Below, in pieces: positions 1-37,419 of a stretch of DNA of 37,419 bases. The DNA comes from Candidatus Gastranaerophilales bacterium (GTDB lineage Bacteria; Cyanobacteriota; Vampirovibrionia; Gastranaerophilales; Gastranaerophilaceae), in assembly GCA_944324425.1 (NCBI GenBank), contig CALUWE010000019.1, forward strand, positions 1-37,419. The letters run 5' to 3'. The translations under genes and the position numbers were made by a program. The notes below the pieces were generated by a model. The model worked only from the letters and a program-made list of their open reading frames with translations. It was not told where the DNA came from and searched no databases. Positions within the stretch are counted from its first letter, which is position 1; each line of letters begins with the position of its first letter.

Positions 1-197
1 TGATATTTAATTTGAAGGTCAACAACAGGCATGACTGTATTAAAATCTTCATCCAATTTTTTAATATCAACGCCAATCAGATAAAGCCAATCAACTCTTC
101 CTGCTTCCATCCAGCGAAGGTAGCTTCCATGCCATGCAACCTTATAAGAATCGGTGTCAGAATATTGAACTTTAAATTCTAAGCTACTTTTTGTCAT
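1..197 (-). CDS. YbgC/4HBT-like acyl-CoA thioesterase, N-terminal part (runs off left edge)
   Basis: Reading the minus strand from ATG at 197 gives 65 residues with no stop before the window edge. The start MTKSSLEFKVQYSDTDSYKV and the later WMEAGRVDWLYLIG match the N-terminus of hotdog-fold thioesterases of the YbgC/4-hydroxybenzoyl-CoA thioesterase group, where the Asp in the S/E-D-T-D segment is catalytic. Such enzymes hydrolyse acyl-CoA or acyl-carrier thioesters in the cytoplasm; the substrate cannot be told from this fragment. The ATG lies inside the end of the upstream gene (14-base overlap with its TAG at 184-186), so it is the last visible gene of the minus-strand run that starts with prfB. 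The family assignment is fairly firm; the C-terminal half is not visible. Confidence 0.8.
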   Translation of the reverse strand, partial: MTKSSLEFKVQYSDTDSYKVAWHGSYLRWMEAGRVDWLYLIGVDIKKLDEDFNTVMPVVDLQIKY

Positions 198-639
198 TTT
201 CTTTTAAGTCCTTATTAAAAGTAACAAAACTCGGCGGTTGAATAACCGTTCTTACAACAAGTTTTCCTTCTTTATCTTTGGCGGTTAAAACAATGTTCTT
301 TGCTTTGTCATCCGCCTTTACTACAACACAACCCAAGCATTCTTCATTAATTGAATATGCGGGCTTTGTTTTATCTATCGGGTTTTTGCATAATTCATTC
401 ATCTCATCTGCCAGATTTTTTGCAATTTCAGAAGGTTTTTGTTTTTTTAAATTATCTGAAAACTCTCCCAAAATTTTTGATGTCATCATGGCAGCGTTTG
501 TCTGAAGTCTGCCATATTGTTTTTGTTCTAAACTAATCATTGCTTTTGGAACAAAATAAAAGCTGAAACCAAGAACTACCAAAAATAATACAAAAATTTC
601 AACGGGTGTTATTTTAAATTTTTTGTTATTTTCTGCCAT
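184..639 (-). CDS. Small single-pass membrane protein with pilin-like N-terminus
   Basis: 151 residues, function not recognised. A short charged leader (MAENNKKFK) is followed by ITPVEIFVLFLVVLGF and FVPKAM, then a helical stretch rich in Gln, Asn and Ala. This resembles the type IV pilin/pseudopilin layout: short basic leader, a Glu five residues into a hydrophobic helix, then a Pro near the helix end. However, the residue before the presumed cleavage point is Lys9 rather than the usual Gly, so prepilin-peptidase processing is doubtful. The C-terminal half contains a CLGC motif and a predicted beta-rich stretch. It lies 16 bases after the glycosidase gene and overlaps the thioesterase gene by 14 bases. 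It could equally be a plain N-terminally anchored protein. Confidence 0.7.
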   Translation of the reverse strand: MAENNKKFKITPVEIFVLFLVVLGFSFYFVPKAMISLEQKQYGRLQTNAAMMTSKILGEFSDNLKKQKPSEIAKNLADEMNELCKNPIDKTKPAYSINEECLGCVVVKADDKAKNIVLTAKDKEGKLVVRTVIQPPSFVTFNKDLKENDKK

Positions 640-655
640 TTATTTTATCCCCTTT

Positions 656-1483
656 TTATTTTTCTATAACCAAAAAAGATTTAACTCTTCTTTGCGCCCC
701 TGTATCTGAAAAAATTTCAATATCGCCGTAGTTAATTGATGTTGAGGCGCCGCCATCCATATTAATTGCTTTATCAAGTTTTAATTTTTCTAAGTAATCC
801 TTTGCTTCCAGCAATGTTACTTTTTTATTGCTTGTGAATATTATAATATACAAATTATCAAAACCTAAAATTCCTTTTTTTAAACCTATTACGGTTCTTT
901 CTCTTCTTTTTAAAACATCACCCGCAAGCTGGGTTGATCTTCCGCCGTCATATTTAACGAAACTTTCTTCTTCCAGCCTTAAATCGGGTAAAATCATTGG
1001 CCCTGCTTGAATTGAATGTTTTATTGTGTGTTCACTATCAGGAATATAAAAATGGTTCACAATGTCAAACGACAAATTGTTTTTGGTATCTTCCAAAATT
1101 CTTAATTCAGCTCTGTTTAAAACTCTTTCCAATCTTCCCGCTTTTTGAAGAGAGTTTGCAAGCGAGAGGTTATCAAAGATATCTTCTTCTTTTTTACCTT
1201 CAATAATTACATTTGAAACAGGTGCACCGTTTTTAGGGTCAAAATATCCGCCGTTTACAACAAGCCTGAAATCAGGGTTGTTTTTATAAACATCAGAAAC
1301 GGTTGTAAGTTCATCCGCCACATAAGGTTTAATTTTTTTGGCATATGTTCTTAAGGGAACTTTAAAAATGTATATTCCTCCGTCTTTTTCAACTTGAATG
1401 TCGGAATTAAAAACATTTAAAGCGCTTGCTGGAATTAAACCGAAAAATAAAAACGTGAATAACAGAACTATTTTTTTAAACAT
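656..1483 (-). CDS. Phosphodiester glycosidase (NAGPA-domain) family protein, exported
   Basis: 275 residues with a signal peptide (MFKKIVLLFTFLFFGLIPASA, cleavage likely after ASA). The segment NGGYFDPKNGAPVSNVI and the C-terminal MDGGASTSINYGD are the hallmark motifs of the NAGPA/phosphodiester glycosidase family (related to the uncovering enzyme of mammals and to YbcW-like secreted proteins). A periplasmic or surface glycan phosphodiester is the plausible substrate, but that is inference. Its ATG overlaps the stop of the LptF/G-type permease gene by one base (TAATG), implying translational coupling and a possible link to envelope polysaccharide or LPS. The family call is confident; the substrate is unknown. 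Confidence 0.85.
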   Translation of the reverse strand: MFKKIVLLFTFLFFGLIPASALNVFNSDIQVEKDGGIYIFKVPLRTYAKKIKPYVADELTTVSDVYKNNPDFRLVVNGGYFDPKNGAPVSNVIIEGKKEEDIFDNLSLANSLQKAGRLERVLNRAELRILEDTKNNLSFDIVNHFYIPDSEHTIKHSIQAGPMILPDLRLEEESFVKYDGGRSTQLAGDVLKRRERTVIGLKKGILGFDNLYIIIFTSNKKVTLLEAKDYLEKLKLDKAINMDGGASTSINYGDIEIFSDTGAQRRVKSFLVIEK

Positions 1484-2583
1484 TATAAATCCTTATATTT
1501 TTTAATTATTATAATCGCAACAACGAAAAGTAAAATCGGCAAAAATGATGCCAAAAATGGCGGCAAAACGCCTTTTTGCGCCAAAAGGTCAAAGAAAGGC
1601 AAAGTTATATAATAAGCAAAAACAATGCCGACAGCAACCGTAAAACCTACAAGCCTTTGCGACCTTGGCGGCGCAAACCCAAGTAAACAGCCTATCATTG
1701 CAAATAAAATGCAGGTTAGAGGGTGTAAAAACCTTTGATAATATTTTGATAGCATAAACCTGTATTCATCTGAAAATTCTTGCTCTTTTAAAACTTTCAT
1801 ATAACTTTTAAGTTCTTTATTTGTAAAGGTTCTATCCCTTTTTGTGGAATCTACCATTAATTGATAAACTTTTTTTGAATCTGCTCCTTCTAAAAGTTCA
1901 ATATCCCCTTGGTAATAAATTCTGTCGTAAATGCCGTCAGAATTTATGTTGTAAGTTTTTGTATCATGCAAAATCCATTTGTTATCGTGAACTGTTGCGT
2001 ATTTTGAAAAGGTTATGCTTTGAAATGTAATGGCATCATCATAAATCCTTTTTGAAAAATCAATAACGATAATATTTTTCAGCATATTGGGGGAAAAATC
2101 GGAAACAATTATGCCTGTTTTTGGCAGGTTATGTTCGTCTTTTTTAATGTATACAAAGTGAGATTTGAACCTTGCATTTTCACCTTCCGCTTTTGAAGCG
2201 TAGGGAATCATTCTGTCGCCCACAAAAAAGCACATAACAGATAAAACCACCCCTAAAACAATAACGGGAACCATTATTCTTGAAAAAGAAAGCCCGATGC
2301 CTCTTAAAATGCTTAATTCAGAATCCTTTGAAAGCTTATCGAAGGTAAAAATGGAGCCTAATAAAATGCCAACAGGAAGCGCTTTCCCTAAAACCTTCGG
2401 CAATTCATATAAAAGCATCATGCCTGCTTGTTTTAGGTCAATTACATTTGTAAATAATTTTTTTATGATTCTCACCAAAGTTTCAGGCGCAATCCAAACA
2501 ATGATAAACAATAGAAGGCACACTAAAGTTGCAACCAAAACCTGTTTAAAAATGTATTTATCAAATAATGAAATTTTGAACAT
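1483..2583 (-). CDS. LptF/LptG family permease of the LPS export ABC transporter
   Basis: 366 residues. Three membrane segments in the first third (about residues 12-33, 63-80, 100-125), a soluble periplasmic beta-rich domain (about 130-265), and three more near the C-terminus give the LptF/G (YjgP/YjgQ) topology. The segment SKDSELSILRGIGLSFSRI is the coupling-helix region that contacts LptB. LptF and LptG normally pair in the inner membrane and, with LptB2C, pull lipopolysaccharide toward the periplasmic bridge. Only one permease gene is present here, directly after lptB (9-base gap), so it may act as a homodimer as is thought for cyanobacteria, or have a partner elsewhere. F versus G cannot be decided. 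Confidence 0.9.
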   Translation of the reverse strand: MFKISLFDKYIFKQVLVATLVCLLLFIIVWIAPETLVRIIKKLFTNVIDLKQAGMMLLYELPKVLGKALPVGILLGSIFTFDKLSKDSELSILRGIGLSFSRIMVPVIVLGVVLSVMCFFVGDRMIPYASKAEGENARFKSHFVYIKKDEHNLPKTGIIVSDFSPNMLKNIIVIDFSKRIYDDAITFQSITFSKYATVHDNKWILHDTKTYNINSDGIYDRIYYQGDIELLEGADSKKVYQLMVDSTKRDRTFTNKELKSYMKVLKEQEFSDEYRFMLSKYYQRFLHPLTCILFAMIGCLLGFAPPRSQRLVGFTVAVGIVFAYYITLPFFDLLAQKGVLPPFLASFLPILLFVVAIIIIKKYKDL

Positions 2584-2592
2584 TTTTTTACC

Positions 2593-3336
2593 TTAAAGCG
2601 TGAAATCTTTACCCAAATAAAATTCTTTTGCAACGGGGTCAACCGCAACATCTTTGCTTTTGCCTGAAATTTTAATTTTTCCGTCAAAAATTACATAGGC
2701 TCTGTCTGTAATAGAAAGTGTTGCTTTCGGGTTGTGGTCCGTAATTAAAACCCCTAAGCCCTTTTCTTTTGCAAGTTTAAAAATGTTTTCTTTAATTTCG
2801 CCTATTGCAATAGGGTCAATACCTGTAAAGGGTTCATCCAAAAGAATAAAATGGGGTGTTGCAGCCAATGCTCTTGCAATTTCAACACGCCTTCTTTCGC
2901 CGCCTGATAAGCTTATTGCACTATAATCCCTTAACCTTTTTATGCCGAATTCATCCAACAGAGATTCAAGCATATCTTTCTTTTCGTTTTTATCAAGCTT
3001 TTCATTCATCTCTAAAACAAGCTTGATATTGTCTTCTACGGATAATTTTCTGAATATGGAAGCTTCTTGGGGAAGGTAGCCTATCCCTAATTTTGCTCTT
3101 TCGTTCATCGGTTTTTTTGTGATATTGGTTTTTTCACCCGTTTGTTTATTTTCTAAAAATACTTCCCCCGAATCCGCTTTTACAAGGCCTACAATCATAT
3201 AAAAGGTTGTTGTTTTACCTGCACCGTTCGGGCCCAATAAACCTACAACTTCGCCTTTATTTACTTCAAAGGAAATATCATTCACAACGGAACGATACCC
3301 GTATATTTTAACAAGATTTTCAGCAATAATCCTCAT
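2593..3336 (-). CDS. lptB: LptB, ATPase of the LPS export ABC transporter
   Basis: 247 residues, the usual LptB length. Walker A GPNGAGKTT (about 35-43), Q-loop in GYLPQEASIF, signature LSGGERRRVEIARAL, Walker B/D-loop ILLDEPFTGIDP and the H-loop TDHNPKATL are all present. The GYLPQEASIFRKLSVEDNI stretch is characteristic of LptB rather than of generic ABC ATPases. It powers LPS extraction from the inner membrane together with the LptF/G-type permease encoded 9 bases downstream. The gene starts at ATG 3336, after a purine-rich leader with repeated GAGGAT and an AAGGG ribosome-binding site. It lies 44 bases after hisS and probably shares its transcript. Confidence 0.94.
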   Translation of the reverse strand: MRIIAENLVKIYGYRSVVNDISFEVNKGEVVGLLGPNGAGKTTTFYMIVGLVKADSGEVFLENKQTGEKTNITKKPMNERAKLGIGYLPQEASIFRKLSVEDNIKLVLEMNEKLDKNEKKDMLESLLDEFGIKRLRDYSAISLSGGERRRVEIARALAATPHFILLDEPFTGIDPIAIGEIKENIFKLAKEKGLGVLITDHNPKATLSITDRAYVIFDGKIKISGKSKDVAVDPVAKEFYLGKDFTL

Positions 3337-3380
3337 TAAATAACCCTTATCCTCATCCTCATTTTAATTATATTATAAAA

Positions 3381-4595
3381 TTATAATTCTGTTGTTTTAA
3401 TTTGTTCTCCCGTTTCTAAATTTTTAACGGTGTAGAAATTGCCATCCAGCTCTTCTTCTGCAATAATTACAGCTTTTTTTGCAATTTTAGATGCTTTTTC
3501 AAGTTGTTTTGCAAACTTTCTTCCTTGCATGTCAAAATCGGCCTTAAAGCCTTTTTGTCTTAATTTTAAGGTTAAATTAATTGCAGCATCAGAAAATTTT
3601 GAAACAACAAAATAATCAAGCTTTTCTTCTTCAATTTTTTCAATTAACCCATAAAGCCTTTCAACGCCAAGAGCAAAGCCGACGGCAGGGGTTGGTTTGC
3701 CGCCAAGCATCTCAACAAGCCCGTCGTATCTGCCGCCACCTAAAATGGCACTTTGAGCGCCTAAAAGGCTGCTTTTAATTTCAAAAACGGTTCTTGTGTA
3801 ATAATCAAGCCCTCGAACAAGCATTTTATCTATTTCATATTTAATACCTGTTTTATCAAGATATTTTTTAACTTCTTCAAAATGTTCCCTGCATTCATCG
3901 CAAATGAAATCTTTTAAAACAACATTTTTAATTTCATCTTTATTAAAAATTTCAATACATTTTTCGTTTTTGCAATCAAGCATGCGAAGCGGGTTTTTTT
4001 GATATCTTACTTTGCAATCTTCACAGAGTTCATCTAAATACGGCGATAAAACTTTTTTAATTTCATCTTTATATTTTTGTCTGCAAGTTGGGCATCCAAG
4101 AGAATTTAGAGAAACCGTCAAATCACATATTCCGTTTTTTTTCAAAAACTCTGAAGCCAAAATAATAGCTTCAGCATCTGCTGTTGCTTCTTTAACACCG
4201 AAAATTTCAACGCCTATTTGGTGAAATTGTCTTTGTCTGCCTGCTTGCGGCCTTTCATATCTGAACATGGGACCCATATACCATAATTTTACAGGGGGAG
4301 ATAACCTTTCCATTCCATGTTCAATAAAAGCTCTTACAACGCCTGCTGTGTTTTCGGGGCGAAGAGTGATTGAGGTTTCGCTGCCGCCAACGTTAAATGT
4401 GTACATTTCTTTATTTACAATGTCTGTTGAATCGCCGACGCCTCTTTTAAAAAGTTCTGTTGCTTCAAAAATAGGTGTTCTTATTTCTTTGCAGTTTGCA
4501 TTTTTGAATAATTCATTTGCTCTTTTATAAATTTCTTGCCAAGTTGTAATTTCATCAGGCAATATATCTTTTGTTCCTCTTTGTGCTTTTATCAT
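3381..4595 (-). CDS. hisS: Histidyl-tRNA synthetase
   Basis: 404 residues, slightly short for the 410-430 typical of bacteria. N-terminal [12 protein letters not shown], class II motif 2 in [20 protein letters not shown], the HisA histidine-binding motif [13 protein letters not shown], motif 3 in [12 protein letters not shown] and a C-terminal anticodon-binding domain are all visible. It charges tRNA-His in the cytoplasm. An insert with Cys pairs ([35 protein letters not shown], about residues 167-242) is the four-CxxC-like insertion seen in many bacterial HisRS. The ATG overlaps the prfB stop as ATGA at 4592-4595, so the two are translationally coupled. Confidence 0.96.
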
Positions 4596-5690
4596 TCTTT
4601 ACTTCCTTTTAAATAGCTTTCAATAAATCCTTCAATGTTACCATCCATAACGGAATCTACATTTCCTGTTTCATAACCCGTTCTATGGTCTTTTACCATT
4701 TTGTAGGGGTGAAAAACATAGCTTCTTATTTGTGAACCAAAATTTATATCAACGTTTTCACCCTTCAGGTCCGATATTTTTTTATCATGCTCCATTTTTT
4801 TAATTAATAAAAGTTTGGATGCAAGCATTTGCATTGCGGTTTCTTTGTTTTGAAGTTGCGACCTTTCTTGCTGGCATTTAACAACAATTCCTGTCGGTTT
4901 ATGATAAATTCTGACTGCCGTTTCAACTTTATTTACGTTTTGGCCGCCGGCGCCCCCTGAGCGCATTGTTTCAACTTCAATTTCATCTGCGGGAATTTCA
5001 ATTTTATTTTCAAAATCTTCAATAACAGGGGTAACTTCAATGCTTGCAAAGCTTGTTTGCCTTTTGCCGTTTGCATTAAAGGGGGAAATTCTAACAAGCC
5101 TGTGCACGCCTTTTTCAGCTTTTAGGTAGCCATAAGCCCATTTTCCTTTAACTTTTATCGTTGCAGATTTTATCCCTGCTTCTTCGCCGTCTGATTTATC
5201 CAATAACTCAGTTGAATATTTTTTAATGTCAGAATATCTTAAATACATCCTCAAAAGCATATTTGCCCAATCTTGAGCGTCCGTTCCGCCTGCACCTGCG
5301 TTCACCGTTAAAATGGCATCATTTTGGTCATATTCATCAGATAGCATTTTTTCTAAATCAAACTTATCTAAAAATTTAATAAGTTCATCTGCCTTAATAA
5401 TGGCTTCATCCATTAAATCAGGGTCTTTTAATTCTAATGAAACTTTGCAATCTTCAAATTTTGTTTCATTTAGTGAAAAATCATCCAAAGTTGTTTTTAT
5501 ATCTTTTTGTTCTTTTAAAATTTCAGCCGCTTTTTTAGAATCTTGCCAAACATCTTCATTTTTTGTTTTATTTTCTAATTCTAAAAGCCTTTTTTTATTG
5601 CCTTCAAGGTCAAAGACACCCCCTGTAAGAGTTAAAGCGGGGAGTAATTTCGTTTATTTTTTGTTTTAAAATTTCAATTTTTTCTTCCAT
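4592..5690 (-). CDS. prfB: Peptide chain release factor 2, expressed by programmed +1 frameshift
   Basis: Reads as two frames. ATG at 5690 opens a 26-codon frame ending in CTT then TGA (5612-5610). Skipping the T at 5612 continues in the +1 frame from GAC at 5611 to the TGA at 4592. The joined protein is 365 residues, exactly RF2 length. It carries the stop-recognition SPF tripeptide (RISPFNANG) and the catalytic GGQ loop ([16 protein letters not shown]). RF2 releases peptides at UGA and UAA; the in-frame UGA gives autoregulation, because low RF2 favours the frameshift. Annotating only the main frame would wrongly give a 298-residue protein starting at 5488. It is the first gene of the minus-strand run and overlaps hisS by four bases. 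Confidence 0.96.
5609..5624 (-). promoter_or_regulatory. prfB programmed +1 frameshift site
   Basis: On the minus strand the bases are AGGGGGTGTCTTTGAC: an internal Shine-Dalgarno-like AGGGGG, a three-base spacer, the slippery CTT and the UGA stop followed by C. This is the canonical RF2 recoding signal with one change (TGT in place of TAT in the spacer). It sits at codons 23-27 of prfB. Confidence 0.96.
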
Positions 5691-5765
5691 AACTGAAATT
5701 TTACTATAAAATTTTTTTTGATAAAATATTTAGCGGTCAACTATTTTAAATTAAGGATGAAAAAG

Positions 5766-6281
5766 ATGGATTATATTAAAAATGCAATAAGAGATGTTCC
5801 CGATTTTCCCAAAAAAGGCATTCTTTTTAGAGATATAACAACTGCAATTAAAGATAAAAACGTTATGAAAAGAATGATTGATGAAATAGTTGAAGCATTT
5901 AAAGATGAAAAAATTGATTACGTTGCAGGCATTGAATCAAGAGGCTTTATTTTTGGCATGCCTGTCGCATATTCTCTTGGTTGCGGTTTTGTTCCCATAA
6001 GAAAACCGAATAAACTTCCGGCTGAAACATACAGCGTTGAATATGAGCTTGAATACGGCACGGATAAAATTGAAATGCACAAAGATGCGATTGAAAAAGG
6101 CAAAAGAGTTCTTATAATTGATGACCTGTTAGCAACGGGCGGAACGGCGGCAGCTGCTTGTGAGCTTGTTCAAAAAGCAGGGGTTTTAGCAGGTGTTGCT
6201 TTTGTTATTGAACTTGAAGATTTAAAAGGAAGAGAAAAACTTCCGAAAGATGTTAAAATTTTAAGCCTTGCGAAGTATTAA
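5766..6281 (+). CDS. apt: Adenine phosphoribosyltransferase
   Basis: 171 residues from ATG 5766, which is preceded by TAAGGA at 5752-5757 with an 8-base spacing. An in-frame ATG at 5757 overlaps that ribosome-binding site, and one at 5718 would add an atypical tail, so 5766 is preferred and gives the usual Apt length. DVPDFPKKGILFRDIT is the family N-terminus, and RVLIIDDLLATGGTAAA is the PRPP-binding loop. It makes AMP from adenine and PRPP (purine salvage, cytoplasm). It is divergent from prfB and is the first gene of the plus-strand cluster. Confidence 0.94.
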   Translation: MDYIKNAIRDVPDFPKKGILFRDITTAIKDKNVMKRMIDEIVEAFKDEKIDYVAGIESRGFIFGMPVAYSLGCGFVPIRKPNKLPAETYSVEYELEYGTDKIEMHKDAIEKGKRVLIIDDLLATGGTAAAACELVQKAGVLAGVAFVIELEDLKGREKLPKDVKILSLAKY

Positions 6282-6306
6282 AAAAACGGTTTTTTTAATG
6301 TATAAT
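6278..6306 (+). promoter_or_regulatory. Putative gmk promoter very close to the start codon
   Basis: TTAAAA (6278-6283), a 17-base spacer and a perfect TATAAT (6301-6306). Transcription would start around 6312-6314, within about five bases of the gmk ATG at 6317. The spacer contains an A7-CGG-T7 element (6280-6296) that could weakly terminate apt transcription. The -35 match is modest. Confidence 0.45.
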
Positions 6307-6316
6307 TAAAAAAATT

Positions 6317-6919
6317 ATGGAAAACTGTCTAAAAAAACAAGGTAAATTGTTCGTTGTTACAGGCCCATCCGGTGTTGGAAAAGGAACAATTTTAAATAAA
6401 TTTTTTGATAACAATACTGAAAATGTTTGCTATTCCGTTTCTATGACAACAAGAAAGCCCCGCCCCGTTGAAGTTGATGGGGTAAATTATTTCTTTGTTT
6501 CAAAAGAAGAATTTGAAAAAGCAATAAAAAATGATGAATTTCTTGAATGGGCGGAATATTCAGGCAATTATTACGGAACAAATAAAAATTTTGTATATGA
6601 AAAATTAAATAATGGAATTAATGTCATTCTTGAAATTGAAACTCAAGGGGCAAAAAAAGTTATGGAAAAATTCCCCGACTGCATTTCAATTTTCTTTGCA
6701 CCGCCAAGTTTAGAAGAACTTGAGCACAGATTAAGAGGCAGACACACGGAAGATGAGGATTCCATTCAAAAAAGGCTTAATGCCGTTAAATTGGAACTTA
6801 GTTGCATAGAAAATTATAAATATAATATAATAAATGATGAAGTTGAAGCTGCTTATAACAAATTGCAAGCGGTATATGATTATGAAACTTCAAATAAAGA
6901 AGAAATAAATGATGACTAA
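6317..6919 (+). CDS. gmk: Guanylate kinase
   Basis: 200 residues, normal length. The P-loop is in VVTGPSGVGKGTI, followed by the GMP-binding SVSMTTRKPRPVEVDGVNYFF and EWAEYSGNYYGT, and the lid region LEHRLRGRHTEDED. It phosphorylates GMP to GDP in the cytoplasm. No Shine-Dalgarno precedes the ATG; a TATAAT ends 10 bases upstream, so the message may be nearly leaderless. The 3' end overlaps coaBC by 11 bases. Confidence 0.95.
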   Translation: MENCLKKQGKLFVVTGPSGVGKGTILNKFFDNNTENVCYSVSMTTRKPRPVEVDGVNYFFVSKEEFEKAIKNDEFLEWAEYSGNYYGTNKNFVYEKLNNGINVILEIETQGAKKVMEKFPDCISIFFAPPSLEELEHRLRGRHTEDEDSIQKRLNAVKLELSCIENYKYNIINDEVEAAYNKLQAVYDYETSNKEEINDD

Positions 6920-8075
6920 AAATGTATTAATCGGTTTGACTGGTTCAATTGCTGCTTATAAAACGGCAGAATTAATCAGGCTTTTTAAAAAAGAAGGAAT
7001 GGAAGTTAAGGTTGCATCAACCGAATCAGGCCTTTTATTTTTGGGTGAAAAAACCCTTGAAACCTTATCTAATAACCCCGTTTACGTTGACACTTTTCAA
7101 AAACATTTAGAAACAAAACATATAAGCCTTGCAGACTGGGCGGATGTTTTTGTTATAGCGCCAATTAGTGCAAATACAATTTCAAAAATAGCATATGGCA
7201 TTGCAGATAACCTTTTAACATCCCTTTCTTGTGCTTATCTGGGGAAAAATAAACCCCTTTTTATAGCGCCTGCAATGAATGACGGGATGTGGAATAACCC
7301 CATAATTAAAGAAAACATTTTAAAATTAAAAAATATTGGGGTGAATGTTATAGAACCCATTAACGGTTTTCTTGCCTGCGGATGCGAAGGAACGGGCAAA
7401 ATGGAAGAACCTTTAATAATTTTTGAAAAAGTAAAAAATTCTTTAATTGAAAAAAAGAATAAAAAAGTTGTTATAACGGCAGGCGGCACAAGGGAATATA
7501 TAGACCCTGTGAGGTTTATATCAAATTCATCATCAGGTAAAATGGGAATTTCTCTTGCAGATTGTGCCTATAATATGGGCTATGATGTTGTTTTAATTTC
7601 AACGGTTAATGTTAAAAAACCATACAATGTAATTCCTGTTGAAACGGCACTTGATATGTTGAATGAAACAAAAAAAGAATTTTTAAATGCCGATTATTTA
7701 ATTATGGCGGCTGCCGTTTCAGATTTTAGAGTTAAAAACAACAAAAATTCAAAAATAGAAAAAAGTGAAATTAATAACGGTTCATATAATGTTGAACTTG
7801 TCTTAAATCCTGATATACTAAAAAATATAGCCGAAATTAAAAAGGAAAATCAAAAAGTTATAGGTTTTTCACTTTCAACAGAAAATTTAGTTGAAATTGC
7901 AAAAAGAAAGTTGAGTGAAAAAAACCTTGATTTTATTGTTGCAAACGAGGCTAAAGTTGCATTGAACAAAGATACAAATGAAGTTTTGGTTATTGATAAA
8001 AACGAAAATATTACAAAAATCGGCCCTTCTAAAAAAGAAGAAATTGCAAAATTGATTTTGGAGATTGTATTATGA
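6909..8075 (+). CDS. coaBC: Bifunctional phosphopantothenoylcysteine decarboxylase / phosphopantothenate-cysteine ligase
   Basis: 388 residues. The CoaC flavoprotein half has GLTGSIAAYKTAELIR, the active-site His in HISLADWADVFVIAP, the PAMN motif (APAMNDGMW) and the substrate-clamp Cys region GFLACGCEGTGKM. The CoaB ligase half begins near residue 183 with VVITAGGTREYIDPVRFISN and SSGKMG, then AAAVSDF. It catalyses two consecutive steps of coenzyme A synthesis. The start could be either of two adjacent ATGs (6909 or 6912). It overlaps gmk by 11 bases and the next gene by four (ATGA). Confidence 0.95.
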   Translation: MMTKNVLIGLTGSIAAYKTAELIRLFKKEGMEVKVASTESGLLFLGEKTLETLSNNPVYVDTFQKHLETKHISLADWADVFVIAPISANTISKIAYGIADNLLTSLSCAYLGKNKPLFIAPAMNDGMWNNPIIKENILKLKNIGVNVIEPINGFLACGCEGTGKMEEPLIIFEKVKNSLIEKKNKKVVITAGGTREYIDPVRFISNSSSGKMGISLADCAYNMGYDVVLISTVNVKKPYNVIPVETALDMLNETKKEFLNADYLIMAAAVSDFRVKNNKNSKIEKSEINNGSYNVELVLNPDILKNIAEIKKENQKVIGFSLSTENLVEIAKRKLSEKNLDFIVANEAKVALNKDTNEVLVIDKNENITKIGPSKKEEIAKLILEIVL

Positions 8076-8809
8076 TAAAAACCGAAAATATTATTTCAAA
8101 AATTGAAAAATACGCTTCTCTTGATTTAGCCGAACCTTGGGACAATTCCGGCTGGCAGATAGATTTATGCCACGATTATACAAATAAAGTTATGGTTGCA
8201 CTCTCTTTAACAAAAGACAGCTTAGAGCAAGCAATTACAAACGATTGCGATTTAATTGTAACTCACCACCCTTTAATTTTTGATAAATTAAACGCAATTA
8301 ATGATGCCGTTATTATTGAAGCAATTAAACATAATATTTCAGTATATAGCGCCCATACAAACCTTGATAAAACCTACGGCTCAACAACAGATGCTCTTGC
8401 AGGTGTTTTGGGGCTTAAAAATTTAATTACTGTTGATGATTACATTAAAATTTCACACCTTAAAGATGAAATTGCACTGGATGAATTTTTGGAAAATGCC
8501 AAAGTGGCGCTTGGGGTTGAAAGAATTAAATTAATTAACCCCTCAGGTGTTGAAACGGTTAAAAACATTGCAATTTCAGCAGGTGCGGGTGGTTCGTTTA
8601 TTAAAAAATTAAGAGAATATGATATAGACCTTTATTTAACAGGCGATATTAAATTCCATGCGGCGCTCGAGGTTAGAAACTTTGCAGCAGCTGACATTGG
8701 GCATTTTGATTCTGAAATTCCAGTTTTACCGATTTTACAAGGACTTATTGCAAAAACAGGCGTTGAAGTTATAATTGCAAATGAACATGTGCCTTGGACA
8801 TACATTTAG
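8072..8809 (+). CDS. Nif3-like dinuclear metal centre protein (YbgI/YqfO family)
   Basis: 245 residues, close to the short E. coli YbgI form without the inserted domain. Metal-ligand motifs of the family are visible: LIVTHHPLIFDKL, SAHTNLD, and the C-terminal IGHFDSE. The N-terminal LAEPWDNSGWQI also fits. The proteins form toroidal hexamers with two metals per active site; database names such as GTP cyclohydrolase I type 2 homolog are not a proven activity. Translation is coupled to coaBC by an ATGA overlap. In other bacteria the gene often neighbours the trmK-type methyltransferase, which is not present here. Confidence 0.9.
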   Translation: MIKTENIISKIEKYASLDLAEPWDNSGWQIDLCHDYTNKVMVALSLTKDSLEQAITNDCDLIVTHHPLIFDKLNAINDAVIIEAIKHNISVYSAHTNLDKTYGSTTDALAGVLGLKNLITVDDYIKISHLKDEIALDEFLENAKVALGVERIKLINPSGVETVKNIAISAGAGGSFIKKLREYDIDLYLTGDIKFHAALEVRNFAAADIGHFDSEIPVLPILQGLIAKTGVEVIIANEHVPWTYI

Positions 8810-8819
8810 GAGATAAATT

Positions 8820-9923
8820 TTGACAATCAGGTTTTTAACATCGGGTGAATCCCACGGGAGATGCTTAAATGCAATAATAGAAGGCATTGGCTATGGGTAC
8901 GAGCTCGATTTTGATTTTATAAATAACGAATTAAAAAACCGCCAGCAAGGTAAAGGCCGCGGCGGCAGGATGAAAATTGAAACCGATAAAATTGAAATAA
9001 AATCGGGGGTCAGGTTTAATAAAACAACGGGTTCGCCTATTTGTATAGAAATAAACAACCGTGATTTTGCAAACTGGCAAATTCCGATGTCAATTTCAAA
9101 ATTCAATTTTGACAATTTGAATGAAGATGAAAAAAATGAAGTTCTTCAAAAAATTGAAGAAAAGAAAATCACTCGTGTTCGCCCGGGGCATGCGGATTTA
9201 GCAGGTGCTATTAAATTTGGAGCGGATGATATAAGGGATATTTTAGAAAGGTCATCTGCAAGAGAAACCGCAACAAGAGTGGCGGTTGGTGCAATTTGCC
9301 AAAATATCCTTCAAAAATTCGGAATTTTTGGAAATTGCGAAGTTGTTTCTATTTGCAACGAAGTTGATGAAAATAAAATTGATGAAAAAATTGATGAAGC
9401 AAAAAAGCTTGGTGTTAGCCTTGGGGGAATTGTTCGAGTAAAATTTAAAGGTGTTCCCGTCGGGCTTGGCAGCTTTGTTCATTGGGATAAAAGAATAGAC
9501 GGGCTTTTTGCACAAGCTTTGATGAGCATTCCTGCAATAAAATCGGTTGAAATCGGTATGGGAAAAGAAGTTGCCAATTTTACGGGCGATAAAATCCACG
9601 ATGAAATTTTTTATGAAGATGGCAAAATTACCCGCCACACAAATAATGCAGGCGGAATTGAAGGCGGCATGACAAACGGCGAAGAAATTGTCTTAACCTG
9701 CGCCATGAAACCGATTCCAACAATGAATAAGGCATTATCTTCCATTGATATTAAAGACAAATCTAAAGTTGAAGCACACTTTGAAAGAGCAGATACCTGT
9801 GCCGTTGAAGCGTGTGCAACGGTTGCACTTAATATGGCGTCAATTGTTTTATTAAACGCTTTTTTTGATAAATTCGGCGGTGATAGCTACATTGAAACCA
9901 AGAGAAATTATGAAGCAAGATAG
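8820..9923 (+). CDS. aroC: Chorismate synthase
   Basis: 367 residues from a TTG start at 8820, with AGGAGA at 8808-8813 placed six bases upstream; no ATG fits the family N-terminus (TIRFLTSGESHGRCLNAI). Signature regions GKGRGGRMKIE, RPGHADLAGAIKFG and ILERSSARETATRVAVGA match the FMN-binding fold of AroC. It converts EPSP to chorismate, the last shikimate step. The gene is the first of an aroC-aroK-aroB group with overlapping ends. Confidence 0.95.
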   Translation: MTIRFLTSGESHGRCLNAIIEGIGYGYELDFDFINNELKNRQQGKGRGGRMKIETDKIEIKSGVRFNKTTGSPICIEINNRDFANWQIPMSISKFNFDNLNEDEKNEVLQKIEEKKITRVRPGHADLAGAIKFGADDIRDILERSSARETATRVAVGAICQNILQKFGIFGNCEVVSICNEVDENKIDEKIDEAKKLGVSLGGIVRVKFKGVPVGLGSFVHWDKRIDGLFAQALMSIPAIKSVEIGMGKEVANFTGDKIHDEIFYEDGKITRHTNNAGGIEGGMTNGEEIVLTCAMKPIPTMNKALSSIDIKDKSKVEAHFERADTCAVEACATVALNMASIVLLNAFFDKFGGDSYIETKRNYEAR

Positions 9924-10434
9924 AAAATCTGTTATATTAACAGGAATGCCGGGTTCCGGCAAAACGACCGTTGGGCTTAGTTTGTCTAAAAAACTCGGCT
10001 TAACTTTTTACGACCTTGATTTTTTAATTGAAGAAAACGAAAAAAGAAAAATAACGGAAATTTTTAAAACTGAAGGTGAAGAATATTTCAGAAAAAAAGA
10101 AACCGAAACAATCAAAAATATTCCTTACAGAGCTCCTTATATTTTATCTTTGGGGGGCGGCACAATAACAAGAGCGGAAAATGTTTTTCTTTTAAAAAAA
10201 ATAGGTGCCATTTTTTACTTAAATGCAAGCCCTGAAATTATTTTTGACAGAATAAAAGATGATAAAACAAGGCCCTTATTATTAAAAGATGACCCTAAAA
10301 AAGCACTATTTGAACTTTATGAAAAAAGGCATCTTCAATATGAAATTTCGGCAGATTTTATTGTTGATGCAAACAAAACAACTGAAGAAACAGTTTTTAG
10401 TATAATGGAAGAATATGAAAAAATTAACGGTTAA
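9910..10434 (+). CDS. aroK: Shikimate kinase
   Basis: 174 residues from ATG 9910, the start that places the P-loop GMPGSGKTT at residues 12-20; an in-frame ATG at 9865 lies deep in aroC and would add a foreign leader. The shikimate-binding DLDFLIEE, the GGG motif in LSLGGGTI and the lid RPLL are all present. It makes shikimate-3-phosphate with ATP. It overlaps aroC by 14 bases and aroB by 20, so the three pathway genes are tightly coupled. Confidence 0.93.
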   Translation: MKQDRKSVILTGMPGSGKTTVGLSLSKKLGLTFYDLDFLIEENEKRKITEIFKTEGEEYFRKKETETIKNIPYRAPYILSLGGGTITRAENVFLLKKIGAIFYLNASPEIIFDRIKDDKTRPLLLKDDPKKALFELYEKRHLQYEISADFIVDANKTTEETVFSIMEEYEKING

Positions 10435-11464
10435 TGCAAAAACAAAAACATATGATATTACAATCAAAGAAGGCTTAATTGCTGAAATTTCGGACTATAT
10501 TCAGCATGACAAGAAAAAATTTCTTATAACAAATGATACTTTAGAAAAATTGTATCCTGATTTAGTGAATAATTTTGAAAATAAAATTGTTATCAAAGAC
10601 GGTGAAGAATATAAGAATTTTGAAACTTTTGAATTTATCATAAACGAACTTTTAAAAAGAAAAATTGAAAGAAAAGATTTAATCATAGCCCTTGGCGGCG
10701 GCGTTGTGGGAGATTTGGCCGGGTTTGCGGCAGCAAGTGTTTTAAGGGGTGTTAACTTTGTTCAAATTCCAACCACTTTATTAGCTCAGGTAGATTCATC
10801 CGTCGGAGGCAAAACGGGCTTTAACACAAAATACGGCAAAAATTTAATCGGCGCTTTTTATCAGCCTGAATCCGTTTTGATAGATACAAATTTCCTAAAA
10901 ACCCTGCCAAGCAGAGAAATTAAAACAGGCTTAGGGGAAGTTATTAAATATTCATTCATTGAAAAAAAATGCAGCGAAGACAGAAGTATATATCTTTCGG
11001 ATTATTTGGATAAAGCGGACCCGAACAGTTTGAATTTTAAGGAAATTATATTTAGGTCAGCTGCGCTTAAAGCTTCCGTTGTTTCAAAAGATGAAAAAGA
11101 AGCAGGCTTAAGGGCAGTTTTAAACTTCGGGCATACTTTTGCTCATTCAATTGAAACAATTACAAACTACAAAAAATATACCCACGGCGAAGCCGTTGCA
11201 ATGGGCATGAAGCTTGCATTTGAACTATCATATAACCTTAATTTTATAGATAAAGAATACTTTGACTATGCGTTTAATTTAATAGATAAATTCGAGCTTG
11301 CACCCATTTATAAAATCGAATGCGATAAAGATGAATATATTAATATAATGAAATCGGACAAAAAGGTTGCAAATTCAAAGATAAGGATTGTTTTGCCAAT
11401 TGCAAGGGGCGAAGTTAAAATTTTTGATGATATAGATGAAAACAAAATTAAAAAAGTTCTTTAA
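10415..11464 (+). CDS. aroB: 3-dehydroquinate synthase
   Basis: 349 residues. NAD-binding GGGVVGDLAGFAAA, the substrate loop TTLLAQVDSSVGGKTG, KNLIGAFYQP, and the zinc ligands in NFGHTFAHSIE and HGEAVAMGM are all visible. It converts DAHP to 3-dehydroquinate, the second step of the shikimate pathway. The ATG lies 20 bases inside aroK, with GGAAG upstream. It is the last gene of the run, and an AT-rich inverted repeat follows at 11472-11489. Confidence 0.95.
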   Translation: MKKLTVNAKTKTYDITIKEGLIAEISDYIQHDKKKFLITNDTLEKLYPDLVNNFENKIVIKDGEEYKNFETFEFIINELLKRKIERKDLIIALGGGVVGDLAGFAAASVLRGVNFVQIPTTLLAQVDSSVGGKTGFNTKYGKNLIGAFYQPESVLIDTNFLKTLPSREIKTGLGEVIKYSFIEKKCSEDRSIYLSDYLDKADPNSLNFKEIIFRSAALKASVVSKDEKEAGLRAVLNFGHTFAHSIETITNYKKYTHGEAVAMGMKLAFELSYNLNFIDKEYFDYAFNLIDKFELAPIYKIECDKDEYINIMKSDKKVANSKIRIVLPIARGEVKIFDDIDENKIKKVL

Positions 11465-11471
11465 TTTTTTC

Positions 11472-11511
11472 TTATCAAAATATTGATAATTTTGTTTGTT
11501 TGTAATATAAA
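11472..11511 (+). promoter_or_regulatory. gap promoter with overlapping inverted repeat
   Basis: -35 TTGATA (11483-11488), 17-base spacer, -10 TATAAA (11506-11511). A perfect 7-bp inverted repeat, TTATCAA-AATA-TTGATAA (11472-11489), has its right arm on the -35. It could be an operator, or a weak terminator for aroB because a T-rich stretch follows. An AAGGAG ribosome-binding site precedes the gap ATG. Confidence 0.6.
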
Positions 11512-11546
11512 CAACTTGTAGTATTACTTTAAAAGGAGCCAATATT

Positions 11547-12551
11547 ATGGTAAATGTAGCAATTAACGGCTTTGGTAGAATCGGCAGAAATACTCTTCGT
11601 GCTGCTATCAAAGAAGGTATTTATGACAAAATTAATTACGTTGCAATCAACGACCCCGGTTTAACACCTGCAAATGCTGCTCATGTTTTCAAATATGACT
11701 CAGTTATGGGTAAATTCGACGGTACTGTTGAAGTTGCAGAAGACGGCCTTATCATCAACGGCAAAAAAATTAAATTCTATTCAGAAAAAGACCCAGCTCA
11801 ACTTCCTTGGAAAGAATTAAACGTTGAAGTTGTTGTTGAATCAACAGGTTTCTTTACAGATGCAACAAAAGCAAAAGCTCACTTAGACGCAGGCGCTAAA
11901 AAAGTTATCATCTCAGCTCCTGCTAAAAACGAAGACAAAACAATCGTTTTAGGTGTTAACGAAAATGAATATGATCCTAAGCTTCATAACATCATTTCAA
12001 TGGCATCTTGCACAACAAACTGCTTAGCACCTGTTGCTAAAGTTTTAGACAAAGAATTCGGTATCGTTAAAGGTTTAATGACAACTGTTCACTCATACAC
12101 AGGCGACCAAAGAATCTTAGACGCAGGCCACAAAGACCCAAGAAGAGCTAGAGCAGGCGCTTTGAACATCGTTCCTACAACAACGGGCGCTGCAAAAGCT
12201 GTTGCTTTAGTATTACCTCAATTGAAAGGTAAATTAAACGGCTTTGCTATGAGAGTTCCTACACCTGATGTTTCAGTTGTTGATATCGTTGTAGAAACAG
12301 TTAAACCTGTTACAGCTGAAGCTGTTAATGCTGCTCTTAAAGCTGCAGCTGACGGCAAAATCCTTTGCTACTCAGAAGAACCGTTGGTTTCTTCAGACTA
12401 CATCGGTTCAAGCCAATCTTCAACAGTTGACGCTGCTCTTACAATGACAATGGGCGACAACATGGTTAAAGTTATTTCTTGGTATGATAACGAATGCGGT
12501 TATTCAACAAGATTGGCTGAAACAACATTAATGGTTGCTTCAAAATTATAA
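11547..12551 (+). CDS. gap: Glyceraldehyde-3-phosphate dehydrogenase, type I
   Basis: 334 residues. The N-terminal Rossmann motif is AINGFGRIGRN and the catalytic Cys155 is in SMASCTTNCLAPV, with the base His in TTVHSYTGDQ. It oxidises glyceraldehyde-3-phosphate to 1,3-bisphosphoglycerate in glycolysis. NDPGL after the second strand keeps the Asp usually linked to NAD preference, but cofactor use is not certain. Codon choice differs from its neighbours, with many C-ending codons (ATC, AAC, GAC, TTC) in an otherwise A/T-ending genome; this fits translational selection in a very highly expressed gene better than transfer. It is flanked by its own promoter and a strong terminator. Confidence 0.97.
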   Translation: MVNVAINGFGRIGRNTLRAAIKEGIYDKINYVAINDPGLTPANAAHVFKYDSVMGKFDGTVEVAEDGLIINGKKIKFYSEKDPAQLPWKELNVEVVVESTGFFTDATKAKAHLDAGAKKVIISAPAKNEDKTIVLGVNENEYDPKLHNIISMASCTTNCLAPVAKVLDKEFGIVKGLMTTVHSYTGDQRILDAGHKDPRRARAGALNIVPTTTGAAKAVALVLPQLKGKLNGFAMRVPTPDVSVVDIVVETVKPVTAEAVNAALKAAADGKILCYSEEPLVSSDYIGSSQSSTVDAALTMTMGDNMVKVISWYDNECGYSTRLAETTLMVASKL

Positions 12552-12573
12552 TTTTGTAATAAGAACCAAATTT

Positions 12574-12605
12574 AAAAACCCTGCAAAGTAAATTGCAGGG
12601 TTTTT
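12574..12605 (+). terminator. Rho-independent terminator of gap
   Basis: Stem CCCTGCAA (12579-12586) pairs with TTGCAGGG (12593-12600) around a six-base loop and is followed by five T; flanking A5/T5 extend the pairing. Confidence 0.92.
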
Positions 12606-12682
12606 GCTTTAGTGATAATGATATTCATATTATTGCTTTTTGGGGTTGAATATATTCCGCAATGCGAAAAAATCAAACCGGT

Positions 12683-12713
12683 AAAAAATAAAAAGCCCTT
12701 TTAAAGGGCTTTT
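12683..12713 (-). terminator. Rho-independent terminator of tRNA-Leu
   Basis: On the minus strand AAAAGCCCTTT pairs with AAAGGGCTTTT and is followed by a T-rich tract (TATTTTTT). It begins about five bases after the tRNA 3' end. Confidence 0.85.
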
Positions 12714-12717
12714 AAAT

Positions 12718-12800
12718 TGGGCAGGATGGGATTTGAACCCACATGCATTTTATTGCGCCGGCTCCTGAAACCGGTGCGTCTACCATTTCGCCACCTGCCC
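12718..12800 (-). tRNA. tRNA-Leu, anticodon CAG
   Basis: 83 nt on the minus strand. The acceptor stem GGGCAGG/CCTGCCC is closed by discriminator A. The D-arm is in GGCGAAATGGTAGACGC, and the anticodon arm CCGGT-TTCAGGA-GCCGG gives CAG (reads CUG). A long variable arm is typical of type II tRNA-Leu, and the T-arm contains GGGTTCAAATCCC. No CCA is encoded. Confidence 0.95.
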
Positions 12801-12816
12801 AAAAAGCCTTCTTTAT

Positions 12817-12843
12817 ATTATAATAAAAATTTAACCATATCAA
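12817..12843 (-). promoter_or_regulatory. Putative tRNA-Leu promoter
   Basis: Minus strand: TTGATA (12843-12838), a 15-base spacer, and a perfect TATAAT (12822-12817) whose end lies 16 bases before the tRNA 5' end. The spacer is short, so the -35 assignment is tentative. Confidence 0.55.
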
Positions 12844-12914
12844 CCTTGAAGCCCGCATTTATAAACTTGTTTGTTTTTTATTTATGTATTTTTTTCAAAA
12901 TTGCATAATTTTTA

Positions 12915-12945
12915 TTGATTTTAAAACTATTATGGTGTAATAGTT
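12915..12945 (+). promoter_or_regulatory. Promoter and candidate operator of the XRE-family regulator gene
   Basis: A perfect 8-bp inverted repeat, AACTATTA-TGGTG-TAATAGTT, spans 12925-12945. A -35-like TTGATT (12915-12920) and a -10-like TAATAG (12938-12943) at 17-base spacing bracket it, so the repeat would cover the spacer and the -10. The regulator ATG follows at 12977. This is the classic layout of an autorepressed XRE gene; binding is inferred. Confidence 0.6.
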
Positions 12946-12976
12946 AATAAAAAGAGGTAAAAATTTTAGGTTAATT

Positions 12977-13639
12977 ATGCACAAAAGATTGAAAGAATTA
13001 AGAAAAGCGCTGAATATTCAGCAGGGCGAGTTTGCAAAAAACATCGGTATTTTACAACAACAGTTAAGCAAGTATGAAAGAGGTGAAAACAAACCGTCCG
13101 CAGATTTCTTTATAAAGTTAATTGAAAAAACAAATGTAAATTTAAATTGGCTTTTAACCGGCAAAGGGAATATTTTTGCTTCTGATTCTGATGAAAAGAA
13201 TGCTCCCGATGCGGTTGAAATTATTTATTATGAAAACCCCACACTTATTGAAACCATTAAAAATCCTGTAATTACAAGCATTTGGCTGGATAGGGAATTA
13301 ATTCATGATGTTTGGCACAAGCACGAAAAAAATTTAAGAACCCTGCAAATGCCGGGGGATACAATGGATGGCGGCGAGACTCCAATTAAGAATAAAGACA
13401 TGTTGATTGTTGATATATCCGATACCAATATTCAAGCAAGCGGAATCTTTGTTTATACTACAAAAAACGGCAGTTTAATTTTTGTGAACGGCATAAAACA
13501 GTCTCCGGACGGTACGTATAGATTTTATTTCAGAAATACGGGCTATAAGGAAATTCACTATACATTGGAAGATTTAGAAAAACTTGGCTTTAAAGTGATA
13601 GGCAGAGTGGTAAAGAATATCACAAGCAGTTTTTGCTGA
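12977..13639 (+). CDS. XRE-family regulator with LexA/S24-like C-terminal domain, probably not self-cleaving
   Basis: 220 residues. Residues 1-65 are a Cro/CI helix-turn-helix (RLKELRKALNIQQGEFAKNI, QQQLSKYERGENKP, LNWLLTGKG). Residues about 120-215 resemble the S24/LexA peptidase fold (PGDTMDGGETPIKNKDMLIVD, then IFVNGIKQSPDGTYRFYF). By alignment with the family pattern GDSM...DGD...VKR, the catalytic Ser is Thr129 and the catalytic Lys is Asn171, so RecA-stimulated self-cleavage appears lost. It probably binds the inverted repeat in its own promoter. AGG six bases before ATG is the ribosome-binding site. It lies between tRNA-Leu and three unknown small genes, and could be a resident regulator or a phage-repressor remnant. 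Confidence 0.85.
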   Translation: MHKRLKELRKALNIQQGEFAKNIGILQQQLSKYERGENKPSADFFIKLIEKTNVNLNWLLTGKGNIFASDSDEKNAPDAVEIIYYENPTLIETIKNPVITSIWLDRELIHDVWHKHEKNLRTLQMPGDTMDGGETPIKNKDMLIVDISDTNIQASGIFVYTTKNGSLIFVNGIKQSPDGTYRFYFRNTGYKEIHYTLEDLEKLGFKVIGRVVKNITSSFC

Positions 13640-13644
13640 AGAAA

Positions 13645-13687
13645 AAGGCAGAATAACTATTCTGCCTTGAAAAAAACTGTTTTTTCT
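13645..13687. terminator. Terminator hairpin between converging genes
   Basis: An 11-bp inverted repeat AAGGCAGAATA/TATTCTGCCTT (13645-13668) has an almost loopless centre, so a four-base loop is likelier in RNA. On the minus strand it ends in a T-run, terminating the 112-residue gene. On the plus strand a second A/T hairpin (GAAAAAA-CTG-TTTTTTC) follows to 13687. Confidence 0.75.
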
Positions 13688-13726
13688 TGTGCTTAAATTA
13701 TGCACTTTTTCATACTACGCTGTCAT

Positions 13727-14065
13727 TTAGCGAGACAAGTCTTCTTCGTATACTGCGACAAAGAAGTTATAGTCCCCTAATGCCTCTTTATACAACTTGT
13801 GCATTGAACCTTCTTTTGGCGTTCCAATGCTGTTTTTGTACTGAAGATATGCAAAATTAAGCATGGTTTTTTGGTATTCATACGCTCTTCTTGCTTCTTC
13901 AGGTTTTAATTTAATGGGGATAATACGGGAGTTTTCTTTGTTTTGTTCTCCTGCTTCGGTTGAAATTATTTCAAGCGATTCGATTGAGAAATCATTTTCT
14001 CTTTTTGCAAAATCGGTTTCTGGGGCAATCCGGTTCGGCTCGTTTTTCAAAATTTCGGTTTTCAT
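13727..14065 (-). CDS. Hypothetical protein, 112 residues
   Basis: Not recognised. The N-terminal half is polar and probably disordered (MKTEILKNEPNRIAPETDFA, SIESLEIISTEAG). The C-terminal half looks helical, with KLKPEEARRAYEYQKTMLN and several Tyr and Phe (YNFFVAVYEEDLSR). No signal peptide, membrane segment or metal motif is seen. It faces the XRE regulator gene, with a shared terminator hairpin between them, and is transcribed divergently from the two small plus-strand genes. Clean reading frame, a ribosome-binding AAAGGC-like stretch upstream and consistent codon use support a real gene. Confidence 0.6.
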   Translation of the reverse strand: MKTEILKNEPNRIAPETDFAKRENDFSIESLEIISTEAGEQNKENSRIIPIKLKPEEARRAYEYQKTMLNFAYLQYKNSIGTPKEGSMHKLYKEALGDYNFFVAVYEEDLSR

Positions 14066-14260
14066 AAATAAAAACAGCCTTTCATAAACTAACCATTCTG
14101 ATTCATTTAACTATCTTTACGACATGAAGCAAAAAAACTTTATTTCTAAACCTTCAGATTTTACATTTTTTTACATCAAATATAAAAAGGCAATTTTTTT
14201 TGAAAAAATTTTTTTATAAATGTAAGTCATAAATATTACGGGAAGCACAGTTTACAAATT
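14066..14260. promoter_or_regulatory. AT-rich divergent intergenic region with repeated TTTACAT motifs
   Basis: 195 bases separating two divergent hypothetical genes. The motif TTTACAT occurs twice in close tandem within 14157-14178, and its complement ATGTAA lies near 14219. No clear -35/-10 pair or second copy of the regulator's 8-bp inverted repeat was seen; a lone AACTAT half-site is near 14109. Confidence 0.3.
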
Positions 14261-14488
14261 ATGTCAGTGTATGAAAATGTAAATTTCATAGACAAACTGC
14301 CTGAGGAAAATTTTTCTGAAAATGATTTTTCAAGGCTGATGGAATTGAAATCAATGATTGATTTCAGACTGAGGTCGCTTGAGACAAAAATTAAAATGGC
14401 CAATTTTACGGACAAAATCATTCAGGAAGAAAAATCCTGCAAGCATTTAAAAGGGGCGGTTTATTTCAGTCCTATGAATTCATATTAA
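14261..14488 (+). CDS. Hypothetical protein, 75 residues
   Basis: Not recognised. It is a short acidic/basic mixed protein with a predicted central amphipathic helix (RLMELKSMIDFRLRSLETK) that may form a coiled coil. It ends in a polar tail containing one Cys and one His (EKSCKHLKG). The ribosome-binding site is poor (GGGAAG is rather far upstream), so the start is uncertain. It is followed 11 bases later by another small gene, suggesting a two-gene unit. Confidence 0.5.
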   Translation: MSVYENVNFIDKLPEENFSENDFSRLMELKSMIDFRLRSLETKIKMANFTDKIIQEEKSCKHLKGAVYFSPMNSY

Positions 14489-14499
14489 AAGGTGTATAT

Positions 14500-14865
14500 A
14501 TGGGATTATTAGAACTACTGTTTAAAGACGCCGTTACTAAAAAGCAAGGCGCAATAAAACCAATTCAATTGCAAACAAAAAGAAACATGCAGATGTCAAA
14601 TCCCTCGGATGCCGAGCTGAAGAAGAAGGAAGAAGAGCTTTTAAACAGAATCAGAACGGGAATTGAACTGTCAAGAAAATGCAGACAAGAATATAAATTT
14701 TCTGCTTCAAGGATGGTTAAATTAACCAAAGAAGGCCTTTTAAAACTGGAAGAACAAATATATACAACACAGAATGACACCTGTCAGATAAAAAGTCTTG
14801 AGAAAGAGCCAGATGATGATTTTTACAGGCATTATTCTCTGGGGCAATTTGTAGTTTCGCTTTAA
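14500..14865 (+). CDS. Hypothetical protein, 121 residues
   Basis: Not recognised. Begins MGLLELLFKDAVTKKQGA. The middle is a charged helix (DAELKKKEEELLNRIRTGIE, LSRKCRQEYKFS), then LTKEGLLKLEEQIYT, and a polar tail ending YSLGQFVVSL. A good AAAAGGTG ribosome-binding site overlaps the end of the previous gene, supporting both the start and co-expression. No catalytic motif is visible. It lies just upstream of the atp promoter. Confidence 0.6.
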   Translation: MGLLELLFKDAVTKKQGAIKPIQLQTKRNMQMSNPSDAELKKKEEELLNRIRTGIELSRKCRQEYKFSASRMVKLTKEGLLKLEEQIYTTQNDTCQIKSLEKEPDDDFYRHYSLGQFVVSL

Positions 14866-14872
14866 TTTTTTA

Positions 14873-14924
14873 TTAACAGCATATCTTTTTTGTGTTAATA
14901 TCATTCATATAAATGTGATATTAA
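14873..14924 (+). promoter_or_regulatory. atp operon promoter with inverted-repeat candidate operator
   Basis: -35 TTAACA (14873-14878), 17-base spacer, -10 TAATAT (14896-14901). A perfect 9-bp inverted repeat, TTAATATCA-n12-TGATATTAA (14895-14924), covers the -10 and the expected start point. This could be a repressor operator or form a 5' leader structure. Confidence 0.5.
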
Positions 14925-16367
<1,443 letters not shown>

Positions 16368-16383
16368 GCAAAAGGTTTAAAAT

Positions 16384-16794
16384 ATGACCGACAAAAACAT
16401 TAAATTAAAAATAGTTACCCAAAATAAAATTGTATATGAGGGCACGGCAAGCGCTTTTTACACGGATACAATGGATGGAAGAATAGGTATTTTGCCAAAC
16501 CATATTCCGATTACAAGCGTGCTTGAAATAGGTGTTACTAAAGTTATTGAAGAACAAGGGCCTGTTTATATAACAACTATGGGCGGTATTATGCATTTTA
16601 GAGATAATGAAGCTGTTATATTGACAGATATTGCCGAATTGGGGCAAGATATAGATGAAGTCAGAGCAAAAGAAGCTTATGAAAGAGCAAAAGCCAAGCT
16701 GGAATCTCATCAGGATAAAATGTCGGTATTAAAAGCACAAATAGCTCTTAAAAAGGCAATAGCAAGAATTTCTGCAACAAATAAGTATTTTTAA
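16384..16794 (+). CDS. atpC: ATP synthase F1 subunit epsilon
   Basis: 136 residues, normal length. The N-terminal beta-sandwich (LKIVTQNKIVYEGTASAFYT, GRIGILPNHIPITSVLEIG) and the C-terminal two-helix regulatory part (DEVRAKEAYERAKAKLES) are clear. It is the central-stalk subunit of F1 that couples rotation and inhibits ATP hydrolysis. The GILPNH motif is diagnostic. The next gene begins three bases after its stop. Confidence 0.95.
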   Translation: MTDKNIKLKIVTQNKIVYEGTASAFYTDTMDGRIGILPNHIPITSVLEIGVTKVIEEQGPVYITTMGGIMHFRDNEAVILTDIAELGQDIDEVRAKEAYERAKAKLESHQDKMSVLKAQIALKKAIARISATNKYF

Positions 16795-16797
16795 AGT

Positions 16798-17850
16798 ATG
16801 AAAATAAAAATTTTGTCATTAATTTTAGCTTCTTTCTTTCTTTTTACAGGTGCATTTGCAAGGGAATTGACGCCTTCGGAGAGAGTTGCAAGGCAGAGCA
16901 TTTTGTATGCGACGGGAAGCAACTATTTGGAAAATGCTTATTATGCAGGCGGTAAAATTTTAAGGTGGAACAAAAGTGAATTTCCGATAAAAATTTATGT
17001 GGACAATTCGGTTAATGCGCCTAATTACTATATCTATGCTTTTATAAGGTCTGTTTTAATTTGGCAGTCATCTTTAAAAGATGTTTTGTCCATGAAATTT
17101 GTAAACAATGAAAGTGAAGCAAATATAGTTTTTAAAGTTATTGATAATAAAAAATTTATAAGACAAGTAAGAAAAAATGAAGAAACCACCTTGGCTTATA
17201 CGAGCCCTCAAGTTAAAAAGGGCAAATTGATAAAAATGTATATTTACGTATATGACAGGGACAGAAACAATAATTTTTACAAGCCCTATCAGGTTTTAAA
17301 TGTTGCAGTTCATGAATTCGGGCATGCGCTTGGTATTTCGGGGCATTCAAATGACCCGAGCAGCATTATGTATCCGCTTATGACGATTGGAAGCGAAAAA
17401 AAATCGGGCTTTATTTCAAGAACCGATATAAACACGGTTACCCTTTTGTATAAAGTTGTTCCGGATATTACGAACGGCGACAAAACAAAGGAAACAGGCA
17501 ATGTAAGGGCAGAAATTTTATTGGGTGATGAAGACGAAAGAGAAGCTATTGCAATAAAAAAGGCATTAGAGGAAGTAAGAATAAAGCCCAATGATTGTGC
17601 TTCAAGGCTAAAACTTGCCGTTTTATATGAAGAAAAGCAAGAATACCAAAAAATGTATCAATATATAAAAGAAGCGGAACCCTTGGCAAAAACAAGAGAT
17701 GAACTGTATTCAACCTATGTTGCATACTCCTATTATTATTATTCTCAAAAAAATAAACAAAATGCTAAACTGTATTTAAACAAGGCCCTGAACATCAAAA
17801 ATGATGGAAGTTTAAAGCCCCTTGAACAATATATAAACAGACTGAGATAA
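16798..17850 (+). CDS. Exported matrixin-like zinc metalloprotease with C-terminal TPR-like region
   Basis: 350 residues. The signal peptide is MKIKILSLILASFFLFTGA, with cleavage probably after AFA at residue 21. HEFGHALGISGHS at 172-184 is a metzincin-type zinc site; the third His is one position later than in the textbook HExxHxxGxxH, a spacing I recall from cyanobacterial and other bacterial matrixins. A Met-turn (SIMYP) follows about ten residues on. Residues about 250-345 are helical, with TPR-like ASRLKLAVLYEEKQEY and NAKLYLNKALNI. It probably cleaves proteins in the periplasm or outside. It starts three bases after atpC and so is likely co-transcribed with it. Confidence 0.87.
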   Translation: MKIKILSLILASFFLFTGAFARELTPSERVARQSILYATGSNYLENAYYAGGKILRWNKSEFPIKIYVDNSVNAPNYYIYAFIRSVLIWQSSLKDVLSMKFVNNESEANIVFKVIDNKKFIRQVRKNEETTLAYTSPQVKKGKLIKMYIYVYDRDRNNNFYKPYQVLNVAVHEFGHALGISGHSNDPSSIMYPLMTIGSEKKSGFISRTDINTVTLLYKVVPDITNGDKTKETGNVRAEILLGDEDEREAIAIKKALEEVRIKPNDCASRLKLAVLYEEKQEYQKMYQYIKEAEPLAKTRDELYSTYVAYSYYYYSQKNKQNAKLYLNKALNIKNDGSLKPLEQYINRLR

Positions 17851-17852
17851 AA

Positions 17853-17881
17853 TTTATATAATTATTAATTTATGATATAAT
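17853..17881 (+). promoter_or_regulatory. Putative rubredoxin/rubrerythrin promoter
   Basis: A perfect TATAAT at 17876-17881 lies 33 bases before the rubredoxin ATG; a weak TTTATA (17853-17858) at 17-base spacing may act as the -35. Confidence 0.4.
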
Positions 17882-17913
17882 TTTGTAATGACAATATAAG
17901 AAGGAGTAGAATT

Positions 17914-18057
17914 ATGGATAAATACGTTTGCACTGCTTGCATGTGGGTTTATGATCCTGCGGAAAACGACAATATAGCTTTTGAAGATTTGCCGGAAGAT
18001 TATGTATGCCCTGTTTGCGGCGTAGGCAAGGATATGTTTGAAAAAAGTGAAGACTAA
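17914..18057 (+). CDS. Rubredoxin
   Basis: 47 residues: starts [15 protein letters not shown], ends [16 protein letters not shown]. Two CxxC pairs (Cys6/Cys9 and Cys32/Cys35) bind one iron. [18 protein letters not shown] is the standard rubredoxin second half. Met replaces the Gly that normally follows the first CxxC (CTACM). AAGGAG lies eight bases upstream of ATG. It is a small electron carrier, probably feeding the rubrerythrin encoded 21 bases downstream for peroxide reduction. Confidence 0.93.
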
Positions 18058-18078
18058 TTTTATTTAGGAGGATTTGAT

Positions 18079-18615
18079 ATGAAATTTGTTTGTACTGTTT
18101 GCGGATATGTTCATGAAGGCGATACACCGCCTGAAAAATGCCCCATTTGTAACGCAACAACTTTTAAAGAAGTTAAAGAAGGTGTTAAAACTTATGCTTG
18201 CGAACATGTTGTGGCAACAACAGAAGGTATAGACCCTGTTGTTGTTGAAGGCTTAAGAGCTAACTTTAACGGCGAATGCATGGAAGTCGGTATGTATCTT
18301 GCTATGAGCAGACAAGCTGAACGTGAAGGCTACCCTGAAATTGCGGAAGCATACAAAAGATATGCATTCGAAGAAGCTGAACATGCTGCAAAATTTGCCG
18401 AACTTTTAGGTGAAGTTTTAACTTCATCCACAAAGAAAAACCTTGAAATGAGAGCTGAAGCAGAACATGGCGCTTGCGAAGGCAAACTTGAAATTGCAAA
18501 AAGAGCAAAAGAATTAGGCTATGATGCAATCCATGATACCGTTCATGAAATGGCAAAAGATGAAGCTCGCCATGGCAGAGGTTTTGACGGCTTATTGAAA
18601 AGATATTTCAACTAG
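18079..18615 (+). CDS. Rubrerythrin with N-terminal rubredoxin domain (reverse rubrerythrin)
   Basis: 178 residues. A rubredoxin-type centre ([20 protein letters not shown]) occupies residues 4-23, ahead of a four-helix ferritin-like diiron domain with [40 protein letters not shown] and [10 protein letters not shown] supplying Glu and His ligands. Classic rubrerythrin has the domains in the opposite order; the reversed form is known from anaerobes such as Clostridium. It reduces hydrogen peroxide in the cytoplasm using electrons from rubredoxin and NAD(P)H. AGGAGG precedes the ATG. The terminator follows within 25 bases. Confidence 0.94.
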
Positions 18616-18636
18616 ATAAAGTCAGAAATATTTACT

Positions 18637-18666
18637 AAAAACTCCTTAATTAATTAAGGAGTTTTT
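18637..18666. terminator. Terminator between rubrerythrin and the CoA-transferase genes
   Basis: AACTCCTTAA and TTAAGGAGTT form a perfect self-complementary hairpin, followed by T6 on the plus strand. A-runs on the left also give a shorter T-run for the minus strand, so it may serve both converging transcripts. Confidence 0.88.
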
Positions 18667-18692
18667 TATTTGTTATGTTTTTGTAAAATTTG

Positions 18693-19376
18693 CTATACTT
18701 CCATAATTTTTAGGTCGGGGCTGATTTTAAAATCTGCAAAAACGGAAGCTTTAATATCATCAATTGTATACATCGGGTTAATTTCAATTAAAGTCATACC
18801 GCCGTTTTGAAATTCAAAAACCGCACGTTCCGTTACAATCATATCAACTTCTTTGTGAGCGGTTAAAGGCAATGTGCATTTTTTAACGATTTTAACCGTA
18901 CCTTTTGATAAGTGTTCCATTGCAATGATAACTTTTTTTGCACCAACAACCAAATCCATTGAGCCGCCAATGCCAGGAACAAATTTGTTCGGAATTAACC
19001 AGCTTGCAAGGCTTCCTTCTTCATCCACCTGAAGAGCGCCCAAAACTGTTACGTCAATATGACCGCCGCGCATCATCATGAAAGCCATTTCTGAATCAAA
19101 GAAGCTTGCTCCCCTTTTGATTCCAAAAGGAACGCCGCCTGAATTGATGATTTTTTTATCTACATATTCGCCTTCCGCTTTTTTGCCCAAACCTAAAACG
19201 CCGTTTTCCGAATGAATTATGATATTAACATCGCTTGGGATATAATTTGCAACTTCGTTTGGAAGGCCGATGCCTAAAGTTACAACGTTACCGTCTTTTA
19301 ATTCTTTTGCAACGCGCTTTGCAATTATTTCTCTCACTTTTTCTTTGGATAAAACAGTATCAACAACCGGTGCCAT
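18693..19376 (-). CDS. 3-oxoacid/butyrate-acetoacetate CoA-transferase subunit B
   Basis: 227 residues. The active-site glutamate is Glu57 in the family motif SENGVLGLG. The N-terminal IIAKRVAKELKDGNVVTLGIG and GGSMDLVVGAKKVIIAMEH fit the beta subunit of the Sco/Ato class. With subunit A it moves CoA between acetoacetate (or another 3-oxo- or short-chain acid) and a donor such as succinyl-CoA or acetyl-CoA; the substrate cannot be fixed from sequence. Its ATG directly abuts the stop of subunit A. Confidence 0.9.
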   Translation of the reverse strand: MAPVVDTVLSKEKVREIIAKRVAKELKDGNVVTLGIGLPNEVANYIPSDVNIIIHSENGVLGLGKKAEGEYVDKKIINSGGVPFGIKRGASFFDSEMAFMMMRGGHIDVTVLGALQVDEEGSLASWLIPNKFVPGIGGSMDLVVGAKKVIIAMEHLSKGTVKIVKKCTLPLTAHKEVDMIVTERAVFEFQNGGMTLIEINPMYTIDDIKASVFADFKISPDLKIMEV

Positions 19377-20030
19377 CTAGTTTTCTTCCTTATTTTCAAC
19401 AATGTAATCTATAAAAACGCCGGGGATAATAATTTCATTAGGGTTCAGGCAATCTACAATTTCATCTGCCTGAACAACAACGGTATCAGCTGCAGTTGCC
19501 ATTGTTTGGTTAAAATTCCTTGTTGTTCCCTCAAAAGAAACATTGCCGTATTTATCAACCGTTGTGCCGTATATAAAGGCTATGTCTGCCCCCAAGGGTT
19601 CTTCAAAAATATATTTTTTGCCTTTTACGGTCATGGTTTCTTTGCCGTCTTCTAAAATTGTGCCGACACCCGTTGGGGTTAAAATTCCGCCAAGGCCCGC
19701 ACCGTATGCTCTTATTTTTTCAACAAGCGTACCCATGGGTAAAATTTCAACTTCAATTTTTCCTTCCATCATTTTTTGCCCCGTTATAGGGTTTGTACCG
19801 ATGTGAGAAGTAATTATTTTTTTAACTTTGTCGGTTGCAATAAGTTTGCCTTTATCAACATTCGGGTATGATGTATCGTTTAAAACGAGTGTTAAATTAT
19901 CGGCATCCGTTTTAACAAGTTCGTCTATAATTTTATCCGGCGCACCGCAATCCAAAAAGCCGCCAATCATAACGGTTGAATTGCTTTTTACAAGTTTTGC
20001 CGCTTCTTTTGATGAAATAACCTTTTTCAA
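19377..20030 (-). CDS. 3-oxoacid/butyrate-acetoacetate CoA-transferase subunit A
   Basis: 217 residues from TTG at 20030, with AAGGA eight bases upstream. MIGGFLDCGAPDKIIDELV is the family CoA-binding N-terminus (usual GGFG.CG.P), and MEGKIEVEILPMGTLVEKIR and GLGGILTPTGVGT match the alpha subunit. It forms a heterotetramer with subunit B, encoded immediately downstream with no gap. The pair would allow use or formation of short-chain acyl-CoAs in an anaerobic metabolism. Confidence 0.9.
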   Translation of the reverse strand: MKKVISSKEAAKLVKSNSTVMIGGFLDCGAPDKIIDELVKTDADNLTLVLNDTSYPNVDKGKLIATDKVKKIITSHIGTNPITGQKMMEGKIEVEILPMGTLVEKIRAYGAGLGGILTPTGVGTILEDGKETMTVKGKKYIFEEPLGADIAFIYGTTVDKYGNVSFEGTTRNFNQTMATAADTVVVQADEIVDCLNPNEIIIPGVFIDYIVENKEEN

Positions 20031-20093
20031 AATAACATCCTTAAAAATTGATTATTACAATATTATCATACAAAATATTTTTTTAACAGTATA

Positions 20094-21419
20094 TTAATTT
20101 TCTTCGCCTGAATCTTTGGGCAATTGTTTTTGAGTGTTAGTTATTTCGCCTTTTTCGTTATAAAAGGTGGTTTGCACAGTGCCGTCGTCATAAATTCTTT
20201 TTGTGATATTTCTCTTGCCTGTTTTTGGGTCAAATACGTCAATTTGTTTTATTTTATATTCTTTGCCTTGTCTTTGAATTAATAAAGAGGTGGCCTTATT
20301 TTGATAATTTGTATAGACATCCATAAAAATTGAATTTTTGCCGAATTCTTTAATTTCTGCGGCACATTGTTTTTCATAGCTTACAATTAAAGAAGGTAGG
20401 GGCTGCTTTCCGTTATATTCTTCTGCGGCATAGCGTTTTTTAGTAATGCCGTCATAGTATATGTGCCTGTTTCCTTTTATGTCTCTTATTGTATGAGGGT
20501 GCTCTTCGTACATAAATTTTCTGACAGGGCCTGCCCCTTGACTGTAATCCGTTGTTTTAAATTCATAATCGCGCACTTTTGGGTGTCCGTCTTTGTCGGT
20601 AAAGGCAACTCTTTCTTCTGATGTTGCATACGGAACTTTATTTTCACTATCAAGGTAGGTTACGTTTTCTTCGCGTGATTTATATATTTTGCGGTTTTTG
20701 TCGTAAAAAACGGTTCTTCTGTCTGCTAATCTTGTTCCGTCTTTTGAAACGGTGTTGAATGAAGTTTCCTGAACTTTTCCGTTTACAATTAAACTTAGCC
20801 TTGTGGTGTATCCGAATAAATTTTTAAATTCTTCACTAACGTCGGTTTGTTCTCTGTAAGGCGTTATACCGTCCGGCTCATATTCTCTTTGTACGGTCAT
20901 AACAACGGTATTGTCGCTTCCGCTTTTATATCCGATTAAGGAAGTATGAAGCAATTTGCCTTCGGGGCTGTAATCTTCCGAATATTCTACGTCATTAGCT
21001 TCGTTTGTCCAAACAATTGTTTTGCCGTTGTATGTGTTTTTAAATTCAGAATTTTTCTTAAAATGAATGAATATATCATCCATATCGTCTCTTTGACTCC
21101 AAGCAAGGCTCATGGATGTTTTTTTGCCGTCATGGTATGTGGATATAAGCTGCATATTTTTGGAATCGTTAACTATTCTGCCCGAATACGGAATTCCTTT
21201 CGGGCCTTTTGCAAAGCCAAAATCCAAACTGCCGCCTTGTTTGGTAAAGCTTGATTCTTCAACAGGTACAAAATTAAATGTGTTTGAGCCGAATGACGGG
21301 CAGTTATTTAAATTTACGGTTGTTTGCGTATGGCTTTGATTTTGTGCTGCAGTGTTGTTTTTACTTTTTGAATATTGAATTTTATAGTTTGGGGTTAGTG
21401 AAATTTTTGATATGTACAT
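20094..21419 (-). CDS. Large hypothetical protein with repeated beta-hairpin (YD/MORN-like) pattern
   Basis: 441 residues, function not recognised. No signal peptide. The N-terminal 45 residues are polar and Asn/Gln/Ser-rich (ISLTPNYKIQYSKSKNN) and end in CPSFGSN. The rest consists of loosely repeated short strands with aromatic and Asp-Gly turns (YHDGKKTS, YSPEGKLLH, YEPDGITPY, FYDKNRKIY, FTDKDGHPK, IYDDGTVQTTFYNEKGEI), as in YD/MORN_2-like repeat proteins. I recall similar low-complexity leaders ending in a PSFG/FG motif in gut Melainabacteria proteins, but this is memory, not a search. It is 63 bases upstream of the CoA-transferase genes with no obvious link. The ribosome-binding site is weak. 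Confidence 0.7.
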   Translation of the reverse strand: MYISKISLTPNYKIQYSKSKNNTAAQNQSHTQTTVNLNNCPSFGSNTFNFVPVEESSFTKQGGSLDFGFAKGPKGIPYSGRIVNDSKNMQLISTYHDGKKTSMSLAWSQRDDMDDIFIHFKKNSEFKNTYNGKTIVWTNEANDVEYSEDYSPEGKLLHTSLIGYKSGSDNTVVMTVQREYEPDGITPYREQTDVSEEFKNLFGYTTRLSLIVNGKVQETSFNTVSKDGTRLADRRTVFYDKNRKIYKSREENVTYLDSENKVPYATSEERVAFTDKDGHPKVRDYEFKTTDYSQGAGPVRKFMYEEHPHTIRDIKGNRHIYYDGITKKRYAAEEYNGKQPLPSLIVSYEKQCAAEIKEFGKNSIFMDVYTNYQNKATSLLIQRQGKEYKIKQIDVFDPKTGKRNITKRIYDDGTVQTTFYNEKGEITNTQKQLPKDSGEEN

Positions 21420-21497
21420 AATATTGCTTTCATTGTTTCGGACGTTTGGTATAAAACCTCTGAAAAAAAATTTTTTCTAATGAAACGGTTAATAAAT

Positions 21498-21526
21498 TTG
21501 AATTAAACTTTATTTGATTGTAGAAT
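21498..21526 (+). promoter_or_regulatory. mlaE promoter predicting a leaderless transcript
   Basis: TTGAAT (21498-21503), 17-base spacer, TAGAAT (21521-21526). The mlaE ATG begins only eight bases after the -10 ends, where transcription should start, and no Shine-Dalgarno is present. Confidence 0.6.
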
Positions 21527-21533
21527 TAAAGCC

Positions 21534-22274
21534 ATGATTTCTTTTTTAGGAAAATGTGTTCAAAATTTTATTGATGCCGTTAAATACACGTTTAAGGGAA
21601 ACGTTACCTTTAAAAGTGTTATATCGCAGGCTGCAATAATCGGGTTCGATTCTTTAGGCATTTGCTTGATGATAGTAATTATTGCATCATCAGTTATTGC
21701 GCTTCAGGTTTCAAAGCAGTTTTTATTGTCTGGCGCTGATGATTATATAGGCGGCTTTTTGGGAATTGCTTTGATTAGAGAGATTGCCCCCGGGTTTGCG
21801 GCGCTTGCCATGGGTGCAAGAGCAGGAACCGCAATAACCGCGCAAATTGCTAACATGAAGGTAACATCACAGGTAAATGCAATGAAAGTTTTGGGTGTTG
21901 ACCCTGTCGGATATTATTTTGCGCCAAGGATAATAGCGGCCTCTTTCAGCTGCCTTTTTGTTGTTATTTTGGCAGAATTTTTGGGAGTTTTAGGCGGGAT
22001 GGTTGTTTCTTATTATTCAATAGACCTTCACCCGAACAGATACTTAAATTCCGTTTGGCTTATGTTTAATACAAAAGATATTTATATAAGCCTTTTAAAA
22101 GGGTTTTTATTCGGCGGAATTATTGCAACTGTTTGCGCCACGGTCGGTTATGAAACAGAGGGCGGCGCAAAAAATGTCGGTGATTCAACCACAAAATCCG
22201 CAATTTTGTGCACGGTTTATCTGCTTTTAGCGGATCTTTTGGTGGGTTTTTTATTTTATGCGAGCAACCCTTAG
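21534..22274 (+). CDS. mlaE: MlaE-family ABC lipid-transport permease
   Basis: 246 residues with five or six membrane segments. IALIREIAPGFAALAMGARAG and IANMKVTSQVNAMKVLGVDP are the conserved MlaE (YrbE/TGD1) core and coupling region, and GGMVVSYYSIDLHP also fits. In the inner membrane MlaE works with the MlaF ATPase and an MCE-domain protein (MlaD) to move phospholipids between membranes. Those partners are not next to it here, so they must be elsewhere. It lies convergent to the thioredoxin-like gene with a single base between their stops. Confidence 0.92.
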   Translation: MISFLGKCVQNFIDAVKYTFKGNVTFKSVISQAAIIGFDSLGICLMIVIIASSVIALQVSKQFLLSGADDYIGGFLGIALIREIAPGFAALAMGARAGTAITAQIANMKVTSQVNAMKVLGVDPVGYYFAPRIIAASFSCLFVVILAEFLGVLGGMVVSYYSIDLHPNRYLNSVWLMFNTKDIYISLLKGFLFGGIIATVCATVGYETEGGAKNVGDSTTKSAILCTVYLLLADLLVGFLFYASNP

Positions 22275-22275
22275 A

Positions 22276-22743
22276 TTATTTTACAAATTCAAGGAATTTT
22301 GCTTTTAAAACATCAAACGCAAAAGGCGAAAGAAGGTCCATAGGCGAAATAAATTCTTTTTTGTCTTCTTTAACCAAATAAACCGTCGGATATCCTTCAA
22401 CTTTGTATTCTTTTAAATATTCTCTGTTTCTTGGGTCTTCCGCGTTTACATATGCAACGGCATATTCTTTTTTAATTTTTCTGTCTTTTGTTAATTTTTT
22501 AAATGTCGGAGCCAATTTTTGGCAATAGCGGCACCAATCCGTGTAAAACCAGACAATAACAGGTTTTTTGGTTGAGAGTGCTTTTTCCATGGATTGACCC
22601 TTGTCATAATCTTTTGAAATTACTACGGGTCTGTTTTGAATTGTTTCTATAACATTGTCAGATACCAGATATAAAAGCATACCCGTATTTACCAAAGAGA
22701 TAATAAGTGTTGTTATAATTAGTGATGAGAGTTTTTTCTTCAT
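22276..22743 (-). CDS. Membrane-anchored thioredoxin-like protein
   Basis: 155 residues. An N-terminal membrane segment (about residues 6-28) acts as an uncleaved anchor or signal. It is followed by a thioredoxin fold with WFYTDWCRYCQKLAPTFKKL (redox pair Cys71/Cys74) and the cis-Pro loop VEGYPTVYLV. It probably acts on periplasmic disulfides as a reductase or oxidase; the CRYC active site does not decide which. It follows the SEC-C protein gene by 10 bases in the same operon. Confidence 0.87.
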   Translation of the reverse strand: MKKKLSSLIITTLIISLVNTGMLLYLVSDNVIETIQNRPVVISKDYDKGQSMEKALSTKKPVIVWFYTDWCRYCQKLAPTFKKLTKDRKIKKEYAVAYVNAEDPRNREYLKEYKVEGYPTVYLVKEDKKEFISPMDLLSPFAFDVLKAKFLEFVK

Positions 22744-22753
22744 TTTATTTTCC

Positions 22754-24010
22754 TTAACTATTCATACAGCATTTTTTATATTTTTTGCCGCTTCCGCATG
22801 GGCAGGGGTCATTTCTGCCGACATTTTCAAATTTATTTTCTTTTTCTTCTTTTTTATTTAATATTTTTGAAAAAGTTTTTGAATTGTATAAAACAGAAAC
22901 GGATGAAAACCTTAAATTGTCTTTATATTCTTCTTTATAGATCTCAATTGCTTCTTTAATATTTTGAAAATTGCAGCCTGTTATTTTGTTTATAATTTCA
23001 ACGAAATTTGTATATTCTTCAGCTTTTTTAATTAAAAGTGCAGGCGGAATTCTGTCGTCTGTCAGAATGTATTTTATACATTCTTTTGCGCTGTTGTTTT
23101 CATAGCTGCCGGTTTTTAAAATTGAATTCAGGGTTCCTAAAAACGGAATTACAAAAACACCTGCGGCTGAATCTGAAAACAGGCCTATATCATAGGTTTT
23201 TTCACTGTTTGAAAAACCGCTTACGGCATTTTCCATAAAATTTTCATTTTCAAATTCTTTAACTTCAAAGAAATTGTAATCGCCGTTATAGGGTTCAAAT
23301 TTAACTTTTTCGTCAGTTTTTCCCAAGTGATACAAATAGAAGTCGTTTAAAATGCGGTCAACCTCTTGGTTTGAAACAATAATTTCATTATTGTTAAAAC
23401 ATTCAATAAACGAAGAATCAAAGCTTGCATTTGATTTCTTAATTTCCAAAAGCTTGTTTTTATTGTTTAACACTGCAATTTTCGGGTTTTTAATTATTGC
23501 TTTAACGGTTTCTAAATTTGCGGAATATTCCTTGAACTGGCTTATTACATCGAAAATCTCAAGCAGATAAAAATTGTTATCAAGTTCAAAAACCCTCGCT
23601 TTTATGAAATCATAGAGCCCTATTCCTCTTAAGCTTGTGGTTTTTACCAAGGGAATTAAGGTATATTTGCTTTCTTGCGCCGTGTCATATACATCGAACG
23701 AATTTTTGGAAATTTTTTCTGTTTTAAAAACGGAAATATAACTTGTTTTAAGTGCTTCAACCGTTCTTTTGTCGCAGGTCGGAGTTTTTTCAATGAAATA
23801 ATCAAGAACTCTTTTCCCTGTTTCAATTTTGCCTTCTAAAATGTAATCTATTAAAATGTCGTTTAATTCGGATTCTCTATGAATTTCGATTTTGTTTTTA
23901 ATTAAATAATTTTCAAACTCTTTGCTTAAGGGTTCGTCTTTTACAATAAAATCTATTAAAGAATCCATGGTCTTACTTATAAGTTCCGTTGTTTCTATAA
24001 TTGCAGGCAT
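22754..24010 (-). CDS. SEC-C motif protein of unknown function
   Basis: 418 residues. The C-terminal NVGRNDPCPCGSGKKYKKCC is a SEC-C zinc motif (CxCx8CC), as on the SecA tail, which binds zinc and can contact SecB or ribosomes. The other ~395 residues are not recognised: helical, acidic, no membrane segment. Repeated N-terminal helices (DFIVKDEPLSKEFENYLIKN, DYILEGKIETGKRVLDYFIE) hint at an alpha-solenoid. The motif is common on otherwise unrelated proteins, so it does not reveal a function. The gene sits five bases after tlyA and before the thioredoxin-like gene. Confidence 0.82.
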   Translation of the reverse strand: MPAIIETTELISKTMDSLIDFIVKDEPLSKEFENYLIKNKIEIHRESELNDILIDYILEGKIETGKRVLDYFIEKTPTCDKRTVEALKTSYISVFKTEKISKNSFDVYDTAQESKYTLIPLVKTTSLRGIGLYDFIKARVFELDNNFYLLEIFDVISQFKEYSANLETVKAIIKNPKIAVLNNKNKLLEIKKSNASFDSSFIECFNNNEIIVSNQEVDRILNDFYLYHLGKTDEKVKFEPYNGDYNFFEVKEFENENFMENAVSGFSNSEKTYDIGLFSDSAAGVFVIPFLGTLNSILKTGSYENNSAKECIKYILTDDRIPPALLIKKAEEYTNFVEIINKITGCNFQNIKEAIEIYKEEYKDNLRFSSVSVLYNSKTFSKILNKKEEKENKFENVGRNDPCPCGSGKKYKKCCMNS

Positions 24011-24015
24011 ATATT

Positions 24016-24798
24016 CTATATTTCTCCCCTTTTAAAATAAATTAAATATTCGGTATTACCCTGTTTTGCGCCTTGAATCGGTGATTTTATAACTCCTTGA
24101 AAATCAAGCCCTAAGTTTTTGGCGTATTCTTTAATATCTTCTATTATTTTATTATGAACTTTTTCATCTCTTACAACTCCGCCTTTTTGAATCTCTTCTC
24201 TTTTTGCTTCAAATTGCGGTTTAATTAAAAACACATATTCCGAGTTTTGTTTTGTAAAATTAATTATGTTATCCAAAACTTTTTTAATTGAAATAAAGGA
24301 TAAATCCATACTCATAAAATCAGGCATTTCATCATCATTCATTGTTTCGCAATCAAAAATATCAAAAAATGAACAATTTCTTACATTTGTTTTTTCTTTT
24401 GAAATAACCCTTTTGTCTTCCCTTAATTTCCATGCCAGTTGGTTGTAGCCGACATCAATCGCATAAACTTTTTTAGCGCCGAATTGCAGCATGCAATCAG
24501 TGAACCCACCTGTGGAAGCGCCCATATCAATGCAAATTCTGTCTTTTAAACTTATATTAAAGGCTTTTATTGCCCCTTCCAATTTTAAGCCGCCACGAGA
24601 AACATAGGGCATAACTTTTATTTCAATTTTTTCTTTGGAATCGGGATTAAAAAGTTTGTCGGGGTCAAATTGTTCTCCCGCTTTATCAACAATTTTTTCC
24701 CCTATTTTAACGTTGCCTGCTAAAATTGCGGCAGAGGCTGCATTTTTGGTTTCAAAATATCCTTTTTCAAAAAGTATTAAATCAAGGCGTTTTTTCAT
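24016..24798 (-). CDS. tlyA: TlyA-family rRNA 2'-O-methyltransferase
   Basis: 260 residues. An S4 RNA-binding domain (residues 1-60: RLDLILFEKGYFETKNAASA) is followed by YVSRGGLKLEGAIK and an FtsJ-type methyltransferase with the SAM motif CIDMGASTGGFTDCML. TlyA methylates ribose in 16S and/or 23S rRNA; the name hemolysin in databases is historical. The ATG overlaps the stop of the 86-residue gene (ATGA, 24795-24798). Confidence 0.93.
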   Translation of the reverse strand: MKKRLDLILFEKGYFETKNAASAAILAGNVKIGEKIVDKAGEQFDPDKLFNPDSKEKIEIKVMPYVSRGGLKLEGAIKAFNISLKDRICIDMGASTGGFTDCMLQFGAKKVYAIDVGYNQLAWKLREDKRVISKEKTNVRNCSFFDIFDCETMNDDEMPDFMSMDLSFISIKKVLDNIINFTKQNSEYVFLIKPQFEAKREEIQKGGVVRDEKVHNKIIEDIKEYAKNLGLDFQGVIKSPIQGAKQGNTEYLIYFKRGEI

Positions 24799-25055
24799 TT
24801 TTGAATATACATTTCTTCTTGCAGAGCGCAGCCTGTAATCTCAGATGTTACAAACGTTACTTTTTTAACAGGGCCATTTGCTTCAATTTCAAAAACTCTC
24901 GGCGCTTGAGGGCTTCTTATTAAATTTTGAACATTTTCATAAACTTTTATCGGGTCATCCAAATATAAAATAACAGGTGCTATTGACCCTTTAACAAATA
25001 CAACGAACGCTGTTTTTTGAGTAACTTGCTGATTATTAAATTGTTGTTGTGCCAT
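24795..25055 (-). CDS. Hypothetical protein, 86 residues, coupled to tlyA
   Basis: Not recognised. A Gln/Asn-rich start (MAQQQFNNQQVTQKT) is followed by alternating strands (AFVVFVKGSIAPVILYLDD, VTFVTSEITGCAL) around one helix (IKVYENVQNLIRS), a compact alpha/beta fold with one Cys. No signal or membrane segment. It lies 16 bases after tatD and overlaps tlyA by four bases, so it is an in-operon gene translated with a methyltransferase. The length and clean coupling argue for a real protein. Confidence 0.72.
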   Translation of the reverse strand: MAQQQFNNQQVTQKTAFVVFVKGSIAPVILYLDDPIKVYENVQNLIRSPQAPRVFEIEANGPVKKVTFVTSEITGCALQEEMYIQK

Positions 25056-25071
25056 TTTTATAATTCCTTAT

Positions 25072-25821
25072 CTATATATTGAAAAATTCTTTTGCTGTTT
25101 TTGTTGTAACTTTATCAACATGTTCAACCGTTATATCTTTTAAAAGTGCAATTTCTCTTGCAATAAAAGGAAGATATTCGGGGGTGTTTTCCATTCCTCT
25201 CATTGGATGCGGCGCCATATAGGGGGCATCGGTTTCTAAAACAATTGATTCTAAGGGAATGTTTTTTACTACTTCTTTTAATTTTCTTGAATTTTTAAAA
25301 GTTACAACGCCGCCGATACCAAGAAGCCAACCTTCTTTTATGCAGGAGTTTGCAAATTCAAGAGAGCCTGAAAAACAATGCATTATAACTTTTTTAATGC
25401 CTGTTTCTTTTAAAATTTCGAAAGTATCCAAATGCGCCTCTCTTGAATGAACCAAAACAGGCAGGTTGAGATTTAGCGCGATTTCAATTTGTGCTCTGAA
25501 AATTTTTTTCTGCTCTTCTTTTTGGGTTTTATCCCAATAATAATCAAGCCCAATCTCGCCTATCGCTACAACTTTTTTATTATTTTTTGCTATATTATAA
25601 ATTTCTTTTGCGGTGTTTTCGCCGTATTTTGAAATATCTTCAGGGTGAACTCCGACAGCACCGAATATTTCATCATATTTAGAGCAAAGGCTAATTACAT
25701 CATCAAAGTTTTCAGGTGATGATGTCGGCACGACAATTTTTTCAACTCCCGCCGAAATTGATTTCTTAACTGCCTCATCCGTATTTTGCAGCATATCAAT
25801 GTGAGAATGTGTATCTATCAT
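25072..25821 (-). CDS. tatD: TatD-family metal-dependent DNase
   Basis: 249 residues. Metal ligands of the TIM-barrel hydrolase are all visible: IDTHSHIDML (His5, His7), GEIGLDYYW (Glu), VLVHSREAH (His), IMHCFSGS (His) and LETDAPYMAP (Asp). TatD enzymes are magnesium-dependent 3'-5' exonucleases acting on DNA and in D-aminoacyl-tRNA metabolism in relatives. It probably starts the minus-strand unit tatD, 86-residue gene, tlyA, SEC-C, thioredoxin-like. Confidence 0.93.
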   Translation of the reverse strand: MIDTHSHIDMLQNTDEAVKKSISAGVEKIVVPTSSPENFDDVISLCSKYDEIFGAVGVHPEDISKYGENTAKEIYNIAKNNKKVVAIGEIGLDYYWDKTQKEEQKKIFRAQIEIALNLNLPVLVHSREAHLDTFEILKETGIKKVIMHCFSGSLEFANSCIKEGWLLGIGGVVTFKNSRKLKEVVKNIPLESIVLETDAPYMAPHPMRGMENTPEYLPFIAREIALLKDITVEHVDKVTTKTAKEFFNI

Positions 25822-25873
25822 AAAAAGAATTTTAGCAGATAAACATTCTTTATGCCAAAAATATTAATAATAT

Positions 25874-26035
25874 TTAGTCAGTATGTACTATAATCGGAGC
25901 TACAAGTTTTGCAATTAATTTCGGAATGAAGCCCCTGTTTTTGCCTTCTGCTTCTTCTCTTATTTCTTCGATTTCTCTGAATAAAGGGTTGTATTCGGAA
26001 AATTCCGGATCAAAGTAGAAATATTGATTTTGCAT
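25874..26035 (-). CDS. Hypothetical small protein, 53 residues
   Basis: Starts at ATG 26035 with GGAAGGA about seven bases upstream (an upstream in-frame ATG at 26089 lacks a ribosome-binding site). It begins MQNQYFYFDPEFSEYNP, followed by a charged helix (REIEEIREEAEGKN) and an amphipathic C-terminus (FIPKLIAKLVAPIIVHTD) that could associate with a membrane or a partner. Not recognised. It is divergent from tsaE and upstream of tatD, with 52 bases between, and may be transcribed with it. Confidence 0.6.
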   Translation of the reverse strand: MQNQYFYFDPEFSEYNPLFREIEEIREEAEGKNRGFIPKLIAKLVAPIIVHTD

Positions 26036-26133
26036 TTGTTCATCCTTCCGTAAATTGTCGTCCCAACAAAAAGTTCTTCGGCATGACATTATTATTTCTT
26101 TAGCTTTTATGTATTTATGTTAAAATTAGTTTT

Positions 26134-26631
26134 ATGGAAGTTAACATAAAAAATCTTGATGAAACAAAACTATTGGCTGAGTGCTTTGCAGATAACATTA
26201 AAGAAAAAGGTGCGTTTGTTTCTTTATATGGGGATATTGGTGCCGGCAAAACCGCCTTTACCAGATTTTTATTAAAAACTTTGGGTGTTGTTGAAGATGT
26301 TACAAGCCCAAGTTTTGTAATTTTAAATGAATATAAAACAAAATTTTTCCCGATTTACCATTTTGACCTTTACCGTTTGGAAGAAACAGGCGTTAAAAGC
26401 ATTAAAGATGAGCTTTTGGCATATTCCGAAGACAAAGTTTTAACCCTTGTTGAATGGGCAAATTTCGGCGAAGAGGAACTTCCGATTGATAAAATTGAAA
26501 TTAATATAAAATACGATCTTGAAAATTATTCACAAGAAAGAATTTTTGAATTAAAAGGAACGGGTGAATATTTTGAAAATGTCGTTTTAAAAACGGTTGA
26601 AGAATTTAATAAAAAAAGGAATGCAAATTGA
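26134..26631 (+). CDS. tsaE: tRNA threonylcarbamoyladenosine biosynthesis ATPase TsaE
   Basis: 165 residues. The P-loop GDIGAGKTAFTRFLLKTLG starts near residue 33, followed by VTSPSFVILNEY and the HFDLYRLE motif; VEWANF is Walker B-like. It cycles ATP in the TsaBDE complex that makes t6A37 in ANN-decoding tRNAs. There is no Shine-Dalgarno: a -10-like TAAAAT ends eight bases before the ATG, suggesting a leaderless message. It overlaps tsaB by four bases. Confidence 0.93.
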   Translation: MEVNIKNLDETKLLAECFADNIKEKGAFVSLYGDIGAGKTAFTRFLLKTLGVVEDVTSPSFVILNEYKTKFFPIYHFDLYRLEETGVKSIKDELLAYSEDKVLTLVEWANFGEEELPIDKIEINIKYDLENYSQERIFELKGTGEYFENVVLKTVEEFNKKRNAN

Positions 26632-27263
26632 AATTTTTAACAATAGATACCGCTTTAAATAAAAGCTATTTGGGGCTTTTTTCAGACGGCAAAAAAATTA
26701 TAAAAGAAATTGAAAGCGATGAAATAAACTATCATAGCGCCTATTTAATCAAAGTTTTAAAAGATTTATTAATTGAAAACAATGTTAAAATCAATGAAAT
26801 TGAATTTATAGGAGTAAATGTCGGTGTCGGCAGCTTTACGGGTATAAGAGTAGGCTTAGCGGTTGTTAAAGTAATTTCAGACCGTTTGAATATAAAAACA
26901 GTTTCTTATACAACATCTGAAGTTTTATCAAGAGCAATGAACAATAAAAATGTAATGCTTGATGCAAGAAGGGGTTCGGTTTTTTATTCTAAAGACGGGG
27001 TTAATACGGAATTAATTCCGTATAATGAAGCTTTTAAAATTTTAGAAAACGGGGAAGTTTTTATTTCTGACAGACAGCTTTATAATAATGAAAAATTTGA
27101 AAATTATAAAAGCAAATTAATTAAATATGAAGATGAAAACCTGAATATTGCTGATGTTGAAATTGAAATTGCAAAAGAAAAAATAGAAAACAATTTAATA
27201 TTTGACCCTGTTCAATTGAAGCCAAACTACATTCAAACGGCTCCCGTTTTTATAAAAAAGTAA
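26628..27263 (+). CDS. tsaB: tRNA threonylcarbamoyladenosine biosynthesis protein TsaB
   Basis: 211 residues, slightly short for the family. Starts at TTG 26628 in the overlap TTGA, with AAGGA seven bases upstream. FLTIDTALNKSYLGLF and IGVNVGVGSFTGIRVGLAVVK are the ASKHA-fold motifs of TsaB. It is the scaffold that dimerises with TsaD and recruits TsaE for t6A synthesis. TsaD itself is not in the window. Confidence 0.92.
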   Translation: MKFLTIDTALNKSYLGLFSDGKKIIKEIESDEINYHSAYLIKVLKDLLIENNVKINEIEFIGVNVGVGSFTGIRVGLAVVKVISDRLNIKTVSYTTSEVLSRAMNNKNVMLDARRGSVFYSKDGVNTELIPYNEAFKILENGEVFISDRQLYNNEKFENYKSKLIKYEDENLNIADVEIEIAKEKIENNLIFDPVQLKPNYIQTAPVFIKK

Positions 27264-27280
27264 AAATTTTCTTATTTTTC

Positions 27281-27309
27281 TTGACACGGCTTTATTATGC
27301 GACTACATT
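27281..27309 (+). promoter_or_regulatory. Promoter of the glutamate synthase operon
   Basis: Consensus -35 TTGACA (27281-27286), 17-base spacer, -10 TACATT (27304-27309). The first gene begins 45 bases downstream. Confidence 0.75.
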
Positions 27310-27353
27310 AAAATTATATCACCAACTATTGGATTAAGAGGCAAGAACAACAT

Positions 27354-28463
27354 ATGTGCCGTATTGGGGCAATTAAATCGAGTGAATATTTTCATCCTTC
27401 AAAAACTCTGGAACTCATGCGTTCACAACAAAAGGGGCATGACAATTCAGGCTTTGCATTTGTTATGCAGGATTTAGGGGGAATTTTCGAACCGTATAAA
27501 GATTTACCTTTGTTATCTATGGCATGCACGGATAAAGGGGTCAGAATTGCAGAGGACATTTTGCATTCAATTGGTTTTACAAGAATTTTGCAATGGACGC
27601 CCGATATAAATAAAAACGCGCAAAATTTGCAAATTTCGCCTATGCCAAACTATATTTTTGGCGTTTTTAATTACCCGAAACTCTATAAATATGCAACAAA
27701 AGAAGAAAAAGAAGAATTGCTGCTTGATACAAGGCTTAAATTAAGAAAAGCCCTTGAAGAAGAAGACGAAGGATATATTTATTCTTTTTGGCCGGATGTT
27801 TTGATGTTAAAAGAAATAGGCAACCCAAAAGATATAGGAACTTATTTTAATCTTCATACACCAAACAGTGATTTTGTTTCAAAAATTATCACCGTTCAAT
27901 GCCGCCAAAACACAAACTATGACATTGTAAGATACGCTGCACACCCGTTTTTCCTTCAGGGTTATACGGTTTTAGCAAACGGTGAAAATACATTTTATGA
28001 AAAAAATAAAAATTTCCAAAAAAGCCTGCATAAAGGCTACATTGGTTTTGAATCAGATTCGCAGTGCTTTTTATACACGCTTCACTATGTGAATAAAATT
28101 TTAAAATGGCCGCTTAAATATTATAAACACGTGATTACTCCTCTTGAATTTGAGGAAATGCAAAAAAGAGATGACAGCAATGTTTTATTAAGAATTAAAG
28201 CTTCTCTTGCGCATTTAGAGATTAACGGGCCAAACACAATTATAGGCGTTTTACCTGACGGAACCTTGTTTGTAACGTGTGATTCCAAAAAACTTCGCCC
28301 TGTTGTAATAGGTTCTGATGACAAAACAATCGCAATAACAAGTGAAGTTACCGGCATAAATGAAGTTTTGCCAAAAAGAAATTTTGAAACCGATATATAC
28401 CCGAATGAACGTGAAATGGTTGTTATCGGAAATGATTTGAAGGTGCAAAGATGGCAACAGTAG
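27354..28463 (+). CDS. Glutamate synthase, glutamine amidotransferase subunit (separate GltB N-domain)
   Basis: 369 residues. MCRIGAIKSSEYFHPSKT places the nucleophile Cys2 directly after the start Met, as in class II (Ntn) amidotransferases, so this ATG is fixed by chemistry. HDNSGFAFVMQD and GEN in VLANGENTFYEKN continue the glutaminase domain. It releases ammonia from glutamine and passes it to the FMN synthase subunit. In most bacteria this is the front of a ~1,500-residue GltB; here it is a separate gene, as in archaeal-type enzymes. It overlaps the next gene by 13 bases. Confidence 0.9.
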   Translation: MCRIGAIKSSEYFHPSKTLELMRSQQKGHDNSGFAFVMQDLGGIFEPYKDLPLLSMACTDKGVRIAEDILHSIGFTRILQWTPDINKNAQNLQISPMPNYIFGVFNYPKLYKYATKEEKEELLLDTRLKLRKALEEEDEGYIYSFWPDVLMLKEIGNPKDIGTYFNLHTPNSDFVSKIITVQCRQNTNYDIVRYAAHPFFLQGYTVLANGENTFYEKNKNFQKSLHKGYIGFESDSQCFLYTLHYVNKILKWPLKYYKHVITPLEFEEMQKRDDSNVLLRIKASLAHLEINGPNTIIGVLPDGTLFVTCDSKKLRPVVIGSDDKTIAITSEVTGINEVLPKRNFETDIYPNEREMVVIGNDLKVQRWQQ

Positions 28464-30094
28464 ATATTTCAGGAATAAACAAAGAAGATTTAACTTGGCA
28501 AATCGAATACGATTCCAATAAATGTGCACTTTGCGGTAAGTGTGTTGCGGCCTGTACTTTTGGCGCAATAAAATTTGATGTTCAAAAAAGAAAAAATATT
28601 AAATCAACGGAATGCATTCCGACCCCCGAAAAATCAGAAACAGCGCTTCCTGTAATAAAACAGGTTGTAACAAAATCAAAAAATTGCGTCGGCTGCGGAA
28701 TGTGCGCTAAAGTTTGCAACAATGGCGCAATTAAGCCTGTTTACAATGAAAGAAACAGGATGAACGTTAAATATAGAGCCTTAAACGCAGAATCCCCGAA
28801 AAGAGGCGGCAGAACCAATTTGCACACGGAAGGAAGAACTTTAGATAAAATTAAAGTGGGCAGAATTTCACAGATGACTGACCCTTCATTGGATGCTCTT
28901 CGCCACACATTTGAACTTTTAGCGCCTTTTGGAAGAGTAATGCCTCCTGAAAATCTTCCCTTTGAAATTGATCCTATGGGAAATCTTTCTATTACTAAAA
29001 AAATTCCCACAACAAGATGGATTTACCCCATTATAATCGGCGATATGTCAATTGGGGCACTATCTCCAAGGTTATGGGAAGCAATTGCAATTGCTGTTGC
29101 ATATCTTAATGAAGTTCACCATATTCCAATCAGAATGTGCTCGGGCGAAGGCGGTGTGCCTGAAAAACTTTTAAGGTCTAAATATCTTAAATATATGATT
29201 TTACAAATCGCATCAGGTCATTTCGGGTGGAACAGAATTATAAATTCAATGCCTTATATGACAGAAGACCCCGCAGGCATTTTAATTAAAATCGGTCAAG
29301 GCGCAAAACCCGGGGATGGCGGTTTATTGTTATCTAAAAAAGTTGCAAAGCATATTCAGGAAATAAGAGGTGTTCCAAAATCGGATTTATTATCACCTCC
29401 AAACCATCAAGGGCTCTATTCGATTGAAGAAAGTGTTCAAAAAATGTTTCTTTCAATGAATGCGGCGTTTAAATTTAGAGTTCCTGTTGCAATTAAAGTG
29501 GCAGCTTCAGTTACTTCTGTTTCTGTATACAATAATTTATTAAGAGACCCATATGATATCGTTGGCGGCTTTTTCTTAGACGGCATTGCAGGCGGAACGG
29601 GTGCAGCGCATGAAACATCATTAGATCATACGGGACATCCGATTGTTTCAAGGCTTAGAGATTGCTACAATGCGGCAGTTCACCAAGGAAAACAAGGGCA
29701 AATTCCCCTTTGGGCAGCAGGCGGTTTGGGAATGAAGGGAACTTTAGCCTCTGATGCCTTCAAGATGATTTGCTTGGGCGCAAACGGTGTATTTACGGGA
29801 AGACTAATGCTTCAAATTGCAGGGTGCTTAGGTGATGATTACGGCAAATGCAATGCTTGTAATACTGGTTTATGTCCCGCAGGGCTTACAACACAAAACC
29901 CGATTTTAATGAAAAGGCTTGATATAGATAAAGTTGCACAAAATATTGTTAATTATTTTCTTGCAACTGATATAGAACTTAAAAAATTAATGGCGCCAAT
30001 TGGTAATTCAACATTACCTGTCGGTCGATCTGACGCCCTTGTCACAGTTGATAAAAGCGTTGCAGAACGCTTAGGCATACAGCATGTTTGCTAA
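28451..30094 (+). CDS. Glutamate synthase, FMN synthase subunit with N-terminal ferredoxin domain
   Basis: 547 residues. Two 4Fe-4S motifs lie at Cys25/28/31/35 and Cys79/82/85/89. They precede the FMN-binding synthase barrel (CSGEGGVPEKLL, KIGQGAKPGDGGLLLS, DGIAGGTGAAHETSLDHTG, WAAGGLGMKGTLASDAFK) and the Fe-S loop CNACNTGLCPAGLTTQ. It aminates and reduces 2-oxoglutarate to glutamate. The ferredoxin front is typical of archaeal-type GltB2. It starts inside the amidotransferase gene and ends 14 bases before the next ATG. Confidence 0.93.
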   Translation: MATVDISGINKEDLTWQIEYDSNKCALCGKCVAACTFGAIKFDVQKRKNIKSTECIPTPEKSETALPVIKQVVTKSKNCVGCGMCAKVCNNGAIKPVYNERNRMNVKYRALNAESPKRGGRTNLHTEGRTLDKIKVGRISQMTDPSLDALRHTFELLAPFGRVMPPENLPFEIDPMGNLSITKKIPTTRWIYPIIIGDMSIGALSPRLWEAIAIAVAYLNEVHHIPIRMCSGEGGVPEKLLRSKYLKYMILQIASGHFGWNRIINSMPYMTEDPAGILIKIGQGAKPGDGGLLLSKKVAKHIQEIRGVPKSDLLSPPNHQGLYSIEESVQKMFLSMNAAFKFRVPVAIKVAASVTSVSVYNNLLRDPYDIVGGFFLDGIAGGTGAAHETSLDHTGHPIVSRLRDCYNAAVHQGKQGQIPLWAAGGLGMKGTLASDAFKMICLGANGVFTGRLMLQIAGCLGDDYGKCNACNTGLCPAGLTTQNPILMKRLDIDKVAQNIVNYFLATDIELKKLMAPIGNSTLPVGRSDALVTVDKSVAERLGIQHVC

Positions 30095-30108
30095 AAATAA
30101 AGGATAAT

Positions 30109-32424
30109 ATGAACACTACTATAATTGATACTCTGCAAGATAATAAAAGGCTTTCAACAAAAGAGCTTCTTGATATAATTTATGAAAAAATTGAGATGGG
30201 CTTTAACGAATTTAAAATTTTGGCTTCAGGCCAGCATGATATAGGCGGGCCATTGTGGTCAAAAGACGGCAAGCCCTTAGTATTTCACATTACAAACCCG
30301 GGCCAGAGAGTGGGCTCTATGGGTATGGCAGGCACAAAAATTATAGTAAAAGGTTCCGCGCCGGCTGATATCGGCTGGTTAAATTCAGGCGCTGAAATTA
30401 CAGTTTTAGGTGATGCAGGCGATACTGCAGCGCACTGCCAAGCTTCAGGCAAAATTTATGTTGCAGGAAGGGTAGGAACCCGTTCGGGCGCTTTAATGAA
30501 ACATGACCCAAAGTTTGAAGAACCTGAATTTTGGGTGTTAAAAAATACAGGCTCATTTTCTTTTGAATTTATGGGCGGCGGCCGTGCAGTTGTTTGCGGA
30601 TATGAATGCGAACACTTAGAATCTGTTTTATCCGATAGAAGCTGCTGCGGCATGGTTGGCGGTGTTGTTTATGTCAGAGGCAACGTTAAGGGCTTAACCA
30701 ATGATGTTGATATATACGATTTGGATGAAAGCGATAAAAACTTCTTAAAATCAGGATTGATGAGGTTTTTAGGCGAAATTGACAGGCAAAATTTATATGA
30801 AGAATTAATAGAATTTTCTCAATGGAAAAAAATTCTTGCAAAACCTTATGACAAAAAAGTCAAACAAGTTCCGTATTCAATTAAAGAATTCAGAGAACAA
30901 AAATGGGTTAAAGACGGCATATTTTCAGAATTTTTTGGCCCGTACAGAGAAGTTATTGATGTTGTAAATACAGGCGACAACCGTTTAAGAACGCCTTCTT
31001 GGGAAAATAATCTGAAAACTCCCCCTTGTGAATTTAATTGCCCTGTTTCAATTCCAACCCAAAAAAGAATTGAATTAATTAGAGAAGGTAAACTTTCAGA
31101 AGCCCTTAATTTAATTTATGAATATTCGCCTTTTCCTGCAAGCGTTTGCGGCCAAGTTTGCCCGAACCTTTGTATGAACGATTGTTCAAGAAAATATATA
31201 GATGAGCACATTAAAATTGCACCACTTGGTATAAAATCATTTGAAAATGTTGATATAAAAATGGTTGAACCATATAAAAATAAAAAAGTTGCAGTTATTG
31301 GTGCAGGTGTTGCAGGGCTTTCTTGTGCTTGGACTTTGCAAAAAGAAGGCTATAATGTTGAAGTTTTTGAAAAAGATGATGAAATTGGCGGCAAATTAAG
31401 GCAAGTAATTCCATCTGACCGCTTAAACCAAGATACATTAAATGCGGAATTAGAAATTATTAAATCTTCAGGCATTAAATTTAATTTGGGAATAACAATT
31501 GATAGTGATGAATTTGAAAGAATTCAAAAAGAATTTGACGCCGTTGTTGTTGCAATTGGTGCGCATAATCCTGCCGTTATTCCAATTGAAGGCAAGGAAA
31601 GGCTGATTAAGGGCTTAGATTTCTTAAAAGAAATAAACAAAGGAAATAAAGTTAAAGTAGGCAATAATGTTGTAATTATAGGTGCAGGCAACGCTGCAAT
31701 GGATGTTGTAATCGGTGCTTATAAAATGGGCGCTAAAAATGTTACTGCAATAGACATTCAAAAGCCTTTGGCATTTGATAAAGAAATTGAACATGCAAAA
31801 TCATTGGGTGCTAAAATTTTATATCCCTGTTTTACGGAAAGCGTTGATGAAAAAGGCGTTCACTTGAAAGACGGAACCACATTAAAAGCAGATACGGTTA
31901 TAATTTCAATTGGTGATAGGCCAATATTTGATTTTATTGATGAAAAATACTTAAATGAAAGAAAATTTCCTTTAATTAATAAATTCAACCAATCAGAAGT
32001 TTCCAAAAAACTTTTCTTTATCGGTGATTGCACAGGCCAAGGCCTATTTTGCGATGCAATAGGAAAAGGAAGAGAAGTTGCAGTAAATATTGACAATTTA
32101 TTTGATAAAAAAGAATTAAAAGAATTTAAAACCAAAGAAAAAATTTCATTGGATGAAGTTAAATGTGCATATTATCACACCCTAAAAGGTTCTGACCTTT
32201 ATGCAATGGATGTTTTGGATGAAAAAGAAAGATGTTTAAGCTGCGGTGTTTGCCGTGATTGCAAAATGTGCATGAATTCATGCCCCAAAGGTGCTATTGA
32301 AAGGGTTGAGATGGGCGATGATTTTGCTTATATTTCTGACCCCAATAAATGCATAGGCTGCGGAATGTGCGCAGGCGTTTGCCCTTGCGGCATTTGGAAA
32401 ATGACAAGCAATATTGAAAATTAA
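30109..32424 (+). CDS. Fused glutamate synthase GXGXG domain, GltD-type reductase and ferredoxin domain
   Basis: 771 residues from ATG 30109 with AAAGGA upstream (a TTG at 30088 inside the previous gene lacks this). Residues about 40-240 are the GltB C-terminal GXGXG beta-helix (ADIGWLNSGAEITVLGDAGD, GMVGGVVYVRGN). From about 290 comes a GltD-type Fe-S helical region (CEFNCPVSIP, CGQVCPNLCMNDC), with FAD-binding VAVIGAGVAGLSCAWTLQ at about 394 and NAD(P)H-binding VVIIGAGNAAMDVVIGAYK at about 521. A C-terminal ferredoxin-like domain (about 708-765: CLSCGVCRDCKMC, CIGCGMCAGVCPCG) ends the protein. It supplies electrons from NAD(P)H (or ferredoxin) and the structural beta-helix in one chain. Confidence 0.92.
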   Translation: MNTTIIDTLQDNKRLSTKELLDIIYEKIEMGFNEFKILASGQHDIGGPLWSKDGKPLVFHITNPGQRVGSMGMAGTKIIVKGSAPADIGWLNSGAEITVLGDAGDTAAHCQASGKIYVAGRVGTRSGALMKHDPKFEEPEFWVLKNTGSFSFEFMGGGRAVVCGYECEHLESVLSDRSCCGMVGGVVYVRGNVKGLTNDVDIYDLDESDKNFLKSGLMRFLGEIDRQNLYEELIEFSQWKKILAKPYDKKVKQVPYSIKEFREQKWVKDGIFSEFFGPYREVIDVVNTGDNRLRTPSWENNLKTPPCEFNCPVSIPTQKRIELIREGKLSEALNLIYEYSPFPASVCGQVCPNLCMNDCSRKYIDEHIKIAPLGIKSFENVDIKMVEPYKNKKVAVIGAGVAGLSCAWTLQKEGYNVEVFEKDDEIGGKLRQVIPSDRLNQDTLNAELEIIKSSGIKFNLGITIDSDEFERIQKEFDAVVVAIGAHNPAVIPIEGKERLIKGLDFLKEINKGNKVKVGNNVVIIGAGNAAMDVVIGAYKMGAKNVTAIDIQKPLAFDKEIEHAKSLGAKILYPCFTESVDEKGVHLKDGTTLKADTVIISIGDRPIFDFIDEKYLNERKFPLINKFNQSEVSKKLFFIGDCTGQGLFCDAIGKGREVAVNIDNLFDKKELKEFKTKEKISLDEVKCAYYHTLKGSDLYAMDVLDEKERCLSCGVCRDCKMCMNSCPKGAIERVEMGDDFAYISDPNKCIGCGMCAGVCPCGIWKMTSNIEN

Positions 32425-33323
32425 GCTCTCGGATGAGCTGATTCATAAACCGTTTTTAATCTTTCCATTGAAACATGGGTATAAATTTGTGTATTTGAAA
32501 TGCTTTGGTGCCCCAAAAGCTCTTGCACAATTCTTAAATCCGCCCCTTTTTCAATTAATCTTGTTGCAAAAGAGTGTCTAAAAATGTGCGGGGTAACGTG
32601 TTTATTTAATTCAATTGAATCCACAACGGTTTTTAGAGCCTTTCTTATTGTCTGATTTTGAAGCCTGTAACCGTTATTGTTAATAAATAGGGGGTTTTTG
32701 CCGTTGTGTTCGGTTTTGTGAATTAAATTTGAAACATTTTCAATGTAGTTTAAAAGAAGCTCTTTTGTTTTATTTGGAATTAAAACTATTCTTTCTTTTG
32801 CCCCTTTACCAAAAACCCTTATTTCATTTTGTTCTAAATTTAAATCTTCATAATTTAAGCCCGAAAGTTCTGAAATCCTCATTCCGGTTACCCACAAAAG
32901 TTCAAAAATCACTCTGTTTCTGTATCCTGCGGGGCTTGAAATTTTGATGTTTGTTAAAATGTTTTCAATTTCATCTTCAGATAAAAAATCAGGTAAACTT
33001 TTTGGAAGTTTTGGACCCTTGGCTGTATCTGTCGGGTTATAATCCACAATTTCCATATTATATAAAAACCTGTAAAACGCCCTTATTGAAGCTATTTTTC
33101 TTGCAATTGTGGTTTTTGTATAGTTCATCTGTGATATAAAATAAAGGTATTCGGAAAATTTTTTAGCGTCAATTTCGTTGACATTAACTTCTCCCGCCCA
33201 AATCAAAAAGCATAAAACATCAGCCGAATATGCCCTTATTGTGTGAGATGAAAAGTTTTTTTCCAATTTCAGGTAGCTTTCAAAATTTTTAAGGTAATTT
33301 TTTGATTTATTATTAACAGCCAT
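32421..33323 (-). CDS. XerC/XerD-type tyrosine recombinase
   Basis: 300 residues, the usual Xer length. An N-terminal SAM-like core-binding domain (SHTIRAYSADVLCFLIW) is followed by the catalytic domain with Arg in VTGMRISELSGLN, Lys in VFGKGAKERIVLI, HIFRHSFATRL, and LGHQSISNTQIYTHV giving His and the nucleophile Tyr. It probably resolves chromosome dimers at dif; the XerC/D distinction and single-Xer use cannot be settled. Its stop overlaps the stop of the converging glutamate synthase gene (bases 32421-32424, TTAA). No mobile-element context is seen around it. Confidence 0.9.
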   Translation of the reverse strand: MAVNNKSKNYLKNFESYLKLEKNFSSHTIRAYSADVLCFLIWAGEVNVNEIDAKKFSEYLYFISQMNYTKTTIARKIASIRAFYRFLYNMEIVDYNPTDTAKGPKLPKSLPDFLSEDEIENILTNIKISSPAGYRNRVIFELLWVTGMRISELSGLNYEDLNLEQNEIRVFGKGAKERIVLIPNKTKELLLNYIENVSNLIHKTEHNGKNPLFINNNGYRLQNQTIRKALKTVVDSIELNKHVTPHIFRHSFATRLIEKGADLRIVQELLGHQSISNTQIYTHVSMERLKTVYESAHPRA

Positions 33324-33369
33324 ATTTCAATTATACATATATTTTTCAAAATTAATATAAATTAAGTAT

Positions 33370-33400
33370 TTGTTTATTGTAAAAAAAATTATAATATAAT
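33370..33400 (+). promoter_or_regulatory. Putative promoter of the 214-residue gene
   Basis: Two overlapping TATAAT hexamers lie at 33390-33400, with TTGTTT (33370-33375) upstream at 14 or 19 bases; spacing is not ideal for either. It lies in the 137-base region divergent from the Xer gene. Confidence 0.35.
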
Positions 33401-33460
33401 GTGGTAATTCCCTATTTTTAAGTTAACATAGATTTATAAATTATAAGAAACGGAATCGAA

Positions 33461-34105
33461 TTGGCTAACAACTTTGAAAGCTTAAACAATCTTGAAGGAA
33501 GTGTGAGAAAATCTTCTGTTGTGCAAGAAAGAACAGGCCTTGTTGCAGTTCATATGTACAAACAATTTCTGGATTTTCAAAAATCTAACCAAAACACTGC
33601 TGAAATATTTATAAGAATGGCAGATGTCATGGATCAGGTTGTTGAATCTTTAAAACAATCTTTTAGCGTTAGAAACATTCCATCAGGAAACATTTACTAT
33701 GAAATCGATTCCACAAAAACAATTGCAACAATAAACATTTTGTGGCACACAATAAGCTTTACTTCCCGTTTTAATATTGCCCCAAAAGCACTTCCAAGAG
33801 AAGGAAACAACCCTTTATTTTGCGGCAGAATTTTTGCAATAAACGGAAACTTTGCAAATTTAATGCAAGGTACAAACGATTATGACGGGCAGATGAAAAT
33901 TTTACTGGATAACGAAATAGCTTCCCTTTATGTGCCTGCAGAAAAAAATCAAAGCGTTATTATGACAATTAAGCATAAAGACAACCAAGAATATTTTCTA
34001 TCCCACGTGGATGCGCCGAGAGATTTTCTTTTAAAAGTTATTGAAATTGTTTGCGCAGGCGGCCAATTCCACGAGCAAAGCCCAAAAACTAATTTCTTTT
34101 TCTAA
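33461..34105 (+). CDS. Hypothetical protein, 214 residues
   Basis: Not recognised. TTG start at 33461 with CGGAA six bases upstream; no ATG gives a comparably long frame. Helical front (QERTGLVAVHMYKQFLDFQK, TAEIFIRMADVMDQVVESLK) and a beta-rich rear (GNIYYEIDSTKTIATINILW, CGRIFAINGNFANLMQ, YFLSHVDAPRDFL), soluble and without signal or membrane segment. The 3' end overlaps that of the converging GT-C gene by four bases. The clean frame and dedicated upstream region support a real gene. Confidence 0.68.
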   Translation: MANNFESLNNLEGSVRKSSVVQERTGLVAVHMYKQFLDFQKSNQNTAEIFIRMADVMDQVVESLKQSFSVRNIPSGNIYYEIDSTKTIATINILWHTISFTSRFNIAPKALPREGNNPLFCGRIFAINGNFANLMQGTNDYDGQMKILLDNEIASLYVPAEKNQSVIMTIKHKDNQEYFLSHVDAPRDFLLKVIEIVCAGGQFHEQSPKTNFFF

Positions 34106-35553
34106 AATTTTTCTAATTCATAAATTATAAAATTTGGATTTTCGTTTTTGAAATAAGGCTTTAAAATAAGCTTATATTTTTTGCCGAAATAAACGGGAAA
34201 CATTTTTCTATCCGATATTCCTAAATTTATTTTGTTTTTATCTAAAGAGTTTGCAAATTCATCAATTAAAAAAGTTCTTTTTTCTTTTTTCATATAATGC
34301 CTATATTCTTCTTTTGAATATTTTTCATCGCCAAAAACATTGTAAATTTTGGTTTCTTTTAAATAGGGCATAATGCCTGTCGATGTTTGAGAAAAATTAT
34401 CAAGCGCATATATTTTTTTGTTGCCGTCAAATAACTTTTCTTTTTTTATAATTTCATAAATTTCTTTTGTTTTTGAATGGTAAACTTCCGATAAAAACAA
34501 GGTATCAAAAAACATTGTTGTTATTGTAAATAATGAAACAAGAGTTAAAAATAAAATTTTAAAAGGCTTTTCAAAAACATTTTTTTGGTTTTCTTCATTC
34601 CTATAAAGCCAAATAGCTGAAATTAAATATATATAAAAGAAAAGATAGTGCCACCAAGCACCTGAATATTTGAATGTAAAAAGCGAAAACATTAAAAGAT
34701 AGGTTGTTGTTAAAAAGAAAAAACTCCTTTTATTTTTAAATAAAAATAAAAATGAAAAAAGAACCGTTAAAAGCGCAATTAAGGCTGTAAATTTATTAAA
34801 AATATAAGGCAGGGTTAAATGTTTAAAATCTATAAAATAAAAATATGTTATTAAATTATAGAAAAATATTTTTTCTTTGAATAATGCTTCAATATCAGGA
34901 TGATATGCGCCAAGCAATTGAACAAAAACTAAAATTGCACCAAAAAATAAAATTAAAAATGAATAAATTAAATTCTTTTTATCAACTTTTTCTTTTATGA
35001 TGTCAAAAATAAAAATTAACCCTAAAATAAATGCCCCAATTAATGCCATTGCAGATGTATTTGCAAGCAAAATTAAAAGAAATGAAACTAAAACTGGCTT
35101 TTTTATTCTTTCTTTCCATAAAGTTAAAATTAAAAATAAAAATAAAATACCAATCGAATAACACCTTGCAACTTGCGCAAAATACCAAAAGATAGGAAAT
35201 GAAAATGTTATCAAAGCTTTTTCAACGGTTTTAAACGGGGAAGAACGCCAAAAAACAAACATTGCAAGAATGCAGAATAACCAATTTAAAATATACATTG
35301 AATACGGGTAAAATAAATTATTTTTTGAAAAAGGCATTAAAAGCAAATGCCAAATAAAAAGGTGCCCCTCGAATTTTTCAATTTTAAAAAGCTCAATTAA
35401 ATTAAAGCTTTTAGAAACCATCCAAGCGTGGGCTTCATCAAAAAACGGGGTTCTATTTAACATTAAAATAAATGTCAAAATGGCAAAAACGGCAAAAAAT
35501 GCCCAAGATAGGGTTTTTGCCGTTTTATCGTTATTTTTTAAATTAAGGTTCAA
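34102..35553 (-). CDS. Multi-pass GT-C-type (PMT/ArnT-like) membrane glycosyltransferase
   Basis: 483 residues, with about eleven hydrophobic segments in residues 12-360 and a soluble tail (about 375-483). NRTPFFDEAHAWMVSKSF has the Asp-Glu of the first periplasmic loop of GT-C/GT39 enzymes, and EGHLFIWHLLLMPF resembles the usual HPPL..LL. Such enzymes move sugars from polyprenyl-phosphate donors onto lipids, glycans or proteins at the outer face of the inner membrane. The start is TTG with AAGGAA upstream, directly abutting the alaS stop. The acceptor is unknown, and the subfamily is uncertain. Confidence 0.75.
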   Translation of the reverse strand: MNLNLKNNDKTAKTLSWAFFAVFAILTFILMLNRTPFFDEAHAWMVSKSFNLIELFKIEKFEGHLFIWHLLLMPFSKNNLFYPYSMYILNWLFCILAMFVFWRSSPFKTVEKALITFSFPIFWYFAQVARCYSIGILFLFLILTLWKERIKKPVLVSFLLILLANTSAMALIGAFILGLIFIFDIIKEKVDKKNLIYSFLILFFGAILVFVQLLGAYHPDIEALFKEKIFFYNLITYFYFIDFKHLTLPYIFNKFTALIALLTVLFSFLFLFKNKRSFFFLTTTYLLMFSLFTFKYSGAWWHYLFFYIYLISAIWLYRNEENQKNVFEKPFKILFLTLVSLFTITTMFFDTLFLSEVYHSKTKEIYEIIKKEKLFDGNKKIYALDNFSQTSTGIMPYLKETKIYNVFGDEKYSKEEYRHYMKKEKRTFLIDEFANSLDKNKINLGISDRKMFPVYFGKKYKLILKPYFKNENPNFIIYELEKF

Positions 35554-37419
35554 TTAATTTTCCTTTATTTCACGTTCAAGGTCGGCTAAAATATTCACTG
35601 CATTTGTTATATCTTTAGCAGAACCTTGCGCCATATTCGGTTTGCCGCCGCCATTGCCGTTCATAAGCTTTGTAATTTTAGAAACAATATTTCCTGCAGA
35701 AATTCCTGCTTTAACAAAACCGTCAGTTACTTTTGAAATTACAACAGCGCCGCCTTCAGCTTTTTTGCAGCAAAGAACAATAACGGATTCTCCCCCTATG
35801 CGTTTTGCAAGCATTTCAACGCTTATTCTGATAGCACCTAACGGCATATCTTCTGCCATAGAAATAAAGAGTTTGCCTTTTTGACCTTTAATTTCAATAT
35901 CTTCAGCTTTTGAAATAAGTGAATCAAATTTTGCTTGAGTGATTTTATTTTCAAGATCCGTTATTTTAGAATTTTGTTCTTTAATTTCATCTGTTAATTT
36001 TTGGATTTTATTTTCAATATCTTCAGGCTTTATTTTGTTATTTTGTGCAATTTCAAATAACAAATCGGCTTTTTCATTTAAGAAATTAAGCGCAGCATCA
36101 GAGCAAAGCGCTTCAACTCTTCGAACACCTTGTGAAATTGCGCTTTCAGAAACAATTTTTGCAAGCCTTAAATCAGATGTATTTGAAACGTGCGTGCCGC
36201 CGCAAAGTTCTTTAGACATTGTTTCTTTATCATTTGAAAATGAAACAACACGAACCTTTTCGCCGTATTTTTCGCCAAAAAGTGCCATAGCGCCCGATTT
36301 TTTGGCGGTTTCAATATCCATAATTTCTGTGCTGCCTGCTAAGCCTTCTTTAATCCATTCATTTATATATTTTTCTGTTTTTTTGATTTCATCTTTTGTG
36401 AGTGCTCTTGAAAATGAAAAATCGAACCTTGTTTTATTTTCTTCAACCCAAGACCCCGCCTGATGAACTTCATTTCCTAAAACTTTAATTAAAGCGGCTT
36501 GAAGAAGGTGCGCCAGCGAGTGGTGTTTTTTAATTTCTTCTCTTTTTTGAAGGTCAATTTTGGCTTTAACGGTTTCACCTTTTTTAATTGAACCAAAACC
36601 TCTATGAACAAAAACTTTGCCGGCTTTAAAGGTTTTATGAACTTCAAAATAAGAATTTCCTGATGTTATAAGCCCAAAATCGCCAATTTGACCGCCCGAT
36701 TCAGCATAAAATGGCGTTACATCCAAAATCACATCGGCTTCATCACCTTCAATTGAATCAACATTGCTGCCGTCTTTTACAATGGCTAAAACTTTTGCAT
36801 TTTCTTCATTTGATTCATACCCTGTAAATTTGGTGTCGGGATTATTTGTATAGTTAAGGTCATCCGTTAAAACAACCTTTTGCATAGAAGCCCTTGCCAT
36901 TTGTTTTTGGTTTTCCATTTCTTTTTTATAGCCGATTTCATCTACTTTAAGGCCGTTTTCTTCGGCTATTTCTTTTGTTAATTCAAACGGGAAACCGAAT
37001 GTATCATACAATTTAAAAGCATCTAACCCATTAATTGTATCTTTATTTTCTTGTTTTAGCTTAGTCATAATTTCTTCAATATTATGGTAGCCTCTGTCTA
37101 AAGTTAATTTAAACCTTTCTTCTTCAAGTTTCACGGTTTTTAAGATTTTTTCTTTGTTTTCAATTAATTCAGGGTAGGCATCTTTATAATTATCAATAAC
37201 TTTATTTATAACAGGTTCCATAAAAGGAAGTTCTAAGCCTAATAAATACCCGTGGCGAAGCGCACGCCTTAAAATCATTCTTAAAACGTATCCTCTGCCT
37301 TCGTTAGTCGGTAAAATGCCGTCTGCTATCATAAAGGAAACACACCTTGCATGGTCTGTTACTATCCTTAATGAAATATCTGTTTTTTCGTTTTCTTTAT
37401 ATTTTTTGCCTGAAATTTC
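35554..37419 (-). CDS. alaS: Alanyl-tRNA synthetase, missing its N-terminus (beyond right edge)
   Basis: 621 residues visible; the frame stays open to the window edge with SGKKYKENEKTDISLRIVTD, the typical AlaRS stretch upstream of ADGILPTNEGRGYVLRMILR. The catalytic N-terminal ~240 residues lie outside. Present are the tRNA-recognition helices, the editing domain with zinc ligands (HHSLAHLLQ and LCGGTHVSNTSD) and a C-terminal C-Ala domain ending GNGGGKPNMAQGSAKDI. It charges tRNA-Ala and deacylates Ser-/Gly-tRNA-Ala. The first in-frame ATG in view (37332) is internal, not the start. Confidence 0.96.
   Translation of the reverse strand, partial: EISGKKYKENEKTDISLRIVTDHARCVSFMIADGILPTNEGRGYVLRMILRRALRHGYLLGLELPFMEPVINKVIDNYKDAYPELIENKEKILKTVKLEEERFKLTLDRGYHNIEEIMTKLKQENKDTINGLDAFKLYDTFGFPFELTKEIAEENGLKVDEIGYKKEMENQKQMARASMQKVVLTDDLNYTNNPDTKFTGYESNEENAKVLAIVKDGSNVDSIEGDEADVILDVTPFYAESGGQIGDFGLITSGNSYFEVHKTFKAGKVFVHRGFGSIKKGETVKAKIDLQKREEIKKHHSLAHLLQAALIKVLGNEVHQAGSWVEENKTRFDFSFSRALTKDEIKKTEKYINEWIKEGLAGSTEIMDIETAKKSGAMALFGEKYGEKVRVVSFSNDKETMSKELCGGTHVSNTSDLRLAKIVSESAISQGVRRVEALCSDAALNFLNEKADLLFEIAQNNKIKPEDIENKIQKLTDEIKEQNSKITDLENKITQAKFDSLISKAEDIEIKGQKGKLFISMAEDMPLGAIRISVEMLAKRIGGESVIVLCCKKAEGGAVVISKVTDGFVKAGISAGNIVSKITKLMNGNGGGKPNMAQGSAKDITNAVNILADLEREIKEN

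Follow-up and report, generated by a model that had tools for sequence, protein, structure and literature searches.

The regulator gene and its surroundings

The window, i.e., the whole stretch of 37,419 nucleotides analyzed here, is a chromosomal stretch of Candidatus Gastranaerophilales, judged by its nearest named relatives (MAGs of the order). It contains an intact open reading frame (12977..13639, + strand) for a regulator of 220 amino acids that combines an XRE helix-turn-helix with a pseudo-S24 domain and belongs to a clade of 10 proteins, referred to here as the subfamily. The gene is flanked on one side by tRNA-Leu (CAG) (12717..12801, - strand), with gapA beyond it, and on the other by a convergent gene for a protein of 112 amino acids (13727..14065, - strand), past which lie small open reading frames and then ATP-synthase genes (named by eye). 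When the list of open reading frames in the window was read by eye, we recognized no phage gene beside the regulator, and its surroundings were housekeeping genes. Upstream of the gene lie a putative -35 element (TTGATT, 12915..12920, + strand), which is invariant in the window genome (G000) and in the genomes of two close orthologues (G001 and G008), and, after a spacer of 17 nt, a putative -10 element (TAATAG, 12938..12943, + strand).

The N-terminal region (residues 1-64; 12977..13168, + strand) is a 434/P22 repressor-like XRE/CI helix-turn-helix that matches Pfam HTH_3 (E 1e-14) and Phage_CI_repr (9.4e-7), and the phage-repressor profile phrog_4 spans residues 2-215 of the protein (E 1.3e-26). 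The S24/LexA-like domain occupies the C-terminal region (about residues 80-218; 13214..13630, + strand); Pfam S24 gave no match in the window protein at E values up to 1, and a homologue that is 61% identical (L018) exceeds the Pfam S24 cut-off. The C-terminal domain models as a LexA/UmuD fold. In an AlphaFold model made from eight input sequences, which has a mean pLDDT of 56 and is thus of low to modest confidence, the C-terminal half compared with UmuD' at a Z score of 10.1 and with the C-terminal domains of LexA and lambda CI at about 9, while the N-terminal half corresponded to a 434/P22-type helix-turn-helix. The best Foldseek match of the same model was CI of phage 186, which is not known to carry the Ser-Lys dyad. 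An earlier model from four input sequences was discarded (pLDDT 37).

Loss of the catalytic dyad and cleavage site

A first-pass annotation of the window had placed Thr129 (codon 13361..13363, + strand) and Asn171 (codon 13487..13489, + strand) at the positions of the catalytic Ser and Lys, and had proposed an alignment with S24 repressors as a check. We aligned the 10 subfamily proteins, from nine genomes, with 16 relatives (13 genomic and three from viral contigs) and used the same set for a tree. The genomic sequences came from 57 places found in the genomes of the order, 23 of which were aligned (10 subfamily members and 13 full-length relatives); the remaining 34 were left out, being mostly matches to the helix-turn-helix only, along with two that contain stops and one that is partial (G239:C221). 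Five viral loci yielded the three distinct viral proteins in the tree.

The alignment confirmed both positions. All 16 relatives carry Ser and Lys in these columns and none of the 10 subfamily members carries both. The Ser column of the subfamily reads T, T, T, S, G, L, I, Y, T, C, and the Lys column contains Asn in eight members, Lys in G217, and Cys in G239b. Profile alignment to E. coli UmuD likewise put the columns of Thr129 and Asn171 on the GDSM and VKKL motifs. The spacing between Asn171 and Asn187, 16 residues, equals the spacing between Lys and Asn in the relatives, so a gap artefact does not explain the register of the alignment. Of the 16 relatives, 12 have the Ala/Cys-Gly cleavage site, vs none of the 10 subfamily members; in the window protein EIIYYENPTLIETIKNPV replaces the Ala-Gly or Cys-Gly. 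The subfamily forms one clade (support 99/98, recovered in 100% of 200 bootstrap trees) whose neighbors are dyad-bearing repressors of prophages and viral contigs. Since one member retains the Ser (G125) and another the Lys (G217), the residues were lost stepwise, and the functions of individual members may differ.

Because the subfamily as a whole lacks a complete dyad and the cleavage site while the domain is under selection, the conclusion that the window regulator would not undergo RecA-stimulated self-cleavage is strongly supported. The same had been expected in the first-pass annotation from the two residues, and the scissile Ala/Cys-Gly adds a third missing element to that prediction. 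Cleavage might nevertheless continue by other means, with Thr as the nucleophile or with another protease making the cut, as Thr can be a nucleophile and occupies the Ser position in four of the 10 members. However, the remaining members carry S, G, L, I, Y, and C there, and there is no general-base Lys or scissile bond either, so we regard continued cleavage as very unlikely. With self-cleavage lost, it is natural to infer that something other than RecA-driven cleavage throws the switch, and the phage-derived regulator probably answers to another signal.

Selection on the C-terminal domain

In comparisons of the three orthologues (G000, G001, and G008), the C-terminal domain has a dN/dS of 0.028-0.033 at a dS of 0.9-1.4, a range that is near-saturated to saturated, and the whole gene has a dN/dS of about 0.04-0.05 at high synonymous divergence. 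The loss of catalytic residues and cleavage site is what a decaying remnant might display; the low dN/dS and the reading frames and promoter that are intact in all three orthologues come close to refuting decay, which we consider extremely improbable. Strong purifying selection together with the LexA/UmuD fold indicates that the putatively inactive S24 domain is being maintained rather than decaying, and these data indicate that it has a role independent of protease activity. A self-cleaving phage switch whose trigger has been dismantled in all its parts, with the fold still strongly selected, is a clean case, and one that opens the question of what S24 domains do besides self-cleavage.

Distribution and probable phage origin

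Genes of the subfamily occur in at least nine of 383 genomes of the order, three of the nine in the window's genus; this count is a lower bound, since at most seven candidates per genome were scored. Scoring all candidates in 41 genomes of one genus revealed no further members. We found an empty site in three congeners that lack the regulator (G003, G005, and G006), where tRNA-Leu directly adjoins the gene for the 112-amino-acid protein. In a fourth congener without the gene (G002) the tRNA has different neighbors, and G004 and G007 lie outside this comparison of the locus; in the G004 assembly, which is 85% complete, we found neither the regulator nor the gapA/tRNA locus. The absence of the regulator from congeners could be loss, not gain.

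Dyad-bearing relatives are found in viral contigs, one of them adjoining a Mu-type transposase, and a prophage in G239 carries two subfamily copies along with a terminase, an integrase, and an Erf-like protein. A search with two query sequences found no subfamily members in viral contigs. The simplest reading of these sequences is a phage origin of the regulator followed by residence in the host. With phage relatives that keep the dyad, copies in a prophage and in hosts, and empty sites all at hand around one small clade, the steps that led from a phage repressor to a host regulator can be traced.

The G239 prophage (L068, C24:15000-29000) has an ORF6N anti-repressor gene between its two pseudo-S24 repressor genes, whose catalytic positions are T/N in one and C/C in the other. 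The first-pass annotation had suggested that a ligand or an antirepressor switches the window protein. That the switch is something other than RecA-driven cleavage holds as an expectation from the lost cleavage, and the antirepressor is supported indirectly, by this ORF6N gene; no cognate antirepressor gene was seen beside the regulator in the window's list of open reading frames.

These observations also bear on whether the window protein could be a stranded immunity repressor of a prophage, retained for blocking incoming phages with the same operators and freed by antirepressors of phages instead of a host signal. The two copies beside an ORF6N anti-repressor in G239, the scattered presence in at least nine of the 383 genomes, and the dyad-bearing relatives in viral contigs are consistent with such a role. 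Against it, no phage genes were recognized beside the window gene, the viral contigs yielded relatives and, with two queries, no subfamily member, and four members in four genomes (G125, G216, G092, and G217) adjoin a gene for a LuxR-type response regulator. We consider an immunity repressor unlikely.

In these four genomes the regulator gene is divergent from the gene for the LuxR-domain response regulator (Pfam on three of the four), and the G009 gene diverges from one for a LuxR-domain protein of 93 amino acids. LuxR-type response regulators are a family with several members per genome. The partners in G217 (L067:4320-5033) and G125 (L018:4045-4734) have what we take by eye to be atypical receiver motifs. 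In the former, Asn presumably stands at the expected acceptor Asp; in the receivers of G125 and G216, QK presumably stands at the expected acidic pair. Both divergent partners, i.e., regulator and response regulator, may thus have lost their usual triggers. In the G009 member (L012:4667-5413) the pseudo-S24 domain is joined to another N-terminal helix-turn-helix, one that resembles its counterpart in the dyad-bearing repressor of G190, an apparent domain swap.

The promoter and its inverted repeat

The promoter of the gene, at 12905..12964, contains a perfect inverted repeat with arms of 8 bp, AACTATTA-TGGTG-TAATAGTT, at 12925..12945. The first-pass annotation had described it as a perfect operator lying between the -35 and -10 elements and had suggested that the gene is autoregulated. 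The repeat is exact; its placement needs correction, as the right arm covers the -10 element. Dinucleotide shuffling of the 175-nt intergenic region produced a perfect repeat of this grade (arm of at least 8, loop of 0-10) in 35% of cases, and shuffling of the 60-nt promoter did so in 8%. Furthermore, the repeat is broken in both G001 and G008, whose orthologues are 90% identical. The genome-wide search for further AACTATTA-n5-TAATAGTT copies, which had been put forward as another check, returned no second exact copy, and near-copies with up to three mismatches are found at 35 places vs 97 for the reversed control. The two best-looking near-copies that were checked (C1:17533 and C9:38227) both lie inside open reading frames and were rejected as operators. 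Being at chance level, unconserved, and present in a single copy, the perfect repeat is unproven as an operator, and since it also overlaps the -10 element, the case for autoregulation through it is weak.

Autoregulation may instead be possible through a conserved element in the promoter spacer, TAAAACTATTATGGTGTA (12922..12939, + strand), whose left half is the left arm of the repeat. The promoters of G000, G001, and G008 all keep TTGATTTT[A/T]AAACT[A/T]TT..G[A/G]TGTA. The element, the best upstream match to a motif with the consensus AACTAATTAGTT, resembles half of that motif, i.e., a matching half-site is followed by a poor second half. In the divergent promoters of G125, G216, G092, and G217, ACAACTAATTAGTT or a near match to it sits in the spacer of a promoter whose TTGAC-type -35 and whose -10 are directed away from the regulator gene (both read by eye). 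Scored with a matrix from these four divergent promoters, the window element reaches a shuffle p of 0.018 and its orthologues 0.014 and 0.019; with matrices that include the transporter sites described below, p ranges from 0.005 to 0.07 (three orthologues, three matrices).

Candidate targets

The exact 12-mer AACTAATTAGTT occurs once in the window genome, 34 nt before a gene for a CitMHS-family transporter; this promoter, at C3:62030-62075, is referred to here as P1. Directly after the transporter gene, with no gap, comes ruvB (L163:1677-4076, on C3 of G000), and the promoter of this operon contains a perfect palindrome of 22 bp, AATTAAACTAATTAGTTTAATT. The sequence TTAAACTRATTAGTTTAA is kept at P1 in G000, G001, G004, and G008. 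With a scoring matrix built from the divergent promoters of other genera, P1 scores 14.1-17.7 in these four genomes vs at most 6.6 in G002, G003, G005, G006, and G007. A paralogous CitMHS transporter lies behind a gene for the gamma subunit of oxaloacetate decarboxylase (P2), and in the four genomes that keep the P1 site, P2 carries one or two motif sites, of which some differ at up to two positions; in G006, no motif site was found close upstream of the paralogue's gene. G004 has both sites, and the regulator was not found in its 85% complete assembly. The motif is present at promoters of the citrate-transporter family only in the window's clade.

Allowing one mismatch, the motif is found at 2, 10, 5, and 7 places in G000, G001, G004, and G008 and at 2, 0, 2, 2, and 0 places in G002, G003, G005, G006, and G007. 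Most sites viewed closely fall inside genes, so we rejected this enrichment as evidence by itself; we treated those in L153 and L157, which had been classed as intergenic, as coding because the same sequence is inside a gene in L147.

The motif might belong to another regulator, with the link to the transporters a coincidence, an alternative that concerns the targets only and not the nature of the protein. Exact matches are few (1, 2, and 2 in the genus carriers vs 1 each for the reversed control), the carrier genomes are one clade and thus one evolutionary contrast, and G005, which lacks the gene, also has an intergenic site with one mismatch. In addition, the motif itself led to P1 in G000 and to P2 in G001 and G008, which makes these initial matches circular. 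On the other hand, the matrix from other genera separates the P1 carriers from five congeners, two paralogous CitMHS promoters bear the motif, and G000 and G125 share an identical recognition-helix stretch. We judge the case for another regulator to be evenly balanced. It was the motif that led to the transporter promoters, and they come from a single clade, so as targets of the regulator they are a lead and not a finding; the candidate operator does make these targets directly testable.

At the regulator locus of the window's clade the LuxR partner is absent, in G217 the receiver Asp seems to be gone, and in G009 only the LuxR domain is left. One tentative scenario, to which we give little credence, is that the host rewired a phage repressor without its protease trigger: the old LuxR-type divergent partner (G125, G216, G092, G217, and G009) would have disappeared in the window's clade, leaving a promoter that resembles the old divergent one, the operator TTAAACTRATTAGTTTAA would have moved to the two CitMHS operons (with ruvB and with oxaloacetate-decarboxylase gamma), and the pseudo-S24 domain would sense a metabolite.

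SOS genes in the window genome

No LexA over the family cut-off was found in the window genome. Its sole strong S24 match is a UmuD with both Ser and Lys (C27:7347-7778, L019), which adjoins UmuC. The SOS genes examined were umuDC, while the exact AACTAATTAGTT precedes the transporter-ruvB operon. Near umuDC, the AACTATTA-n5-TAATAGTT repeat has no match with up to three mismatches, and contig C27 has no AACTAATTAGTT within one mismatch. With no motif found there at these mismatch limits, a LexA replacement at umuDC was set aside for the regulator.

Proposed mechanism and comparison with known systems

We consider it fairly likely that the window encodes a non-cleavable repressor of the S24 type, derived from phage and retained by the host, that is released by a ligand, a partner protein, or an antirepressor. 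In this reading, an XRE/S24 protein of the phage-repressor type that is now encoded in the host chromosome would form dimers that bind DNA with their N-terminal domains, and the inactive S24 domain would serve as the module for dimerization and signal reception. With RecA-stimulated self-cleavage presumably impossible, the ligand, partner protein, or antirepressor would throw the switch. The domain make-up, the clade-wide loss of dyad and cleavage site, the purifying selection, the patchy presence, and the empty sites of congeners are read from sequence; repression, dimerization, the operator, and the signal of the regulator we infer.

Such a regulator is uncommon but not unprecedented; in the open-licence PMC literature we found no publication on the subfamily or on S24 regulators of Gastranaerophilales. 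The window protein shares the XRE helix-turn-helix, the C-terminal S24 fold, and a full-length profile match with the repressors of lambda (CI), 434, and P22 (c2) (PHROG 4), but it lacks the catalytic Ser, Lys, and cleavage site and sits among housekeeping genes. LexA of Synechocystis PCC 6803 has a DNA-binding domain of the winged-helix LexA type, whereas the window protein has an XRE domain and also loses the Lys. The likeness lies in the S24 domain, since the cited account reports that this LexA controls non-SOS genes and has neither an Ala-Gly site nor the catalytic Ser (PMC7567884). Non-cleaved repressors that are relieved by antirepressors have been described, with Tum of phage 186 named in the passages drawn on here; the same passages describe GfoR and GtgR of the Gifsy phages, which belong to this kind, as being without the C-terminal domain, which the window protein keeps under constraint (PMC3121763). 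Non-canonical LexA proteins of Bacteroidetes are chromosomal regulators that combine a CI-type N-terminal domain with S24 and, as portrayed in the sections consulted, keep the dyad and the Ala-Gly site and run the SOS response, while the window protein is without the dyad residues and the site (PMC8565304). One group of these proteins reads CTAA-N5-TTAG according to the same sections, a half-site that resembles the half-site of AACTAATTAGTT with a different spacing between the halves (PMC8565304).
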